Assembly (NCBI RefSeq): GCF_024372745.1
Contig: NZ_VOTZ01000001.1
Coordinates: 124,001 to 188,000, forward strand
Length of the DNA stretch: 64,000 nucleotides
Direction of reading: 5' to 3'
Origin: Methanocalculus taiwanensis
GTDB lineage: Archaea > Halobacteriota > Methanomicrobia > Methanomicrobiales > Methanocorpusculaceae
Positions within the stretch are counted from its first letter, which is position 1. Each line of letters opens with the position of its first letter. Positions 1 through 64,000 of the stretch are shown here, piece after piece. Under the pieces are notes generated by a model that was not told where the DNA came from, ran no database searches, and saw only the letters and a program-made list of their open reading frames with translations. Both the position numbers and the translations under genes were made by a program.

Positions 1-1656
1 AAGGCCATCTGGGTGCGAGAACTTGCCGATATGCAGGATCGGGGTACCGGCGTGGTCGGCGGCCGGGCAGGGCCAGTGCAGCGCTTCGGGCTTGCGGAGA
101 CGCTCGTAGTTCATACCGCCATAGGACGGCGTGACTTTAGCGATCTCGGTGAAGACATCTTCAGCACTCTGCCATGGGAACTGGCCTGCATACCCCATCT
201 TTGCCGAGAGTTCGGCGAGGATCTGCCAGTCGAGTTTGGCCTGGCCAGGCGGGTCCTGGGCTTTCCGCCACATCTGGACACGCCGCTCGGTCGAGGTCTG
301 GGTACCGTCCTTCTCGGCATAGCAGGTTGCGGGAAGCACGACATCCGCAAGCTGGGCGGTCTCGGTCAGGAAGATATCCTGCACAACGAGGAACTCAAGG
401 CTTTTTATTGCGTGTTCGACATGGGTCAGATCGGGGTCGGAGAGCATCGGGTTCTCGCCCATGATGTACATCGCTTTCAGCTCACCGGGTTTCTCGGTTA
501 AGACATCCATCATGGTGGTGACTTCATACCCGTTCTGAGGTGCTGAGATGCCATCGGGGAAGCCCCAGGCGTCGGAGAACTTCTTGTGGGCGGCTTCATC
601 GATCACCTTCTGGTATCCGGTGAAGACAACCGGCAGACAGCCCATGTCACAGGCGCCCTGCACGTTGTTCTGGCCACGGAGCGCGTTCACACCGGCACCG
701 GCTTTCCCGAGGTTGCCGGTCAGCATCTGGATGTTGGCGATCGATTTGACGTTGTCGACACCAACGGTGTGCTGCGTGATACCCATCGAATACAGGATCG
801 CGGTTGCACCGGATTTCGCAATCCACTCAGCGGCGGTCTTCAGCTGGTCAATGGGGATGCCTGAGATCTTTGAGACGTTCTCGAGGCTGTAGTCGGGCTT
901 CATAACGACTGCTTTCAGCGCTTCAAAGTCTTTTGTCCGGTTGGCGATGAACTCCTTGTCTTCCCAGCCGTTTCTGATGATCTCCTGCATCAGGCCGTTG
1001 AGAATAGCAACATCACTGCCGGATCTAAACTGCATGTACAGGTCAGCCTGTTTGCCGGTCGGGGTGAGACGGGGGTCGGCGTAGATGATCTTCGCACCGT
1101 TCTTCTTTGCCTGCATGACTCGGCGCCCAATAAGCGGGTGCTGTTCGAAGGTGTTGCTCCCGATGATGAAGACGCATTTCGACTGGGCGATGTCGCCGAT
1201 CGAGTTGGTCATTGCACCGGAGCCGAATGTCGCAGCAAGGCCGGCAACGGTCGAGGCGTGGCAGAGACGGGCGCAGTGGTCGATGTGGCGGGTCTTTAAG
1301 ACACCGCGGGCGAACTTCATGATCGCGTAGTTGTCCTCGTTCGAGGTTCTTGCAGAGGCAAGCACCGCCATCTCATCTGCCTTGTACGATTTCAGTTTCC
1401 GGGCGATCAGGTCATATGCCTCGTCCCAGCTGGCTTCGACGAACGTTCCGTCTTTCTTGATGAGAGGGGTGGTCAGCCGGTCTTCGCGGTTCACGAACTC
1501 GTGGGCATACACGCCCTTTGGACAGAGTTTTCCCTCATTGACAGGGGAACGCTGGTAGGGGGCGACGCCCGTTACCTTGCCGTCAACGACGACGAGGTTG
1601 AATGTGCATCCTGTCCCGCAGTACGGGCAGGTCGTTGGTACATACTTCATTTCCAT
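1..1656 (-). CDS. fdhA: Formate dehydrogenase alpha subunit, 3' end beyond window
   Basis: Molybdopterin (Mo or W) oxidoreductase that oxidises formate to CO2; in methanogens it passes electrons to F420 through FdhB. The first 552 residues are present and the C-terminus lies outside the window. A CPYCGTGC motif near residues 10-17 binds the N-terminal [4Fe-4S] cluster. The active-site segment IDHCARLCHASTVAGL carries Cys132 where selenium forms have selenocysteine, so this is a Cys-type enzyme. The ATG at 1656 follows a GAGGT ribosome site; a second ATG two codons on is less well placed. The usual partner fdhB would lie to the left. Other formate-family molybdopterin enzymes are possible but less likely. 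Confidence 0.9.
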   Translation of the reverse strand, partial: MEMKYVPTTCPYCGTGCTFNLVVVDGKVTGVAPYQRSPVNEGKLCPKGVYAHEFVNREDRLTTPLIKKDGTFVEASWDEAYDLIARKLKSYKADEMAVLASARTSNEDNYAIMKFARGVLKTRHIDHCARLCHASTVAGLAATFGSGAMTNSIGDIAQSKCVFIIGSNTFEQHPLIGRRVMQAKKNGAKIIYADPRLTPTGKQADLYMQFRSGSDVAILNGLMQEIIRNGWEDKEFIANRTKDFEALKAVVMKPDYSLENVSKISGIPIDQLKTAAEWIAKSGATAILYSMGITQHTVGVDNVKSIANIQMLTGNLGKAGAGVNALRGQNNVQGACDMGCLPVVFTGYQKVIDEAAHKKFSDAWGFPDGISAPQNGYEVTTMMDVLTEKPGELKAMYIMGENPMLSDPDLTHVEHAIKSLEFLVVQDIFLTETAQLADVVLPATCYAEKDGTQTSTERRVQMWRKAQDPPGQAKLDWQILAELSAKMGYAGQFPWQSAEDVFTEIAKVTPSYGGMNYERLRKPEALHWPCPAADHAGTPILHIGKFSHPDGL

Positions 1657-2165
1657 AGTTTTACCTCGGACAATTGAGAGATGCAGGATTCAAAGCTTAA
1701 AGCTGTTGATTTGCATTTTAAGTATTTTGCGGACGTATTTTTGAGTTTAGTAAACATAGTTAACCCAATTGACATCCGCCCCCTGCATCAGGCGAACCGG
1801 AGTGATCAGAAGCATTCCCATCAGGATTCTGAGATCACAGCAGGAAAAGAAAGGAAAATACCACAGAATTGCATGATTTTAAACCATATTTAAAGATTAT
1901 ACGAAGACTTATAAGCCATATTTTACCAGCATATAAACCATTCAGGTACTGCGCGGAAAATGGCGCCTCCATTAGACAAACACTGCTGATAATTACGGCA
2001 GATTCGCTTCCTCAGGAGGTGCTCTGGAACTCCCAAAAAAATATGCAGAAGCGGGGAGGGCAGGAGGGATACGAAACAGGTAAAAAACCAGGCTATCACG
2101 GCTCCACAGCCGCAAAGAGGCACATATGGCATCACCCCACAGATCCCGGATGATGAAAGAAAAAA
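1657..2165. other. Divergent intergenic region, promoter DNA
   Basis: Roughly 500 bases between the divergent fdhA and histidine-kinase genes. AT-rich stretches around 1710-1760 and 1880-1935 resemble archaeal TATA elements in both directions, but none could be assigned with certainty. The short open frames here lack ribosome sites and show no recognisable protein, so I see no gene. Confidence 0.5.
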
Positions 2166-4133
2166 ATGAGAATAACAACTGTTAATAGAAAGAGAGATCT
2201 GTATTCCCATACTGCAATGTCACTTAGGTCGAAAGTCCTGCTCCTGTATGTTGTAATTGCCATCCTCGTCCTCTTTCTGATAGGCGGAGTGCTTCCTACC
2301 ACGCTCCATTCGCAAAATCTGGATACCATATCTGATACGACGATCACCCAGCTGAAGCATATCGATTTTGCCCTTACAAACTTCATCATGGAGGCGCACC
2401 ACGATGTCCATCAGCTCTCCTTAAACCACATCATCAGGAACCCCGATGATGCAGCATTTACGAGCTTCCTGGATGCGGACGAAGAGACATTTACCTACTC
2501 CTACACAGAAGAGGAGCTCGCAATAATCGGCCGGATGAGGGAGTACCAGGAGACGCACCCCTATGTCAGTTCTGTCTATATGGGGCGTGAGAACGGAGCT
2601 TTTGTGAGATCATATGAACGGGCACGCCCGACTGCCTATGATCCGAGGGAGCGCCCCTGGTATATCCTTGGAACAGAACACCCCGGCGAGGTCGTGATGA
2701 CCGATCCCTATCTCGCCGTTACCACCCCGGACGTGAATATCGGGATCGTCACAGCACTGATCGATGACTCCGGCTCAACCTACGGGGTTGTCGGTGCCGA
2801 CATCACCCTTGTCAGCCTGACAGACTACATCTCGACTGTTGAGACGATCAGGGACGGGGAGATGATCCTGGTTGACCGGACAGGGACAATCCTGGCAGCT
2901 TCAGACGAAACACTGCTCCATACCGATATCAGTGATCTTCTTGCAGAACAGACAGAGACGTTTCTGAATGGCACTGAGGGGGTTCTGGTGCTGGATGGAC
3001 GGTACCTGATCTACTACACCTCCCCGGAACTTGGATGGAAGATCGGAACATTCATTCCCTTCAGCACGATAGAAGAGGCGATTAATAATTCGATCGGGTG
3101 GATACTCCTCTTCGTCCTCGTTGCCCTTATTCTCTTAAGCGGCATCACCCTTTTCTTCTTAAACAGGACGATCATAAGGCCGCTCTCCAGCCTTACAAAA
3201 GTAAGCAGGGAGATCACCGAAACAGGGGACCTCGACAGGACGATCCCAACCGAAGGTGCAGGAGAGGTGGAGAGCCTTGCCAGGTCATTTGAAGCGATGG
3301 TCAAAACGATTCAAACTGAAGAAACGATGAGGGAGGAGGCATACCGGGAGCTTGAAGAGTACCGGGACCGCCTGGAGGATATCGTCTCTGAGAGGACGCA
3401 TGAACTTGAGGAGGCAAAAGAGGCGGCAGAATCAGCAGACAGACTTAAATCTGCCTTCCTTGCAACAATGTCCCATGAACTCAGGACACCATTAAACTCG
3501 ATCATCGGGTTCTCAGGAATCCTTCTCCAGGAACTTGCGGGGCCGCTCAATGATGAACAGCAGAAACAGCTCGGGATGGTAGCCGCAAGTGCCGAGCACC
3601 TGCTCACCCTGATCAATGATGTGCTGGATATATCGAAGATCGAGGCCGGGCAGCTCACTCTCGCTATTGAGACGGTGGAGATCCAAACCATCCTCGAAAA
3701 GGTGATCCAGACCATGAAGCCGGCAGCTGACAGAAAAAAACTGCCACTTGAGCTTGCAATCGGACCGGGAGTGGAAGAGGTCAGGGGTGATGCACGCAGG
3801 ATCGAGCAGGTGATCTTAAATCTCCTCAGTAATGCAATCAAGTTCACCGAAAAAGGCCATATCCGGGTCGAATGTTCAGAAGAGGAGGATCAGGTATCAA
3901 TCAGTGTCATCGATACGGGAATAGGGATAGAAGAGGCCGATATTCCGAAACTCTTTAAGCCGTTCTCCCAGATTGACACTGGCCTGACACGAAAATATGA
4001 GGGAACAGGGCTTGGCCTCTCAATCTCTAAAAAGCTAGTCGACCTGATGGGAGGTACAATCAGTGTGAAAAGCGAGCCTGGAAAGGGATCGATCTTTTCA
4101 TTTACCCTGCCCGCAGAGAGGAGGAACAGATGA
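2166..4133 (+). CDS. Membrane histidine kinase (dCache-HAMP-HisKA-HATPase)
   Basis: Sensor kinase of 655 residues. A first membrane segment (about 23-47) is followed by an extracellular double-Cache-like region (about 50-300), a second membrane segment (about 308-330), a HAMP segment, a coiled coil, the phosphoacceptor motif [14 protein letters not shown] with His437, and a HATPase_c domain with N (NLLSNAIKF), G1 (DTGIGI) and G2 (GTGLGLSIS) boxes. All catalytic motifs look intact. The ATG at 2217 (residue 18) is an alternative start; neither has a strong ribosome site. The stop overlaps the next receiver gene by four bases, so the two are probably translated together and may be partners. The ligand is unknown. 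Confidence 0.9.
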
Positions 4134-4519
4134 AAGAGACCATTCTCTATATCGAAGATAATGACCAGAACTACTACCTGGTGCAGTATATCCTGACAGC
4201 AAAAGGATACACCGTTATCCGTGCAGCCGATGGTATGGAAGGGATCACAATAGCAGACACTACACGCCTTGACCTGATACTCCTGGACATACAGCTGCCG
4301 GGTATGGACGGCTATGAGACGGCCCGGAGGCTCAGGGAGATCCAGGCGATCGCCGATCTCCCCATCGTTGCCCTCACCTCCTATGCGATGCCGGGAGATC
4401 GGGAGAAGGCGCTTGCCGCCGGATGCACAGGATATATTGAAAAGCCGATCAACCCGGCTACCTTTATCTCCCAGATAGAGGCATACCTTCTGCCTGCCAG
4501 AAGCAAAGGGGATCACTAG
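4130..4519 (+). CDS. Single-domain response regulator (REC)
   Basis: Stand-alone receiver domain of 129 residues with the acidic pair near the N-terminus (EDND), phosphoacceptor Asp53 in [11 protein letters not shown], conserved Thr/Ser in ALTSYAMPG and Lys in EKPIN. No output domain is attached, so it probably works by protein-protein contact or as a phosphate relay. It overlaps the upstream kinase by ATGA and is directly followed by the next REC-PAS gene with no gap, indicating one transcript. Confidence 0.92.
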
Positions 4520-6097
4520 ATGACCACAGTACTAATTGCCGAAGATAATCCCCAGAACCTGTATCTGCTGGAAGCTACGTTGAAGGGATATGGATATACG
4601 CCCATCACGGCAACAAACGGAAGAGAAGCTCTCGATTCAGCAGAGAAGAACCCGCCGGATCTGATCATTGCCGATATCCTGATGCCGGAGATGGACGGGT
4701 TTGAACTCTGCCGCCGGTGGAAGGCAGATCCAAAACTAAACCATATTCCCTTCATCTTCTATACCGCGACCTACACCGATCCAAGGGATGAGCAGTTTGC
4801 CCTGAGCCTGGGGGCAGAGCGGTATGTGATCAAGCCTCAGAAGCCGGACGTGCTTATCGGGATCGTGAGGGAGGTTCTTGAAGAAGCCGGGGGAGAGAAG
4901 CCTCCACAACCTGAAAAAACCTTCGAAGAAGAGATGGAGCTTCTGAAAACCTATAACGAGGTGCTCTTTCGGAAACTCCAGAAGAAGGTTGGAGACCTTG
5001 AGAACGAGATCGCACGATGCAACATAATCGAAGAGGATCTCCGGAAGAGTGAGAAGTTCTTCAACTCAATCTTTGAAGAGATTCCGGACATGATCTTCGT
5101 TAAAGATGCAGCAGATCTCCGGTTCATCAGGTTCAATAAGGCAGGAGAGGAGCTCCTCGGGATATCCCGCGAAGAACTCATTGGAAAAGGCGATTATGAC
5201 TTCTTCCCGGAAGAGCAGGCAGAGTTCTTCAGAGAAAAAGATCAGGAGGTCCTGAGTGAAAAGAGACTGCGGGATATTCCTGAGGAGAGGATTCTGACAC
5301 ATCAGATGGGCGAGAGGATACTCCACACAAAAAAGATACCCATACTCGATGAGTCAGGAGAGCCACGATACCTGCTTGGCATTTCAGAGGATATCACCGA
5401 ACAAAAAGCACATGAAGAGCAGATCAATCTTGCAAACCACAAGCTCGAACTGATGACCGAGGTCACCTACCAGGATATCCAGAACAAAATCACCGCGACA
5501 CTGGGATATCTCGATCTGGAACAGCAGGAGAAGAATCAGAAAAGCAGACAGTTCTACATCGAAAAAGAGAGAGAGATACTGGAGAGTATCCACAACCTCA
5601 TAAAAAAGACAAAGGATTACCAGCAGATTGGGGTGAACACATCCCGATGGATAGCTCCAAAAGAGGTGATCAGGGATCAGTTTGCGGCAATCAGCCAGAA
5701 GAAGAATACAATCCTTGAATGCGAACTTGAAGGGCTTGAGGTGAAGACCGATCCCCTGATCGAACGGGTGTTTTTAAATCTCATGGTAAATTCCATTCAG
5801 CACGGCCAAAAAACGACAAAGATAACCGTCAGGTACCAAAAAACATCAGACGGTGTAATCGTAATCTATGAAGACGACGGCGTCGGCATTCCCGTGCCAC
5901 TGAAGGAGCAGATCTTTGAGCGGATCGTCGGAGGCAGGGGAACATTCGGGCTCTTCTTTGCCAGGGAGTTCCTCAATCTCAGCGGTATGAAGATTATCGA
6001 GACCGGCACTCCGGGTGAGGGCGCCCGGTTTGAGATCACCATTCCTGAGAGTCTATACCGGGAACACAATCAGAATGGCAACCATTTTTCAGGATGA
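4520..6097 (+). CDS. REC-PAS-HATPase protein with degenerate H-box
   Basis: Hybrid signalling protein of 525 residues: receiver (1-120, Asp52 in IADILMPEMDG), coiled coil (about 130-180), PAS (about 180-300), a dimerisation region (about 308-370) and HATPase_c (about 405-520). In related kinases the acceptor segment reads TRHDILN; here it reads TYQDIQN, so Gln318 replaces the acceptor His. The ATPase domain keeps an N box (NLMVNSIQHG) and a DDGVGIP box, but its G2 region is GGRGTFGLFFAREF. Autophosphorylation at the canonical site is therefore not expected. It starts immediately after the upstream stop, with GGGGATCA as ribosome site. The N-terminal 300 residues are closely duplicated in the next gene. 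Confidence 0.88.
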   Translation: MTTVLIAEDNPQNLYLLEATLKGYGYTPITATNGREALDSAEKNPPDLIIADILMPEMDGFELCRRWKADPKLNHIPFIFYTATYTDPRDEQFALSLGAERYVIKPQKPDVLIGIVREVLEEAGGEKPPQPEKTFEEEMELLKTYNEVLFRKLQKKVGDLENEIARCNIIEEDLRKSEKFFNSIFEEIPDMIFVKDAADLRFIRFNKAGEELLGISREELIGKGDYDFFPEEQAEFFREKDQEVLSEKRLRDIPEERILTHQMGERILHTKKIPILDESGEPRYLLGISEDITEQKAHEEQINLANHKLELMTEVTYQDIQNKITATLGYLDLEQQEKNQKSRQFYIEKEREILESIHNLIKKTKDYQQIGVNTSRWIAPKEVIRDQFAAISQKKNTILECELEGLEVKTDPLIERVFLNLMVNSIQHGQKTTKITVRYQKTSDGVIVIYEDDGVGIPVPLKEQIFERIVGGRGTFGLFFAREFLNLSGMKIIETGTPGEGARFEITIPESLYREHNQNGNHFSG

Positions 6098-6184
6098 TGC
6101 CAGAGGATTTTGATCGATCCAAAGGCATATACCGATTAAGCGGATACTAACCCTCAATAAAATCCAATCAATCGATGAGAAACG

Positions 6185-7321
6185 ATGACTACCGTACTGA
6201 TAGCCGATGATAATCCCCAGAACCTGTATCTGCTGGAAGCTATATTGAAGGGCTATGGATATACGCCCATCACGGCAATAAACGGGAGAGAGGCACTCGA
6301 AACAGCAGTAAAGAGTCCGCCGGATCTGATCATCACCGATATCCTGATGCCGGAGATGGACGGATTTGAGCTCTGCCGCCGGTGGAAGGCAGATACAGAA
6401 CTACAACAGATCCCCTTCATCTTCTATACCGCGACATACACCGATCCAAGGGATGAGCAGTTTGCCCTGAGCCTTGGCGCAGAGCGTTTTGTCACAAAAC
6501 CGCAGAAGCCCGATATCCTCATCGCAATCGTCAGGGAGGTGCTCGAAGAAGCCGGGAAAGAGAAGCCTCCACAAGCTGAAAAGACCTTTGAAGAAGAGAT
6601 GGAACTGCTGCGGGAGTACAATGAGGTTCTCTTTCGGAAACTCCAGAAGAAGGTCCGCCAGCTCGAAGACGAAATTATACGATGTAACAGGATCGAAGCG
6701 GATCTTCGCGAGAGTGAGAAGTTCTTAAACTCAATTGTGGAGGAGATCCCAAATATGATCTTTGTGAAGGATGCCGATGAACTGCGGTTTGTCAGGTTCA
6801 ATAAAGCAGGAGAGGAGCTCCTTGGAGTATCCCGCAAAGATCTCATCGGAAAAAACGATTATGACTTCTTCCCGAAAGAGCAGGCAGAAGCATTTATTCA
6901 GAAGGATCGGGATGCCCTCGACACAAAGGCACTCGTTGAGATCCCTGAAGAATCGATCCTGACACAGAAAAAAGGTGAGCGGGTGCTCCACACCAAAAAA
7001 ATGCCGATACTGGATGAATCCGGCAACCCTGCGTATCTGCTCGGCATATCAGAGGATATCACCGAACGAAAAGAGCTTGAAGAGCTGAGGCGGACAGCTC
7101 TCATCCAGATAGAGGAACAGATACAGAACCTGGCTGTTCTAAACGATTCGATCAGAAACCCGCTTGCCGTTATAATCGCCCTCACCTCGATGAATGAAGG
7201 AGAGGTCTTTGAGCGGATCAGCAGGCAGGCATATGAGATCGATCATATTGTGACACTCCTTGATGAGGGGTGGCTCGAATCGCTGAAGATCAGGGAATTT
7301 ATCAGAAAACACATCATATAG
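6185..7321 (+). CDS. REC-PAS protein with truncated kinase remnant
   Basis: Paralogue of the preceding gene, 378 residues: receiver (Asp52), coiled coil, PAS, then a short helical region ending at residue 378 with no HATPase domain. The helical part contains LNDSIRNPLAVI, the form seen in another methanogen kinase subfamily, with Ser322 at the position where an acceptor His can occur. Receiver and PAS coding DNA is nearly identical to the upstream copy over long runs, indicating recent duplication or gene conversion, whereas the C-termini are unrelated. It probably acts as a phosphorylation-dependent adaptor rather than as a kinase; that is inference. Confidence 0.88.
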   Translation: MTTVLIADDNPQNLYLLEAILKGYGYTPITAINGREALETAVKSPPDLIITDILMPEMDGFELCRRWKADTELQQIPFIFYTATYTDPRDEQFALSLGAERFVTKPQKPDILIAIVREVLEEAGKEKPPQAEKTFEEEMELLREYNEVLFRKLQKKVRQLEDEIIRCNRIEADLRESEKFLNSIVEEIPNMIFVKDADELRFVRFNKAGEELLGVSRKDLIGKNDYDFFPKEQAEAFIQKDRDALDTKALVEIPEESILTQKKGERVLHTKKMPILDESGNPAYLLGISEDITERKELEELRRTALIQIEEQIQNLAVLNDSIRNPLAVIIALTSMNEGEVFERISRQAYEIDHIVTLLDEGWLESLKIREFIRKHII

Positions 7322-7376
7322 TCATCTCTTCTCCCCGCGGGATACAAAATGAGGGAAGAGAAGAGATCTCTCCACC

Positions 7377-8549
7377 TTATGCAGGCAGTATATGCAGAAA
7401 CGAGAGAACAATCTCCCCATCTGATGATGAGAGGAGAAGCCGATCATCTTCAATCTCATACGCCTTCATCTCAGGCAGGAGCGAGAAGTACCTGCTCTCC
7501 TGATCCATCAGCTCTTCCGGCATACAGTAGACCAGTGTCTGGATCGGAGGCTCAATCTTCAGTAAGCCATTTTCTGAAACCTCGTATGCCGCCGAATAGC
7601 TGTTGCATCCTCCGCTCCCGCCGACAGAACCGTTATCAAAGATTGCGGTGACAGCCCGGTCAGGAAGCGCCCTGATCACGGTTTCACTCTCCGTGATCGA
7701 TTCGAGCATCCATCTGCTGCTCTCAAGAGTGATCTCTGTTGACTTTGGATGAAAGATCAGCCTGGCATGTCCCTCTTCATCAAAGAGGGTAAGGGTTTCT
7801 GATCCAATCTCAAAAGATGAAACCTCGCCCAGTGTGGCAATATACTTCTGCTCCTGATCCATCACGCCTGCATCGCCGCAGAACATCTTCGTCGATCCGA
7901 TTCCATCAATTGCGATTCCGTTGCCATTTGCCTCAAATGATCCGAAGTACCGGTTGCATCCGGCAGAGCCGCTGAGGGCCTCCTCATCAAAGACGAGGGT
8001 GATTGTTGTCCCGCTCAGAACCGACGATGCGGTTCCGTCTCTTGATCCGATCGTCCCAAGCTCCCATGCTGTCCCCGGTATCGCAGATGCGACTGGCCCC
8101 TTCTCCGGTATCTTCTCAAAGATGAGGCTTTCCACCCCATCTGCATCAAAAAGGGTCAGTGTATCGCCATCGATCCGAACCGTTGCCACATCCGAAAGGA
8201 GCGAGAGATACAGCTGTTCCTGCTCCATCACACCCGGATCTCCGCAGTACATCAGGGTGGATCCAATCCCCTCAATTGAGATCCTGTACTCATCAAGAGT
8301 GTAGCTGCCGAAGTAGAGGTTGCACCCGGCAGTGCCCCCAAGACTCTCCTCATCGAAGGCGAGCGTGATCGTTGTTCCTTTGACGAGGTTCACCGAGGTG
8401 ATCGCAATAGCTGTCAGTTCCCATTCAGTTCCGGGGAGGGCGAGGACGGCTTTGCCATCCGGCGGTGTCGCCTGCTGATCCCCGACGCATCCGGCAACCG
8501 CCAGGCACGCTGCCAGAAAGAGGCATGCAAGTATTGGAAGTAACTTCAT
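7377..8549 (-). CDS. Lipoprotein with three META/HslJ-like domains
   Basis: Predicted cell-surface lipoprotein of 390 residues. The chosen ATG begins a signal peptide ending in the lipobox LAVAGC; the open frame extends upstream but that part does not look coding. Three tandem repeats follow, each with a GT-WEL or SRWMLES opening, an AGCN/GGCN-Y core and a C-G-D/E-x-VMxQE motif. This is the META (HslJ) domain pattern, a family linked to outer-envelope stress and resistance proteins in bacteria. The conserved Cys pairs could form disulphides. It lies downstream of fmdE on the same strand with a 109-base gap. Its molecular function is unknown. Confidence 0.82.
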   Translation of the reverse strand: MKLLPILACLFLAACLAVAGCVGDQQATPPDGKAVLALPGTEWELTAIAITSVNLVKGTTITLAFDEESLGGTAGCNLYFGSYTLDEYRISIEGIGSTLMYCGDPGVMEQEQLYLSLLSDVATVRIDGDTLTLFDADGVESLIFEKIPEKGPVASAIPGTAWELGTIGSRDGTASSVLSGTTITLVFDEEALSGSAGCNRYFGSFEANGNGIAIDGIGSTKMFCGDAGVMDQEQKYIATLGEVSSFEIGSETLTLFDEEGHARLIFHPKSTEITLESSRWMLESITESETVIRALPDRAVTAIFDNGSVGGSGGCNSYSAAYEVSENGLLKIEPPIQTLVYCMPEELMDQESRYFSLLPEMKAYEIEDDRLLLSSSDGEIVLSFLHILPA

Positions 8550-8658
8550 ATGATCTGATCTGGCGGTGAAGATGAAAAGTTCATCGTAAACTTCAACTTT
8601 TTTCGCATTTATCTGAAAATGAACTACAAAAAAAGAGGGGGAAGATTCACTGAAGCAA

Positions 8659-9288
8659 TCAGTTCTTCCGGGCACAGGTGGCACAGACAGCTTTTCCATT
8701 CACCGTCTGCATCTTTGCATCCGCAACCGGCTCACCGCAGTCCGGGCAGATGACAGTTGTAAAGATCCGGGCCTTCTCAGGCGGGTTGAATGCCACCTCG
8801 GTGACGGTGAGCATATCATCCTGCGGGATTGTCAGGAGTGCTTCAGTTGCCTCAGCCATCAGCTCATAGAACCGCTTCTGTTCAGGCTCAGTCGCAATGC
8901 CGGAAAAGACCTTCTTCCGCAGGGCATCCATCTCCTCCCGGCCTTGTACGTCGCGGTTTTTGATCAGGATTCGCACCGCCCTGTTCTTCTCACGGGCATA
9001 GAAGGTGAAGACATGCTTGCCGTAATCATGGATGATGAGATTGCCTTTCCCGGCAGTGCAGCCGGTTACAAGCTGGATCGCGTCAACACCGCAGGCATTC
9101 GTCTCGGCAACGGTTACAAGCTCCTCGTCATAGGGGCGGGCAACAGAGAGCGCCTGCATCGCGGCAAGGGCAGCACGGTAGCCTGTCGCAAGTCCCGGGC
9201 ATGAGTGTCCATGGAATGTCACACACTCTTCAAATGCCGGGTATTTTCCGGCCGATTCGAAATGCTGATGATCATGAGTTTCGCACAT
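8659..9288 (-). CDS. FmdE-family protein
   Basis: Protein of 209 residues of the FmdE family, named after a gene of the molybdenum formylmethanofuran dehydrogenase operon of methanogens. The N-terminal domain has the family motif FHGHSCPGLATGYRA and a conserved NACGVDAIQ segment. A C-terminal CPDCGEPV plus CATCARKN pair forms a four-Cys zinc-ribbon-like site. The ATG at 9288 follows AAGGT and overlaps the end of the ABC ATPase gene by 17 bases, so it is the third gene of the importer operon. FmdE proteins are not proven enzyme subunits; a role in metal or cofactor handling is inferred from the neighbourhood. Confidence 0.88.
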   Translation of the reverse strand: MCETHDHQHFESAGKYPAFEECVTFHGHSCPGLATGYRAALAAMQALSVARPYDEELVTVAETNACGVDAIQLVTGCTAGKGNLIIHDYGKHVFTFYAREKNRAVRILIKNRDVQGREEMDALRKKVFSGIATEPEQKRFYELMAEATEALLTIPQDDMLTVTEVAFNPPEKARIFTTVICPDCGEPVADAKMQTVNGKAVCATCARKN

Positions 9289-10105
9289 AGGTAGTACCTT
9301 CTTCGTCTTGTGGTATCTTCGTTTTCTTTCCATTCCCATTCCCATTGCAGAGGCACCTGGGGATAACACAGGTCACTCCTTCAAGCTCTCCGATCATCAC
9401 CGGGACGCCGTACACCGCTTCGATTTCATCTGAAGTGATGACGCTTCTGTCGCCGCAGGTATGGATCGACTGATCCTTTAAGAGGATGAAACGGTCTGCA
9501 TACCGGAGAGCCGTATTGAGATCATGCATCGTCATCACGACAGCAATATTGTGTTCTGCAACGATGTGATGGATTCGTTGCAGGATCTCGATCTGGTTCT
9601 TCAGGTCAAGCGCACTCGTCGGCTCATCCAGCAGCAGGATCTTCGGTTCCTGGACAAAGGCCCGTGCGATTGCGACCATCTGGAGCTCCCCCCCGCTCAT
9701 CTCGTCGATGTAGTGGAGGCGGAGGTGATTGATCCCAAATGTCCGGAATGCCGACTCGACGATCCGGAGATCTTTTTCAGATACATCCCAGCCGATATGC
9801 GGACGCCTCCCGAGGAGGACGGCATCAAATCCGGTTAGTCTGCCGGTCTCCACCCGCTGGGGAACATAGCCGATCCGCCGTGCTATCTCCATCAGTTCAA
9901 GCGAATCAATCATATCGCCGCAGACAGAGACCGCACCCTGCTTCGGAACAAGGATCCGGTTTAGGCATTTGAGGAGTGTTGTCTTCCCGACACCGTTTGG
10001 GCCGAGGATCGCAACAATCTCGCCTTCGTTGATTGAGAATGCAATCTCGTCGAGGATCCCCTTGTTCCGGTACATAAACTTCAGTTCATCAACATTGAGG
10101 ATCAT
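9272..10105 (-). CDS. ABC importer ATPase (FecE/BtuD type)
   Basis: ATP-binding subunit of a type II (BtuCD-like) importer, 277 residues. It has Walker A GPNGVGKTT, a Q-loop in GYVPQR, signature EMSGGELQMVAIARA, Walker B ILLLDEPTSALD and the H-loop in MTMHDL. Its start overlaps the permease stop by four bases. The family imports iron-siderophores, cobalamin and, in the MolBC branch, molybdate or tungstate. The adjoining FmdE gene makes a metal or oxyanion substrate plausible, but the substrate cannot be read from sequence. Confidence 0.93.
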   Translation of the reverse strand: MILNVDELKFMYRNKGILDEIAFSINEGEIVAILGPNGVGKTTLLKCLNRILVPKQGAVSVCGDMIDSLELMEIARRIGYVPQRVETGRLTGFDAVLLGRRPHIGWDVSEKDLRIVESAFRTFGINHLRLHYIDEMSGGELQMVAIARAFVQEPKILLLDEPTSALDLKNQIEILQRIHHIVAEHNIAVVMTMHDLNTALRYADRFILLKDQSIHTCGDRSVITSDEIEAVYGVPVMIGELEGVTCVIPRCLCNGNGNGKKTKIPQDEEGTTYVRNS

Positions 10106-11172
10106 CGGTGATACCCCCGCAGCAGCAGGTAGATGAAGATCGGAGCACCCATGAACGCCGTCAGTATGGCAACCGGCAGGACATACGGCGCGACAATCAG
10201 CCGGGCAACAGTATCTGAAGCAAGCAGGAGGACGCCACCCATCACGATCGAGCCGGGGATCAAGTACCGCTGCTCGTCCCCGATGATCCGCCGGACCATA
10301 TGCGGGCAGACAAGCCCGACAAAACCGATCACGCCGAGGAACGAGACGAGGACTGCGGTGACAAGCGCAGCAACGATCATGCCGACATTCCTGAGATGCT
10401 CGACATTCACCCCAAGCCCCTTTGCCGTCTCGTCACCGGCATCCATCGCATTGTAGTTCCAGCGGTTTGCGATGAAGTAGATACACGCAACGATCACAAT
10501 CGCCCCCATCAGGGTGACTTCAGACCAGCCGGCACGCCCGACATCGCCGAATGTCCAGTGGACAACCGCCGCAAGCTGGGCATCATCGCTGAAGTACTGG
10601 AGGAACATCACCCCTGCCGTAAAGAGAGACGAGAGGGCGACACCCGCCAGGATCACGACTTCCGGTGATGAAGCCTTGATCTTTGCGATCGCTATGATCG
10701 CAATGGTTGCAAGCATGCAGAAGACAAAGGCACAGATGGTTGTTATATAGGGATTATTGATGATCACAGCACCCGCAGTCGTCGATGTCATCCTGCCGGT
10801 GCCGAGGAAGATGATAGCAACCGCCGCACCAAACGCACCCGCATTTGAGATCCCAAGCGTGAACGGTGAGGCGAGCGGGTTTCTCAGGATCGACTGCATC
10901 GCAACCCCGGCAACCGCAAGCCCCGCACCGCAGATGATCGCTGCAAGCGCCTGCGGGAGCCGGATATTCCAGATGATCCGATCCCACTTATCAGTCATGT
11001 TCTGACCGATTAAGGTCATGAAGACCTCATAGGGAGGAATCGATACTGCCCCGACAGATATAGAGAGGATCAGCAGGAGGAAGAGGACAGCGATCCCCCC
11101 GATGATCCAGACCACCTTCCGGTGCGTATACTTCAGGTAATCATTTGGAAGTTCTCCATCTGCGAAATGCAC
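10102..11172 (-). CDS. ABC importer permease (FecCD family)
   Basis: Integral membrane subunit of 356 residues with about ten hydrophobic segments and the FecCD hallmarks (RLPQALAAIICGAGLAVAGVAMQ near the N-terminus; GLVCPHMVRRIIG as the ATPase-coupling helix). The only sensible start in frame is a GTG at 11172. It heads the permease-ATPase-fmdE operon. No binding-protein gene adjoins it; the three binding proteins on the same strand at 12516-19159 are the obvious partners. Confidence 0.92.
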   Translation of the reverse strand: MHFADGELPNDYLKYTHRKVVWIIGGIAVLFLLLILSISVGAVSIPPYEVFMTLIGQNMTDKWDRIIWNIRLPQALAAIICGAGLAVAGVAMQSILRNPLASPFTLGISNAGAFGAAVAIIFLGTGRMTSTTAGAVIINNPYITTICAFVFCMLATIAIIAIAKIKASSPEVVILAGVALSSLFTAGVMFLQYFSDDAQLAAVVHWTFGDVGRAGWSEVTLMGAIVIVACIYFIANRWNYNAMDAGDETAKGLGVNVEHLRNVGMIVAALVTAVLVSFLGVIGFVGLVCPHMVRRIIGDEQRYLIPGSIVMGGVLLLASDTVARLIVAPYVLPVAILTAFMGAPIFIYLLLRGYHR

Positions 11173-11497
11173 GTAACTACCAACCCCCCCTCAGTGTCTC
11201 TCTTCTGCCGGAAGTCCTCTGGAATCCGGCAGATTGGATATGGAGTAATTTAATACGATTTTTAAGATCCATTATACTCCCTCACATCTATGTAGGGTAA
11301 CAGACCACATAAGAATATCCTTTTAGAATTTGTTATGAATATCATTCCACACTCCAACACGGAAAGCCAAAGGCACCGGATCACCAGATAGAGTATGCAT
11401 ATGGTCCTGCAGGAATAGTTGAAAACACGTACAACATTTGCAGCTTTGGATGCAGTTATCTCCGGAGAACCCAAGTCACCAGATACAGGAGCATCAG
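11173..11497. other. Divergent intergenic region (permease / radical SAM)
   Basis: About 325 bases between the importer operon (leftward) and the radical SAM gene (rightward). AT-rich stretches near 11245-11280 and 11310-11345 could hold TATA elements. An imperfect inverted repeat, CTGCCGGAAGTCC / GGAATCCGGCAG, lies near 11201-11232 in the leader of the importer operon. The one open frame on the minus strand shows no recognisable protein. Confidence 0.4.
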
Positions 11498-12472
11498 ATG
11501 AAATACAGGCACATCTTTGGCCCGGTATCTTCGCACCGGCTCGGCAGATCGCTTGGGATCGATCTCATCCCCTATAAGACCTGTTCATACAACTGCGTCT
11601 ACTGCGAATGCGGGGAGACCACCAACCAGATAATTGAACGATCCACGTTCATCCCTGAAGACGAGGTGATGAATGAACTCAGGAGCATCCTCTCCACTCA
11701 CCCGGATCTCGACTCGGTCACCTTTGCCGGATCAGGTGAGCCGACCCTCTCGCTCTCGATTGGCAATGTGATAGCAATGGTAAAAGACGAGTTCCCCGGC
11801 TATACGATCAGCGTCCTCACAAACGGAAGCCTTCTCTCACGGCCCGATGTCAGATCGGAACTGCTGGCAGCAGACCGGGTGATCCCAACTCTCACCTCGG
11901 CAAAACAGGAGACATTTGAAGCAATACACCGGCCCCACGCTTCCCTCTCAATCGATGCAATCATCAAAGGGATGGAAGAGTTCAGGCGAGAGTACCGGGG
12001 CGAGATCTGGCTTGAAGTCTTCATCATTCCGGGGATCAATACAACAGATGAAGAGCTCACCCTGCTCCGGGATGCAATCGAAGAGATCAATCCCGATCGC
12101 GTCCAGCTGAACACGCTTGACCGCCCCGCCCCTGAGAGCTGGGTGGAGGCGGCATCAGAAGCCGACCTCAATTCCATCCGGGATCATCTTGGGAAAGAGC
12201 GTGTTGAGATGATCAACCTCTCGCCAGCAGGTACACAATCAGCAGCAGTAATGGGTGAAGAGAAAGAGATGATCTCTGCAATGCTCTCCCGCCGCCCCTC
12301 AACGATTGAGGATATCATCACGCTAACCGGGATGTCCGGCGGCGAGGTGGCAAAGATTCTGCGTGATCTAGAGAAGGAAAACGAGATCAGGTCATACCGG
12401 GGCGCCCGCGGCACCTTTTACAGCAGCACCCTGTCGGATAAAGCCGATCTGATGAGAGAAGAGAACCACTGA
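11498..12472 (+). CDS. Radical SAM protein with C-terminal winged helix
   Basis: Protein of 324 residues. The cysteine motif C29-x3-C33-x2-C36 (CSYNCVYC) binds the SAM-cleaving [4Fe-4S] cluster, followed by GSGEPTLS (glycine-rich SAM-binding strand). The C-terminal 70 residues resemble a winged helix (IEDIITLTGMSGGEVAKILRDLEKENEI). This is the COG0731-like Fe-S oxidoreductase group; the substrate is unknown. The start at 11498 is preceded by AGGAG; the frame extends 20 codons upstream without support. It faces the 3' end of the binding-protein gene at 12516 (convergent). Confidence 0.85.
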   Translation: MKYRHIFGPVSSHRLGRSLGIDLIPYKTCSYNCVYCECGETTNQIIERSTFIPEDEVMNELRSILSTHPDLDSVTFAGSGEPTLSLSIGNVIAMVKDEFPGYTISVLTNGSLLSRPDVRSELLAADRVIPTLTSAKQETFEAIHRPHASLSIDAIIKGMEEFRREYRGEIWLEVFIIPGINTTDEELTLLRDAIEEINPDRVQLNTLDRPAPESWVEAASEADLNSIRDHLGKERVEMINLSPAGTQSAAVMGEEKEMISAMLSRRPSTIEDIITLTGMSGGEVAKILRDLEKENEIRSYRGARGTFYSSTLSDKADLMREENH

Positions 12473-12515
12473 AGACACACCTGCACGAAAAAAGAGGAGA
12501 AAGAGAGATCTTTTC

Positions 12516-13667
12516 TCAAAGGGATACTGGTCGGAATCCGAAGTTGTTAAACTGGCTGTTCAGCTCAGAAAAGACTGGTTTTCCAACGAAGAAGGTCATG
12601 ATCTCCTCACCCTTCTCTACTGGATCGATATCCGCAAACCGATCCGGATAGAGCACTTTGCCAATATAATAGGCATTTGCAAGTACTGTTTCATAGTTAG
12701 TGTTATAGAAGTTATATGGAAGCACTCCATAGACCCGTTTCTCTTTCACGGCAGTGAGACCCTGAAGAGCTGGATCATCTCTCAGCTGGCCGACTGCTCC
12801 TTCATTATCCATCCGGGTTGTACCAGCATCAATGAAGATATAATCAGGATCCCAGTCCACAATCGCCTCTTTCGCCACATCGACATGTGCGGTTCCAAGA
12901 CCGGAGGCGACATTATCCGCATGCACCCAGAGGAATGGCGGATATGCAGGCTCTGTCGAGATGATACCATGTGCCCCGGCAGCGCTCACACCGCCGATAT
13001 AGACACGTTTCTGTTCGGCTGCCGGGATATCGCCAGTCCGGCGCTCAAGGTCTGCCATCGTCGCTTCGATGTACGCGATCACTTCTTCGGCACGGTCGTC
13101 ATGCTGAATCGCTTTGCCCATCACCCGGAGGGCGGTGTACATCTCAGTCTTCTCAGCTTCATTTCTGAGCGAACCGTAGGCAAATGCAACCACAGGAGTG
13201 CCTGTCTTCTCCTGAAGGGTATCTGCCTCGGCTGCACTTGTGCCATATGCAGTCCCGGTTGATCCACCCTTGAAGACGAGATCAGGGCCTATACTGATGA
13301 CCTTTTCGGGATCATCCTTTCCACGGTACTCGCCAAACAGCGGTAACGTCTGCAACCATTCCCGGTGCACCAGGGCATAGGGGCGCCCTTCAATCTCCCT
13401 ACCCTGCTTCTCGATGCTGTCGACACCAACAACCAGATCTTCACCCTGCAGGTACACCAGGTACCGGAGTGTGCCGGAGCCCGAGCAGAGCACGCTCTCT
13501 ACGGGTTGCGGGATCGTCACCGTCCGGGCAAAGCCGTCGGTTACGGTCAACTCTTTTGGCTGAGCCGTTTGAACAGGGGAGGAGCCGGCTTCACCGACAC
13601 ATCCCGCAACGGCAAGGAGTGCGATCAGAAGCACTCCGCAAATAATCAAACGAATGCGATTATTCAT
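12516..13667 (-). CDS. Substrate-binding lipoprotein of BtuCD-type importer, copy 1
   Basis: Binding protein of 383 residues with a lipoprotein signal (LLAVAGC). It has the two-lobed periplasmic-binding-protein pattern of the iron-complex/cobalamin class: an early CSGSGTLRYLVYL segment, ISIGPDLVF, a long linker helix, and VDWDPDYIFID in the second lobe. It is very similar to the copies at 16689 and 18017, notably over VYIGGVSAAGAHGIISTEP and the following FLWVHADNVA. No permease adjoins it, so it presumably feeds the FecCD/FecE pair at 9272-11172. The upstream promoter block is shared with copy 2. Confidence 0.9.
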   Translation of the reverse strand: MNNRIRLIICGVLLIALLAVAGCVGEAGSSPVQTAQPKELTVTDGFARTVTIPQPVESVLCSGSGTLRYLVYLQGEDLVVGVDSIEKQGREIEGRPYALVHREWLQTLPLFGEYRGKDDPEKVISIGPDLVFKGGSTGTAYGTSAAEADTLQEKTGTPVVAFAYGSLRNEAEKTEMYTALRVMGKAIQHDDRAEEVIAYIEATMADLERRTGDIPAAEQKRVYIGGVSAAGAHGIISTEPAYPPFLWVHADNVASGLGTAHVDVAKEAIVDWDPDYIFIDAGTTRMDNEGAVGQLRDDPALQGLTAVKEKRVYGVLPYNFYNTNYETVLANAYYIGKVLYPDRFADIDPVEKGEEIMTFFVGKPVFSELNSQFNNFGFRPVSL

Positions 13668-13701
13668 AATACCACATCATATTTAGATCATATACGAGAT
13701 A

Positions 13702-13720
13702 ACTTAAACATACCTATTTG
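13702..13720 (-). promoter_or_regulatory. Promoter element shared with copy 2
   Basis: The block ACTTAAACATACCTATTTG (plus-strand reading) begins 35 bases from the start codon and recurs with one mismatch at the same distance before the gene at 16689-17834. On the coding strand it reads CAAATAGGT followed by a TATA-like GTTTAAGT, so the outer half may be a BRE or operator. Confidence 0.6.
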
Positions 13721-13838
13721 TTATTTCGTAATTTCTTGTATTACCTAATTTATTATTTTTATTTTTTTGAAACGAACCATAATCAATAACCGCCATCAAA
13801 AGAGATAGATACAGGACGGATTCGCAGGAGAGAGGAGT

Positions 13839-14792
13839 GTGAAAGAAGCAGATCATCACCAAGACGCCATCATCGCAACCAATCTCAGGAAGACCTTCGC
13901 CGATATCGTCGCAGTCGACTCAATCTCGTTTTCGGTCAAAAGAGGAGAGATATTTGGTCTTCTCGGCCCAAACGGTGCAGGTAAGACGACAACCGCCAGG
14001 ATGCTGACCGGAGTGATTTCGCCGGATGGAGGAAACGCTGCGATCTTTGGCTATGACATTGTGCATACACCAATCAGGGCAAAACAGCGGTGCGGAGTGG
14101 TTCCGGAGACCGCAAACGCATATAGCGATCTCTCTGCCTGGCAGAACCTGATGCTGATGGGAGAACTCTATGGTGTTCCGAAACACTATGCTGAAGAGCG
14201 TGCAAAAACACTTCTCGGTGCCCTCGGCCTCCTTGAACGAAAGGATCAGAAGGTGCAGGGCTTCTCAAAAGGGATGAAACAGCGGCTGATCCTTGCAATG
14301 GCTCTCCTCCATGAACCTGATCTCCTCTTCCTCGATGAGCCGACCTCCGGCCTTGATGTCCAGAGCACCCAGCTGATCACAGGCATGCTCAGGGAACTCA
14401 ATGATGGCGGCACCACCATCTTTCTTACCACCCACAATATGGAAGAAGCAAACCGGCTCTGTAACCGGGTCGCCATTATGCGAAAAGGAGAGATTGCTGC
14501 CATCGACTCGCCTGAGCGGCTGAAGATGGCAATCGAGCGGCTGCATACCATCGAAGTCAGTTTCGATCCGGCTGGAACAGATGACAAGCTCGCCTCACTC
14601 CCGGGGATCAAATCAGCCCGGCGGGAAGGGGATAAATGGATGATCACAACAGAAGATGTCGATTCCACCATCCACGCGATCTGTGCATTTGGAGTAGAGC
14701 ACCAGCTGAAGATAGAGGTACTCAGGACACTGGCGCCGACACTTGACGAAGCGTTCCTCAGGGTGACCGAAGGTGGATCTTATGAGCCCTGA
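13839..14792 (+). CDS. ABC exporter ATPase (DrrA-like)
   Basis: ATPase of 317 residues with Walker A GPNGAGKTTT, a Q-loop in VPETANAY, signature FSKGMKQRLILAMALL, Walker B LLFLDEPTSGLD and switch His in TTHNMEE, plus a C-terminal extension of about 90 residues typical of drug/antibiotic-type exporters. It starts with GTG behind GGAGAGAGGAG. The last 11 bases overlap the permease gene that follows. The cargo is unknown. Confidence 0.9.
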   Translation: MKEADHHQDAIIATNLRKTFADIVAVDSISFSVKRGEIFGLLGPNGAGKTTTARMLTGVISPDGGNAAIFGYDIVHTPIRAKQRCGVVPETANAYSDLSAWQNLMLMGELYGVPKHYAEERAKTLLGALGLLERKDQKVQGFSKGMKQRLILAMALLHEPDLLFLDEPTSGLDVQSTQLITGMLRELNDGGTTIFLTTHNMEEANRLCNRVAIMRKGEIAAIDSPERLKMAIERLHTIEVSFDPAGTDDKLASLPGIKSARREGDKWMITTEDVDSTIHAICAFGVEHQLKIEVLRTLAPTLDEAFLRVTEGGSYEP

Positions 14793-15537
14793 ACATATCA
14801 TCGAACAGGCAAAGCGGGCATTTGCGATTGCGAAGAAGGATATCCGGATCTACTATGCAAAAGGGCCGGTTGTGATCTTCGGCCTCTTCATGCCGCTCTT
14901 CCTCTTCCTTGCATTTGCAGCCGGAAACCGGGGATTATCGATGCCCTTCCTGATCTCCGGCCTCCTGGCGATGACCGTCTTCTTCACGGCAACCGCGGTC
15001 TCGCCGGTGATCCAGCCATGGGAGGCACAGGCACGAACCCTTGAGCGGCTGATAGCCTGCCCGATCACGATGAAGACCCTGATCGCAGGCGACATGTTTG
15101 CATCTGTTCTGTTTGGGATCGGAATAGCCATAGTCCCGCTTGGAATCGGGTTGATCCTCGGAATCATCCCGATTCACCCGCTTCTGCTCATAGCCGGGAT
15201 CATCCTCGCCTCGATCTGCTTCTCTTCACTCGGGCTCCTCCTCTCAACACCGGCAACGAATGTTCCATCAAACATCATGATGCTCTCGTCCCTCCTAAAG
15301 TTCCCGCTCATCTTTATCAGCGGCGTCTTCATCCCCGTAGAGCAGCTCCCCTTCGTTGGCCAGGTGCTTGCAGTCTGCTCCCCGCTCACCTACTTCACCG
15401 ATATCGCCCGCTACTGTATCATGGGAACGAATACCTTCCCGCTGCCCGTAAACTTCGCGGCACTGACGGTATTTTCAGTCCTCTTCACCGCACTCGCAGT
15501 CAGGCTGCATGCACGAACCGTAAGCAGGCGAATCTGA
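14782..15537 (+). CDS. ABC-2 type permease
   Basis: Membrane subunit of 251 residues with about six hydrophobic segments and the ABC-2 pattern (central PLIFISGVFIPVEQLP, then SPLTYFTDIARY). The ATG at 14782 has GGTGGAT at a good distance; an in-frame GTG three codons earlier is less likely. With the overlapping upstream ATPase it forms a two-gene exporter. Confidence 0.9.
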   Translation: MSPEHIIEQAKRAFAIAKKDIRIYYAKGPVVIFGLFMPLFLFLAFAAGNRGLSMPFLISGLLAMTVFFTATAVSPVIQPWEAQARTLERLIACPITMKTLIAGDMFASVLFGIGIAIVPLGIGLILGIIPIHPLLLIAGIILASICFSSLGLLLSTPATNVPSNIMMLSSLLKFPLIFISGVFIPVEQLPFVGQVLAVCSPLTYFTDIARYCIMGTNTFPLPVNFAALTVFSVLFTALAVRLHARTVSRRI

Positions 15538-15665
15538 TCCCTCCTGCCAGAATAATAGCGATATCCCAATCAGCGGAATACAGGATGTTCAAACATGAGA
15601 ATGAGATGAATATCTATCAGATAATTTAAGCTCTGAAACGTTTCACATTTCTGAAGGGAAAAATC

Positions 15666-16430
15666 ATGGCTGAACCAGACCAGGTACAACAAAAAGAATC
15701 CCAACGCGTAAATATCCGGAGATGGATCCTCATATTTACATTCCTTCTCATCCCTGTCACGATCTTCTACATCTCCCCGATAGTCATCATGATGGGTGCA
15801 TCTGAAGGGATCGTCAACGGTGCCTTCCTGCTCTATATCATCCTCTTTATACTCTCCCTCTTTGCCGGGCGGATCTGGTGTGGATGGCTCTGCCCGATGG
15901 GTGCATGCCAGGAGCTCGGTTCTCCTCTCATTAAGAAGACGGTAACAGAGGGATGGCCCAACTGGATCAAGTACGGTGTCGCCGTGCTCTGGATTGCAGC
16001 GATCGCCCGGGCGTTCCTCGCAGCAGGCGGAATACAGGGAGTCGATCCCTTCTATGGAACGGTCAACGGCATCTCAATCTCATCTGTACAGGTCCTGATG
16101 ATTGTCGTGATGATCTTTGCTGCGATCTTCATTATCGCATTCTTAACCGGAAAGCGGGGATTCTGCCATATCGTCTGCCCGATTGCAGTCATCATGATTA
16201 TAGGACGAAAGATCCGGAACTTCGCAGGCTGGCCGGCTCTCCAGCTGAGTGCAGATGCAGATCTCTGCACCGACTGCAACACCTGTTCGAAGAAGTGCCC
16301 GATGGGCCTTGACGTACACGGCATGGTCAGGGAAGGGAAGATGGAGAATCCCGAATGCATCCTCTGTGCCACCTGTGCCGATGTCTGCCCTGAGGGAGTG
16401 ATACACCACTCCATACAGGGGAAGAAATAA
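15666..16430 (+). CDS. NapH-like membrane polyferredoxin
   Basis: Membrane iron-sulphur protein of 254 residues. About four to five hydrophobic segments are interleaved with the cysteine motifs WCGWLCPMGACQ and FCHIVCPIAV of the NapH/NosR group. The C-terminus has two ferredoxin motifs, CTDCNTCSKKCP and CILCATCADVCP, each able to hold a [4Fe-4S] cluster. Such proteins pass electrons between the membrane and cytoplasmic or surface partners; the partner here is not evident. The start follows GAAGGG. The gene is flanked by the exporter and by a binding protein of the importer set. Confidence 0.85.
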   Translation: MAEPDQVQQKESQRVNIRRWILIFTFLLIPVTIFYISPIVIMMGASEGIVNGAFLLYIILFILSLFAGRIWCGWLCPMGACQELGSPLIKKTVTEGWPNWIKYGVAVLWIAAIARAFLAAGGIQGVDPFYGTVNGISISSVQVLMIVVMIFAAIFIIAFLTGKRGFCHIVCPIAVIMIIGRKIRNFAGWPALQLSADADLCTDCNTCSKKCPMGLDVHGMVREGKMENPECILCATCADVCPEGVIHHSIQGKK

Positions 16431-16455
16431 CCCCAAAGGGAGGAGGACCTGCATT

Positions 16456-16485
16456 ACAGGCATCCTGCCTGTACGGGCCTTTTTT
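16456..16485 (+). terminator. Stem-loop with T-tract
   Basis: A perfect 7-bp stem ACAGGCA/TGCCTGT with a TCC loop is followed eight bases later by six T residues, 25 bases after the NapH-like gene. It fits a transcription stop for that gene. Confidence 0.6.
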
Positions 16486-16688
16486 GGTGGAATGCTCTCT
16501 CAACACCTGGATGCGTACTCTCTCACGAGAAGATGAGATGTTAGATGAGTATAGTCACAGGAAAATAAAAACTCAATATCCTGTACGGCTGGTGAGAACC
16601 TGGCGCTCCGGCGATCATACTGCATGCAACAGACGGTGGACAGAAGGATCTGATCCTTCCTGCCAGAATACTAGTGAAAAAAAGGAAT

Positions 16689-17834
16689 TCAGATTGGGAT
16701 CTGGGAGAAACCGAGGTTTCCATACTGGCTGTTTAAGAGCTCAAAGGCCGGCGCTCCCAGCAGGAAGGAATAGATCTCATCGGCCTTTTCTGATGGATCG
16801 ATATCCGCAAACCGGTCGGGATAGAGGACTTTGCCGATAAAATACGCATCTGCAAGCACAGTCCCGTGGTTCACATTATAGAAGTTGTACGGGAGGACAC
16901 CATAGACCCTTCCCTCCTTCACAGCAGTGAGCCCTTTTAATGCGGGATCATGCTTCAGCTGCCCGATAGCGCCTTCATCATCCGAGGTCATGGTATTCAC
17001 ATCAATGAAGATGTACTCGGGATCCCAGTCCACAATCGCCTCTTTAGCAACATCGGCATGTGCAGGGCCGAGGCCGGCGGCAACATTATCCGCATGCACC
17101 CAGAGGAATGGCGGGTATGCAGGCTCGGTTGAGATGATGCCATGCGCACCGGCACTGCTCACCCCGCCGATATAGACCCGCTTCTGGTCAGCAGCAGGGA
17201 TATCGCCGGTACGTGATTCAAGATCCGCCATCGTCGCCTCGATATAGGCGATCACCGCTTCGGCACGGGCTTCTTTCCCAAGGACTGCACCCATCAGGCG
17301 GAGGCCATCATACATCTCTCTCTTCTCATCATCATTCCTGAGTGAGCCATAGGGGAATGCAACCACCGGCACTCCGGTCTTCTGCTGGAGCAGATCTGCT
17401 TCCGGGCCGCTTGTCGCGTAGCTTGTGCCTGTCGATCCGGTCTTGAAGACGAGATCGGGTGCAATCGCAATCACCTTCTCGGGATCGTCCTTGCCACGGA
17501 GCTCCCCAAAGAGCGGGAGTGTCATCAGGTGATCACGGTGGATCAAGGCATAGGGTCTCCCTTCAATCTCCCGGTAATTCTTATCCTGGCTGTCCACGCC
17601 GGTGATCCGGTCAACACTCTCCAGGTACACAGCATACCGGACACCGCCCGATCCCGAGCAGAGGATACTCTCAACAGGGGATGGAACAGTAATAGATCTC
17701 CCGAATCCATCGGTGATGGTGATCTCTGATCCCGCTGTTGTCTGATCAGTTCCGGCATCTGTCGTACATCCGGCAACTGCAAGGAGGGAGAGAAGCACCG
17801 CTCCGCAGAGTATAATAAGAATTCGGCTATTCAT
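16689..17834 (-). CDS. Substrate-binding lipoprotein of BtuCD-type importer, copy 2
   Basis: Second paralogue, 381 residues, with lipobox LLAVAGC and the same domain plan as copy 1. Differences cluster in the putative ligand-contacting stretches near GDSQDK and the C-terminal VNTMTSDDEG loop, so the three copies could differ in specificity. Its promoter region matches that of copy 1 in sequence and spacing. Confidence 0.9.
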   Translation of the reverse strand: MNSRILIILCGAVLLSLLAVAGCTTDAGTDQTTAGSEITITDGFGRSITVPSPVESILCSGSGGVRYAVYLESVDRITGVDSQDKNYREIEGRPYALIHRDHLMTLPLFGELRGKDDPEKVIAIAPDLVFKTGSTGTSYATSGPEADLLQQKTGVPVVAFPYGSLRNDDEKREMYDGLRLMGAVLGKEARAEAVIAYIEATMADLESRTGDIPAADQKRVYIGGVSSAGAHGIISTEPAYPPFLWVHADNVAAGLGPAHADVAKEAIVDWDPEYIFIDVNTMTSDDEGAIGQLKHDPALKGLTAVKEGRVYGVLPYNFYNVNHGTVLADAYFIGKVLYPDRFADIDPSEKADEIYSFLLGAPAFELLNSQYGNLGFSQIPI

Positions 17835-17868
17835 AGCACCACATCGTATGAGGATACGAGATGCGCTT

Positions 17869-17887
17869 ACTTAAACACACCTATTTG
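17869..17887 (-). promoter_or_regulatory. Promoter element shared with copy 1
   Basis: ACTTAAACACACCTATTTG (plus-strand reading), 35 bases from the start codon and one mismatch away from the element at 13702-13720. The flanking TACGAGAT and the CACAT close to the start codon are also shared. Confidence 0.6.
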
Positions 17888-18016
17888 GTCGTGAATAGAA
17901 CAAAAATAATCAAATTGTGTGATGTTTTAACAATTCGGGCGAAGAAAGAAGACCCGGGGGTCATGATGAAGATGCGGGATATAATCCCCCGTTGTGGAGA
18001 AGAGAGAGGGTATGGT

Positions 18017-19159
18017 TTAAAGCTGGATCTGCGAGAAACCAAGCCCGTTATACTGGCTGTTTAATTGTGAGAATACCGGCTCCCCGACGAGGAATGAGTA
18101 GATCTCATCAGCTTTCTCAGCAGGATCAACATCTGCAAACCGCTCTGGATACAGGACTGATCCGATGAAGTACGCATCCGCAAGCACGGTTCCGTAATTT
18201 GTCGTGTACGAGTTGAACGGCAGTACGCCATAGACGTTCCCGTTCCGGACAGCAGAAAGCCCTTTTAATGCCGGATCGTTCTTCAGCTGATCAAGGGCAT
18301 TTCCCTCTCCAAGATGCATTGAGGAGAGATCAATGAAGAGATACTCCGGATCCCAGTCCACAAGGGCTTCTTTGGCAACATCAGCATGATCAGATCCAAG
18401 TCCGGAAGCCACATTCTCCGCATGCACCCAGGCAAACGGCCCGTATGCAGGCTCGGTCGAGATGATGCCGTGGGCTCCCTTGTTCCCGATACCGCCGACA
18501 TAGACCCTTTTGCGTTCAGATACCGGGATATCCCGTGTCCGATCCTCCAGATCGCAAATCTCCTTCTCAATAAAGGCAATCACCGCTTCGGCCCGTTCTT
18601 CCCGGCCGATCACGCTGCCCATCAGGCGGAGTGAGTCGTACATCACGAGCTTGTCGGCGTCTGTCCTGACCGATCCATACTCAAACCCGATCACCGGCAC
18701 ACCCGTCCTCTGCTGAAGCGCCTCTGTTTCAGCCGTCCCGGCAGCTATTCCGGAAGAGGTTGTCTTGAAGACGAGATCAGGACCGATTGCAACGATCTTC
18801 TCGGGATCGTCATTTCCACGCACTTCCCCAAAAAGCGGCAGTGATTCAAACAAATCCGCATGCACAATCGAATATGGCCTGCCGCGGACATCATCCTGCA
18901 CCTTATCGGCAGAATCCACACCGGCGGCGAGATCCTCTGCCTGAAGGTAGACGAGGTACCTGAGGCAGCCTGAACCTGAACAGAGGACAGACCCGACATC
19001 AGACGGAACAGAAACATCACGCCCGTACTGGTCGGTAACTATCACAGAATCCTCAGGGGTTGCATCCGCAACGCATCCGGATGCTGCGCATATGAGCAGG
19101 AGTATCAGGATCAGTCCTGGCATCCAGGCACAACTAAAGTAAATTTTCTTAATATCCAT
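18017..19159 (-). CDS. Substrate-binding lipoprotein of BtuCD-type importer, copy 3
   Basis: Third paralogue, 380 residues from the ATG chosen here, with lipobox CAASGC. It shows the same segments as the other copies (CSGSGCLRYLVYL, IAIGPDLVF, AHGIISTEP, VDWDPEYLFID). The start is uncertain: an ACTTAAAC element like the TATA of copies 1 and 2 lies only about 10 bases upstream, which would favour the inner ATG at 19123 (MPGLILILLL). It is divergent from the kinase at 19359. Confidence 0.87.
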   Translation of the reverse strand: MDIKKIYFSCAWMPGLILILLLICAASGCVADATPEDSVIVTDQYGRDVSVPSDVGSVLCSGSGCLRYLVYLQAEDLAAGVDSADKVQDDVRGRPYSIVHADLFESLPLFGEVRGNDDPEKIVAIGPDLVFKTTSSGIAAGTAETEALQQRTGVPVIGFEYGSVRTDADKLVMYDSLRLMGSVIGREERAEAVIAFIEKEICDLEDRTRDIPVSERKRVYVGGIGNKGAHGIISTEPAYGPFAWVHAENVASGLGSDHADVAKEALVDWDPEYLFIDLSSMHLGEGNALDQLKNDPALKGLSAVRNGNVYGVLPFNSYTTNYGTVLADAYFIGSVLYPERFADVDPAEKADEIYSFLVGEPVFSQLNSQYNGLGFSQIQL

Positions 19160-19358
19160 TATTATGTACTTAAACCCCGGTATACTTGAAGATATCGCCA
19201 ATGAAACGTTCAATCATAAAAAGAGGAGATTTAATAACATTAATTATCCTACATACAAGCTATTTTCCATCAGCAACAGTTTACATCAGAACAGGAGAAC
19301 CAACAAAGTTATAAACAGACACACTACAAACACTGTTTTATCAGAAATACGGAGTATC

Positions 19359-21182
19359 ATGGTGAGCAATCAATCTGAGAGAATACCGTTTATCGCACTC
19401 ACCATAACAACAGCGATCTGCATCATTATCACCCTCTACTCCCTCTCAATAGGCTGGTTCACCATCCACCAGAACCTCTTCTACATCCCGATCATCATTG
19501 CATGCATCTATTATTATAAGCGTGGCTTCATCTTCTCCATCCTGCTTGCAATCCTCTATTTCATCCTCTTTGCCGCAACTACCACCGACTTCGATCTGCT
19601 ACAGGGTGCAGCGATCAGGGTGGCACTATTCATCCTGATCGCGGGCATAATCACCTACCTCTCGATGCAGAGAGTCGAGCTTGCCACGCTCCTTGGCCGA
19701 TCAAATGACGAGCTGATGGCAGCAAACGAAGAGCTGCAGGCATCTGAAGAGGAGATCAGATCCCATATCGACGAGCTGTATACAGCACAGCAGATCATCT
19801 CCGAAACAAAGGACCGCTATCTTGCCCTCTTCGAGGCGGCAGGTGATGCGATCTTCCTCCATGAGATCGATGCAGACGGTATGCCCGGCAAATTCAACGA
19901 GGTGAACGGACGTGCATGCGAGAGCCTCGGATACACGCGGGATGAGCTGCTCGAACTCACCGTCATCGATATCGCCGGTGAAAAGGCGATCCGCGAAGCA
20001 CCTGAGCGGATGCAGGAGCTCCTGGAGCGGGGGCATTCCATATTCGAATCCGATCATAAGAGGAAAGATGGCTCAACGTTCCCGGTTGAGGTCAGCTCAC
20101 GCATCATCAGGCACCCTGATGAGACCCATATCCTTTCAGTCGTCCGTGATATCAGCGAGCGGAAAGCCGCAGAAGAGGCGCTCAGGGAATTGGAAAGGGA
20201 GAAGTCAACCGTCCTCGATTCGATGCCGGTGATGCTCGCATACCTAAACCCCGACCTGACCATCCGGTATGCGAACCGGGATGCAGCAAATATAGTCGGT
20301 ATGAGCCCACAGGATCTGATCGGCCGACACTGCTTTGAGATCTGGCATGGACGATCAGAGTCCTGCGAGAGCTGCCCGGTGCTCAGCTCACTGGCGACCA
20401 ACAGGATCGAGGAAGGGGAGGTGCATCTGCCGGATGGACGAATCTTCAATCTGAAGGGGTGCCCGGTCTATGATGATGAAGGGAACTTCGAGGGAATCAT
20501 CGAGTTTGGCATTGATATCACCAGGGAGAGGGAAGCAGAGGATGCACTCAGGCTGACCAGCGAAAAACTCCAGATCCTCTCGAGCATCACCCGCCATGAT
20601 ATCCTCAACCACATCACCACCGTACTCGGTTTCCTTGAGTTTGCAGAAGGGATGAGTGTCGATGAGAACCAGGCACATTATCTCAACCGTATCAGGACCG
20701 CTTCCAAAAACATCCAGCGGGCAATCGAATTCACCCGGGAATACGAGAACCTCGGGATCGATGAGCCGAGGATGCTCTCTCTTGCCAGCCTGATCAACAA
20801 GGTTGCCACAGAGAAGCTTCCAATCCGGAATGAATGTCCCGGCATCTCGATCTTTGCTGATCCGATGATCGAGAAGGTCTTTTACAACCTCTATGACAAC
20901 ACCCTCAGGCATGCAGACGGTGCAACCGGGATTAGAATTTACTGCGAGAGAGATGACGTGGATCTTCTGATCATCTGGGAGGATGACGGCGCAGGTGTTC
21001 CTGAGGAGATGAAAGAGAGGATATTTAACCGGGGCTTTGGGAAGAATACCGGATTTGGGCTCTTCCTCTCCCGCGAGATCCTTGCGATCACCGGGATCAC
21101 CATTACCGAAAACGGCATACCCGGCGAGGGGGCACGCTTTGAGATCAGGGTGCAGAAAGGGCGGTTTGAAGAATCCGCATGA
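19359..21182 (+). CDS. Membrane PAS-PAS histidine kinase
   Basis: Sensor kinase of 607 residues from the ATG with GGAG just upstream (the open frame extends about 65 codons further without support). Four hydrophobic segments (about 10-110) are followed by a coiled coil, PAS 1 (about 155-270), PAS 2 (about 280-390), the acceptor TRHDILNHITTVLG with His413, and HATPase_c (NLYDNTLRH, EDDGAGVP, GFGLFLSREI). PAS 2 carries Cys325, Cys336, Cys339 and Cys368, a set repeated in the next kinase. Without a receiver of its own, it may signal to the receiver proteins nearby. Confidence 0.9.
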   Translation: MVSNQSERIPFIALTITTAICIIITLYSLSIGWFTIHQNLFYIPIIIACIYYYKRGFIFSILLAILYFILFAATTTDFDLLQGAAIRVALFILIAGIITYLSMQRVELATLLGRSNDELMAANEELQASEEEIRSHIDELYTAQQIISETKDRYLALFEAAGDAIFLHEIDADGMPGKFNEVNGRACESLGYTRDELLELTVIDIAGEKAIREAPERMQELLERGHSIFESDHKRKDGSTFPVEVSSRIIRHPDETHILSVVRDISERKAAEEALRELEREKSTVLDSMPVMLAYLNPDLTIRYANRDAANIVGMSPQDLIGRHCFEIWHGRSESCESCPVLSSLATNRIEEGEVHLPDGRIFNLKGCPVYDDEGNFEGIIEFGIDITREREAEDALRLTSEKLQILSSITRHDILNHITTVLGFLEFAEGMSVDENQAHYLNRIRTASKNIQRAIEFTREYENLGIDEPRMLSLASLINKVATEKLPIRNECPGISIFADPMIEKVFYNLYDNTLRHADGATGIRIYCERDDVDLLIIWEDDGAGVPEEMKERIFNRGFGKNTGFGLFLSREILAITGITITENGIPGEGARFEIRVQKGRFEESA

Positions 21183-21323
21183 TCGGTATCCTGCTACCCT
21201 GAACCATCAGACGAAACAGAGACCCGGATCACCTAATCTTCCGGCTATACAGAGGATTCAATGATACAGGGAATTCTGTTCGCCATTTGTATGAATACTA
21301 TGTGATACTGTCTAATCACCATA

Positions 21324-21335
21324 GCTTTTATAAAA
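21324..21335 (+). promoter_or_regulatory. TATA box for REC-PAS kinase
   Basis: GCTTTTATAAAA lies about 65 bases before the chosen start at 21396. Transcription from it would begin near 21355, downstream of the in-frame ATG at 21336, which supports the later start. Confidence 0.5.
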
Positions 21336-21395
21336 ATGAGTGACATCATACAGTACAAAATTCCTCATCCGGTTTTCGATGGAGAGAAGAGTCCG

Positions 21396-22790
21396 ATGAC
21401 CATTGCCAGGATATTGATCGTTGAAGATGAAGCCGTCACCGCGATGGCCATCAGAAAGCATCTGACAAATCTTGGATATTTTGTCTGCGGCATTGCCCAT
21501 AACGCAGAGATCGCAGTCAGGATGGCCGGTGAAGAGATGCCTGACCTGATCCTGATGGATATCAAGCTCACCGGGAGGAAGAGCGGAATTGATGTAGCAA
21601 ACGAGATCAGGGCAAAAAGCGATATCGCGATCATCTACCTCACCGCCTTTTCCAATGATAACCTGATCGAAGAGGCAAAAAAGACCGAACCATACGGGTA
21701 CATCCTGAAGCCCGTCCGGGAGCAGGAGCTGAAGACATCAATTGAGATGGCACTCTACAAGCATTCAATGGAGAAGAGGCTCAGGCGCTCGGAAGAGGAG
21801 AAGGCAGCCGTCCTCAATTCAATGCCGGTTATGCTGATCCATATCGGTCCAGATTATGCCATCAGGTATGCAAACCGGGTAGCAGGAACCTATGCCAATA
21901 GAGATCCGGAAAGTCTTGTCGGGGCCAGGTGCCATGAAATATGGCAGGAAGAGGCAGACGAATGCGAGAGCTGCCCTGTGATCAGATCGATTGAGAGCGG
22001 CAGCATCGAGGAGGGCGATGTCATGCTTCCCGACGGGAGGATCTTCCACCTGAAGGGCTGCCCCGTCTATAATGAGTTGGGAGAACCAGACGGTGCTATC
22101 ATCTTCGGGATGGATATCACAGAGGAGAAGGCGGCAGCCGAAGCCCTCTCTCTCGCACACCGGAAACTCCAGATCCTCTCGAGTATCACCCGCCATGACA
22201 TCTTAAACGAGATCACCATGATCATCGGGTACCTTGGAATACTGCAATGTAGCGTGGATGAGAGGGGCGATCCCGAGGAGAAAGACTATACCGACAGGAT
22301 TATGGGAGCATCCCAGAACATCAGGCGGCAGATCGACTTCACCGACCAGTACGAGGAGCTCGGCGTGAAGGAGCCTGCATGGCTTTCACTCCATGATATG
22401 ATCAGGAAGATTCCAAAAGGCGACATTCCAATCAGGAGTGACTGTCAGGATATATCGATCTATGCAGATCGAATGACAGAGAAGGTCTTTTACAACCTCT
22501 ATGACAATACGATCCGGCATACAGAAGGTGCAACAGGGATCCGGATTCATTGCAGGAGAGAGAATAACGATCTCATCATACTCTGGGAGGATGATGGGGG
22601 GGGCATTCCGGCAGAGTATAAAGAAAAGATATTTAACCGTAGTTTTGGCAAAAATACCGGTTTTGGCCTCTTCCTCTCCCGCGAGATCCTCGGAATCACC
22701 ACTATCACCATCCATGAAACCGGCATCCCCGGCAAAGGAGCGAGATTTGAGATCCGGGTGCCGGAAGGGCGATTTATGATACCAGGATAA
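21396..22790 (+). CDS. REC-PAS histidine kinase
   Basis: Cytoplasmic hybrid kinase of 464 residues: receiver (Asp55 in LMDIKLTG, EDE acidic patch), PAS (about 135-250), acceptor TRHDILNEITMIIG with His267, and HATPase_c (NLYDNTIRH, EDDGGGIP, GFGLFLSREI). Its PAS-kinase half is closely related to the kinase at 19359 and has the same four-cysteine PAS pattern (RCHEIW, ECESCP, KGCPVY). The chosen start fits the TATA position. The two genes probably arose by duplication, followed by exchange of the sensory front end. Confidence 0.9.
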   Translation: MTIARILIVEDEAVTAMAIRKHLTNLGYFVCGIAHNAEIAVRMAGEEMPDLILMDIKLTGRKSGIDVANEIRAKSDIAIIYLTAFSNDNLIEEAKKTEPYGYILKPVREQELKTSIEMALYKHSMEKRLRRSEEEKAAVLNSMPVMLIHIGPDYAIRYANRVAGTYANRDPESLVGARCHEIWQEEADECESCPVIRSIESGSIEEGDVMLPDGRIFHLKGCPVYNELGEPDGAIIFGMDITEEKAAAEALSLAHRKLQILSSITRHDILNEITMIIGYLGILQCSVDERGDPEEKDYTDRIMGASQNIRRQIDFTDQYEELGVKEPAWLSLHDMIRKIPKGDIPIRSDCQDISIYADRMTEKVFYNLYDNTIRHTEGATGIRIHCRRENNDLIILWEDDGGGIPAEYKEKIFNRSFGKNTGFGLFLSREILGITTITIHETGIPGKGARFEIRVPEGRFMIPG

Positions 22791-22866
22791 GCAGGATCTT
22801 CTGGATATCTGTTCATGGAATAGTTTTTCTTCTCCTCCAAATCCAAAACATCTCCACCAGTATAGA

Positions 22867-23409
22867 TCATCTCCTCAGGATGTAGAGTTCAGATCCTTCC
22901 TCAATACCTTCCCCTGATTGAACTGTGCCGGCATAGACAAAACCATTCTTCTCAAGTACCCGAATTGATCCGGTGAGGTGCGAATAGGTGGTTGCGATGA
23001 TCTGTTGTAGGCCCGGCATCTGGAAGATCACCGGTATAAGTCCTCTCACGGCTTCGGTAGTATATCCTTTGCTCTGGTACTCATCAAGTATTGAATATCC
23101 AATGATTACAGTGTCAGGAGAACACGGTGATGAAGCAATTCCACCACTTCCGATCAATTCCCGCATAGAGTGGCCCGGTTCATCCCGTACCCAGTACCAG
23201 CAGATAAAGAATGGATCACGCTCCTCTTCGAGAATGGTGATGAATGCAGAGAGTGTTTCTGCATCAAGGAGCATTGGCGGCCAATGTGCAGGGATATGGG
23301 CATTGAGGAGACGAGCAAGTTTTGCCTTGTCATTTTGATCGCTTCTGAGGATCTCAACCGTTGTCGGGATGAGATCCAGACGATCTGTATGTATCCGCGG
23401 CAATGACAT
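22867..23409 (-). CDS. GNAT N-acetyltransferase (RimJ/RimL-like)
   Basis: Protein of 180 residues resembling acetyl-CoA-dependent N-acetyltransferases of the Acetyltransf_3 group: TDRLDLIP at the start, then SILDEYQSKGYTTEAVRGLIP (acetyl-CoA pyrophosphate loop region) and a closing RVLEKNGFVYAGT segment. The ATG at 23409 lies close to the sequence CATATACTAT, a possible TATA, so a short or absent leader is likely. The open frame continues 21 codons upstream without support. The substrate is unknown. Confidence 0.82.
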   Translation of the reverse strand: MSLPRIHTDRLDLIPTTVEILRSDQNDKAKLARLLNAHIPAHWPPMLLDAETLSAFITILEEERDPFFICWYWVRDEPGHSMRELIGSGGIASSPCSPDTVIIGYSILDEYQSKGYTTEAVRGLIPVIFQMPGLQQIIATTYSHLTGSIRVLEKNGFVYAGTVQSGEGIEEGSELYILRR

Positions 23410-23634
23410 TGGAATAGTATATGTATGATCTCTTCTTTGATAGTATCCCGGGAGTGGCTTTCCGGGACTCAATAGGTGGAAGAGAAGAAGGGAGAATCAG
23501 CCCTGGCTGATCGGATTGCGATCTATAGATCCCGCCAGGTGATCTGGAGAGAACACAACGTTTATTAAAGAGGAGGGTCTCCCTGTTCCATATCAGACAT
23601 CTGATCTGATCCTGCCGGAGGAGAGGTGGAAAGG

Positions 23635-24258
23635 ATGAGTACTGCAACGATACTGATCGTTGAAGATGAAGCCATCACTGCGCTGGCCATCAAAAAAACC
23701 CTGCTGAAGCTCGGATACTCGGTCTGCGGGATTGTTCCAAAAGCGGATCTGGCAGTTCTGAAAGCAAGGGAGCAGAACCCGGATCTGATCCTGATGGATA
23801 TCAGGCTTGCCGGTGAAAAGACAGGAATCGAGGCTGCAGCCGAGATACTGGCACACCAGAGTATCCCGGTGATCTACCTCACCGCGTTTTCTGACGACCA
23901 TTATTTAAAAGAAGCAAAAAAGACTGAGCCATACGGCTATCTTTTAAAGCCTGTCCACGATCAGGAGCTGAAGGCCACCATCGAGATGGCATTACATAAA
24001 CATGCCATGGAATTGGGACGCCAGAGGAGAGCAGAGAAGAATGCAACCCTGATGAACGAAATGGTCCTCCCCCAGCTCACCCGGAACGATATCCTGAATG
24101 AAGTCTCAACAATCCTCCACACCCTCGGACTGAGCAGGGAGATGTGTGTGAGTAGTAAACAGGCAGAATACCACGATCAGATACAGGCGGCATCCCAAAA
24201 GATCCAGGAGAGGATGCGGTTTGTGAGGAAAAACCAGAAAACTGATCAAATTAAGTAA
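23635..24258 (+). CDS. Receiver fused to kinase-dimerisation remnant
   Basis: Protein of 207 residues: a receiver (Asp55 in LMDIRLAG), closely similar to the receiver of the kinase at 21396, followed by a helical tail with LTRNDILNEVSTILH. This aligns with the H-box TRHDILNEIT of that kinase, but Asn151 replaces the acceptor His and the protein ends before any ATPase domain. The start has GAGGTG at good spacing. It may be a shortened copy that now competes with or dimerises with the full kinase (inference). Confidence 0.87.
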   Translation: MSTATILIVEDEAITALAIKKTLLKLGYSVCGIVPKADLAVLKAREQNPDLILMDIRLAGEKTGIEAAAEILAHQSIPVIYLTAFSDDHYLKEAKKTEPYGYLLKPVHDQELKATIEMALHKHAMELGRQRRAEKNATLMNEMVLPQLTRNDILNEVSTILHTLGLSREMCVSSKQAEYHDQIQAASQKIQERMRFVRKNQKTDQIK

Positions 24259-24365
24259 ATTATCCTGCATAACGCCTTTTTTTGAATAAATGCATCCTCC
24301 TATGCGCACCTTCATTGTTCATTGGAATCAGAAATAGTATTAGAAAAGCCCGGAGTTTTCATCAC

Positions 24366-25610
24366 ATGGGGACGATTATTGAAGATGCAAGAGATGGATG
24401 GATACCTCATCACCTGATAGCCGCCGCAGAGAGGGAGGGCCTCGATCCCGAAGCTCTCATTCAGAATATCGCAAACGGCAGTGCCATTGTGATGGCTGGA
24501 GAGAAAAGGGCTGTTGGGATCGGCAGAGGATTTTCAGCAAAAGTGAATGTGAATATCGGCACCTCGACGGTGCGATCAGATCTCGCCACCGAGGTCGCAA
24601 AAGCAGCTGTTGCCGAGCGGTATGGTGCAGATACCTTAACCGATCTCTCGATGGGCGGGGATATCAGGGAGATCCGGGCCGCGATTTTGAGTGAGACAGA
24701 ACTGCCCCTGACAACCGTCCCGATCTACCAGGCTGTCGTCGATTGCGGTGGTATCGACTGCCTGGATGCGGATATGATCATTGATACTCTCAGAAGACAG
24801 GCAGCAGAAGGGGTGAGCTCGTTTGTCCTTCACATGACAGACAAAAAGACACTCGAAGCCCTCCGGAGGAGCCAGAGGGTTCTCGGTGTTGTCTCAAAAG
24901 GCGGATCCATGACCGCGGGATATATGCTCCATACCGGTTGTAAAAACCCGTTTCTCGAATATTTTGACGAGGTGATGGAGATCGCCCGGAAACACGAGAT
25001 CGTCATCTCACTGGGAAATACCATGCGGGGCGGGAGCATCGTGGATGGCGGGGATGCCGCCGCCGCGGTTGAGCGGAAACAGAATATCGATATTGCAGAC
25101 TGCTGCCACGAGCATGGTGTCCAGGTGATCGTGGAAGGCTGCGGCGGCCATGTCAGGATCGACCGCATCCCCTTATGTGTACGGCTCTACAAGGATGCTG
25201 CCCCCTACCCACTCTTCGTTGCAGGGCCGCTTGCCACCGATCGGGCAGTCGGGCACGACGAGATCGCAGGAGCAATCGGGGCATCCGTTGCAGTCTCTGC
25301 CGGTGCTGACTATCTCTGTGCGATTACCCCTGCCGAACATATCGGCCTCCCGACCGAAGAAGAGGTGAGGCAGGGGCTGATCGCCTTTAAGATAGCGGCC
25401 CATATCGGAGATACCGTCAGGTTCGGATCAGATGAAGCCGATGCCACACTCTCGTCATGCAGGGCAGAGCTTGACTGGAAGGGCCAGATCGAAGCTGCGA
25501 TCGATCCCGACGGACTCAGTGCACGGGTTCCTGATGCAGGCCCCTGCTCGATGTGCGGCGATTACTGCGCTATCAAGATCATGCGGGAGTACCTCTCCCG
25601 AAGCGATTAG
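24366..25610 (+). CDS. thiC: ThiC-family radical SAM enzyme
   Basis: Member of the phosphomethylpyrimidine synthase family (414 residues), which converts aminoimidazole ribotide to the thiamine pyrimidine using a C-terminal [4Fe-4S] cluster and SAM. Seen here are AKVNVNIGTS, LSMGGDI, SKGGSM, the GNTMRGG segment and a C-terminal CSMCGDYC motif near residues 395-402. That motif has three residues between the last two cysteines rather than the four of the bacterial CX2CX4C form. Methanogens often carry ThiC paralogues, so a related imidazole-ribotide reaction is possible. The gene ends four bases inside the convergent DUF362 gene. Confidence 0.85.
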   Translation: MGTIIEDARDGWIPHHLIAAAEREGLDPEALIQNIANGSAIVMAGEKRAVGIGRGFSAKVNVNIGTSTVRSDLATEVAKAAVAERYGADTLTDLSMGGDIREIRAAILSETELPLTTVPIYQAVVDCGGIDCLDADMIIDTLRRQAAEGVSSFVLHMTDKKTLEALRRSQRVLGVVSKGGSMTAGYMLHTGCKNPFLEYFDEVMEIARKHEIVISLGNTMRGGSIVDGGDAAAAVERKQNIDIADCCHEHGVQVIVEGCGGHVRIDRIPLCVRLYKDAAPYPLFVAGPLATDRAVGHDEIAGAIGASVAVSAGADYLCAITPAEHIGLPTEEEVRQGLIAFKIAAHIGDTVRFGSDEADATLSSCRAELDWKGQIEAAIDPDGLSARVPDAGPCSMCGDYCAIKIMREYLSRSD

Positions 25611-26713
25611 ATCCGGATCAGTTCGTACTCTGATGTACCAAGGCCGATCCGCTCTCCATGGGAGATCTGCGTCCTGATGGGGATCTCGGGCCAGACTCCC
25701 GCAAACTTATCCTCGCCGGGGGCATGATGCGTGGCAAGCCGGGTTCCGGCAAACCCCTGCTGGCCGTCGATTAAATCCAGGCTTGCAGCATCGATTGCCA
25801 CCGGATCTGCTGATGCGAGAATTCCGATATCAGGCACAATCGGCCGGTCGCTGAAGGGGGCACAGTCGCAGTCGGGGGTAATCCTGAGAAGGAAGTTCAG
25901 GTACAGCACCTTCTCCGGGAAGAGGGAGGCGGCACCGAGGGCATATTCGGCAAGACGTTCCGAGAGGTGCGCTGCATCACGCTCGTAATCAAAGTAGATT
26001 GCAGATTCAGGGCAGGTCAGAACGCAGATACCGCACCCGATACAGTTGTCGGGATCAACATGAGCTGCACCTTCAAAGGTGATCGCCTTTTCGGGGCAGG
26101 ACGAGACGCAGCCCCCGCAGCCCTCGCAGTCGTCCTCCCTGACGATTGCGGGCATTGCACGGTGCTGCTCCCGTTTTCCGGCTGCGGATGCACATCCCAT
26201 CGCGAGGTTCTTGATCGCTCCCCCAAACCCGGCGACCGCATGACCCTTCACATGCGAGACGACGATCAAAGCATCCGCATCAGCAATCCCAGCAGCAATC
26301 CGGGTCTCCTTCAGGTGTACGCCCGGAATTTCGATCACCACATCGTTCTTTGACCGCAGGCCGTCTGCGATGAAGACGGGAGCGCCGATCACCTCAGATC
26401 CAAACCCGTGCCGGATCGCAAGCGCGAGATGGGAGACGGCATCATGCCTCATCCCCCGATAGAGGGTGTTTGTATCGGTGACAAACGGCACCCCGCCCGC
26501 CTCCTTCACCTTTGTAACAACCTGCCGGATATAGAGCGGCGAGACGAAGCTGTCGCACCCCTCCTCACCGAAATGCGTCTTCACGGCGACAAGGACCTGC
26601 TTTGGGATTATATCCTTTAGCCCTGCCGCATCAAGGAGCCGCAGCACCTTTCCCTGGAGGCTCTCGCCACAACATCCCGCCTCAGAAGAGACGAACCACA
26701 CCTTAACAGCCAT
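25607..26713 (-). CDS. DUF362 protein with two [4Fe-4S] motifs
   Basis: Protein of 368 residues of the DUF362 family with an inserted ferredoxin domain: CEGCGGCVSSCPEKA and CIGCGICVLTCPESA (about residues 185-235). The N-terminal part has VAVKTHFGEEG and the middle VSHVKGHAVAGFGGAIKNL, both typical of the family. The reaction is unknown; a redox role is inferred from the clusters. The start at MAVKVWF was chosen by family similarity; the frame continues to an ATG at 26734 and a TTG at 26779. The 3' end overlaps the convergent thiC gene by four bases. Confidence 0.85.
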   Translation of the reverse strand: MAVKVWFVSSEAGCCGESLQGKVLRLLDAAGLKDIIPKQVLVAVKTHFGEEGCDSFVSPLYIRQVVTKVKEAGGVPFVTDTNTLYRGMRHDAVSHLALAIRHGFGSEVIGAPVFIADGLRSKNDVVIEIPGVHLKETRIAAGIADADALIVVSHVKGHAVAGFGGAIKNLAMGCASAAGKREQHRAMPAIVREDDCEGCGGCVSSCPEKAITFEGAAHVDPDNCIGCGICVLTCPESAIYFDYERDAAHLSERLAEYALGAASLFPEKVLYLNFLLRITPDCDCAPFSDRPIVPDIGILASADPVAIDAASLDLIDGQQGFAGTRLATHHAPGEDKFAGVWPEIPIRTQISHGERIGLGTSEYELIRI

Positions 26714-26886
26714 GAGAAAAGATGGGGCGTTCATGGGAGAAGATACTTGGGGGCAGCGGGATGGCAAATTGAGAACCAAAATAACTTACAATCATCGTAT
26801 ATTTCCCCAATTACATCAGGGCGAATATTTGAAAAATGCAGTTTATTCGGATTATTTTCTGGATATGAGTCCAAATGATGTTTTAA

Positions 26887-26930
26887 ATTTCCCCAATTAA
26901 TCCCCAACTGATCCCCAATACTCCCAATGA
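26887..26930. repeat. 11-bp tandem repeat, about 3.5 copies
   Basis: TCCCCAATTAA, TCCCCAACTGA and TCCCCAATACT follow one another at an exact 11-base pitch (26890, 26901, 26912), then a partial copy at 26922. The block ATTTCCCCAATTA also occurs at 26801-26813. The pitch is about one helical turn, as in tandem protein-binding sites. It lies between the DUF362 gene and the gene at 27033. Confidence 0.5.
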
Positions 26931-27032
26931 TACGAAGAAGAGAGTTGTTAATGTAATGGTCAGCTATTCAATATCCAAACCAGCCATATTCATCACCGCT
27001 CAGGATAATCATACCCATGCAAGGGGGATGTC

Positions 27033-27641
27033 ATGAGAAGAGTCTTTTCAACGGTTTACCAGTTCAAAATCGAGCTCCTTGAGATCAAGCCATCCATCTG
27101 GCGGAGGGTGCAGATCGCATCAACCAGCAGTTTCCGCGATCTCCACTATGCCATCGTCGATTCGTTTGGATGGGAGGATTATCACCTCCATGATTTCCTT
27201 ATCAGGGATCCATATAGCGGAGAAGAAAAGCTGATCACCGATATGACAAACGAATTGCCGGAAGGCCAGGTGGTCTGTTATGATGAGCGGAAGGAGAAGA
27301 TCAGGTGGCATTTCCGAAAGCCCGGCAGGACAGCCCTGCATGAATATGATTTCGGAGATGACTGGCATCACAGGGTCGTCTTTGAGGAGGAGCTTCCTCG
27401 AGAGGGGGAGGGGATGTATCCCCGGTGTATTGACGGGCGGCGCCATTGCCCGCCTGAGGATATAGGAGGTGTAGGGGGATATGCAGAGTTTCTCCGTGCC
27501 ATGGCAAATCCCCGGCATAAAGAGCACACATCCTACAAGGAATGGTGGGGGGGACCATTCGATCCCGAGGAGTTCGATCCGGCGAAGGTCAGGTTCCGGG
27601 ATCCGGTCTACCCAGAGAGGTTCATCGATGATTACTGGTGA
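27033..27641 (+). CDS. Plasmid pRiA4b ORF-3-like family protein
   Basis: Protein of 202 residues with the marks of the pRiA4b ORF-3 family (PF07929): YQFKIELLEIKPSIWRRVQI at the start, FGWEDYHLHDFLI, YDFGDDWHHRVVFEE in the middle, and PPEDIGGVGGYAEFL towards the end. The family is widespread in bacteria and some archaea, often near mobile DNA, and its function is unknown. The start follows GGGGGATG. The AT-rich repeat-bearing region upstream may hold its regulation. Confidence 0.85.
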   Translation: MRRVFSTVYQFKIELLEIKPSIWRRVQIASTSSFRDLHYAIVDSFGWEDYHLHDFLIRDPYSGEEKLITDMTNELPEGQVVCYDERKEKIRWHFRKPGRTALHEYDFGDDWHHRVVFEEELPREGEGMYPRCIDGRRHCPPEDIGGVGGYAEFLRAMANPRHKEHTSYKEWWGGPFDPEEFDPAKVRFRDPVYPERFIDDYW

Positions 27642-27718
27642 TGGGGGGTTTGGGTGAAGCCTCTGAGATACGTACGCATTTCAGCAATCATTAGTCAAAT
27701 GAGAACCTTTTTTCTCGA

Positions 27719-27727
27719 ATATAAATA
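27719..27727 (+). promoter_or_regulatory. TATA box upstream of lipoprotein-racemase
   Basis: ATATAAATA, a good match to the archaeal TATA consensus. Transcription would start near 27750, ahead of the ATG at 27778, so the lipoprotein leader would be part of the transcript. Confidence 0.6.
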
Positions 27728-27777
27728 GACACTACAGATACGTGATATATACCACTGAGGCATCCTGATGATTCGAA

Positions 27778-28712
27778 ATGATCACTGTGAACCACACTCC
27801 CATCCACAGACCCGGCACCCCTCTGCGGCCGGATTCCCCCCTTCCACTTTCCGTACATGTTCTCCTCCTCGCTCTCGTCCTCACCCTCGTTGTGTCGGGC
27901 TGTGTTGCTCCTGCCTCTGACCCAACCCCTATCCCTGCCACTATCCCTCCCTCTTCGCCTCAGGATACCCCTGTAATCCACCACCCGCAGGATCAGAAGA
28001 TGAAGACAATCGGCATGATCGGGGGGATCAGCTGGGTCTCGTCTGCTGAATACTACCGGATGATGAACCAGATGGTGCAGGACGAATACGGCGAGCAGAA
28101 CTCGGCTCATATCCTGCTGTACTCGATCGAGTTTGGAGATTTTCAAAACAGGAACGGCTTGCCGATGAAGGAGACTGGGAAGGTCTCACGATGATTATGG
28201 TTGATGCAGCAGAGCGGCTTGAACGCGGCGGTGCAGACTGCATTATCATCTGCTCAAATACTATGCATTCAACAATCCCTGCTATCGAAGCGGCAGTCGA
28301 TATTCCGATCATCAGCATCATCGATGAGACGGGCAGAAAGGTGCGGGAGAAGAATATCACAACCGTCGGCCTCATCGGCACAAAGAAGACAATGGCTTCG
28401 GAATTTTACAAGGAGCGGCTGAGAGAAGAGTTCGGCCTCATTGTGCTCGTTCCGGATATGGCTGACCAGGAGATCGTCAATACCGTCATCTTCGATGAGC
28501 TCTGTGTGGATTACATCAATCCGGAATCAAAGGAAGAGTATACGAGGATCATCAGAAGCCTCATCGAAGAAGGTGCAGAAGGGATCATCCTCGGCTGTAC
28601 CGAAATCCCCATGTTAATCAGCCAGGAGGATGTAGACGTTTTAGTCTTTGATACAACCCGGATCCATGCAGAGGCTGCGGTCAGGTATGCATTGAATCAT
28701 ACTCCGGCTTGA
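27778..28712 (+). pseudogene. Lipoprotein-leader Asp/Glu racemase, frameshifted
   Basis: Two overlapping frames together encode an aspartate/glutamate racemase-like protein. Frame 1 (27778-28194) has a signal peptide with lipobox VVSGC, a Pro/Thr-rich linker, then the racemase start KTIGMIGGISWVSSAEYYR. Frame 2 carries QERLADEGDWEGLTM and the rest of the enzyme, including both catalytic cysteines (CSNTMH and GCTEIP). One missing base within 28141-28149 (TTTCAAAAC) separates the frames; restoring it gives GDFSKQERLADEG. An ATGA overlap at 28191 would allow reinitiation but would drop conserved residues. Translation could instead begin at the ATG at 28000. A sequencing error, a decaying gene or programmed shifting are all possible. 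Confidence 0.8.
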
Positions 28713-28832
28713 GGAGGCATTAACCCCCCACTTCTCTTTGATGAAGGCAATACTTTAAGTAACTCTGGAATCCATACTTTAGCAGATACTCGCGCGATGG
28801 ATGCCTGGTGGCCACCATTATGATATTCAAAC

Positions 28833-29165
28833 GTGGGGGAGAAAGAGGTAGATTTTCTGACTGATAACAATAAACGAACCGGAGAACCAGAAGGGGTTGT
28901 ACGTGTACGAATTCCGAACAGACGCTTAAAAGAACAGTTTGCTATTGCTGATCTGATGCTTGGGTCAAACCATATCCGTGTCAGGTGCGGCGATGGCGTC
29001 ACCCGGATGGGCAGGATCAAAGGCAAGATCAAGAAGCGTGTCTGGATCCGCGAAGGTGATATCTTAATCGTTATCCCCTGGTCATTCCAGGATGAAAAGG
29101 CCGACATCATCTACCGGTACACAAAACCCCAGGTAGACTGGCTCAGGGCACACAACTACCTCTGA
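28833..29165 (+). CDS. eif1A: Translation initiation factor aIF1A
   Basis: OB-fold (S1-like) initiation factor of 110 residues, homologous to eukaryotic eIF1A and bacterial IF1; it binds the small-subunit A site. The core VRVRIPNRRLKEQFAIADLM and the GKIKKRVWIREGDIL segment are characteristic, and the length fits the family. The start is a GTG without an evident ribosome site. A TATA-like TACTTTAAGTAA lies at about 28750, so the leader is about 50 bases. Confidence 0.93.
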   Translation: MGEKEVDFLTDNNKRTGEPEGVVRVRIPNRRLKEQFAIADLMLGSNHIRVRCGDGVTRMGRIKGKIKKRVWIREGDILIVIPWSFQDEKADIIYRYTKPQVDWLRAHNYL

Positions 29166-29215
29166 AACCACTCTAACTATTCATTTTTGCTCTTCTTTTA
29201 TATGCCTGTTGCCGT

Positions 29216-29977
29216 TTAAAGACCAGTTATTTCAATGAGCGTCTCCTGAATAACGAGTTTATATGCCGAGGGATGGCTGTAGATCTCGTCACTCTCCCGC
29301 ACCATTCCAAGCCTTCCGGTCATATAGTTCCCCCAGGCAACCAGATAATCATGATCGGGGGAGAGAGCAACATAGCGGATCTCAATAGAGCCGGGTGCAA
29401 CATCATACTCGGTCGTTATCTTCCCCACCGGATCGCTCTTCATCTCGATCCTCCCGACACCGGCAAGCGATCGCTCACTCCCGGTACTGATCATAATAAA
29501 CGAGAGGATCAGCATCCCCTGGGAATCATCATAGTACCAGCGTGGCTCGGCGAGCATCGCCGATCCAATGCCCTTCTCCGGACGGGTAAAGACGGCACCG
29601 TTCTCGATTGCGATCCTGGTAGAATCGAGATCCGAAACGTACCGGATCTGCCCGGTCTCATATGCGGGAAGTGAGACGAGTTCCCCGACTGGTGTGCGGT
29701 ATGAGACAGAAAAGCTCCCGGACTCACCAGTCACAAAGAGGACACCCCCCTGCACCTGCAACGCCGTCTCCTTGTAGGGAACCATCTTGTAACTGAGCGA
29801 CTTCTGATCATTCTGGAGCACGATCATCGTCTGCTCCATGTTGCGTATATCAGCGCTCCCCTGGCCAGCAAGGAGGAGAGGGAAGCCATATAAGACGACG
29901 ATCGCAATCCCGATCACCACGATCGAGAAGATCAGGATAAAACCGATCGCCTCAGATACGCCGTCATCGTTCTTCAC
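29216..29977 (-). CDS. Pilin-like membrane protein (operon gene 6)
   Basis: Protein of 253 residues with an N-terminal SEAIGFILIFSIVVIGIAIVV segment preceded by KNDDG, the layout of archaeal type IV pilin-like signal peptides (short charged leader, polar Ser-Glu, long hydrophobic helix), and a soluble beta-rich remainder. It starts with GTG behind an excellent GGGAGGTG site that overlaps the end of the gene before. It is the last gene of the pilin-like operon. A role as structural or minor pilin is inferred; no homologue of known function was recognised. Confidence 0.75.
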   Translation of the reverse strand: MKNDDGVSEAIGFILIFSIVVIGIAIVVLYGFPLLLAGQGSADIRNMEQTMIVLQNDQKSLSYKMVPYKETALQVQGGVLFVTGESGSFSVSYRTPVGELVSLPAYETGQIRYVSDLDSTRIAIENGAVFTRPEKGIGSAMLAEPRWYYDDSQGMLILSFIMISTGSERSLAGVGRIEMKSDPVGKITTEYDVAPGSIEIRYVALSPDHDYLVAWGNYMTGRLGMVRESDEIYSHPSAYKLVIQETLIEITGL

Positions 29978-29980
29978 TGG

Positions 29981-30415
29981 TCAGACACCTCCCGAATCAT
30001 AGATAACCCGGTTCACTCCGCCGCCTGTCGTCGTTCCCCTCACCGCCCGTGTCGCCCCGATCCCGGCAAGAGAGATGACAGTCTCGGTCCGATCACCTAC
30101 CACCAGGATCTCCTGGTCAACCCCGGATCGCCGGACCGTGATGATATACCCTTCCCCAAGGACATCATATGGGATATCGATATCGGAGACAATTGAGCCG
30201 TTCACCGGGGCGAGCGTGTAGATATCGACGATCCGAACCGACATCCCGTTCCCGATATCAACATAATTGTGGTACGTGAACCGCTCTGCCGGTTTCACCA
30301 TCAGGGCATCATTTGCAGAGATCATCACCGTCACCAGGAGTACCATCAGGACACCGGTGATGATGATGTAGCCGATCAGGTTTGAAACCGCATCAGACGA
30401 GGAGGGTCTCTTCAT
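29981..30415 (-). CDS. Pilin-like membrane protein (operon gene 5)
   Basis: Protein of 144 residues beginning SSSDAVSNLIGYIIITGVLMVLLVTVM, again a short polar leader with one hydrophobic helix, followed by a domain of about 100 residues ending in a Gly/Thr-rich stretch. GGAG lies nine bases before the start. It overlaps the upstream gene by 23 bases and ends three bases before the next. It resembles the small pilin-like proteins that occur in clusters in haloarchaea, but I cannot assign a function. Confidence 0.72.
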   Translation of the reverse strand: MKRPSSSDAVSNLIGYIIITGVLMVLLVTVMISANDALMVKPAERFTYHNYVDIGNGMSVRIVDIYTLAPVNGSIVSDIDIPYDVLGEGYIITVRRSGVDQEILVVGDRTETVISLAGIGATRAVRGTTTGGGVNRVIYDSGGV

Positions 30416-30752
30416 ATACCGTCACTCCGTTATTGAATCGTATCGTCACCATCGTCGCATCCAGCCCTTCCATAGGGCTGCTCCCGAGACTGACAATCGC
30501 ATGGTTTCGTTTCAGGGAGAGCACCCTTATATCCTGGTAGAGAGCTGAATTCAGCGTATCTTCCCTGAAAGACCGGATCACCTCGGTCCTGAGATCCCGG
30601 ATCTCATATTTTGGAAACTCGAGCACCCCTTCTGCCGTTGTCTGCCCGACAAGCGTCGCCTGGTTGATGATCACCATCAGAAAGAGAAGGGCGATGCTGA
30701 TTAAAAAACCCATCAGCACAATCCACTGGCCATTATCGTTCATCCCCGCCAT
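30393..30752 (-). CDS. Pilin-like membrane protein (operon gene 4)
   Basis: Protein of 119 residues with leader MNDNGQWIVLMGFLISIALLFLMVIINQA, one hydrophobic helix, and a short soluble part (VLEFPKYEIRDLRTEVIRSF and beyond). The ATG at 30752 is preceded by GGAGGTGATCC, a full match to the 16S rRNA 3' end and the strongest ribosome site noticed in the window; it also lies inside the upstream gene. Overlaps of 13 and 23 bases with its neighbours indicate coupled translation. Confidence 0.72.
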   Translation of the reverse strand: MAGMNDNGQWIVLMGFLISIALLFLMVIINQATLVGQTTAEGVLEFPKYEIRDLRTEVIRSFREDTLNSALYQDIRVLSLKRNHAIVSLGSSPMEGLDATMVTIRFNNGVTVYEETLLV

Positions 30753-31264
30753 AGGATCACCTCCAGAAGTGCCATCTGATCCCTGTTTGGGATCGGGGGG
30801 GGCAGACCATGCCACGCCTGGAGATGCACCCACCTGCTCACCCGGATCGCAGGATCCCTCCCTGTATAGGGGGCCGCACCGGTATGGGATGCAGCACTCG
30901 TGTATGGCACTACAACCACTCCCTCGTCACCATCACGGAACGAGATGGATGCCGCATACTGCACGGGATCGTCGGGGGCAAAGGATCGCATCCTGAGAAG
31001 CGGGTAGAATGCCTCGTGAAATGCAGAACCGTCATCCCCATTATGGAGCAGCACCTCAAGCTGCGTCCTCCCATCCGGCTCAACCGGAAGATCCAGCACC
31101 GCCAGTGCATCAGCGCCGAGCTGTTCGAGGAGCATATCATCAATATGCGTATCCCCGGGCGTATAGACGGATATCGACTGGAGGACAATTGCCGCGGTTG
31201 CGATCATCAGGAGCCCGGCTGCAAGCCCTTCGATGGTATAGAGAGAAGCCCCATCTCCTACCAT
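30740..31264 (-). CDS. Pilin-like membrane protein (operon gene 3)
   Basis: Protein of 174 residues. The N-terminus GDGASLYTIEGLAAGLLMIATAAIVLQS has a pilin-type Glu shortly before the hydrophobic helix. The remainder is soluble and ends in a Trp-containing segment. GAGGTG precedes the ATG, and seven bases overlap the gene before. No functional domain was recognised. Confidence 0.7.
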   Translation of the reverse strand: MVGDGASLYTIEGLAAGLLMIATAAIVLQSISVYTPGDTHIDDMLLEQLGADALAVLDLPVEPDGRTQLEVLLHNGDDGSAFHEAFYPLLRMRSFAPDDPVQYAASISFRDGDEGVVVVPYTSAASHTGAAPYTGRDPAIRVSRWVHLQAWHGLPPPIPNRDQMALLEVILWRG

Positions 31265-32244
31265 ACCGCCACCTCGAGGATTGCCTTATCCGGATCAGGT
31301 AAGGTGGCATTCTGGTAATCATAGAGATGAGTACCGGTCATCAGGGATGCCGGGGGATCGTCATCGAAGACGAAGGTGATCCCTATTGCATCAGTACTCC
31401 TCCACGGCGGTTCGGGGACCGGGGAGAGTGTGAAGAAGAGCGAGTCGGTGAGCTCTCCCGGGAGGGTTGCCGGTTCGCCATCCAGCCAGAGAGAATAGGC
31501 AGAGTAGGTGATCGGGACACCCGCACGGGATATGATGATCTGAACAAGAGTTGCATGAGGGGCCGATACATTGAGGTACTCACCAAAGTTCCTGATCTCG
31601 ATCTGGAGCAAATCGGTCCTCGGATCAATCGAAAATACCGGATCAACTGACCGGTCAAGGAGCTGATCCATGGTTACCTCAACAGAGAAGCGCTGATTTG
31701 GGGTTTCGTTTTCGACAACAAGAAACTCTGAGTGTACCAAACCATCCACAATCAAATACGACGGCTCCTTCACCACCACCACCCTCCGGACGGTCCCATA
31801 GAGATCCGGAGGAGGCGGACCGACCGACCGGATGGAATGATCATCCATCATCGTCAGAGTAACATTGCATGAATAGGGGTAATCCCCAAAGAGGAGCGCC
31901 CGGCGGTGATCATCAGGATAGGTGAAGAACCCCCCCTCAAAGAACCGGTCTACCTTCCCTTTGGAAAGGATATTGGCACTTCCCTGCTCAACCGCAAGCC
32001 CGATCCGAATCACATCGCCCGGATCAGAGACCTGTTCCCATACCGGGAATACAGGCGATGCTGGCATCCCGGGATCTTCTGTGAGGATAACCCCGGTCCT
32101 GTAAGCGACCGCATCGAAATCGATCCGGCTTGACTGCACCGAGAAGAGCGTATGGGGGATCATCGCAGCAACCAGGATGAACGAGATGATGAAGATAGTA
32201 AAGCCGATCATAAAATCAAACGTCACCACCGCATTATCCTTCAT
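31258..32244 (-). CDS. Large pilin-like surface protein (operon gene 2)
   Basis: Protein of 328 residues with one N-terminal hydrophobic helix (FDFMIGFTIFIISFILVAAM) after MKDNAVVT and a long extracellular-type domain rich in beta-like stretches. GGAGG precedes the ATG. The start overlaps the lipoprotein stop by four bases. By size it could be the cap or tip component of the set, but that is speculation. Confidence 0.72.
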   Translation of the reverse strand: MKDNAVVTFDFMIGFTIFIISFILVAAMIPHTLFSVQSSRIDFDAVAYRTGVILTEDPGMPASPVFPVWEQVSDPGDVIRIGLAVEQGSANILSKGKVDRFFEGGFFTYPDDHRRALLFGDYPYSCNVTLTMMDDHSIRSVGPPPPDLYGTVRRVVVVKEPSYLIVDGLVHSEFLVVENETPNQRFSVEVTMDQLLDRSVDPVFSIDPRTDLLQIEIRNFGEYLNVSAPHATLVQIIISRAGVPITYSAYSLWLDGEPATLPGELTDSLFFTLSPVPEPPWRSTDAIGITFVFDDDPPASLMTGTHLYDYQNATLPDPDKAILEVAVW

Positions 32245-32636
32245 CCGGCTTCCTCCGGAAAGATCACAACAGCTGCCGGACTATCCGGGAATGGAAACTC
32301 TTCCGGATTAATCGGGGAGCCGGGGACTGTTCCTTCCCATCTCGAAGAACGCACCCCGTCTGCGGTGATGAAGAAGAAGACATACCCGCCATTTGGATCT
32401 GCCGAGAGGATTATCCAGGAAGAGGCCATCTGATCGGGCACCATATCACGGCCGATGATCAGGTATATCGGCTCCTCTGCAAGACGCACGGCATCATCGA
32501 AGCTTATCCTCATCATCTCGTACTCCGGACGATCTACATCAGTTAAGACAATCCGGGCCGGATCTCCGGGAGCCATGACACAGCCGGAGCCAAGGAGCAT
32601 CAGTGATATGAGGATAATCAGATACAGTCGGAGCAC
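32241..32636 (-). CDS. Small lipoprotein heading pilin-like operon
   Basis: Protein of about 131 residues with a signal peptide ending in LLGSGC (lipobox). The soluble part (IVLTDVDRPEYEMMRISFDDAVRLAEEP and beyond) is not recognised. The start is uncertain: a GTG at 32636 has GGAGAG 13 bases upstream, and a TTG at 32657 would add seven residues. It overlaps the next gene by ATGA, tying the lipoprotein to the pilin-like set; it may anchor or nucleate the assembly. Confidence 0.68.
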   Translation of the reverse strand: MLRLYLIILISLMLLGSGCVMAPGDPARIVLTDVDRPEYEMMRISFDDAVRLAEEPIYLIIGRDMVPDQMASSWIILSADPNGGYVFFFITADGVRSSRWEGTVPGSPINPEEFPFPDSPAAVVIFPEEAG

Positions 32637-32705
32637 AGGAGATTCATCTCTCTCCAACGGTAAGAGCTTTTGGGAAAAATAGATTGGGAAATTCTCACAA
32701 CAGCT

Positions 32706-33959
32706 TCAGTCGATTGAGTGAACAACAAGCCCGGAGAGGAGCTTTGGCTCAAACCATGTTGATTTCGGGGGCATAATCCCGTCATTATCTGCAATATCGC
32801 AGATTTCATCCACGTCTGTCGGCTGCATCAGAATCGCAAACGCATAATCGCCACGATCAACTCCGGCAATCAGGTCTGTAATCGGGAGTGCCCCTCCCAT
32901 GAAAGCGAGCCGCTCATCCCCTCTCGGATCGGTGATCCCAAGAAGTGGTGAGAAGACCCTCTCCTGGAGAAGGGAGACATCAAGCCGGGAGATCGCATCG
33001 GCAGCGGGATCAATCGTGCGGGTCAGCTCATAGAACCGTCCACCGATATAGAGGTGGAAGAGATGCTGACCCTTCCCCGGTACATCCGGGGTGATGGATG
33101 AGGCTTTTGTATTCACATCATTTAGTTCGCGGATGGTAAAGATCTCACCGAGTGCAGAAAGAAACTCATCCTGCGCCATCCCGTTCAGGTCACGGACCAG
33201 ACGGGAATACCCATGAATCAGGACGGAATCGTGGGCAAAGAGGACGCCCATGAACCGGCTGGCTTCAAGGTTAGCATCCCCTCGTTCGCTCCTGCGTTCA
33301 TAGACATTAACGGCGCTCTTAGCACGGTGGTGTCCATCAGCAATGTAGAGCGCGGGAACCTCTGCAAAGAGCCCGGTAATTTTTCGGATCGCATCCGGAT
33401 CGGTGATTGGATAGATCCGGTGCACTGCACCAGATTTCGTCTTCATCTCTGCAACCATCTCCCCTGTTGCAAGCGAGGCGAGATGATCATGGATCCCCTG
33501 CATATCCTTGTACAGCAGGAAGACCTGGCCCGTATGTGCGCCAACAGCATCGATATGCCGTGTCCGATCCTCCTCCTTGTCGTACCGTGTCAGCTCATGC
33601 CGTTTTACGACCTTCGTCTGGTATTCGGAGACCCCGATACAGGCAACAAGTCCGGTGAAGACGCGTCCCTCATACTCAACCCGGTACACCGAATAGCTCT
33701 CACCCGCATCCTGAACGAAGAGACCTTCTGCCCGCATCTGATCGAAGACCGCGCGGGCACGGGCATAGATCGCATCATCATATGGATCGAGATCGGGGAG
33801 TTCTGCATCAGATCGGATTACCCTGAGAAAACTCTTTCTGTTTTCTGAGATACATGCCGCCGCTTCATCCCTGTCGACAACATCGTAGGGAACGGACGGA
33901 ACGTAGGCTGATTCCTCCTTTGACGGATGGAGGGCTCTGAAAGGATAGATGGAAACCAT
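32706..33959 (-). CDS. DUF1015 family protein
   Basis: Cytoplasmic protein of 417 residues of the DUF1015 family. Seen are VSIYPFRALHP at the start, VKRHELTRYDKEEDRTRHIDA, the family signature YIADGHHRAKSA (ADGHHR), and MPPKSTWFEPKLLSGLV near the end. The ADGHHR motif resembles the ParB/Srx nucleotide-binding GxHR motif, which suggests nucleotide use, but the reaction is unknown to me. The start follows GGAG; the frame extends 96 codons upstream, overlapping the rimI gene, without support. It ends 69 bases before the pilin-like operon, so co-transcription is possible. Confidence 0.88.
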   Translation of the reverse strand: MVSIYPFRALHPSKEESAYVPSVPYDVVDRDEAAACISENRKSFLRVIRSDAELPDLDPYDDAIYARARAVFDQMRAEGLFVQDAGESYSVYRVEYEGRVFTGLVACIGVSEYQTKVVKRHELTRYDKEEDRTRHIDAVGAHTGQVFLLYKDMQGIHDHLASLATGEMVAEMKTKSGAVHRIYPITDPDAIRKITGLFAEVPALYIADGHHRAKSAVNVYERRSERGDANLEASRFMGVLFAHDSVLIHGYSRLVRDLNGMAQDEFLSALGEIFTIRELNDVNTKASSITPDVPGKGQHLFHLYIGGRFYELTRTIDPAADAISRLDVSLLQERVFSPLLGITDPRGDERLAFMGGALPITDLIAGVDRGDYAFAILMQPTDVDEICDIADNDGIMPPKSTWFEPKLLSGLVVHSID

Positions 33960-34043
33960 GGAAAACTCCACGTAGTTGTAGGTGCTATAGTCTATTGAAA
34001 GATGGTGACGGCTGGTTTCAATCCGGGGCATGGGATCACCTTT

Positions 34044-34490
34044 ATGATCAGGAAAGCAAACCCTGGCGATATCCCGGAGATCATTGCTCTTGAAGAGAAG
34101 GCATTCACCGACCCATGGGGAGAGGCAGGGATGCGCGATGCAATGAACCTTTATCTCTCCTCGTTTTTTGTGGCAACGGCTGCCGGCAGGATCGTCGGGT
34201 TCTCCGGCGGTGGCATCGAGGATACCGGGGATGTGATCTACGGTCACATCTGCACCCTCGCTGTTGCAGATGAGTACCGGCAGAGGGGTGTCGGGCGTGA
34301 GCTCATCAGCTGGATCGAATATGATCTCCGGCAGAAGGGTGCATCCGCAATCGAGCTTGAAGTGAGGATCTCAAACCACACCGCAATCACCTTCTACAAA
34401 AAACTCGGATACCAGGAGGTTTTCGTCTATGACAGCTATTACAAGGACGGCGAGGACGGACTCGTCATGATGAGATGGTTCTCCTCATAA
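34044..34490 (+). CDS. rimI: RimI-like N-alpha-acetyltransferase
   Basis: GNAT enzyme of 148 residues resembling ribosomal-protein N-acetyltransferase RimI and archaeal Ard1. Acetyl-CoA binding is shown by RQRGVGRELISWI (Q/RxxGxG/A) and the family end by SNHTAITFYKKLGYQEV. Archaeal members acetylate N-termini of many proteins. An in-frame ATG 14 codons upstream is not preferred because similarity begins at MIRKANPGD. The gene is divergent from DUF1015. Confidence 0.85.
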   Translation: MIRKANPGDIPEIIALEEKAFTDPWGEAGMRDAMNLYLSSFFVATAAGRIVGFSGGGIEDTGDVIYGHICTLAVADEYRQRGVGRELISWIEYDLRQKGASAIELEVRISNHTAITFYKKLGYQEVFVYDSYYKDGEDGLVMMRWFSS

Positions 34491-34539
34491 ACACTTTGAG
34501 GAGAGCCTTATTACCTCCCGATAAGAGATCCTACTCGCA

Positions 34540-35055
34540 ATGTTTTCACGCCGGATCTTTGAGACTGACTTTGCCGAGGCGCTTGACGAGGAGCTGAAGA
34601 GGAGGGATATGACGATCCGCGAGCTCTCGCAGAAGACCGGCATTCCCGCCGCAACACTCTATAAGATCGCATCAGGCGAGCGCGATCCGAGGCTCTCGAC
34701 GGTCAGGAGGATCGTTTCCACGCTTGAGCCGCATGAAGGAACATTCATCGCCGTCGTCGCCGCAAAGTTCCTCCTCGACGAGATCGAAGGAGCCAAGGTT
34801 TCAATCGGCGGATCACAGGTCATGCTGAAGGGGTATCCTGCTAACTCGATCGACGAATGCATGATGGCGGCGGTCGAAGCGAAGAAAGAGGGAGCATCAG
34901 GCATCATCTGCGCCCCGATAATAGCCTCAATCATCGAGAAGATCGTCGATATCCCGGTTGCAATCTTAAAACCGCATCCGGACACCGTCATCGATGCAGC
35001 AAATATTATCGCCCGGCGGATCGAGAGAATCGGTGGCGGTCAATTCCGGATCTAA
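34540..35055 (+). CDS. XRE-type helix-turn-helix regulator
   Basis: Protein of 171 residues. An XRE-like HTH (about 13-65: MTIRELSQKTGIPAATLYKIASG) is followed by a C-terminal domain of about 100 residues with an alpha/beta pattern (VSIGGSQVMLKGYP, GIICAPIIASIIEKIVDIPV). The C-terminal domain resembles a small-molecule sensor. Its 3' end overlaps the 3' end of trpA by 50 bases on the opposite strand. Position next to trp genes suggests, but does not show, a link to tryptophan control. Confidence 0.85.
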   Translation: MFSRRIFETDFAEALDEELKRRDMTIRELSQKTGIPAATLYKIASGERDPRLSTVRRIVSTLEPHEGTFIAVVAAKFLLDEIEGAKVSIGGSQVMLKGYPANSIDECMMAAVEAKKEGASGIICAPIIASIIEKIVDIPVAILKPHPDTVIDAANIIARRIERIGGGQFRI

Positions 35056-35809
35056 TCGATCTGATTGCTTCTCGCACATACGGATCAGGATTGTCCGGGT
35101 GTCTCTCGATCGCACCTGAGATCACCGATCCGGCGATCACAGCATCAGCACCGGCAGCCGCCGCCTCAAACGCGGTTTGTGCTGATCCGATACCAAATCC
35201 GACTGCAACCGGCAAAGTGGTGCTCTTCTTCACTTCTATTACCCTCTGCTTCAGATCATCCGGAAGATGCTCCCTCTTTCCGGTAACGCCCGGAGCTGAG
35301 ACGATATAGAGGAAGCCCCGACCGATTTTGCCGATCATCTCTCTCCGGTCAGGCGGCGTTGTCGTGGCGATGATGAAGATCGGATCGATCATCTGCTGGG
35401 AGAGAAGCAGCTCTCCTTCCTCAGGCGGCATATCAACAACCAGTATCCCGTCTGCACCCGCTGAAGCGGCATTAGCGATGAACGCTGATACGCCGCGGAC
35501 GATTAAAGGATTGGCATACGTCATCAGGCAGATCGGTATTTGGCTCTCCCTCCGGATTGCAGAGATTAGGGAGAAGACCCCCGAAATACCAATACCGCCC
35601 CGGATAGCCCGTTCATGAGCACGGGAGATCACGGGGCCGTCTGCGACCGGGTTTGTGTTTGGGACGATCAGCTCGATCATATCAGCACCGGATTCTATCA
35701 TCGACCTGATTACCTGAAGCGAGGCATCCGGGGTCGGATCCCCGGCGACCGTGCAGGCGATCAGGAGTGGACTGCTCTTCTCTCTGAACACCTCTTTGAT
35801 CCGGGTCAT
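35006..35809 (-). CDS. trpA: Tryptophan synthase alpha subunit
   Basis: TIM-barrel enzyme of 267 residues that cleaves indole-3-glycerol phosphate to indole and glyceraldehyde 3-phosphate. The catalytic Glu lies in [17 protein letters not shown], which departs from the usual ELGIPFSDP wording; the catalytic Asp is in [10 protein letters not shown]; the phosphate site is in VGFGIGSA and VIAGSVISG. It is the last gene of the trp operon and overlaps trpB by four bases. The last 50 bases overlap the regulator gene head-on. Confidence 0.95.
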
Positions 35810-36960
35810 GCCCCGCCTCCAAGGATAGTGCCGAGATCCTTGTCCCCGCGCCCTGAGAGGGTGACCACAATCATGCTCCCGCGATCCATATCTTCTGCGA
35901 GCCGGAGTGCCGCTGCAACCGCATGGGCAGACTCAAGCGCCGGTATGATCCCCTCTTTCTTTGAGAGGAGCCGGAAAGCAGAGACCGCCTCTGCATCAGA
36001 GACGCACACATATTCCGCCCGCCCGATATCGCGGAGATTGGCATGTTCGGGACCAACACCTGGATAATCAAGCCCTGCTGAGATGCTGTGCGTCGGGGAG
36101 ATCATTCCTTCTGCATCCTGGAGTACCTGCGTGAATGCCCCATGAAGCACCCCCGGTGTGCCACAGGAGAGGGAAGCCCCATGATCGCCGGGACTGAGAC
36201 CCCGGCCACCGGCTTCTGCCCCGATCAGCCTGACCGGGGTATCAAGAAGCGGGACAAAGGTCCCGATTGCGTTCGATCCTCCTCCTACACAGGCAACAAC
36301 CGCATCGGGGAGCCTCCCTTCCAGTGCAAGCGACTGATGATACAGCTCCCTGCCGATGACAGACTGGAAATCACGCACCAGTCCCGGAAACGGATCAGGG
36401 CCGACACAGGACCCAATCAGGTAATGGGAGTTCTCTGCGGTGGCAGCCCAGTTCCGGAGCGCGCAATCGACCGCATCGGAGAGTGTTGCTGAACCACTGG
36501 ACACGGGGGTGACGGTGGCGCCAAGAAGCTCCATCCGCGCAACATTCAATGCCTGCCGCCCGATATCGACAGCACCCATGAAGACTTCGACCGAAAGTCC
36601 CAGGACAGCCCCTGCCATTGCGGTTGCCACCCCGTGCTGGCCGGCTCCTGTCTCTGCGATCAGCCGGACTTTTCCAGAGCGTTTTGCAAGGAGCGCCTGG
36701 CCAAGGGTGTTGTTTATCTTATGGGCGCCGCCATGGAGGAGATCTTCCCGTTTCAGGCAGATTCTAACCCCGGTCTCCCTCCCAAGGTTCCTGCATCGAT
36801 AGAGCGGCGTCTCTCTTCCGGCATAGCTGGTGAGGAGCGTTTCAAGCTCAGACTGTGCCCCGGAATCCTCCCTGAATGATGCATACGATTCTGCTAGCTC
36901 CTGGAGGGGTGCAATCAGTATCTCGGGGGCATATCTTCCCCCGTACTCTCCAAACCTCAT
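35806..36960 (-). CDS. trpB: Tryptophan synthase beta subunit
   Basis: PLP enzyme of 384 residues joining indole and serine to tryptophan. The PLP lysine is in [12 protein letters not shown], the catalytic Glu in [10 protein letters not shown], and the PLP phosphate loop in [12 protein letters not shown]. This is the TrpB1 form, partner of TrpA (no N-terminal extension of the TrpB2 type). ATGA overlaps join it to trpF before and trpA after. Confidence 0.96.
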
Positions 36961-37529
36961 CGTGAAGACCCCCGGCAGGCAGCGACAAACGCCTGCATCC
37001 GGTGCATATCCTTCACACCGGGAGAGGATTCGACACCGCTTGAGACATCGACCCCTGCAGGGTGGAGCGACTGGATTACGCCGACAACAGATGAAGGCGT
37101 AAGCCCTCCGGATATAACAACAGGCACCGTTGCTTCTGCAATCGCCGCTTGTGCAACCGCAGTATCCAGTAACAGACCCCTGCCATGCGAAGCATCGAGG
37201 AGGAGGCGATCGGCATCACCGGGTGGCGGGCTGATCCCATCCCAGCCTGATACAGAGATGAACCGGTCAGGCACATGCATGGGATGATAGGTCTGGATCG
37301 CATCCGGACGGAGGCTACATATCTCCCGGAGGTATGCAGGTGACCGGGTGGTAGTGACGCAGACCGTCTCCACCCTCCCCTCGATTGACTTGAGGATTGT
37401 TTCAGCCCTTCGGGGTGTAACAGAGCGTGGTGAATCGGTATAAAGGAGGATGCCGATTGCATCAGCTCCGGCAGATACTGCAAGCTCCGCATCGGCTGGG
37501 CGGGTGATCCCACAGACCTTCACGTACAT
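36957..37529 (-). CDS. trpF: Phosphoribosylanthranilate isomerase
   Basis: TIM-barrel isomerase of 190 residues. The catalytic Cys is in [12 protein letters not shown], the Asp region is in LLLDASHG, and the phosphate-binding ends are in [11 protein letters not shown] and [21 protein letters not shown] lies seven bases before the chosen ATG; the frame extends 23 codons upstream into trpC. It overlaps trpC by 10 bases. Confidence 0.94.
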
Positions 37530-38263
37530 GCAAACGCCTCCGTTGCTTCCCTCGGATCCGCTGCCGATGCAATCGAGGTTCCGATGAGTACCCCACAACA
37601 GCTCTTCATCGCCTGCTGCACTTCAACCGGATTTGAGATCCCGCTCATCGCAACGGGTATCCGGCCTGCGGCCCTTATTACCGGAGCGATCCTGGCAGAA
37701 CAGGCAAGATCTATCTCAAGTGTCCTGAGATCGCGGTTATTAATCCCAATCAGATCGGCCCTCGTGGCAAGGGCACGTACCGCCTCTTCAGATGACACCA
37801 CCTCAACAAGCGGCTCAAGCCCGCATGCGATCGCGAAGTCGACAAATACAGGGAGATCATCCCCAAGGACTGAAGCGATCAACAGGACAGCATCCGCACC
37901 AAGCGCCCGACTCTCCCGTATCTGATGCGTATGCACCAGGATATCCTTTCTGAGGATAGGGAGGGTCACATGCCGCCGCACCTCTCGTATGAAAGAGGGA
38001 TCACCGGCAAAGACCGTCGGCTCGGTTAGGACCGAGATTGCGACTGCACCGCCCGCAGCCATTGCAGCAGCAAGCCGTCCCGGCGGCAGGGTTGCACCAG
38101 TCGGCCCCCCCGGAGAGGCATACTTCACCTCCCCAATAATCGCCGGTGACCGGGAAAGGAGGGCTTTCTTCAGGCTCCGGAGAGGAAACAGCGCGGATGG
38201 AAAAGTATCAGGCAGTGCGGCTGCACGCCGATGAGATGAGGCGATGAGTGCATCAAGAACCAT
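37520..38263 (-). CDS. trpC: Indole-3-glycerol-phosphate synthase
   Basis: TIM-barrel enzyme of 247 residues that closes the indole ring. Motifs are IIGEVKYASPGG (catalytic Lys), PILRKDIL (Lys), EPLVEVVSSEEA (Glu), IGINNRDLRT (Asn) and AMSGISNP (Ser, phosphate). Its ATG directly abuts the trpD stop. Confidence 0.95.
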   Translation of the reverse strand: MVLDALIASSHRRAAALPDTFPSALFPLRSLKKALLSRSPAIIGEVKYASPGGPTGATLPPGRLAAAMAAGGAVAISVLTEPTVFAGDPSFIREVRRHVTLPILRKDILVHTHQIRESRALGADAVLLIASVLGDDLPVFVDFAIACGLEPLVEVVSSEEAVRALATRADLIGINNRDLRTLEIDLACSARIAPVIRAAGRIPVAMSGISNPVEVQQAMKSCCGVLIGTSIASAADPREATEAFACT

Positions 38264-39277
38264 TCAGATACCCCCGGTAATCTCCGCAAGAAGGCTCAGA
38301 GCATCGGCTGCCCGGCCCGAATCGATCGCATCTGCTGCCATTCTGAGGGCCGCCGGGAAGGACGATGCCCCTCCCCCGGGAAGGATTGCCCCTGCCGCAT
38401 TCAGGAGGACGATATCCCGGGCTGGCCCCTCTCTCCCGGCGAGCACCTGCCTGACACAGAGAGCGCTCTCCTCAGGACTCCTGACACGGAGGAGATCGCA
38501 TGAAGCTTCCGGGAGCCCGAGATCGGCTGCATTCAGCGTATACCCGGTGATCTCCCCTGAACAAAGCTCACAGATCCGGTTCTCGCCGGAGAGGGAGAGC
38601 TCATCCATCCGGTCACCCGCGACGATGAGTGCACGCTGAACTCCGAGTGATCTGAGCGCCTCTGCCATCGGCCTGAGGAGAGCGGGATCAGCGACACCTA
38701 TGATCCGGTTGATTGGGCCTGCCGGGTTGCAGAGCGGACCGATGATATTGAAGATCGTCCTGAATCCAAGCTCGGATCTGACACCTGCCAGTTTCTTCAG
38801 GGCAGGATGGTACTTCGGGGCCGGGAGGAAGGCAATGTTTGCTTCTTCAAAGGATCGGATCACCTGGTCCCCGGAAGCATCTACACAGACACCAAGTGCA
38901 GAGAGAACATCCGCAGACCCCGACCTGCTCGTCTGTGCCCGGTTCCCATGCTTCAGGACAGGTATTCCTGCACCTGCCGCGACAAATGCGGCGGCCGTGC
39001 TGATATTAAACGTCATCGCGTGATCGCCGCCTGTCCCGCAGGTATCAATCGCACGATCCGATCCTGGTATCTGAATGGTTTTTGCATGAGAGATTAGGAT
39101 CGAGGCACAGGTGGCGAGATCCGCTCCTGTCAGGGTGCGGTTTCTCAGGGCATAGAGGTACGCTCCTGCCTGGGCAGGTGTTGCAGACCCCGATATGAGA
39201 TCCTCAAATGCCAGGGCAAAGCCTCCCTGCGGCAGTGGTGCGTTCTCCGCCATCGCAACGCAGACCTCCTGGATCAT
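38264..39277 (-). CDS. trpD: Anthranilate phosphoribosyltransferase
   Basis: Enzyme of 337 residues transferring the phosphoribosyl group from PRPP to anthranilate. The PRPP-binding motif DTCGTGGD, the KHGNRAQTS segment and the GDRMDELSLSGEN region match the family. ATGA overlap with trpG upstream. Confidence 0.95.
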   Translation of the reverse strand: MIQEVCVAMAENAPLPQGGFALAFEDLISGSATPAQAGAYLYALRNRTLTGADLATCASILISHAKTIQIPGSDRAIDTCGTGGDHAMTFNISTAAAFVAAGAGIPVLKHGNRAQTSRSGSADVLSALGVCVDASGDQVIRSFEEANIAFLPAPKYHPALKKLAGVRSELGFRTIFNIIGPLCNPAGPINRIIGVADPALLRPMAEALRSLGVQRALIVAGDRMDELSLSGENRICELCSGEITGYTLNAADLGLPEASCDLLRVRSPEESALCVRQVLAGREGPARDIVLLNAAGAILPGGGASSFPAALRMAADAIDSGRAADALSLLAEITGGI

Positions 39278-39849
39278 GCGAACCCTCCATCAAGGAATGT
39301 GGCGATCAGGCGATCCCCCATACTGGTGAGGAAACTCTCAGGATGGAACTGCACCCCTTCGATCGGAAATCGGCGGTGCCTGACACCCATCGGAAGGTGA
39401 TCATCCAGGGAATATGCGGTGATCAGCAGATCGTCCGGGAGGGTGCGTTCGTCAAGAACAAGCGAATGGTACCGGACAGCCGGAAACGGATTCTGAAGGC
39501 CGGTATAGATCCCGCAGCCGTCATGGGAGATCTCCGAGACCTCCCCATGCACAGGGCGGGGAGCATGGATGATCTGCCCGCCGGCAAAAGAGCAGATCGC
39601 CTGGTGCCCGAGGCAGACGCCGAGTGTCGGCACTCTCCTCGAAAGGGTGTCAAGCACCTCCATCGGGAGCGCCAGATCCCCCGGTTTTCCAGGTCCCGGT
39701 GAGAGGATGATTTTGTCAGGCTCCTCTTTTTGTACAGCCATAAGCGGGCGGTCTGCTGGTATCACCACCGGATCACCCCCGAGGCTCCCCACGAGCTGAA
39801 GAAGATTATAGCTGAAACTGTCAAAACAGTCCACGATCACCACTCTCAT
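39274..39849 (-). CDS. trpG: Anthranilate synthase glutamine amidotransferase
   Basis: Class I amidotransferase of 191 residues supplying ammonia to TrpE. The nucleophile Cys is in LGVCLGHQAI and the His-Glu pair in GVQFHPES. It also has the DSFSYNLLQ start and SPGPGKPGD oxyanion segment. Separate from trpE (not fused) and overlapping it by four bases. Confidence 0.95.
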   Translation of the reverse strand: MRVVIVDCFDSFSYNLLQLVGSLGGDPVVIPADRPLMAVQKEEPDKIILSPGPGKPGDLALPMEVLDTLSRRVPTLGVCLGHQAICSFAGGQIIHAPRPVHGEVSEISHDGCGIYTGLQNPFPAVRYHSLVLDERTLPDDLLITAYSLDDHLPMGVRHRRFPIEGVQFHPESFLTSMGDRLIATFLDGGFA

Positions 39850-41057
39850 GCCGATTCCTTCCCGGCTGCCGAGATTGCACGGAGGCAGGCTTCCGCCTTG
39901 ATTGCAGTCTCATCGAACTCCCGATCCGGGTCGGATCCTGCAACGATCCCGGCACCTGCCTGCACAGTTGCAAGACCGTTCCTCACAACAACGGTTCTGA
40001 TGGCGATCGCAAATGAGAGTGAGGATCTCCCTGCATACCCGACCGCACCTGCATAGATCCCGCGAGGCTCCCGCTCCAGTTCATCAACCAGCTCCATCGC
40101 ACGCTTCTTCGGGGCGCCGGTGACAGTGCCTGCGGGAAAACAGGAGCGGAGCGCATCATAGCCGTCATATCCGGGAGCTGTCTCTGCTGTCACTATTGAT
40201 ACAATATGCTGGACCTTTCGGTACTTCGCCACCTCAGCATACCGGGAGACCGCCACTGTGCCATATGCCGCCACCCTGCCGATATCGTTCCTCGCCAGAT
40301 CGACGAGCATCAGGTGTTCGGACCGCTCTTTTTTGTCGGCAAGCAGATCTGCTGCGAGCGCGTCATCCTCAACCGAATCTCCGCCCCGCGGCCGTGTACC
40401 AGCGATAGGAACAGTGGTGAGGGCACTCCCGCTCGCCGCAACAAGCATCTCCGGGCTCTCCCCCACCACCTGTTCATCACCAAAATCAAGGAAATATCCA
40501 TAGCATGAGGGGTTCCTGGATCGCAGAGCAGAATAGATCCGGAGGGGATCTCCTTTGAAGGGGAGATGTATCTTTCTGGAGAGGACCGCCTGGTAACAGT
40601 CGCCATCAACGATATGGGACTTGAGCTGCTTAACGCCATCAGTAAAGCGGGAACGCTCCATTGTTGTCCTCTGATCTTTCGGAAGATCACCGGTCTGCGG
40701 TGCAGAATAGGAGAGATCACGTGAGAGGAGGAGTTCGGCCATCCCCTGTATCCGGCTTTTTGCCTCGTCATTCGGAATACGCGGGAAGAGGGTGATTCCG
40801 TTGGGATCGACACGAAGTGCAAAACCGGCAGAGAGAAACCTTCCTCCCCCCTCATAACCGCAATATCCCGCCGGGGAGAATGGGGGATCTGCTGCCATTG
40901 CCCTCAGGGCATCAAAAGGATCGCCCGCAAGTGCTTTCACCCGTGATCCAATTCCGATCATCGCCGGAAGGCCGGGGAATTCAAGAATATAACCGGGGCC
41001 ATCGGCAATCGCGTGGTAGACCGCAACCGGATCTGCTTCCCTTATCGGGAGAAACAA
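39846..41057 (-). CDS. trpE: Anthranilate synthase component I, unusual start
   Basis: Chorismate-utilising enzyme of 403 residues as written. The C-terminal catalytic core is intact: DGDCYQAVLSRK, SPSPEML-like ESPEMLVAA, PIAGTRPRGG, HLMLVDLARND, FPAGTVTGAPK and VQAGAGIVAGSDP. The only usable start in frame is a TTG at 41057 without ribosome site. Similarity to other TrpE N-termini seems to extend further upstream (DAIGLAAAATG), where this frame has no start codon. An ATG at 41116 sits where a leaderless transcript should begin but is in another frame. Feedback-site residues cannot be judged. Confidence 0.9.
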   Translation of the reverse strand: MFLPIREADPVAVYHAIADGPGYILEFPGLPAMIGIGSRVKALAGDPFDALRAMAADPPFSPAGYCGYEGGGRFLSAGFALRVDPNGITLFPRIPNDEAKSRIQGMAELLLSRDLSYSAPQTGDLPKDQRTTMERSRFTDGVKQLKSHIVDGDCYQAVLSRKIHLPFKGDPLRIYSALRSRNPSCYGYFLDFGDEQVVGESPEMLVAASGSALTTVPIAGTRPRGGDSVEDDALAADLLADKKERSEHLMLVDLARNDIGRVAAYGTVAVSRYAEVAKYRKVQHIVSIVTAETAPGYDGYDALRSCFPAGTVTGAPKKRAMELVDELEREPRGIYAGAVGYAGRSSLSFAIAIRTVVVRNGLATVQAGAGIVAGSDPDREFDETAIKAEACLRAISAAGKESA

Positions 41058-41132
41058 TCCGGTTGCGGCTGCTGCCAGTCCGATGGCATCACCGTCTGGT
41101 GTACTGTTGCTTGCATATTCTATGGTGTGTTT

Positions 41133-41146
41133 TGTACATATTTATA
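41133..41146 (-). promoter_or_regulatory. trpE promoter: TATA box with abutting TRP-box-like site
   Basis: On the minus strand TATAAATA (41146-41139) is followed at once by the palindrome TGTACA (41138-41133). The regulator TrpY of Methanothermobacter binds TGTACA boxes in its trp promoter. Transcription would start near 41116. Whether a TrpY homologue exists here is unknown. Confidence 0.6.
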
Positions 41147-41199
41147 CATTGTTGAATAAATGTGTTCAGAGGGGGGATACACATACTTAATAATCACCT

Positions 41200-41216
41200 G
41201 GTAGTATCTCACTACC
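41200..41216 (+). promoter_or_regulatory. Inverted repeat at start of gerW-like gene
   Basis: GGTAGT-ATCTC-ACTACC ends directly before the ATG at 41217. A TATA-like TACTTAAT at about 41184 places the transcription start within the repeat, so it more likely acts as DNA operator than as RNA hairpin. Confidence 0.45.
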
Positions 41217-41576
41217 ATGTCAGAGAGAAATGTCTTTGATGCAATTCTGGAGCACCTCAGAACGATGGTCTCTTCAGATATACTTGTCTCAAATCCAATC
41301 ATATCGGGCGACCGGTCGATCTTCACCATCTCGTCAGTCGGATTTGGATTTGGAGGTGGAGAAGGAAAGAGCGATGACGGGCTTGGAGCCGGTGGAGGCG
41401 CCGGTGCTGGTGTCACCCCGGTTGCGGTGATGGTGATTCACCAGAATATTCCGGGACCTGAGGGGATCCAGATCTTCACACTCGGAAAGAAAGGGGAGGT
41501 TGCACAAGCGATCTCAACAGCCGCTGAGTCTCTCCCCTCGGTGATCGAGGCGATCCGGGGATCCAAGAAAGAGTGA
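41217..41576 (+). CDS. GerW/YtfJ-family protein
   Basis: Protein of 119 residues of the GerW (YtfJ) family, first known from Bacillus spore germination but also present in non-sporulating prokaryotes. Marks are the N-terminal FDAILEHLRTMVSSDILVSNP, the Gly-rich FGFGGGEGKSDDGLGAGGGAGAG segment (seen here as several short Gly runs) and PVAVMVIHQ. The next gene encodes a DUF2953 protein, the same partner as in Bacillus (ytfI-ytfJ). Function in archaea is unknown. Confidence 0.85.
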   Translation: MSERNVFDAILEHLRTMVSSDILVSNPIISGDRSIFTISSVGFGFGGGEGKSDDGLGAGGGAGAGVTPVAVMVIHQNIPGPEGIQIFTLGKKGEVAQAISTAAESLPSVIEAIRGSKKE

Positions 41577-42134
41577 ATGGAACTCTACCCCGTACTCCTC
41601 GTATTTGCATGCGTTGGTGGGCTGGCCACCCTTGTGCTGGTATCGTTTTGTGTCACGGTACTTGGATCGATCAGTTCCAGGGAATGGTCTGCCGGAGCAG
41701 GACTCGGTCCAATCGCGATCCTCCTCCTCCCGGGAAACACCCTTGAGCTTTGGCTTTTTGAAAAACCGGTCTTTTCATTTCGTATTCCGGAAGATACAGG
41801 AGAGGCAGGCAAAAAAGAGGAAGAAAAAGACGGTGAGATCCTGAAGAAGGCAGAGAAAGAGAGCGGGTTTCCTTTCTCCGCACTGTTGAAGCTGCCGATC
41901 TCAATCGACTCGGTTTCGATCTCCGGCAGGATCGGGACAGGAGATGCCGGTGAAACAGGGAAGCTCTACGGCTGGATCGCTGCTCTCAGGGGAGCACTCC
42001 GGACAACCCGGCTTGACCTGAATATCATCCCTGATTTTGCAGAGGCCGGATGGTCAGCGAATATCAGGGCACGAATCAGGATACGATCGCTCTTTCATCT
42101 TGTAATTGCCCTTCTTCCATTTATCAAGAGATAA
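41577..42134 (+). CDS. DUF2953 (YtfI-like) membrane protein
   Basis: Protein of 185 residues starting one base after the GerW-like stop. An N-terminal hydrophobic segment (about 5-30), a charged Glu/Lys-rich linker (about 70-100) and a C-terminal domain (SISGRIGTGDAGETGKLYGWIAALRGAL) match DUF2953. With the GerW-like protein it presumably forms a membrane-attached pair. Confidence 0.8.
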   Translation: MELYPVLLVFACVGGLATLVLVSFCVTVLGSISSREWSAGAGLGPIAILLLPGNTLELWLFEKPVFSFRIPEDTGEAGKKEEEKDGEILKKAEKESGFPFSALLKLPISIDSVSISGRIGTGDAGETGKLYGWIAALRGALRTTRLDLNIIPDFAEAGWSANIRARIRIRSLFHLVIALLPFIKR

Positions 42135-42196
42135 CGTCCTGCGACCCATATACATTATATATTTTGATCGCATCCTTTCATTGTGTGTGATGCACT

Positions 42197-42823
42197 ATGA
42201 CAGATGATGAAAAGAAGATAGAAGAACCGGAGGTGACCCAGGACCCCCTGAATGCTCCGGTTGAGAAGCCAGCTGCCGCTCCACCACCGCAGGCCACCCA
42301 TGAGAAGGAGACGATCCATGAGATTCGGTACATGGAAAAGCCTGAGGAGAAGAAAAAGAAGAGCAGTAAGCTGAAGATCATCGGAGTGCTCGTCCTGATC
42401 CTCCTCATCGGCGTGATCGCGATCTTTGCGACGCTGAATGTGACGATGTATGCGCCGGTGCAGGGGCAGTCGTACCCCTATACTACCACCTACAATGTAT
42501 GGTTCCCGCTTGGAAAGACCGTGACAGTCGGCGGGATCGATATGGTCGCCCTCTCCACCCAGGATGAGATGATGATCGCAGTTGACGGGCAGACCCAGAA
42601 ACTGGTTGTCGGAGAAGATAAGCTGATATCCGAGCGGCGGGCGGTTGTGAAGACGCTTGGTATCACCGTCATCGATACGAACTTCCAGATATACCTCACC
42701 TACCGCGGCCTCTCTGACCCGCAGACTGCAAACTTCTTCCTTGCAGTAAGGACATCAAAACAGGTGCCGCAGTTTATCGTGAATCTCCTTATTCCTAAAG
42801 AGATCTCGGCGGTCCCCGCCTAA
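42197..42823 (+). CDS. Single-span membrane protein, unknown
   Basis: Protein of 208 residues: an acidic/Pro-rich cytoplasmic N-terminus (about 1-55, ending in a Lys cluster), one membrane helix (about 58-80, IIGVLVLILLIGVIAIFATL), and an extracellular domain of about 125 residues with YTTTYNVWFPLGKTVTVGG. I do not recognise it. A TATA element, TTATATAT, at 42155 fits a leader of about 10-15 bases. The last 69 bases overlap the 3' end of the convergent truA gene. Confidence 0.75.
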   Translation: MTDDEKKIEEPEVTQDPLNAPVEKPAAAPPPQATHEKETIHEIRYMEKPEEKKKKSSKLKIIGVLVLILLIGVIAIFATLNVTMYAPVQGQSYPYTTTYNVWFPLGKTVTVGGIDMVALSTQDEMMIAVDGQTQKLVVGEDKLISERRAVVKTLGITVIDTNFQIYLTYRGLSDPQTANFFLAVRTSKQVPQFIVNLLIPKEISAVPA

Positions 42824-43636
42824 CCACTCAACTAATTTTTCTCCGATCCGTAGCCGGTCTGCTTCATTCCTGAGTTTCTGATCACCCTTATCTGATCGCT
42901 CAAGTGGATTGAAGAGGATGTTGCAGTCAACATCCCAGAGAATGAGCGAATCCGGCGGGGCGGCCGGGATCCGGGGACCTGCTTCGGTGAGGAGGGTGCC
43001 GATACGATCCGGCGAAATCACCCCGGCACCAGCTGCAAGGAGGAGCGTCGCCATACCCCGAACCATATTCCAGAGAAAGCTCTCGCCGCTCACTTCAAAG
43101 ACAATCAGGCCATCTTCTGAGAAGATCCGGGCAGAGAGGATATGGCGGACCGGGTTTCTCCCCTCCTCCACCCGTGCAATCCTTCGGAAATCATGGAAGC
43201 CGATGAACCAGGATACCGCCTCCTCCATCAGATGCAGATCAAGACCCTCGCCCGGGAAGAGATACCGGTATGTCCTGCTGGCCGCACTGTACCGGGGATT
43301 GAAATTCAGAGGAACCTCTGCCCAGCCAGAACACCAGCAGTCATAGGGGAGCATCCGGTTTAAGGAAGATACTACACGTTCAGGATAGGATGTTGTCAAC
43401 GCAACCACCTGGCGTCGTGCCGAAACACCTGCATCGGTTCTCCCGGCAGAGACAAATCCCGCAGAGCGGAAATCTTCAAAGAGGCCAAGCCTCATACAGG
43501 CGTCAATCAGTACACCTTCGACGGTCCTTGCATCAGGCTGCTGCTGTGAACCCGAGAATCCCTGCCCGAAATAGCTGATACAAAGGGCGATTCTTACCGG
43601 CGAAGGTTTGGTATCCTCCGTTGCAACCGCCTCCAT
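42755..43636 (-). CDS. truA: tRNA pseudouridine synthase A
   Basis: Enzyme of 293 residues that isomerises U38-40 in tRNA anticodon arms. The catalytic Asp lies in SAGRTDAGVSA; also typical are YFGQGFSGSQQQP near the start and FLWNMVRGMA. The C-terminal 30 residues are charged and lie in the overlap with the convergent gene. The 5' end overlaps the PHP gene by 43 bases. Confidence 0.94.
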   Translation of the reverse strand: MEAVATEDTKPSPVRIALCISYFGQGFSGSQQQPDARTVEGVLIDACMRLGLFEDFRSAGFVSAGRTDAGVSARRQVVALTTSYPERVVSSLNRMLPYDCWCSGWAEVPLNFNPRYSAASRTYRYLFPGEGLDLHLMEEAVSWFIGFHDFRRIARVEEGRNPVRHILSARIFSEDGLIVFEVSGESFLWNMVRGMATLLLAAGAGVISPDRIGTLLTEAGPRIPAAPPDSLILWDVDCNILFNPLERSDKGDQKLRNEADRLRIGEKLVEWLGGDRRDLFRNKEIHDKLRHLF

Positions 43637-44271
43637 GTGCTTCTGAGCGACTGGCGGGTATAGGTGCGGAGCGGGGTCATCCGGCAGGATGCAATCGTCT
43701 TTCCGGAACGGATGGCTTCAAGCACCGATTCGACAGTCGGTTCGGCATCGATCAGGGTGGAACCATATCCGACATACCGCCAGTGGTGGGCATCGCTCCC
43801 GCCGATACAGGGCTTCCCCAACCTCCTGGCAAGACGGGCCGCTTTCCGGTTCGCGGTCCCGACAATATACCTGGAATTGAATGCCTCCACTGCATCGACG
43901 AGTTCAAGGGCATCCTTCAGCTTCAGCCCGACACCATGCCGCCACATATGAAACGGATGGGGCAGGATCGTCACCCCGCCCATCTTCTCTGCAATGGCAA
44001 TCGTCTTCCTGACAGGAAGGCCCGCCGGTATCGGATCGGTCACCCCAAGGACAAGGAGGTGCCCCTCTTTCGTCGAGACCTCGATTCCGGGGATGATTAA
44101 TACCTTCGTCTTTTGGCCAAGCGCATATCTCGCTCCTGTGACGGTATCATGATCGGTGATCGCAATCGCATCCAGTCCAATCTCCTCAGCTCTTCTGATG
44201 ATATCCTCGACCCGGCTCTCACCGTCACGAGAATAGCTGGTATGAATATGCAGGTCACACCGGAGCGTCAT
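43594..44271 (-). CDS. PHP-domain phosphoesterase
   Basis: Metal-dependent phosphoesterase of 225 residues in the polymerase/histidinol-phosphatase family. Metal ligands are seen in CDLHIHTSYSRDG, ITDHDTVTG, a Glu in GIEVSTKEGHLLVLG, HPFH, and GSDAHHW. Such stand-alone proteins hydrolyse small phosphoesters or nucleotides; the substrate is unknown. It is probably co-transcribed with truA, whose start it overlaps. Confidence 0.9.
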   Translation of the reverse strand: MTLRCDLHIHTSYSRDGESRVEDIIRRAEEIGLDAIAITDHDTVTGARYALGQKTKVLIIPGIEVSTKEGHLLVLGVTDPIPAGLPVRKTIAIAEKMGGVTILPHPFHMWRHGVGLKLKDALELVDAVEAFNSRYIVGTANRKAARLARRLGKPCIGGSDAHHWRYVGYGSTLIDAEPTVESVLEAIRSGKTIASCRMTPLRTYTRQSLRSTWRRLQRRIPNLRR

Positions 44272-44676
44272 TGATAATCAATATTCTCCTGCCAAGATAA
44301 AGAAACCCATCTATTTGGATGATGCATACGAGGCTATACCTTTCTCCTGCGCGGATAGATCCCTTTTTGGATCCGCATGATGATATTGCCCGGCATACAG
44401 CATCCAGGGGTAGCAGGAAGGATCATCGGTATCGGGAGGGTCAACCGAGATCCAGGTACAAAGGCGATAAAGGAGGCTTTTTGGATCGCAAGGATTTTAA
44501 ACCCCTTTGAGGTGGACTATCCAATAAAGGTGCTTTATGCAGCTCTAAATTGTTTCCTGGAAGTTAGCAGGGAACATTTGCAAGAGACAATAGGATATGC
44601 AGGGTTCTGTTTTCGGAGAGATTATCTGTCCTGAGATCAATACAGTTAAAGACAAAATTTATAATTCCATGATACT
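44272..44676. other. Divergent intergenic region (PHP / MATE)
   Basis: About 405 bases. The right end holds the MATE promoter. The rest contains only short frames without ribosome sites or recognisable similarity. I saw no tRNA-like or other structured RNA. Confidence 0.45.
44655..44665 (+). promoter_or_regulatory. TATA box of MATE gene
   Basis: AAATTTATAAT lies about 22 bases before the ATG at 44677, the distance expected between TATA box and transcription start, so the mRNA is probably leaderless. Confidence 0.55.
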
Positions 44677-46050
44677 ATGAACCCCACAGACCAGCCATCT
44701 CACAGAGGAGTCTCCATCTTAACCGGCGATCCAAAGAAGGCGATAATTGCACTCTCAATCCCGGTGATCATCGCGATGCTCCTCCAGTCCATCTATAACC
44801 TTGTCGATGCTATCTGGGTTGCCGGTCTTGGAGGAGATGCGCTTGCTGCTGTCGGGTTCGTGACACCGCTCTTTCTTATCCTGGTCGGGCTGGGGAACGG
44901 GCTTGGAGCGGGTGTAAGCTCCGCCATATCCCGAAGGATCGGATCAGGTGACCGGAAGGGGGCCGACCAGGCGGCGATGCAGGGGATCGGCCTTATCCTT
45001 ATCATCTCAGCTGCGATCACTCCGATTCTGGTCTTCTTCGCCGAACCGATGGCACTGCTCCTCGGCGCCGGAGATGCAACCCCGCTCACCGCCGAATATG
45101 CGAGGATCGTCTTTACTGGAACACCGCTCCTGCTCTTCGCCTCCATCTCATATGCGATCTTCAATGCTGAGGGATCAACAAAGAAGACAATGTACGCAAT
45201 GGGTGCATCGGCTTTAATCAACTGTATCCTTGACCCGATCCTGATCTACCCGATGGGGCTTGGGGTTGCGGGTGCTGCCTGGGCAACCCTCATATCCATC
45301 GTGATCGTATCGGCCCTGATCCTCTACTGGCTCTTTGTTGAGCGCTCAACGTATGTCACCCTGAATGTATCAGAGATCCGGCCCAGGCGTGAGATATCAT
45401 CGGATATCATCAAAGTCGGCATCCCCGGGAGCCTCCAGTTCGTTATGATGTCGGGTGTGGCGATCTTAATCAACGCCATTCTCGTCACAACCACCGGGAC
45501 AGATGCGGTGGCAATCTATACGGCGGGATGGCGGGTTGTGCTCTTTGCAATCATCCCGCTAATCGGGATCAGCATCGCCATGATCTCAATTGCCGGTGCC
45601 TCATATGGCGCCCGTGACTATTCGAAACTCCGTTCTGTCCATGGGATCGCCCTGCGGTACGGGGTTCTGATCTCGCTCACCCTGACCGCCGCCACCTGGC
45701 TGCTGGCGCCGTACCTTGCGGTCATCTTCACCTACTCAGCAGAGAGCGCCCATATGGCACCCGGGATAACAGCATTTCTCAGGACGATCTGCTGGTTCTT
45801 CCCGTTTGTGCCGGCAGGCATGTTCTCTTCAGCCATCTTCCAGGGTACAGGCAGGGGCCTCTCCGCACTTATCCTGGAATTCTTCCGAAACATCGTCTTT
45901 ATCACGCTCTTCATCTTATTGCTCGGCATATCGCTCTCCTATGGAGAGATAGGAGTCTGGTGGGGTGTTGTTGCCGGAAATACCTGTGGAGGTCTCTTTG
46001 CCCTCTTCTGGGCACACCGGTACATAAGCGGACTGATTCGATACCAATGA
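44677..46050 (+). CDS. MATE family efflux protein
   Basis: Transporter of 457 residues with about twelve hydrophobic segments. Marks include LSIPVIIAMLLQSIYNLVDAIWVAGLGGDALAAVG at the start (quoted in part), GLGAGVSSAISRRIG, and the matching half starting at IKVGIPGSLQFVMMSG. It would export organic cations or drugs with Na+ or H+ uptake. The substrate is unknown. Confidence 0.92.
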   Translation: MNPTDQPSHRGVSILTGDPKKAIIALSIPVIIAMLLQSIYNLVDAIWVAGLGGDALAAVGFVTPLFLILVGLGNGLGAGVSSAISRRIGSGDRKGADQAAMQGIGLILIISAAITPILVFFAEPMALLLGAGDATPLTAEYARIVFTGTPLLLFASISYAIFNAEGSTKKTMYAMGASALINCILDPILIYPMGLGVAGAAWATLISIVIVSALILYWLFVERSTYVTLNVSEIRPRREISSDIIKVGIPGSLQFVMMSGVAILINAILVTTTGTDAVAIYTAGWRVVLFAIIPLIGISIAMISIAGASYGARDYSKLRSVHGIALRYGVLISLTLTAATWLLAPYLAVIFTYSAESAHMAPGITAFLRTICWFFPFVPAGMFSSAIFQGTGRGLSALILEFFRNIVFITLFILLLGISLSYGEIGVWWGVVAGNTCGGLFALFWAHRYISGLIRYQ

Positions 46051-46114
46051 AGGGGTTGTTCAGGGGGAAGCATATAGAGGAACCTCTATTGCCAAAAAAG
46101 AGAGATCTCCTTGT

Positions 46115-46831
46115 ATGGATACCATACTTGAAGAGATCCGATCCACCCTGAAGGAGAGAGCAGATCCGGCGCTCGCAGAAAGCGGGAAGCGGTTCTTTAA
46201 GGAGGAAGTTACTACCTACGGTATGAAGACTGCCGAGGTGGCAAAGATTGCCAGATCCTATCTTCCCGCTCTGAAGAGGATGGAGAAAGAAGAGGTCTTC
46301 TCCCTATGCGAAGAGCTGTTCGCCTCGGGCTACCTGGAGGAATCATTCATCGCTTCTGAATGGCTACCCCGGTTCAGCGACCGGTTCGAAGCAGATGATC
46401 TGAATATCTTCGAGGGCTGGATTCTGCGGTATGTCACAAACTGGGCAACCTGCGACACCTTCTGCAATCACACCATCGGCGATCTCCTGGTGAATTATCC
46501 GGAATCTATAGTAAAGCTCTATTCATGGGCAGAATCTGAGAACCGATGGCTCAGGCGTGCTGCTGCAGTCTCGTTGATCGTCCCTGCAAAGAAAGGAGAG
46601 TTCCTCGAAGAAGCATTCAGAATCGCAGATATCCTCTTTGAGGATACCGAGGATCTGGTGCAGAAAGGATACGGGTGGCTTTTGAAGGAGGAGAGCAGGA
46701 AACACCGGGACGAGGTCTTCGCCTATGTCCAGAGGAAGAAGAGGATGATGCCCCGGACGGCTCTTCGGTACGCAATCGAGCTGATGCCGCAGGAGATGCG
46801 GAGAGAGGCGATGAAGAAGGACTGGAGATAA
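46115..46831 (+). CDS. DNA alkylation repair protein, AlkD-like
   Basis: HEAT-repeat protein of 238 residues of the AlkD/AlkC group. Marks are YGMKTAEVAKIARSY, the WATCDTFCNH segment with Trp and Asp of the AlkD DNA-binding cleft, WLRRAAAVSLI, and DLVQKGYGWLLKE. Members excise N3- and N7-alkylated bases; others have lost the activity. No clear ribosome site; a short leader is likely. Confidence 0.87.
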   Translation: MDTILEEIRSTLKERADPALAESGKRFFKEEVTTYGMKTAEVAKIARSYLPALKRMEKEEVFSLCEELFASGYLEESFIASEWLPRFSDRFEADDLNIFEGWILRYVTNWATCDTFCNHTIGDLLVNYPESIVKLYSWAESENRWLRRAAAVSLIVPAKKGEFLEEAFRIADILFEDTEDLVQKGYGWLLKEESRKHRDEVFAYVQRKKRMMPRTALRYAIELMPQEMRREAMKKDWR

Positions 46832-46847
46832 GGAGAGGGCATTTAAA

Positions 46848-46870
46848 TAAAAAGGCTCAAAAAATGAGCC
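46848..46870 (-). terminator. Stem-loop with U-tract on minus strand
   Basis: GGCTCA-(5 A)-TGAGCC. Read on the minus strand the stem is followed by TTTTTA, so it fits a stop for the small gene at 46948-47205, about 80 bases upstream. It lies in the convergent gap after the AlkD-like gene. Confidence 0.5.
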
Positions 46871-46947
46871 CTAACGTAAAAATACCATATCCCTCCGGCA
46901 GCTTTGGAAAGGCTGGAACCCGGAGATAACAAATAAATGCCTATTGT

Positions 46948-47205
46948 TCAGATGAATCTCTCAGAATCAAAACTACCCATCTTCCCTCTCATCTTCTTCT
47001 TTATGGGAAAAAGATCTGCATCGAGAAGATCATCACCTCTTCCCCGCATCGGATTTTTCTTCGGCGCCTTCTCATTTCGTTTCTGTTTTCGATTGTACCT
47101 CTCAGGATCCTTTGCGGCCAGGTACTCTGGTGCATCGGGAAAGCCACCGAAATACTCTTCCTGATACAGGATATCCCGTGAAAAACGCGTGTTCCGTCGC
47201 GACAT
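46948..47205 (-). CDS. Small basic protein, unknown
   Basis: Protein of 85 residues with high Lys/Arg content (SRRNTRFSRDILYQ, RYNRKQKRNEKAPKKNP) and no hydrophobic segment. GAGAG precedes the ATG; a GTG three codons upstream is an alternative. A TATA-like AAATATTTATG lies near 47250 on this strand. Composition suggests nucleic-acid or ribosome binding, but I do not recognise a family. Confidence 0.55.
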   Translation of the reverse strand: MSRRNTRFSRDILYQEEYFGGFPDAPEYLAAKDPERYNRKQKRNEKAPKKNPMRGRGDDLLDADLFPIKKKMRGKMGSFDSERFI

Positions 47206-47323
47206 CTCTCTCACTTGGCAATATCAGCGTTATACCATAGAAATCATAAATATTTCCCTCCTTCCCGCATTGGAAGAGGGATATCAATCGCCTTTTTATC
47301 GATGATGAAAATATATCTTCTCT

Positions 47324-48988
47324 ATGCGACAATTGAATGCACTGCTACTCCCGGTGATCATCCTTGCCGTATGCATCTGCGGATGCATTGGAGGATCAGA
47401 TGAAGATACCGGCAATCAGCGTGAGATGAACCGGATACTGGACGAATCGATCACCTCGATCAACGAAGAGCTTGTGAGTATCTCCCTGGCAACCGGTGAG
47501 AATGCAGATCAGCTCGCCGCACTCGGGCTCGATCATCCGGAAGCGCTGAACTTCCTGAAGCAAACGCTCCAAAATTTTGCGTATGCCCACTCCTCGGTTG
47601 TGATCTCACCTGATGGAATTGTCATCGCCGCCGTTCCTGAGCAGTATGCCGATCTTGCCGGCCTGGATTGGGCATACCAGCCGGAGGTTGAACGGGCAAA
47701 CACCGAACAGGCCAGCATCGTCTCCGAAGTCTTCTGGCTTGTCGAGGGGTTCTATGGGATCTCGCAGAGTAGCCCAATCTTTACTGCCGATGGAGAGTAT
47801 CTCGGCTATACCGACATCACCTACCAGCCCGATCAGATGATCTCGCGGCAGATAGACCCGATCCTTACCAAAACACCCTATGATATCTGGGTTGCTGAGA
47901 CAGGCGGACGGGTCATTTATGATACAACCGCAGAAGAGATCGGGAGGAACCTTTTCACTGATCCCGCATACCAGGAACCCGGACTTCAGGAGGCATTCCA
48001 GAAAATCGTCTCCCAGCCTGGCGGAGAGACCACCTACACATTCTGGGATTTGAACTGGCAGCACCAGGTGACAAAAACAGCCATCTGGGGAACTGCCGGA
48101 GTTCATGGAGCCGAATGGCGGGTTGTGATCACACAGAGCGAGGGCGATGAGAGGATCGGTGAAAGCGGAGATCGGATCACGCCCCGGACCGAAGAAGAGA
48201 TCGATGCCATGAAGCGCTTTGTTGAAGAAGCTGCTGCATATGCCCGTGAACACGGACAGGAGGCGGCGCTTGCAGAGTTCAATAACCAGAGTGGATCCTT
48301 TGTCAGGGGGGAGCTCTACATCTTCTCCTATGCAGATGACGGCACCTGCCTTGCCCTTCCCTTCCAGCCGGGGCTCGTTGGGGAGAGCCGTCTTGCCAAT
48401 GCTGATCCAAACGGGGTCCTCTATATTGCCGAGATGGCGAGAAAAGCCGGAAACGGGGGAGGAGCAGTGTATTATATCTATCCAAACCCGGAACATGACT
48501 TCCAAAACGAGCTGAAACTCTCCTACGTGCTCCCTGTCGATGATACCTGGTTTGTCGGATCAGGGATCTATCTTTCCGCTGTCAGGGGAGAATTCCAGGA
48601 GGCCGATCGCGATGAACTGGTGCTTCGTGTCCACCATGCAAGGGACTATGCCGCAGAGCATGGGAAAGAGAACGCTCTTGCGGCATTCAATGACCAGAAA
48701 GGCGAGTTCGGGCTCGGCGACTCCTATATCTTCGCATATGGGTTTGATGGCACCACCCTTGCCCTCCCCTACCAGCCTGAATTGATCGGTTCAAAGCGGC
48801 TTGATTTTAAGGACACATACGGGGTCAATGCAATCGAATGGGAGATTGAAACCGCAAAGGAGGGCGGCGGGTTTGTCTATGTCACCTATACAAGCCCTGC
48901 AACCGGCATTGAGAGCTTAAAACTCTGTTATGTTGTCCCAGCCGGTCCTGACTGGCTCGTCGGATCCGGGATCTACGCAGGTGCATGA
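47324..48988 (+). CDS. Lipoprotein with double Cache and two single Cache domains
   Basis: Surface lipoprotein of 554 residues (lipobox CICGC). A double-Cache-like sensory region (about 35-270; SSPIFTADGEYLGYTDITY) is followed by two repeats of about 120 residues, each with a REHGQEAALAEFN or EHGKENALAAFN opening, a YIFSYADDGT or YIFAYGFDGT strand and a DTWFVGSGIY or PDWLVGSGIY end. These are single Cache domains (sCache_2-like). There is no membrane helix besides the lipid anchor and no signalling output, so it must hand ligand information to another protein or act as a binding protein. Confidence 0.85.
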   Translation: MRQLNALLLPVIILAVCICGCIGGSDEDTGNQREMNRILDESITSINEELVSISLATGENADQLAALGLDHPEALNFLKQTLQNFAYAHSSVVISPDGIVIAAVPEQYADLAGLDWAYQPEVERANTEQASIVSEVFWLVEGFYGISQSSPIFTADGEYLGYTDITYQPDQMISRQIDPILTKTPYDIWVAETGGRVIYDTTAEEIGRNLFTDPAYQEPGLQEAFQKIVSQPGGETTYTFWDLNWQHQVTKTAIWGTAGVHGAEWRVVITQSEGDERIGESGDRITPRTEEEIDAMKRFVEEAAAYAREHGQEAALAEFNNQSGSFVRGELYIFSYADDGTCLALPFQPGLVGESRLANADPNGVLYIAEMARKAGNGGGAVYYIYPNPEHDFQNELKLSYVLPVDDTWFVGSGIYLSAVRGEFQEADRDELVLRVHHARDYAAEHGKENALAAFNDQKGEFGLGDSYIFAYGFDGTTLALPYQPELIGSKRLDFKDTYGVNAIEWEIETAKEGGGFVYVTYTSPATGIESLKLCYVVPAGPDWLVGSGIYAGA

Positions 48989-48998
48989 GAGGAGGGGG

Positions 48999-50195
48999 CT
49001 AAAACCCCACCTCTATCAACCCTTCTGACACACCGGTGATCGACTCGCCGCCGCCGGGCCTGACCAGGAAGGTGTTCTCCACACCAACCATCCCGATACC
49101 GGATATCCCGATCTTCGGTTCAAGAGCGATTGCCATCCCGACAACGAGCGGCTCATCAAACCCGTCTGCTATCACCGGATATTCATCAACCTCAAGGCCG
49201 ACACCATGGCCGAGGAACGGAACCTGCCGCCCTGCATATCCCATGAAATCCCTTCGGTATTCACCAGGAATATCCGCAATCACCCTCCTGTAGAGATCTG
49301 AGGGGAGTACACCGGGGCGGAGGAGAGCAGCCATCTCCTGCTGGATTGCGAGGCATGTCCGGTGTGCCGCAACCGCCCTCTCCGGGAGGGGGGCGCCGAA
49401 CTGGTAAACAACTGTTTTATCGGTATGGTAGCCTCCATACCCGCACCCGACATCGAGGAAGACAAGATCGCCTTTCCTCAGCTTCCGATCACGCGATCCA
49501 AGGAGCGGTACTGCGGCCGACAGACCCGCTGCCCCGCCGGGTCCGTTGAACGAGGTAGGGGCAATTGAATGTGCTCCAAATGCAATCTGGCCAAGCACGA
49601 TCTCATTGCCAAACATCGAGAACCTGACGATCCCGTGATGCCCCTCATTTATAAGCGCCGTGTGGAGCTCGCACCCCAGATCTGCCTCACTCATCCCTTC
49701 GCGGAGGAGTTCTGGAACGATATCGTCGAGGACATGCCTGTGGATCTCACCCGACTTTCTCATGAGATCGATCTCATACCTGCTCTTCTCTGCCCTGACA
49801 TACGCAATCTGCCGATCGAGAGAAACAAAGCTCTTGACGGGAATGTGCTTTCTGAATCGTTCAATATGGGCGAGGGGTACCAGTTCGGCCTCGATATGGC
49901 AGATTTTTGGGATCGTCCCCATCTCTTTTGCCACATCCCGGAAACTCTGCATAGGACGGATAGCCGGGAAGAGGGATTCATCACGTGCCCTCTCAAAGCT
50001 TCTTCTCACCCAGTATATCGGATCGCCATCGCGGGGTATGAGGAGGACGCCGTCCTGCATGGTGCCGCAGAAGTAGTACTGGTTGATCCTTCCAAAGATT
50101 GCAGCCATCTCCCAATCCGGAAAATCTCTCTCCATCCGCCGACGGAAACGGGTTAGGCGGTCTCTCTCTTCTGATACCGGAACCTTCGCCTGCAT
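48999..50195 (-). CDS. M24 family peptidase (Xaa-Pro type)
   Basis: Metallopeptidase of 398 residues with a creatinase-like N-terminal domain and a pita-bread catalytic domain. The five metal ligands are all visible: Asp in VFLDVGCG, Asp in HTDKT, His in LGHGVGLEVDE, Glu in IALEPKI and Glu in VENTFLV. It would cut N-terminal Xaa-Pro bonds in peptides. The N-terminus is not supported by a good ribosome site. Confidence 0.9.
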   Translation of the reverse strand: MQAKVPVSEERDRLTRFRRRMERDFPDWEMAAIFGRINQYYFCGTMQDGVLLIPRDGDPIYWVRRSFERARDESLFPAIRPMQSFRDVAKEMGTIPKICHIEAELVPLAHIERFRKHIPVKSFVSLDRQIAYVRAEKSRYEIDLMRKSGEIHRHVLDDIVPELLREGMSEADLGCELHTALINEGHHGIVRFSMFGNEIVLGQIAFGAHSIAPTSFNGPGGAAGLSAAVPLLGSRDRKLRKGDLVFLDVGCGYGGYHTDKTVVYQFGAPLPERAVAAHRTCLAIQQEMAALLRPGVLPSDLYRRVIADIPGEYRRDFMGYAGRQVPFLGHGVGLEVDEYPVIADGFDEPLVVGMAIALEPKIGISGIGMVGVENTFLVRPGGGESITGVSEGLIEVGF

Positions 50196-50318
50196 GGAGG
50201 TACTGTTTGTGGGGCGACTACTTCAGTCTCACGCCGGATGTGATTTGGATCTCCCGCTGAATCCTCTTTTATGGCGGTAAAGGTGGAAAAAGAGAGGTAT
50301 TTGTAGAAGATGGTGAAA

Positions 50319-50882
50319 TCAGATCATCCTGAGGCATTCGTGGGTGCTGAATATCGAAACCCCGATCGCCGCCATATCCCGGAGATTTGCCTCATGAATC
50401 TCCGGTGTTGCCGCCGCGACGGCATCTGAAACGATGACCGTATCGTACCCATACGCCATCGCATCAAAAACTGTAGTCCTGATGCAGTTTGGTGTCTGTA
50501 TCCCGACGACAACGAGCCTTCCGACATCAAGGGATCTGAGGAGGAGATCCAGATCGGTGCCGAGGAAACCACTCATCCGCGTCTTTGAGAGGATATGCTC
50601 GCCGGGAACCGGGGCAATTTCATCGATCACCTCTGCTCCTTTTGTCCCGGCAACTGCAAACGGGGTTTTCGCAAAGATCTCTCTCCTGAAAAACTCGACA
50701 TCGGATCCTTCGGGCCGGTGAATTCGGAGGATATGGATCACCGGAAGCTTTTTATTCCGGAAATGGTTCAGGATGGACCGGATGGGAGAAATAATCGCAT
50801 CCGCCCCTGCAACACGAAGAATGGCGGGATCCCCCACGAAATCGTTCTGCATATCGATGATGATAAGCGCAGTCTTCTTCAT
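50319..50882 (-). CDS. Isochorismatase-like cysteine hydrolase
   Basis: Protein of 187 residues of the isochorismatase/nicotinamidase superfamily. The Asp-Lys-Cys triad is seen in LIIIDMQNDF (Asp10), ILSKTRMSGF (Lys) and IQTPNCIRTT (Cys). The substrate may be nicotinamide, an N-carbamoyl compound or another amide. The ATG at MKKTALIII was chosen by similarity; the frame extends 51 codons upstream over the divergent neighbour. Confidence 0.88.
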   Translation of the reverse strand: MKKTALIIIDMQNDFVGDPAILRVAGADAIISPIRSILNHFRNKKLPVIHILRIHRPEGSDVEFFRREIFAKTPFAVAGTKGAEVIDEIAPVPGEHILSKTRMSGFLGTDLDLLLRSLDVGRLVVVGIQTPNCIRTTVFDAMAYGYDTVIVSDAVAAATPEIHEANLRDMAAIGVSIFSTHECLRMI

Positions 50883-50982
50883 GATGCCTGATCTTGTGAA
50901 GGATTTTAGATTAGGCTTTTGGATCAACTCCGGCATCTTGATGTGGTGGAGGGTTAGAGAGAATACCAGTGATGGATCTGTG

Positions 50983-51594
50983 ATGACGGGGGAGGCTGTA
51001 AACGAGGAGAACCAGGATATCATAGACGAGATCAAAGAGACATTCCATGGAACACAGGTGATCGATTTTGCCTATGAGTATGACTGCACCACCACACGGG
51101 GTGTCCGCCTCTGGTTTTCAAGCCTACGTATGAGAACTATCCATGCACTCCCGATCTCCTTTGATTGCGGCGGTTTCTGCATCGAGGATGGGAGTGACCT
51201 CGGGGAGGGTGGGATTGCCCTGTTGATTCGGGGGAGCAGGTACAGCCCGGATTCTGAGGCAGCAATCGACCAGATTGACACGGTGATCAGAAAGGACATG
51301 ATAACATTATTTAATGGGGCAACAATCGTCGATATCGACGGACTCACGTACGGCGATATCCCGTGCCTCGAGCAGGATGGGATCGCATTCTATCCATTAA
51401 AAGCAGATGTGATTCATTGCAGGACGCCTGAAGGAATTCCATTCCTCTTCAGATCAGAAGGGTTCTGCAAGACAAATCCGGTACACAGGATAAAAGCCTG
51501 GATCTCCTTTGACGCCCTGCTAATGGTAGATAGCGGCGGCGGCTGCGAGCTCGTCTCCGATGAATTCTTCAACGAATGCGTGCATAGAGCATAA
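50983..51594 (+). CDS. Hypothetical cytoplasmic protein
   Basis: Protein of about 203 residues with no signal or membrane segment and no recognised domain. It contains GVRLWFSSLRMRTIHALP, several Asp/Gly-rich turns and a C-terminal VDSGGGCELVSDEFF. The start is uncertain: the ATG at 50983 is favoured over one at 50941 because acidic coding-like sequence starts there. Codon use resembles that of the neighbours. Confidence 0.6.
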   Translation: MTGEAVNEENQDIIDEIKETFHGTQVIDFAYEYDCTTTRGVRLWFSSLRMRTIHALPISFDCGGFCIEDGSDLGEGGIALLIRGSRYSPDSEAAIDQIDTVIRKDMITLFNGATIVDIDGLTYGDIPCLEQDGIAFYPLKADVIHCRTPEGIPFLFRSEGFCKTNPVHRIKAWISFDALLMVDSGGGCELVSDEFFNECVHRA

Positions 51595-51662
51595 TTGCCC
51601 CTCGTCCTGATAGATCCCAAAATCCAATATGTGGTACTTTAATATTTTCAGAACCAGTATGG

Positions 51663-52691
51663 ATGAATATGATCAGGGTTGCGATCAACGGGTATGGTAC
51701 AATCGGCAAGCGTGTTGCCGATGCAGTAACCTGCCAGCCGGATATGACAATCGTCGGGGTATCGAAGACAAAGCCGTCAGCCGAGGCATACATTGCAAAG
51801 GCACGGAATTTTCCCCTGTATATAGCGGATCTCTCGAAGAAGGAGGAATTTGATAAAGCAGGTATTCCGGTCGCCGGATCAGTCGGGGATATGCTCGCCG
51901 CCTGCGATATCGTCGTCGATGCGACACCCGGCGGCATCGGGGCAAAGAACCGCGCACTCTATGAGAAGGCGGGAGTAAAGGCGATATGGCAGGGTGGTGA
52001 GGATCACGACGTGGCAGGCTTCTCATTCTCCTCTTCATGTAACTATTCAGACGCAATCGGGAGAGACTATGCCCGCGTCGTCTCCTGCAATACAACGGGA
52101 CTCTGCCGGATCATCAAACTCGTGGACAGCGAGTACGGCGTCAGAAAGGTGCGGGCAACGATGATACGCCGCGGCGGCGATCCCGGCGATATCAAGCGTG
52201 GCCCAATCGACGCGATCGTCTTAAATCCCGTCACGATCCCCTCTCACCATGGCCCCGATGTCCAGTCTGTACTTCCTGAGATCAAAATCACTACCACTGC
52301 CCTCATCGTCCCCACCACGATGATGCATATGCATGTTGTACAGATGGATCTGAAACAGCCGGGGACAAGGGAGCGGATCATCGAACTCATCAGCAAAAAT
52401 CCACGGATAGGTCTTGTCAGGAAAGCAACCGGGATCACTTCGACGGCTGAACTAAAGGAGTATGTGATGGATCTTGGGCGGCCGAGATCGGATCTCTGGG
52501 AGAACGGAGTCTTTGAGGGATCGATCTCAGTGGACGAAGACGATCTCTGCCTCTTCCAGGCGATCCACCAGGAGGCGGATGTTGTTGTTGAGACGATCGA
52601 CTGTATCCGGGCGATGATGGGAACGATTACTATTCCGGAAGAGTCTATCGCACTGACAAACCACTCTCTGGGATTCTCGCCTATCCGGTGA
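51663..52691 (+). CDS. gap: Type II glyceraldehyde-3-phosphate dehydrogenase
   Basis: Archaeal NAD(P)-dependent enzyme of 342 residues converting glyceraldehyde 3-phosphate and phosphate to 1,3-bisphosphoglycerate. It has the dinucleotide fold INGYGTIGKRVADAV and the catalytic Cys in VVSCNTTGLCR (Cys142 from the first ATG, Cys140 from the ATG two codons on, the latter agreeing with archaeal numbering). In methanogens it acts mainly in gluconeogenesis. Confidence 0.95.
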   Translation: MNMIRVAINGYGTIGKRVADAVTCQPDMTIVGVSKTKPSAEAYIAKARNFPLYIADLSKKEEFDKAGIPVAGSVGDMLAACDIVVDATPGGIGAKNRALYEKAGVKAIWQGGEDHDVAGFSFSSSCNYSDAIGRDYARVVSCNTTGLCRIIKLVDSEYGVRKVRATMIRRGGDPGDIKRGPIDAIVLNPVTIPSHHGPDVQSVLPEIKITTTALIVPTTMMHMHVVQMDLKQPGTRERIIELISKNPRIGLVRKATGITSTAELKEYVMDLGRPRSDLWENGVFEGSISVDEDDLCLFQAIHQEADVVVETIDCIRAMMGTITIPEESIALTNHSLGFSPIR

Positions 52692-52849
52692 GTCAGAAGG
52701 GTGCCAGGGAAATAGCCACCCATCGTCCTTTTTACTTCGAACATGAGCAGGAAAGGATTGCATGATTGCATATGAGACGTGAGCGGAGGTTCTGGTTGCG
52801 CTCCTTTCTTCCCACCATCTTAAACACCTCTGAAAGACAATAGTATGCT

Positions 52850-53806
52850 ATGGATCCATATGATCTCGTGGCACGGAATACCGTTGAAATCGTCACGGAA
52901 GAGGAGCTTCGGAGTACCCTGGGTCAGCCGGTAAAACGGGTCTATGCCGGATACGAGCCATCAGGGGAGATCCATCTCGGCCACCTCGTTACCATCAATA
53001 AGCTGATTGATATGAAAGAGGCGGGGTTCCATGTGATCGTCCTCTTAGCAGATCTCCATGCCTTCCTCAACCGGAAAGGCACACTGGAAGAGGTCAGGGA
53101 GCTCGCCGAATATAACCGGGCATGCATTGAGGCGGTCGGCCTGAAGGGTGCTGAGTTTGTGATCGGAACCGATCTCCAGCTGAACCCCGAGTACGAGCTC
53201 AATGTGCTCGAGCTCTCACAGCAGGTGACACTGAACCGGGCAAAGCGGAGCATGGATGAGGTGGGACGGACCATGGAGAGCCCGACAGTGTCGCAGATGG
53301 TATACCCGATCATGCAGATGGTCGATATCGCCGCACTGAATGTCGATGCAGCGGTCGGTGGGATCGATCAACGCAAGATCCATATGCTCGCCCGCGAACA
53401 CCTGGGTGCCATCGGAATTAAACCACCTGTCTGTGTCCATACCCCTATCGTGCAGGGGCTTGACGGCAAGAAGATGTCCTCATCAGCAGGGAACGTCGTC
53501 TCTGTTGCAGATTCCGAAGATGAGATCAGAAAGAAGATCAAAAAGGCCTTCTGCCCCCCTGAGACAGCGGAAAACCCGATCATCGAGATCTTTTGCCATC
53601 ATATCTTCCCACGGCTCGGAAAAGTGGAGATCAGGCGGCCCGAAAAATATGGCGGTAACCGTGAGTTTGATTCATTTGCCTCACTCGAAGCTGCCTATGC
53701 GGCAGGAGAGGTTCACGCGATGGATCTGAAGAATGCCTGTGCGGAAGGGCTCGTCGAAGTGCTCGCTCCCGCATACGAGTTCATCATGAGCTGCAAGCGG
53801 GGATAG
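52850..53806 (+). CDS. tyrS: Tyrosyl-tRNA synthetase
   Basis: Class I synthetase of 318 residues, archaeal type without a C-terminal S4 domain. The HIGH-like motif is HLGH (GEIHLGHLVT), the tyrosine site includes YAGYEPSG and QVTLNRAKR, and KMSSS is complete (GKKMSSSAGN). A TATA-like TCTTAAAC lies about 30 bases before the start, so the leader is short. Next to rio1 on the same strand with a seven-base gap. Confidence 0.95.
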   Translation: MDPYDLVARNTVEIVTEEELRSTLGQPVKRVYAGYEPSGEIHLGHLVTINKLIDMKEAGFHVIVLLADLHAFLNRKGTLEEVRELAEYNRACIEAVGLKGAEFVIGTDLQLNPEYELNVLELSQQVTLNRAKRSMDEVGRTMESPTVSQMVYPIMQMVDIAALNVDAAVGGIDQRKIHMLAREHLGAIGIKPPVCVHTPIVQGLDGKKMSSSAGNVVSVADSEDEIRKKIKKAFCPPETAENPIIEIFCHHIFPRLGKVEIRRPEKYGGNREFDSFASLEAAYAAGEVHAMDLKNACAEGLVEVLAPAYEFIMSCKRG

Positions 53807-53813
53807 GCACAGT

Positions 53814-54620
53814 ATGGGGAGACGGGGAGAAGAGACAAAGAAGACCGATGACCGGATAGAGGCGCTCGATCGTGAGCTCTCCCGGCTTGGGATTAGGATC
53901 CGTGATGCTGACCAGCGGAAGGTCCTCGACGAGGTCTTTGATGAAGTCACCCTCCATGCACTATACAAACTCGCAAATAAAAAGGTGATCACCGCTGTCG
54001 GGGGATCTCTATCTACCGGAAAAGAGGCGAATGTCTTCTCTGCCGGATGCGGGGAGGGTAAAGACTGTGTCATCAAGATATACCGTATACGGACCGGGAA
54101 CTTCAATGCAATGGGCGACTATATCCTCGGTGATCCGCGGTTTTCCAATATAAGGAAGACGAAGAAGGATATCATCTTTGCCTGGACAAAAAAGGAGTAT
54201 TCGAACCTCTCCCGCGCAACCGAAGCCGGACTGCCAGTTCCTCTCCCGATTGCCTTTGATCGGAATATCCTGATCATGGAGTTCCTCGGTGAAGGCGGGA
54301 TCCCCTATCCCCAGCTCAGGCTTGATCCCCCGGCAGATCCAGAGAGAGCATACGAGGAGATCCTTGATCTGATCACCCGTCTCTACCAGAAGGCACGGCT
54401 AATCCACGGGGACCTCTCAGAATACAATATCCTAAGCGGTGGTGATCGGCTCTGGCTGATCGATATGGGCCAGGCAGTGACACCGGATCACCCCTCTGCC
54501 CACCGGTTCCTCTTCAGGGACATCAAAAACATCAACAGGTATTTTGGGAACCGATGCACCATACTCGATGAACACGATATCCTCAAGGGGATCGTCGGTG
54601 AAGACTTCTTCACACCATAA
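53814..54620 (+). CDS. rio1: RIO1-type serine kinase
   Basis: Atypical protein kinase of 268 residues acting in late small-subunit ribosome maturation. Seen are the RIO phosphate loop STGKEANVF, Lys in CVIKIYRI, the catalytic loop LIHGDLSEYNIL and the metal-binding LIDMGQAV. It lies between tyrS and the KH-protein gene, which acts in the same process. Confidence 0.94.
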   Translation: MGRRGEETKKTDDRIEALDRELSRLGIRIRDADQRKVLDEVFDEVTLHALYKLANKKVITAVGGSLSTGKEANVFSAGCGEGKDCVIKIYRIRTGNFNAMGDYILGDPRFSNIRKTKKDIIFAWTKKEYSNLSRATEAGLPVPLPIAFDRNILIMEFLGEGGIPYPQLRLDPPADPERAYEEILDLITRLYQKARLIHGDLSEYNILSGGDRLWLIDMGQAVTPDHPSAHRFLFRDIKNINRYFGNRCTILDEHDILKGIVGEDFFTP

Positions 54621-54639
54621 TCACAACAGAGAACCAGCT

Positions 54640-55182
54640 ATGACAATGCAGGAACTGAAAGTGGCATCCGATCGGATCGGGGTCATTATTGGAAAAGGCG
54701 GTGCAACCCGCAAGGCAATCGAAGAGAAGGCCGAGGTTGCGATCACAATCGACAGCAATGAAGGACTCGTCACAATCGAGGGAGAGGATGCTCTCGGAGT
54801 CCTCAGGGCAACCGAGGTTATCCGGGCTCTTGGGCGCGGATTTTCTCCGGAACGTGCCTTCAGGCTCTTTGAGGATGAGGATATCCTCCTTGATATCATC
54901 GATCTCTCAAATGTTGCCGATACACCCCAGAAGATGAACCGGATCCGGGGACGGATCATCGGCCGTGACGGAAAGGCCCGTGGACAGATTGAAAATATGA
55001 CCCAGACCTATATCTCGATCTATGGAAAGACCGTCGGGATCATCGGTCTCCCTGAGCCTGTCCAGACCGCACGCAAAGGGATCGAGATGCTTGTCGAGGG
55101 ATCCGATCATGCCAATGTCTTCGCATTCCTTGACCGTAGGAAGAAAGAGGCGAAAGAAGATCTGATCAGTTACTATTACTGA
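54640..55182 (+). CDS. KH-domain protein, Dim2/Pno1-like
   Basis: RNA-binding protein of 180 residues with two KH domains: GVIIGKGGATRKAIEEKA near the start and RIRGRIIGRDGKARGQIENM in the second half. It is the archaeal relative of Dim2/Pno1, which binds the 3' end of small-subunit rRNA. It follows rio1 by 19 bases, a functional pair. An ATG two codons on is an alternative start. Confidence 0.93.
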   Translation: MTMQELKVASDRIGVIIGKGGATRKAIEEKAEVAITIDSNEGLVTIEGEDALGVLRATEVIRALGRGFSPERAFRLFEDEDILLDIIDLSNVADTPQKMNRIRGRIIGRDGKARGQIENMTQTYISIYGKTVGIIGLPEPVQTARKGIEMLVEGSDHANVFAFLDRRKKEAKEDLISYYY

Positions 55183-55363
55183 TCAGAATACATAACCGGT
55201 AGTACTATCACCATATCAGATAGCTGACAATCCCGGGCTGATAATGAAAAATAATGTGTTATTCCAGTTTATATCGGAAATAAAGCTTCCTGGAGAAGTT
55301 TTCTGGGAATTCCAAAATCCCATAATAAATCTTTTGATGTGATCGGTGTGCATAGAGAGGTTT

Positions 55364-55382
55364 CCAATGGAAATAAAGGGGT
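55364..55382 (+). promoter_or_regulatory. ORB-like element at hel308 start
   Basis: CCAATGGAAATAAAGGGGT differs at two or three positions from the archaeal origin recognition box core CCAGTGGAAACAAAGGGGT. It lies one base before the likely GTG start of hel308, 3.7 kb from the nearest ORB of the origin. Confidence 0.6.
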
Positions 55383-55383
55383 T

Positions 55384-57657
55384 GTGGAGCTTTCTCTTGA
55401 AACGCTTCCGATCCCGGACGGACTCAGGGATCAGTATTACGCAGCCGGGATCCGATCCCTCTATCCTCCCCAGATCACATGTGTTGATGAAGGGCTCTTC
55501 CTTGGGAGAAACCTGATCATCAGCATCCCGACAGCAAGCGGAAAGACCCTTGTTGCTGAGATGGCAATGCACCACCATATTGCTTCAGGCGGGAAATGCC
55601 TCTATGTCGTCCCGCTGAAGGCACTTGCGAGTGAAAAATATGACGATTTTTCTGGGAAAGGCGTAAAAATCGGGATTGCAACCGGGGACTTTGACAGGAA
55701 AGACGAACTCCTCGGAAGATCCGATATCATCGTCGCCACCTCGGAGAAGGTGGACTCGCTCCTCAGGAACAGGACGGGGTGGATCAGCTCAATCACACTC
55801 CTCGTTATCGATGAGATGCACTTAATCGGCGATGAAGGGCGGGGAGCAACCCTTGAGATGGTGATCGCAACGATGCGGAACCGGAATCAAAATCTCCAGG
55901 TAATCGGCCTCTCCGCAACAATCGGGAACCCGAAAGAGCTGGCAGGCTGGCTCTCCGCCGGGCTCGTCCAGTCTGACTGGCGACCGGTTGATCTCAGGGA
56001 GGGGGTCTATTACAAGGGATCCATCCGGTTTGACGGGAGCAAAAGGGAGGTTGCCTCCCTCAAAAAGGATGCAGATACCAATCTCTGCCTGGATACAATC
56101 CAGGAGGGGGGGCAGGCACTTGTCTTCGTATCGTCACGGAGGAATGCAGAAGGTGCAGCAAAGCGGATCGCCTCTGCTCTCGGGCTGGAGGAGCCCGCTT
56201 TAAACAGGATTGCAGATCAGATCCTCGAAAATGATGAGAGCGGGGTTGCACAGGCACTGGCACTCTGCATTAAAAAAGGGGCCGCCTTCCACCATGCGGG
56301 CCTCTCCCGGGACGCAAGAAAGCTTGTTGAGGAGGGGTTTAGGAAGGGTACGATACGGGTGATCGCCTCGACACCCACCCTTGCAGCCGGACTGAACCTT
56401 CCTGCACGTCGCGTGATAATCAACAGCCTCCACAGGTTCGTTCCCGGGGAAGGGCAGGTTGCAATTCCCGTCCGCGAATACCGGCAGATGGCAGGACGGG
56501 CGGGCCGCCCCGGACTCGACCCCTATGGCGAGGCAGTACTGATCGGGAAGAGCGAATCTGCTGTCAAAGAGCTTTTCAGGGAATTCATCTGCGCACCGGC
56601 AGAGGAGATCGACTCGCAATGCGCCAAAAAATCCGTACTTCTCTCCCGGATACTGGCACTGGTAGCCAGCAATGAAGCAACAGACAATGACGCAATCCTC
56701 TCTTTCTTCAGTGGGAGTTTCTATGCGTTCCGGCATCGGAATTTAAGTTACCTCACCCGGATATGCACCCGGGTCACCCGGGAGCTTGAGGAGATGGGAA
56801 TGGTGGTCGATCTGGGGAGCCGGATCGAGGCAACGGTGTTTGGGGAACTCACCTCAAAGCTCTACCTTGATCCGAGATCCTCGGTGATGATCCAGACTGC
56901 ATTCCATGAACGGGAGACGGTCACCCCCTTTGGTATCCTCCACCTCCTCTGCGCCACACCTGATATGTTTCGGCTCTTCCTTCGATCTGCAGACGAGGAG
57001 CTGATCGAGCATGTTATTGAAGAGCAGGGAGAGGAGATCCTGATAGGCGAAGGGGAACATCTCTTTTCATGGCTTGGATACGATGACTTTTATCAGGCGA
57101 TCAAAACCGCAATCGTCCTCCAGGACTGGATAGGCGAGGTTTCTGTTGAGATGATCGCAGAGCGGTACTCGATTGGGCCCGGCGATATCCACGGTCTCGT
57201 TGATGGAATCGGATGGCTCGTCCATGGCGCCCGTGAGCTCTGCAGGCGCGAAATGCCGGCGCACCTCCAAATCATCGCCGATCTGGAGCTTCGGATCAGG
57301 CATGGTGTGAAAGAGGAGCTCCTCCCCTTAATCAGGCTCCGTGGAATCGGGCGTGTCCGTGCCCGATCCCTCTTCAACAGCGGATATACCACCCCTGGGG
57401 AAATAAGGGATGCAGGAGTCGAAAAGATTGCCCGGATCGTCGGGCAGAAAACCGCAGAGTCCATCATACAGGAGATACAGAACAAGGAAATTGGCAAAAG
57501 AAGTGGAAATCAATCAGGGAATCTGGAGAGCGGGGAGAAGAGAGAAAAGAAAAAGCGCCCCCGATATGACGGGAAAGTGAACGATGAAACCCGCCTGGAT
57601 CGGGGCGATGCCTCTACAAGAAGGAAGAGCGGGCAGCAGAGGATATTGGATTTTTAG
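55384..57657 (+). CDS. hel308: Hel308-type superfamily 2 DNA helicase
   Basis: ATP-dependent 3'-5' helicase acting at stalled forks, 757 residues. Motif I is ISIPTASGKTLVAEMA, motif II is LLVIDEMHLIGDEGRG, motif III GLSATIGNP, and motif VI YRQMAGRAGRPG. The C-terminal part has the ratchet domain and a helix-hairpin-helix (LRGIGRVRARSLFNSGY). The last residues QQRILDF match a PCNA-interacting (PIP) box. The GTG at 55384 fits family N-termini (LPIPDGLRDQYYAAGIRSLYPPQ); an upstream ATG at 55339 would place the ORB inside the gene. The next gene is cgi121. Confidence 0.93.
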   Translation: MELSLETLPIPDGLRDQYYAAGIRSLYPPQITCVDEGLFLGRNLIISIPTASGKTLVAEMAMHHHIASGGKCLYVVPLKALASEKYDDFSGKGVKIGIATGDFDRKDELLGRSDIIVATSEKVDSLLRNRTGWISSITLLVIDEMHLIGDEGRGATLEMVIATMRNRNQNLQVIGLSATIGNPKELAGWLSAGLVQSDWRPVDLREGVYYKGSIRFDGSKREVASLKKDADTNLCLDTIQEGGQALVFVSSRRNAEGAAKRIASALGLEEPALNRIADQILENDESGVAQALALCIKKGAAFHHAGLSRDARKLVEEGFRKGTIRVIASTPTLAAGLNLPARRVIINSLHRFVPGEGQVAIPVREYRQMAGRAGRPGLDPYGEAVLIGKSESAVKELFREFICAPAEEIDSQCAKKSVLLSRILALVASNEATDNDAILSFFSGSFYAFRHRNLSYLTRICTRVTRELEEMGMVVDLGSRIEATVFGELTSKLYLDPRSSVMIQTAFHERETVTPFGILHLLCATPDMFRLFLRSADEELIEHVIEEQGEEILIGEGEHLFSWLGYDDFYQAIKTAIVLQDWIGEVSVEMIAERYSIGPGDIHGLVDGIGWLVHGARELCRREMPAHLQIIADLELRIRHGVKEELLPLIRLRGIGRVRARSLFNSGYTTPGEIRDAGVEKIARIVGQKTAESIIQEIQNKEIGKRSGNQSGNLESGEKREKKKRPRYDGKVNDETRLDRGDASTRRKSGQQRILDF

Positions 57658-57689
57658 GAGAATTAAGAGGTTTGAAAGAGGTGATATGG

Positions 57690-58277
57690 ATGGATAAACA
57701 GGAGAGGGATCTGATGGGGATGGATACAAAGAGGACAAAAATCGGGGAGGAAGAGGCATTATCAACCTCCTGCCGGGATTTTTCAGTGAGCATGGGCCGG
57801 ATGGAGATCAGATCCGTTCCCGATCTCCTCTCAACAATCCGGGATATTGCCGGACAATCCCGCACCCGGATCGTCTGCTTGAACGCGGAGATGATGGCCG
57901 GCAGGAGGCATGCGGAAGAGGCGATCCGGCAGGCGATCCGTGCAGAAAAAGAGGGGACGATGACTGCAAGGAGCCTCGAGATGGAGGTGATGCTCTATGC
58001 ATCCGGGCAGCGGCAGACGAGTCTTGCAATGAGGTTCGGGCTTCATGAAGGTGTAATGCCTGCATGGATTGGGATCATCCCAAATTCCACGATTGCCTGG
58101 GATCTGCTCCAGTCGCTCGCAACCCCGGTTCCGGATGAAGAGGGTATCCCGGAGAGCCGTATACCGGTACTCCAGGAGCTCTTTGGTATCACGGATGCTG
58201 AGATCAAAACGGTCGGAAAGGAGAGGATCGCTGATCTCGTGATCGAGCGGACCGCTCTGTTAAATATCCTAAAATAA
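57690..58277 (+). CDS. cgi121: KEOPS subunit Cgi121-like protein
   Basis: Protein of 195 residues resembling Cgi121, the KEOPS subunit that binds tRNA and stimulates Bud32 during t6A formation. Marks are LNAEMMAGRRHAEEAIRQA, SLEMEVMLYASGQRQTSLAM and a C-terminal DLVIERTALLNILK. The ATG has a perfect GAGGTGAT eight bases upstream; the frame extends to a TTG at 57672. It follows hel308 by 32 bases. Confidence 0.85.
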   Translation: MDKQERDLMGMDTKRTKIGEEEALSTSCRDFSVSMGRMEIRSVPDLLSTIRDIAGQSRTRIVCLNAEMMAGRRHAEEAIRQAIRAEKEGTMTARSLEMEVMLYASGQRQTSLAMRFGLHEGVMPAWIGIIPNSTIAWDLLQSLATPVPDEEGIPESRIPVLQELFGITDAEIKTVGKERIADLVIERTALLNILK

Positions 58278-58324
58278 GTTTTATTTTTGAAATAAACCAT
58301 TTATCATGAGTTAAACAGATCTCT

Positions 58325-58816
58325 TCATCTGGGAGAGGCATGCGAGATGATATGCCGGATCTGGGGGATTATAATTTCCTGAAGCGCAAGCTTTACCGCT
58401 TTTGTCGATCCCGGAATGCAAAAGACTGCACGCCCCCCGATCACCCCGGCTGTCGCACGCGAGAGGATCACTGCTGATCCGATCTCTGCCACACTCTTCT
58501 GCCGGAAGACTTCGCCAAACCCATCCATCACCTTCTCAAAAGATGGAGCGACCGCTTCGATCGTCCGATCATCGGGTGTGAGGCCTGTGCCGCCGGTGAA
58601 GACGATACAGTTTGCCACAGAAAGCGCCTCATCAAGTACGTCTTGTATCACCTCGTCCTGATCCTGGACGATCCTGTACAGGGTGACCGGGATCTCAGCG
58701 GCCGAAAAGAGCTCCTGTGCAGTTTTACCGGAGATGTCATCCTCTTTTCTCCGGGTTGTTGAGACGGTGATCACTGCTGCTGTAATCCCCACCTCTCTCT
58801 CATGATGACTGCTCAT
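58325..58816 (-). CDS. moaB: Molybdenum cofactor protein MoaB/MogA family
   Basis: Protein of 163 residues of the molybdopterin-adenylyltransferase family. The signature FTGGTGLTPDDRTIEAV and the VIGGRAVFCIPGSTKAVKLAL segment are typical. It would adenylate molybdopterin before metal insertion, a step needed for the formate and formylmethanofuran dehydrogenases. It is convergent with cgi121, and its promoter lies in the origin region. Confidence 0.92.
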   Translation of the reverse strand: MSSHHEREVGITAAVITVSTTRRKEDDISGKTAQELFSAAEIPVTLYRIVQDQDEVIQDVLDEALSVANCIVFTGGTGLTPDDRTIEAVAPSFEKVMDGFGEVFRQKSVAEIGSAVILSRATAGVIGGRAVFCIPGSTKAVKLALQEIIIPQIRHIISHASPR

Positions 58817-59052
58817 ACCAGAGAATGGATCGCATGGGGTTATCTGATCTTCGATTCGAGGAGAAGAGAAAAGGATCGCTGTGTGTTATCTGGATATCCG
58901 GAAAAATTGAGCCATGAGAATCAGGAAGAAGTCACATAGGAACTATAGAAATAGAGAAGGAGTTTGTCTGTTTGTATTGGAACACAGATGGTGATTCTGA
59001 GCTCTTATTATTCGTACGGATTTTTAATGGAAGTATGTTTCTAACCAAAGTT

Positions 59053-59071
59053 CCAGTGGAAGCAAAGGGGT
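59053..59071 (+). promoter_or_regulatory. ORB element 1
   Basis: CCAGTGGAAGCAAAGGGGT, one mismatch from the core CCAGTGGAAACAAAGGGGT used by Orc1/Cdc6 proteins. Confidence 0.75.
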
Positions 59072-59248
59072 GCACGCGCATCAGGTCTGGTTTTCCATAT
59101 GTCTGACATACATCGAATATAACGAATATAAACAGACTTCTAGGGGAAATAATCCAGATTATCTAATTTTTTAATAGAGATATCAGATGATGATAAAGAG
59201 GAGAGTATTGGAGAGAGTATCATGGTATACAGATCAGGAGGGAGGGGT

Positions 59249-59267
59249 ACCCCTTTGTTTCCACTGG
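59249..59267 (-). promoter_or_regulatory. ORB element 2, inverted
   Basis: Minus-strand CCAGTGGAAACAAAGGGGT, the best copy in the window. It faces away from elements 3-5 across the tandem repeats. Confidence 0.8.
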
Positions 59268-59351
59268 AGGGAAAAGGGGAGGGATAGAGGATAGATGGGG
59301 TGATTGGATAGATGGTTTGAAGATTGTTTATTTCATTACAATTATTCTTTT

Positions 59352-59540
59352 TTGATTTTAATATATTATTTTTATTTTTGATGTTAATTTTAGTAAGATT
59401 ATACTGGTTTAATTTCAATATATTATTTTTATTTTTGATGTTATTTTTAGTATAATTATACTGGTTTAATTTCAATATATTATTTTTATTTGTGATATTA
59501 TTTTAGTATAATTATACTGGTTTAATTTCAAAATATTATT
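59352..59540. repeat. 57-bp AT-rich tandem repeats (candidate unwinding element)
   Basis: Three full copies and a partial fourth. The landmark AATATATTATTTTTATTT recurs at 59360, 59417 and 59474, with a diverged start at 59530 (spacings 57, 57, 56). Each copy also holds TTATACTGGTTTAATTTC. The block is almost free of G and C apart from the ACTGG. The period is a multiple of three, giving a spurious repeat-encoded frame on the minus strand. Confidence 0.85.
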
Positions 59541-59813
59541 ATTTTGGTATATTAGTTTGGTTTTGATATATCGGTTTTTAGAAGTTACTTAAGTATATTT
59601 ATATAGTATAAGTTACTAATGAAAAAATGGCTTCTTCTGTTATTTTGATATTAGTCAATCTTCATACCACAAAAAATCCCACAACTGAAAAACCACTCCG
59701 GTATTTCAAGATCACATTACCAGCAAAACAAAAAAAACAATCAAACCTCTTCATCACAACCTCCTTTCATCATTAAATATCTCCCAGTATCCCCCAACAT
59801 CCCCAAAAAAACT

Positions 59814-59832
59814 CCAGTCGAAACCAGAGGGA
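59814..59832 (+). promoter_or_regulatory. ORB element 3, weak
   Basis: CCAGTCGAAACCAGAGGGA keeps the CCAGTxGAAAC half but departs in the G-rich half. Confidence 0.4.
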
Positions 59833-60031
59833 GGGGGGACCCGCCTCTCATGTTCCCCTATAAAACCCCCCTATTCTCCTCTCTCTCCAAAAAAAAACTC
59901 ATTAAAACGGTTGAATTCTTTTCAAAGAACAAATTCACCTCCCCTCCATAGGAAAAAACAACAAGTGGATAATTCATTGTTCGTAATATAACTGAAGAGC
60001 AATATAGCGATAACAGGACCCATATGCTTCT

Positions 60032-60050
60032 CCAGTCGAAATGAAGGGGT
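60032..60050 (+). promoter_or_regulatory. ORB element 4
   Basis: CCAGTCGAAATGAAGGGGT, close to the ORB core in both halves. Confidence 0.65.
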
Positions 60051-60301
60051 TAGCTGATCATGAAGATCCCACGTTCTCCCGTTCTCTCTTTCCTCTCCCT
60101 TTGAATCAATATGAATCAGATACTCCCACCAGTCTCTCCTGATTGCTTCCGTATCTGCTTCAGTTCATCTATTCTCCGGGTTTTTTTGATTATCTTTCTA
60201 TCTCCCCTCTGATCGTTTTATCCAATGTCATATTTCATACAATAATTTCTGTCACATAAACATCCTATCCATCAGTTCATAGTACAATCGATACGATATC
60301 T

Positions 60302-60320
60302 CCAATGGAAATAGTGGGGT
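60302..60320 (+). promoter_or_regulatory. ORB element 5 at orc1 promoter
   Basis: CCAATGGAAATAGTGGGGT, about 80 bases before the orc1 start, placed to let Orc1 repress its own gene. Confidence 0.6.
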
Positions 60321-60398
60321 TTATTATCCAGAAGAGAATGATATATGCACGGTCTGGAGGAGTCCCGAGATGATCGAAAATGAGAGAAGTGATTATGA

Positions 60399-61682
60399 GT
60401 GACAGATGAAATGAACACATCAATGGGTCTTTTTAAAAAATACCTGGTGAACAACAAAATTTTCAGGAATCGTGAGATACTCAGGCACAGCTATCGTCCA
60501 CAGACACTTCCCCACAGAACACCCCAGATCGATTCGATTGCAGCTGTTCTCGCCCCTTCGCTCCATAATGAAACTCCCTCCAATATACTGATATATGGTA
60601 AAACCGGAACCGGAAAGACAGCATCGGTCCGGTACGTGGGGGCCGAGCTCGAGAATGCCGGCGGCCACCTCAATACCACCTGCCGGGTTGTTCACTTAAA
60701 CTGCGAGGTGATCGATACCCAGTACCGTGTCCTTGCCCAGATTGCAAAGCTCGTCGAGAATGTGGATGCGATGAGTTCTGATAGAACCAGAACCCATATC
60801 CCCATGACCGGATGGCCGACTGATCAGGTCTATGCCGAACTGAAGAATATTCTGGAAAATTCCGGAGGAGTCCTCGTCATCATACTGGATGAGATCGATA
60901 AGCTCGTCAAGAAGAGTGGAGACGAGACCCTCTATAACCTCACCAGGATCAATTCCGATCTCGAACGCTCAAAGGTCTGCATCATCGGTATCTCAAATGA
61001 TCTCAGGTTCACCGACTTCCTCGATCCACGGGTTCTCTCCTCCCTTTCAGAGGAAGAGATCGTCTTCCCTCCATATAACGCCCCACAACTCGTCGATATT
61101 CTGAAACAGCGTGCAGATGAGGCATTTGTGCCGGGTGCGCTCCATGAAGGCGTTATTCCTCTCTGTGCAGCTCTTGCCGCGCAGGAGCATGGCGATGCCC
61201 GCCGTGCACTGGATCTCCTCCGAGTATCGGGAGAACTGGCTGATCGGGAGAGTGCTGATGCTGTCACCGAAAAGCATGTACGGTGGGCCCAGGAGAAGAT
61301 CGAAACCGACAGCATGGTAGAATGTATCTCCACGCTCCCCACACAGAGCAAAGTTGTACTCTATGCAATGCTCCTTCTTCACCGTATCAACCAGAAGATC
61401 TTCACAAGCGGGGAAGTGATGCGGTTGTACCGGGAAGTCACCCGTGAACTCTCACTTGAGACCCTTACCCACCGGCGTGTAACCGATCTCATCAGTGAAT
61501 TAAATATGCTTGGTGTCATATCTACACGTGTCATATCCAGGGGACGATATGGAAGAACAAAGGAGATATCCTTTGATGTCACGACAGACCGCATCTGGGA
61601 TGTCATCATGAAGGATCCCCGGCTCGTCGAACATAATATTTCCAGGTTTAATGAAGAGCAGGCTGGCAAACTCTTTAGGTGA
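60399..61682 (+). CDS. orc1: Orc1/Cdc6 replication initiator
   Basis: AAA+ initiator of 427 residues that binds ORBs and recruits MCM. Walker A is GKTGTGKT (residues 67-74), Walker B VIILDEIDKL, sensor 1 IGISNDLRF, and sensor 2 lies in GDARRALDLLR. The C-terminal winged helix that contacts DNA spans about 330-420. The start is a GTG at 60399; ATGs at 60411 and 60423 are alternatives. Its location beside the ORB cluster marks the origin. Confidence 0.95.
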   Translation: MTDEMNTSMGLFKKYLVNNKIFRNREILRHSYRPQTLPHRTPQIDSIAAVLAPSLHNETPSNILIYGKTGTGKTASVRYVGAELENAGGHLNTTCRVVHLNCEVIDTQYRVLAQIAKLVENVDAMSSDRTRTHIPMTGWPTDQVYAELKNILENSGGVLVIILDEIDKLVKKSGDETLYNLTRINSDLERSKVCIIGISNDLRFTDFLDPRVLSSLSEEEIVFPPYNAPQLVDILKQRADEAFVPGALHEGVIPLCAALAAQEHGDARRALDLLRVSGELADRESADAVTEKHVRWAQEKIETDSMVECISTLPTQSKVVLYAMLLLHRINQKIFTSGEVMRLYREVTRELSLETLTHRRVTDLISELNMLGVISTRVISRGRYGRTKEISFDVTTDRIWDVIMKDPRLVEHNISRFNEEQAGKLFR

Positions 61683-61690
61683 ATATTGTT

Positions 61691-62182
61691 ATGGATGCAA
61701 AAGACAGGGAGATCCTGAGGGTCCTGGAATCCGATTCACGAATCGGCCATGAGGACCTTGGAACGATGTTGAATCTGTCAAAAGCAGAGATCATCAAACG
61801 TATCTCTGCGATGGAGAAGACCGGGGTCATCAGGAAATATACCGCCGTTATAGACTGGAAGAAGGCAGGCGACGATGGCGTAACAGCTGTTGTTGAGGTG
61901 AAAGTCAGTCCGGAAAGCGAGTTTGGGTATGACAGGATCGCTGACCGTGTTGCCAGGTTCCCTGAGGTGAAGTCCCTTCGCCTCGTCACCGGCAGCTATG
62001 ATCTCCAGCTGATCGTCTGTGGCAGGACGATGCAGGAAGTTTCAGAATTTGTATCCGGGCAGATCGCCTCTCTTGAGAGTATCCGTGAGACGGTGACCCA
62101 TATTGTTATGAAGACGTACAAGGAGTATGGCTGTGAATTACAGAGAAGTGAAGGGGTCGAGCGGCTCCCATATAGTTTCTGA
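61691..62182 (+). CDS. Lrp/AsnC-family regulator
   Basis: Regulator of 163 residues: an HTH (about 1-55: DAKDREILRVLESDSRIGHEDLGTML and on) and a C-terminal RAM/ligand domain (SLRLVTGSYDLQLIV). AGGTGA from the orc1 stop region serves as ribosome site, so translation is probably coupled. It overlaps the aminotransferase by 56 bases; the pair recurs in archaea, with the enzyme's substrate as the likely effector (inference). Confidence 0.9.
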   Translation: MDAKDREILRVLESDSRIGHEDLGTMLNLSKAEIIKRISAMEKTGVIRKYTAVIDWKKAGDDGVTAVVEVKVSPESEFGYDRIADRVARFPEVKSLRLVTGSYDLQLIVCGRTMQEVSEFVSGQIASLESIRETVTHIVMKTYKEYGCELQRSEGVERLPYSF

Positions 62183-63359
62183 GAGGAGACTGTCAGACAC
62201 GAGGAAGCGGTACGTCTCAGAGCGGGCAGAGATGATCCCCCCCTCCGGCATACGGAAGTTCTTCGATCTCCTGCTCACAATGAATGATGTGATCTCGCTC
62301 GGTGTAGGTGAGCCGGACTTCAATACGCCCTGGAACGTCTCTGTTGCCGGGATCGACTCGGTTGAGCGGGGCGCAACGGCATACACCTCAAATAAGGGCT
62401 TAGAAGAGCTCCGTGACCTGATCTCATCATACCTTATCTCCCGGTACGGGACGAGCTATGATCCCCAGAACGAGATCATCATCACCGGAGGAGTATCCGA
62501 GGGGCTTGATCTTGCCGTCAGGACGGTCGTTGATCCCGGTGACGAGGTTCTCGTTGCAGATCCCTGCTATGTCTCCTATAGCCCCTGTGTGACACTTGCA
62601 GGCGGGATCCCAATCACCCTCCCTTGCCCTGCAGAAGATGAGTTCCGGATCACTCCCGATACGCTGATGGAGAAGATCACCAGGAAGACGAAGCTTCTGA
62701 TGATGAACTTCCCAAACAATCCAACGGGCGGGGTGATGAAACAGGGTGATCTCGAAGCGATTGCAGATATCCTCGTTGATCACGATCTCCTCCTCCTCTC
62801 GGATGAGATCTATTCAGAACTTACCTATGAAGGGAGGCATGTCTCTCCGGCATCGATCGACTCCCTCTGGGAGCGGACGATCACGTTAAACGGTTTCTCA
62901 AAGGCGTACTCGATGACCGGCTGGCGTGTCGGGTACTTCTGCGCCCCCCCCGAGATCACAGCCGCGGCCCTGAAGATCCATCAGTACGTGATGCTCTGTG
63001 CGCCCACGATGTCCCAGTACGCAGCAGTCGAAGCACTGAAGCATGCCGAAGAAGCAAAAGACAGGATGGTAGCAGAATTCCGGATGAGGAGGAACCTCTT
63101 TGTAGCGGGTTTAAACAGGATCGGACTTCCCTGCCACCTCCCAAAAGGTGCCTTCTATGCTTTCCCCTCGATCGAATCCACCGGCCTCTCTGATGAAGAT
63201 TTTGCCGAGCGGCTTCTGGTCGAACATCAGGTTGCGGTTGCCCCGGGCAGTGCATTCGGCCCCTCAGGAATAGGGCATATCAGGTGCGCCTATGCGGTTT
63301 CAAGAGAGGATCTTGACGAAGCTGTGAAGAGAATAGGGGAGTTCATCGACTCACTCTAA
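62127..63359 (+). CDS. Class I/II PLP aminotransferase
   Basis: Fold-type I aminotransferase of 410 residues from this start. PLP lysine Lys259 is in LNGFSKAYSMTGWR; also seen are VGEPDFNTPW, MNFPNNPTG and SDEIYSEL. It probably acts on aspartate or aromatic amino acids. Similarity begins around ERAEMIPPSGIRKFFDL (residue 32), so the true start may lie downstream; the 62127 ATG has AAGGAG immediately before it, which is too close. Confidence 0.9.
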   Translation: MAVNYREVKGSSGSHIVSERRLSDTRKRYVSERAEMIPPSGIRKFFDLLLTMNDVISLGVGEPDFNTPWNVSVAGIDSVERGATAYTSNKGLEELRDLISSYLISRYGTSYDPQNEIIITGGVSEGLDLAVRTVVDPGDEVLVADPCYVSYSPCVTLAGGIPITLPCPAEDEFRITPDTLMEKITRKTKLLMMNFPNNPTGGVMKQGDLEAIADILVDHDLLLLSDEIYSELTYEGRHVSPASIDSLWERTITLNGFSKAYSMTGWRVGYFCAPPEITAAALKIHQYVMLCAPTMSQYAAVEALKHAEEAKDRMVAEFRMRRNLFVAGLNRIGLPCHLPKGAFYAFPSIESTGLSDEDFAERLLVEHQVAVAPGSAFGPSGIGHIRCAYAVSREDLDEAVKRIGEFIDSL

Positions 63360-63477
63360 AGACCTTCTTTCTCCCCCCGGATACCCGGAACAACTCATTT
63401 TTTCCTCCTCCCTCTTTCTGACAGGCATAATGATTTGGATCGCAGGTATAATTGGATTAGAGATCCAATGAGAAACT

Positions 63478-64000
63478 ATGCTCGCCGAGCAGGAGATCAT
63501 CGCCAGGTTCTGTGAGGCCGGCCATCTGGTCGATCCGGCTGTCGTCAGTTACCTGCGGGAACGCGGTGATCCGGCTCTTATTTTTGGTATTCTTGCGGGC
63601 ATCAGGGAGGACTGCGCCGTTGTCCTACCCTCCCATATCCCCTCGCTTGCACCAAAACGCGATGGCGTCCGGTTTACTGCCGATCCGCTCCTTGAGGTGA
63701 TCGAGGGGATGGAAGGATCTGCCGGACCACTGCGGCAGATCGAGGATTACGTCTCTCTCTTCAGGAGCAGGTATGATACTCTTGGGGCACTTATCAGGAA
63801 ACGCTCAGGCTCCATCCCCATCGAAGCGCTGACCCACTCATCCCGGTTCCGTGACAGCGAGGTGACCATCGTAGGCATCGTCATTGATGTAAAGACCACT
63901 GCAAAAGGGCACCGGATTCTTGAACTGGAAGATCCGACAGGAACGATTCCTGTCCTCTTCAATAATGGACGGGATGGTTTTTCTGAAGCCGAGAGGATCG
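63478..64000 (+). CDS. polB: PolD small subunit (DP1), 3' end beyond window
   Basis: First 174 residues of the small exonuclease-type subunit of archaeal DNA polymerase D. The N-terminal region, a low-complexity-free linker (IEDYVSLFRSRYDTLGALI) and the start of the OB-fold (VTIVGIVIDVKTTAKGHRILELEDPTGTI) are present; the phosphodiesterase domain lies outside. GAG-rich sequence precedes the ATG. Location about 1.8 kb beyond orc1 places a replicative polymerase gene beside the origin. Confidence 0.9.
   Translation, partial: MLAEQEIIARFCEAGHLVDPAVVSYLRERGDPALIFGILAGIREDCAVVLPSHIPSLAPKRDGVRFTADPLLEVIEGMEGSAGPLRQIEDYVSLFRSRYDTLGALIRKRSGSIPIEALTHSSRFRDSEVTIVGIVIDVKTTAKGHRILELEDPTGTIPVLFNNGRDGFSEAERI

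Follow-up and report, generated by a model that had tools for sequence, protein, structure and literature searches.

The window, a stretch of 64,000 nucleotides at positions 124001-188000 of a 210-kb contig from a Methanocalculus genome of 2.34 Mb, contains a locus that, taken as a whole, is best explained as an oriC1-type origin, the main replication origin of the chromosome in a Methanocalculus species, a reading that its sequence features make highly probable. By every feature tested the locus corresponds to a standard archaeal oriC, and as a kind of origin it appears to be ordinary. Judged by conservation among relatives, the conserved cis-element of its unwinding region is a promoter-like element of 50 bp and not the 57-bp tandem array that lies beside it.

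Genomic context and evidence for an origin

The ORBs and the 57-bp array are located between a MoCF_biosynth (MoaB/MogA-like) gene on the reverse strand (58325..58816; PF00994), which borders the origin on the left, and the orc1/cdc6 initiator gene on the forward strand (60399..61682), which encodes a 427-aa protein with the Cdc6 winged-helix and lid domains (PF09079 and PF22703, both above the cut-off). The sequence features expected of an archaeal ORB-type oriC were all found, namely an adjacent orc1/cdc6 gene, ORBs that include an inverted pair, a meltable AT-rich interval, and a change of skew. The proposal of the preliminary description that this region is a replication origin is upheld by the adjoining orc1, by an ORB layout found across the order, by the sign change in skew, and by the presence of the weakest duplex of the contig.

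Keto-amino skew was computed on contigs. In the contig of the window, of which only about 25-26 kb lies right of the origin, the skew was -30.3 per kb on the left versus +11.8 on the right (block permutation, P=0.004), and in the sister species G003 it was -28.6 versus +27.0 per kb at the origin (P=0.0004). The skew thus changes sign at the locus in both contigs, with cumulative skew minima 5 kb (own contig) and 25 kb (G003) off the origin.

Like the ORB-type origins described previously (PMC4010727, PMC3528665), the locus has inverted ORBs of the classic sequence flanking an AT-rich element, with the initiator gene adjoining; it differs from them in the 57-bp array within the unwinding element, in three right-hand ORBs that point in the same direction, and in the 50-bp TATA-type element. 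No paper in which Methanocalculus and a replication origin are named together was found in the open-licence literature. A plasmid-borne origin was considered and rejected; similar plasmid DNA was not found. Another tandem array, with 4.4 copies of a 54-bp unit, is present within an ORF at contig positions 195637-195872, 12 kb right of the origin.

ORB elements

Five ORBs were identified, and were scored with a position weight matrix (PWM) built from 35 ORBs of the genus. ORB1 (59051..59072, forward strand, 29.6 bits) is kept in seven of seven Methanocalculus, and ORB2 (59248..59269, reverse strand, 35.0 bits), the inverted ORB left of the unwinding element, is kept in both the genus and the order. 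ORB3 (59812..59833), which lies right of the unwinding element, and ORB4 (60030..60051) were assigned from the genus matrix and conservation, and ORB5 (60300..60321), which runs into the TATA-like sequence TTTATTAT (60320-60327), from the genus matrix and alignment; all three are on the forward strand. Over the whole 210-kb contig, scores above 20 bits were obtained only for these five ORBs and for one site at 55362, the next best score being 13.1, and the reversed ORB pattern, used as a genome-wide control, gave 0 and 1 matches. The order, orientation and near-constant spacing of the five ORBs are kept in all seven Methanocalculus species, and the ORB(-)/AT-rich/ORB(+) layout upstream of orc1, with at least one forward ORB, recurs across Methanomicrobiales. 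The matrix, the reversed-pattern control and the conservation in seven species confirm the earlier count of five ORBs with one inverted. The elements had also been placed directly before orc1, which is accurate for ORB5 but not for the array, which ends about 860 bp before the gene (60399).

A sixth, degenerate block without the G-string, TTCTAGGGGAAATAATCCAG (approximately 59138..59157, forward strand), was recognized in the genus alignment, where it is kept in the four closest species, and is read by us as possibly akin to an ORB. An isolated ORB on contig C2, which falls within a coding ORF, was regarded as a chance match.

The ORB nearest orc1 overlaps a probable TATA box (GGGGTTTATA, window positions 60317-60330), and this arrangement recurs in many other Methanomicrobiales. 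The box is probably that of the orc1 promoter, and its overlap with the ORB suggests autoregulation of orc1 by Orc1.

Conserved 50-bp element of the unwinding region

In a scan of 59 intervals, AAATGGCT (found in 14 intervals versus 0.2 expected) and TTTATATA stood out, and both are parts of one element of the form TATA-N19-AAATGGCT. In the window this element occupies 59591..59640 on the forward strand, 50 bp right of the array, with its TATA at 59598-59605 and AAATGGCT at 59625-59632, as defined by the order alignment and by a matrix that was built from other genera only, without any Methanocalculus sequence. A loose TATA-N19-AAATGGCT pattern matched 28 of the 59 intervals, compared with a mean of 3.2 (maximum 8) after shuffling, 3 for the reversed pattern and 1 on the opposite strand, and an anchored alignment of 54 non-redundant origins gave the element a relative entropy of 22.3 bits versus approximately 11 for shuffled sequence. 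The matrix identified one site in the 210-kb contig of the window (59591-59640, 21.2 bits; next 6.1) and one in 355 kb of G003, at the origin (22.6 bits; next 8.9), and the core pattern has a single exact (0-mismatch) match in the 2.34-Mb genome. The origins of G004, G005 and G007 also match the element, and those of G001 and G002 have diverged (scores of -0.5 and 1.5). The element is apparently undescribed in the open-licence literature.

In archaeal promoters, a purine-rich start is preceded at a distance of about 25 bp by a TATA box, and there are conserved bases upstream. The alignment of 54 origins has this layout, with the TATA at about that distance from the start and with conserved upstream bases, and on that basis the element is most likely a promoter within the origin. 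Alternatively, it might serve not as a promoter but as the site of a protein that activates the origin, equivalent in Methanomicrobiales to the ucm motif of Sulfolobus, a reading that we regard as rather doubtful. The element is origin-specific, carries more information than a TATA box alone would, and outside Methanocalculus mostly lies 48-56 bp to the left of ORB(+), in seed and non-seed origins alike, so that its spacing is near-fixed in most of the order; however, within part of Methanocalculus the spacing is 178-223 bp, and both the position of the TATA and its distance from the purine-rich start fit an archaeal promoter. It is unlikely that a promoter at this position is simply the orc1 promoter with a long leader. 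Although the element is oriented toward orc1 in every origin where it was found, the leader would measure about 770 nt here, and the presence, in Methanocalculus as in many other genera, of a second TATA (GGGGTTTATA) at the last ORB before orc1 indicates that the gene probably has a promoter of its own and that the 50-bp element probably does not serve as such.

A leaderless micro-gene starting at ATG 59628 was considered and rejected: the predicted peptides (MASSV..., and MAVFI and MTIVITF, both ending in a stop) are mutually unlike, and the ATG is not kept as a start codon across the order (ATAGCT, ACAAGCT, ATAAGCT).

In many other genera a hairpin is present about 7 bp before ORB(+), with stems of at least 7 in 35 of 64 cases versus 12 of 163 control segments. 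It lies between the TATA element and ORB(+) in loci L038, L039, L045, L051, L054, L058, L087, L101, L159 and L161, and its stems differ in sequence yet remain complementary and are not G-rich. The hairpin before ORB(+) is absent in Methanocalculus, including the window. An inverted repeat inside the ORBs of Haloarcula oriC1 is an enhancer (PMC3936714), a possible parallel that is offered as a lead rather than a test.

The 57-bp tandem array

An AT-rich array was delimited by TRF at 59325..59540 (period 57, 3.8 copies, 88% matches, score 320), and because 40 shuffles of the interval scored at most 55, the array is real and not a product of chance. The island TTATACTGGTTTAATTTC is present on the forward strand at 59399-59416, 59456-59473 and 59512-59529, with no further exact copy in the genome, and the spacing within the array is 57, 57 and 56. 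In the preliminary description the 57-bp repeats were near-identical and each carried the island; the array itself stands, at 3.8 copies, but its first copy, which resembles the second at only about 83%, does not contain the island, which is thus found in three copies. Two of the three islands contain the 14-bp palindrome AGTATAATTATACT, which occurs nowhere in the genome outside the array. The weakest 200 bp of duplex in the whole 210-kb contig falls within the array (0.987 kcal/mol per bp; next 1.131), a property that fits a role as part of the DNA-unwinding element.

Neither the array nor its island is present in any of the six sister species tested, all of which have intact ORBs, and no match to the island within three mismatches was found at any sister origin. 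Three of these species hold unrelated arrays (13-bp x 7.1, 20-bp x 3.3 and 10-bp x 7.8) and the rest nothing notable, and the best 200 bp of the sister species are comparably weak (0.99-1.12 kcal/mol per bp) without a 57-bp array. Motif positions were used for the AT-rich part, in which multiple alignment is unreliable. When the array unit was compared with putative ancestral single-copy sequence, G007 scored better than shuffles (0/200) and the other five sister species did not. Among the 59 order-wide intervals, 9 (this one included) contain long-period arrays of 42-122 bp versus 1.1 expected from the intergenic rate; 6 of the 9 are Methanoculleus-like and may share ancestry, so that the direction of the enrichment is real and its P value is overstated. 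The other long-period arrays are unlike the 57-bp array in sequence, and several are not AT-rich. The finding of arrays of different sequence in these intervals indicates that repeats in the origin interval come and go. That the array units derive from the 50-bp element by degeneration was also considered and was rejected (best array score 1.8 versus 21.2). In L085, a 43-bp x 6.7 array with an ORB-like unit (TTCCACTCGCAGTCAAAGGGGTC) is located about 0.9-0.6 kb upstream of orc1.

The array is concluded to be, in all probability, a recent lineage-specific tandem expansion that gives meltable DNA, with a sequence-specific role being unsupported, although it could still act by its sequence in this species alone. 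That it is instead neutral slippage debris without function, in an inter-ORB interval that tolerates or favours tandem duplication, is possible though less than probable: the excess of unrelated arrays, several of them not AT-rich, and the occurrence of other arrays or none in the sister species speak for such an account, but the excess is inflated by related Methanoculleus-like genomes, and the array provides the principal melt-prone stretch of this origin and so probably has an unwinding function, even if its sequence came about by chance.

Sulfolobus oriC1 provides a precedent for a dedicated factor, since its unwinding element contains an 11-bp motif, ucm, that is essential and is bound by the protein UBP, the gene of which is described as a recent acquisition of Sulfolobales/Desulfurococcales (PMC12141716). 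The ucm 11-mer, deduced as ATTATACAAAC from the oligonucleotides in that paper, is absent from all seven Methanocalculus intervals. The suggestion that the 57-bp units each bind a protein of their own or set a register for melting, and that the repeats form a new kind of unwinding element, is very improbable: it could draw on the UBP precedent, on three intact islands at 57/56-bp spacing, two with the palindrome, and on ATTATAC, which the unit has in common with ucm (a 7-base match that arises easily in AT-rich DNA), but the repeats are missing from relatives that retain the origin with intact ORBs and comparably weak cores, an outcome by which the special role fails under the refuting condition set in the preliminary description; in addition, the genome has no copy of the island or palindrome outside the array, and 57 bp corresponds to 5.43 helical turns, not a whole number, so that the units are not aligned on one side of the helix.

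Proposed mechanism and comparison with other origins

Orc1 from the neighbouring gene would bind the five ORBs, and the inverted pair ORB2/ORB3 would bracket the AT-rich element as the site of duplex opening and MCM loading. The 57-bp array would supply easily melted DNA carrying no conserved sequence signal, and the promoter inside the origin, if active, may help to open the duplex through transcription or bound TBP/TFB, or may set the activity of the origin. We tentatively extend this scheme to the order, in which origins would have an origin-specific promoter-like element in the unwinding region, often followed by a hairpin, with transcription or factor binding aiding opening and with arrays being transient; the evidence so far leaves this short of probable. 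If the extension is true, this would be an archaeal equivalent of ucm/UBP or of melting assisted by transcription.

In bacterial oriC and iteron plasmids, repeated AT-rich DNA melts at the origin. The locus resembles these in having repeated AT-rich DNA at the origin, whereas the bacterial repeats are short and conserved and those of the locus are 57 bp long and species-specific. With ucm/UBP of Sulfolobus the locus shares a short conserved non-ORB motif inside an unwinding element between inverted ORBs; it differs in the sequence of the motif, which is TATA-N19-AAATGGCT and not a repeated island, and in a lineage in which UBP is not expected. With these results the conserved parts of these origins can be told apart from the eye-catching ones, the repeats representing turnover and the 50-bp element a concrete target, and it is the element that merits the experiment proposed for the repeats. 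According to the UBP paper (PMC12141716), it would be of considerable interest to find factors of this kind at the origins of archaea that are more divergent, and the 50-bp element is a sequence with which such a factor could be sought in methanogens.

ORBs outside the origin interval

The outlying ORB of the window (55362..55383, forward strand, 32.7 bits) is directly 5' of the probable start codon of hel308 (GTG 55384). An ORB at or near the start of a Hel308-type helicase gene was also seen in several genera, including loci L038, L045, L062, L067, L074, L092 and L101, where it lies about 4-5 kb upstream of orc1, and some of these ORBs have a reversed ORB core about 55 bp farther upstream. 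This placement suggests either control of hel308 by Orc1 or an outlying part of the origin. ORBs 3 kb downstream of orc1 were not found in the window. One or two such ORBs are present in other loci: in L038 they lie at about +3056 and +3274 relative to the start of orc1, similarly in L045, L051 and L101, and near +3.0 to +3.6 kb from orc1 in L092, L097-L100, L106-L108 and L110. In Methanoculleus-like genomes, an inverted pair of ORBs about 200 bp apart is located 3 kb downstream of orc1.
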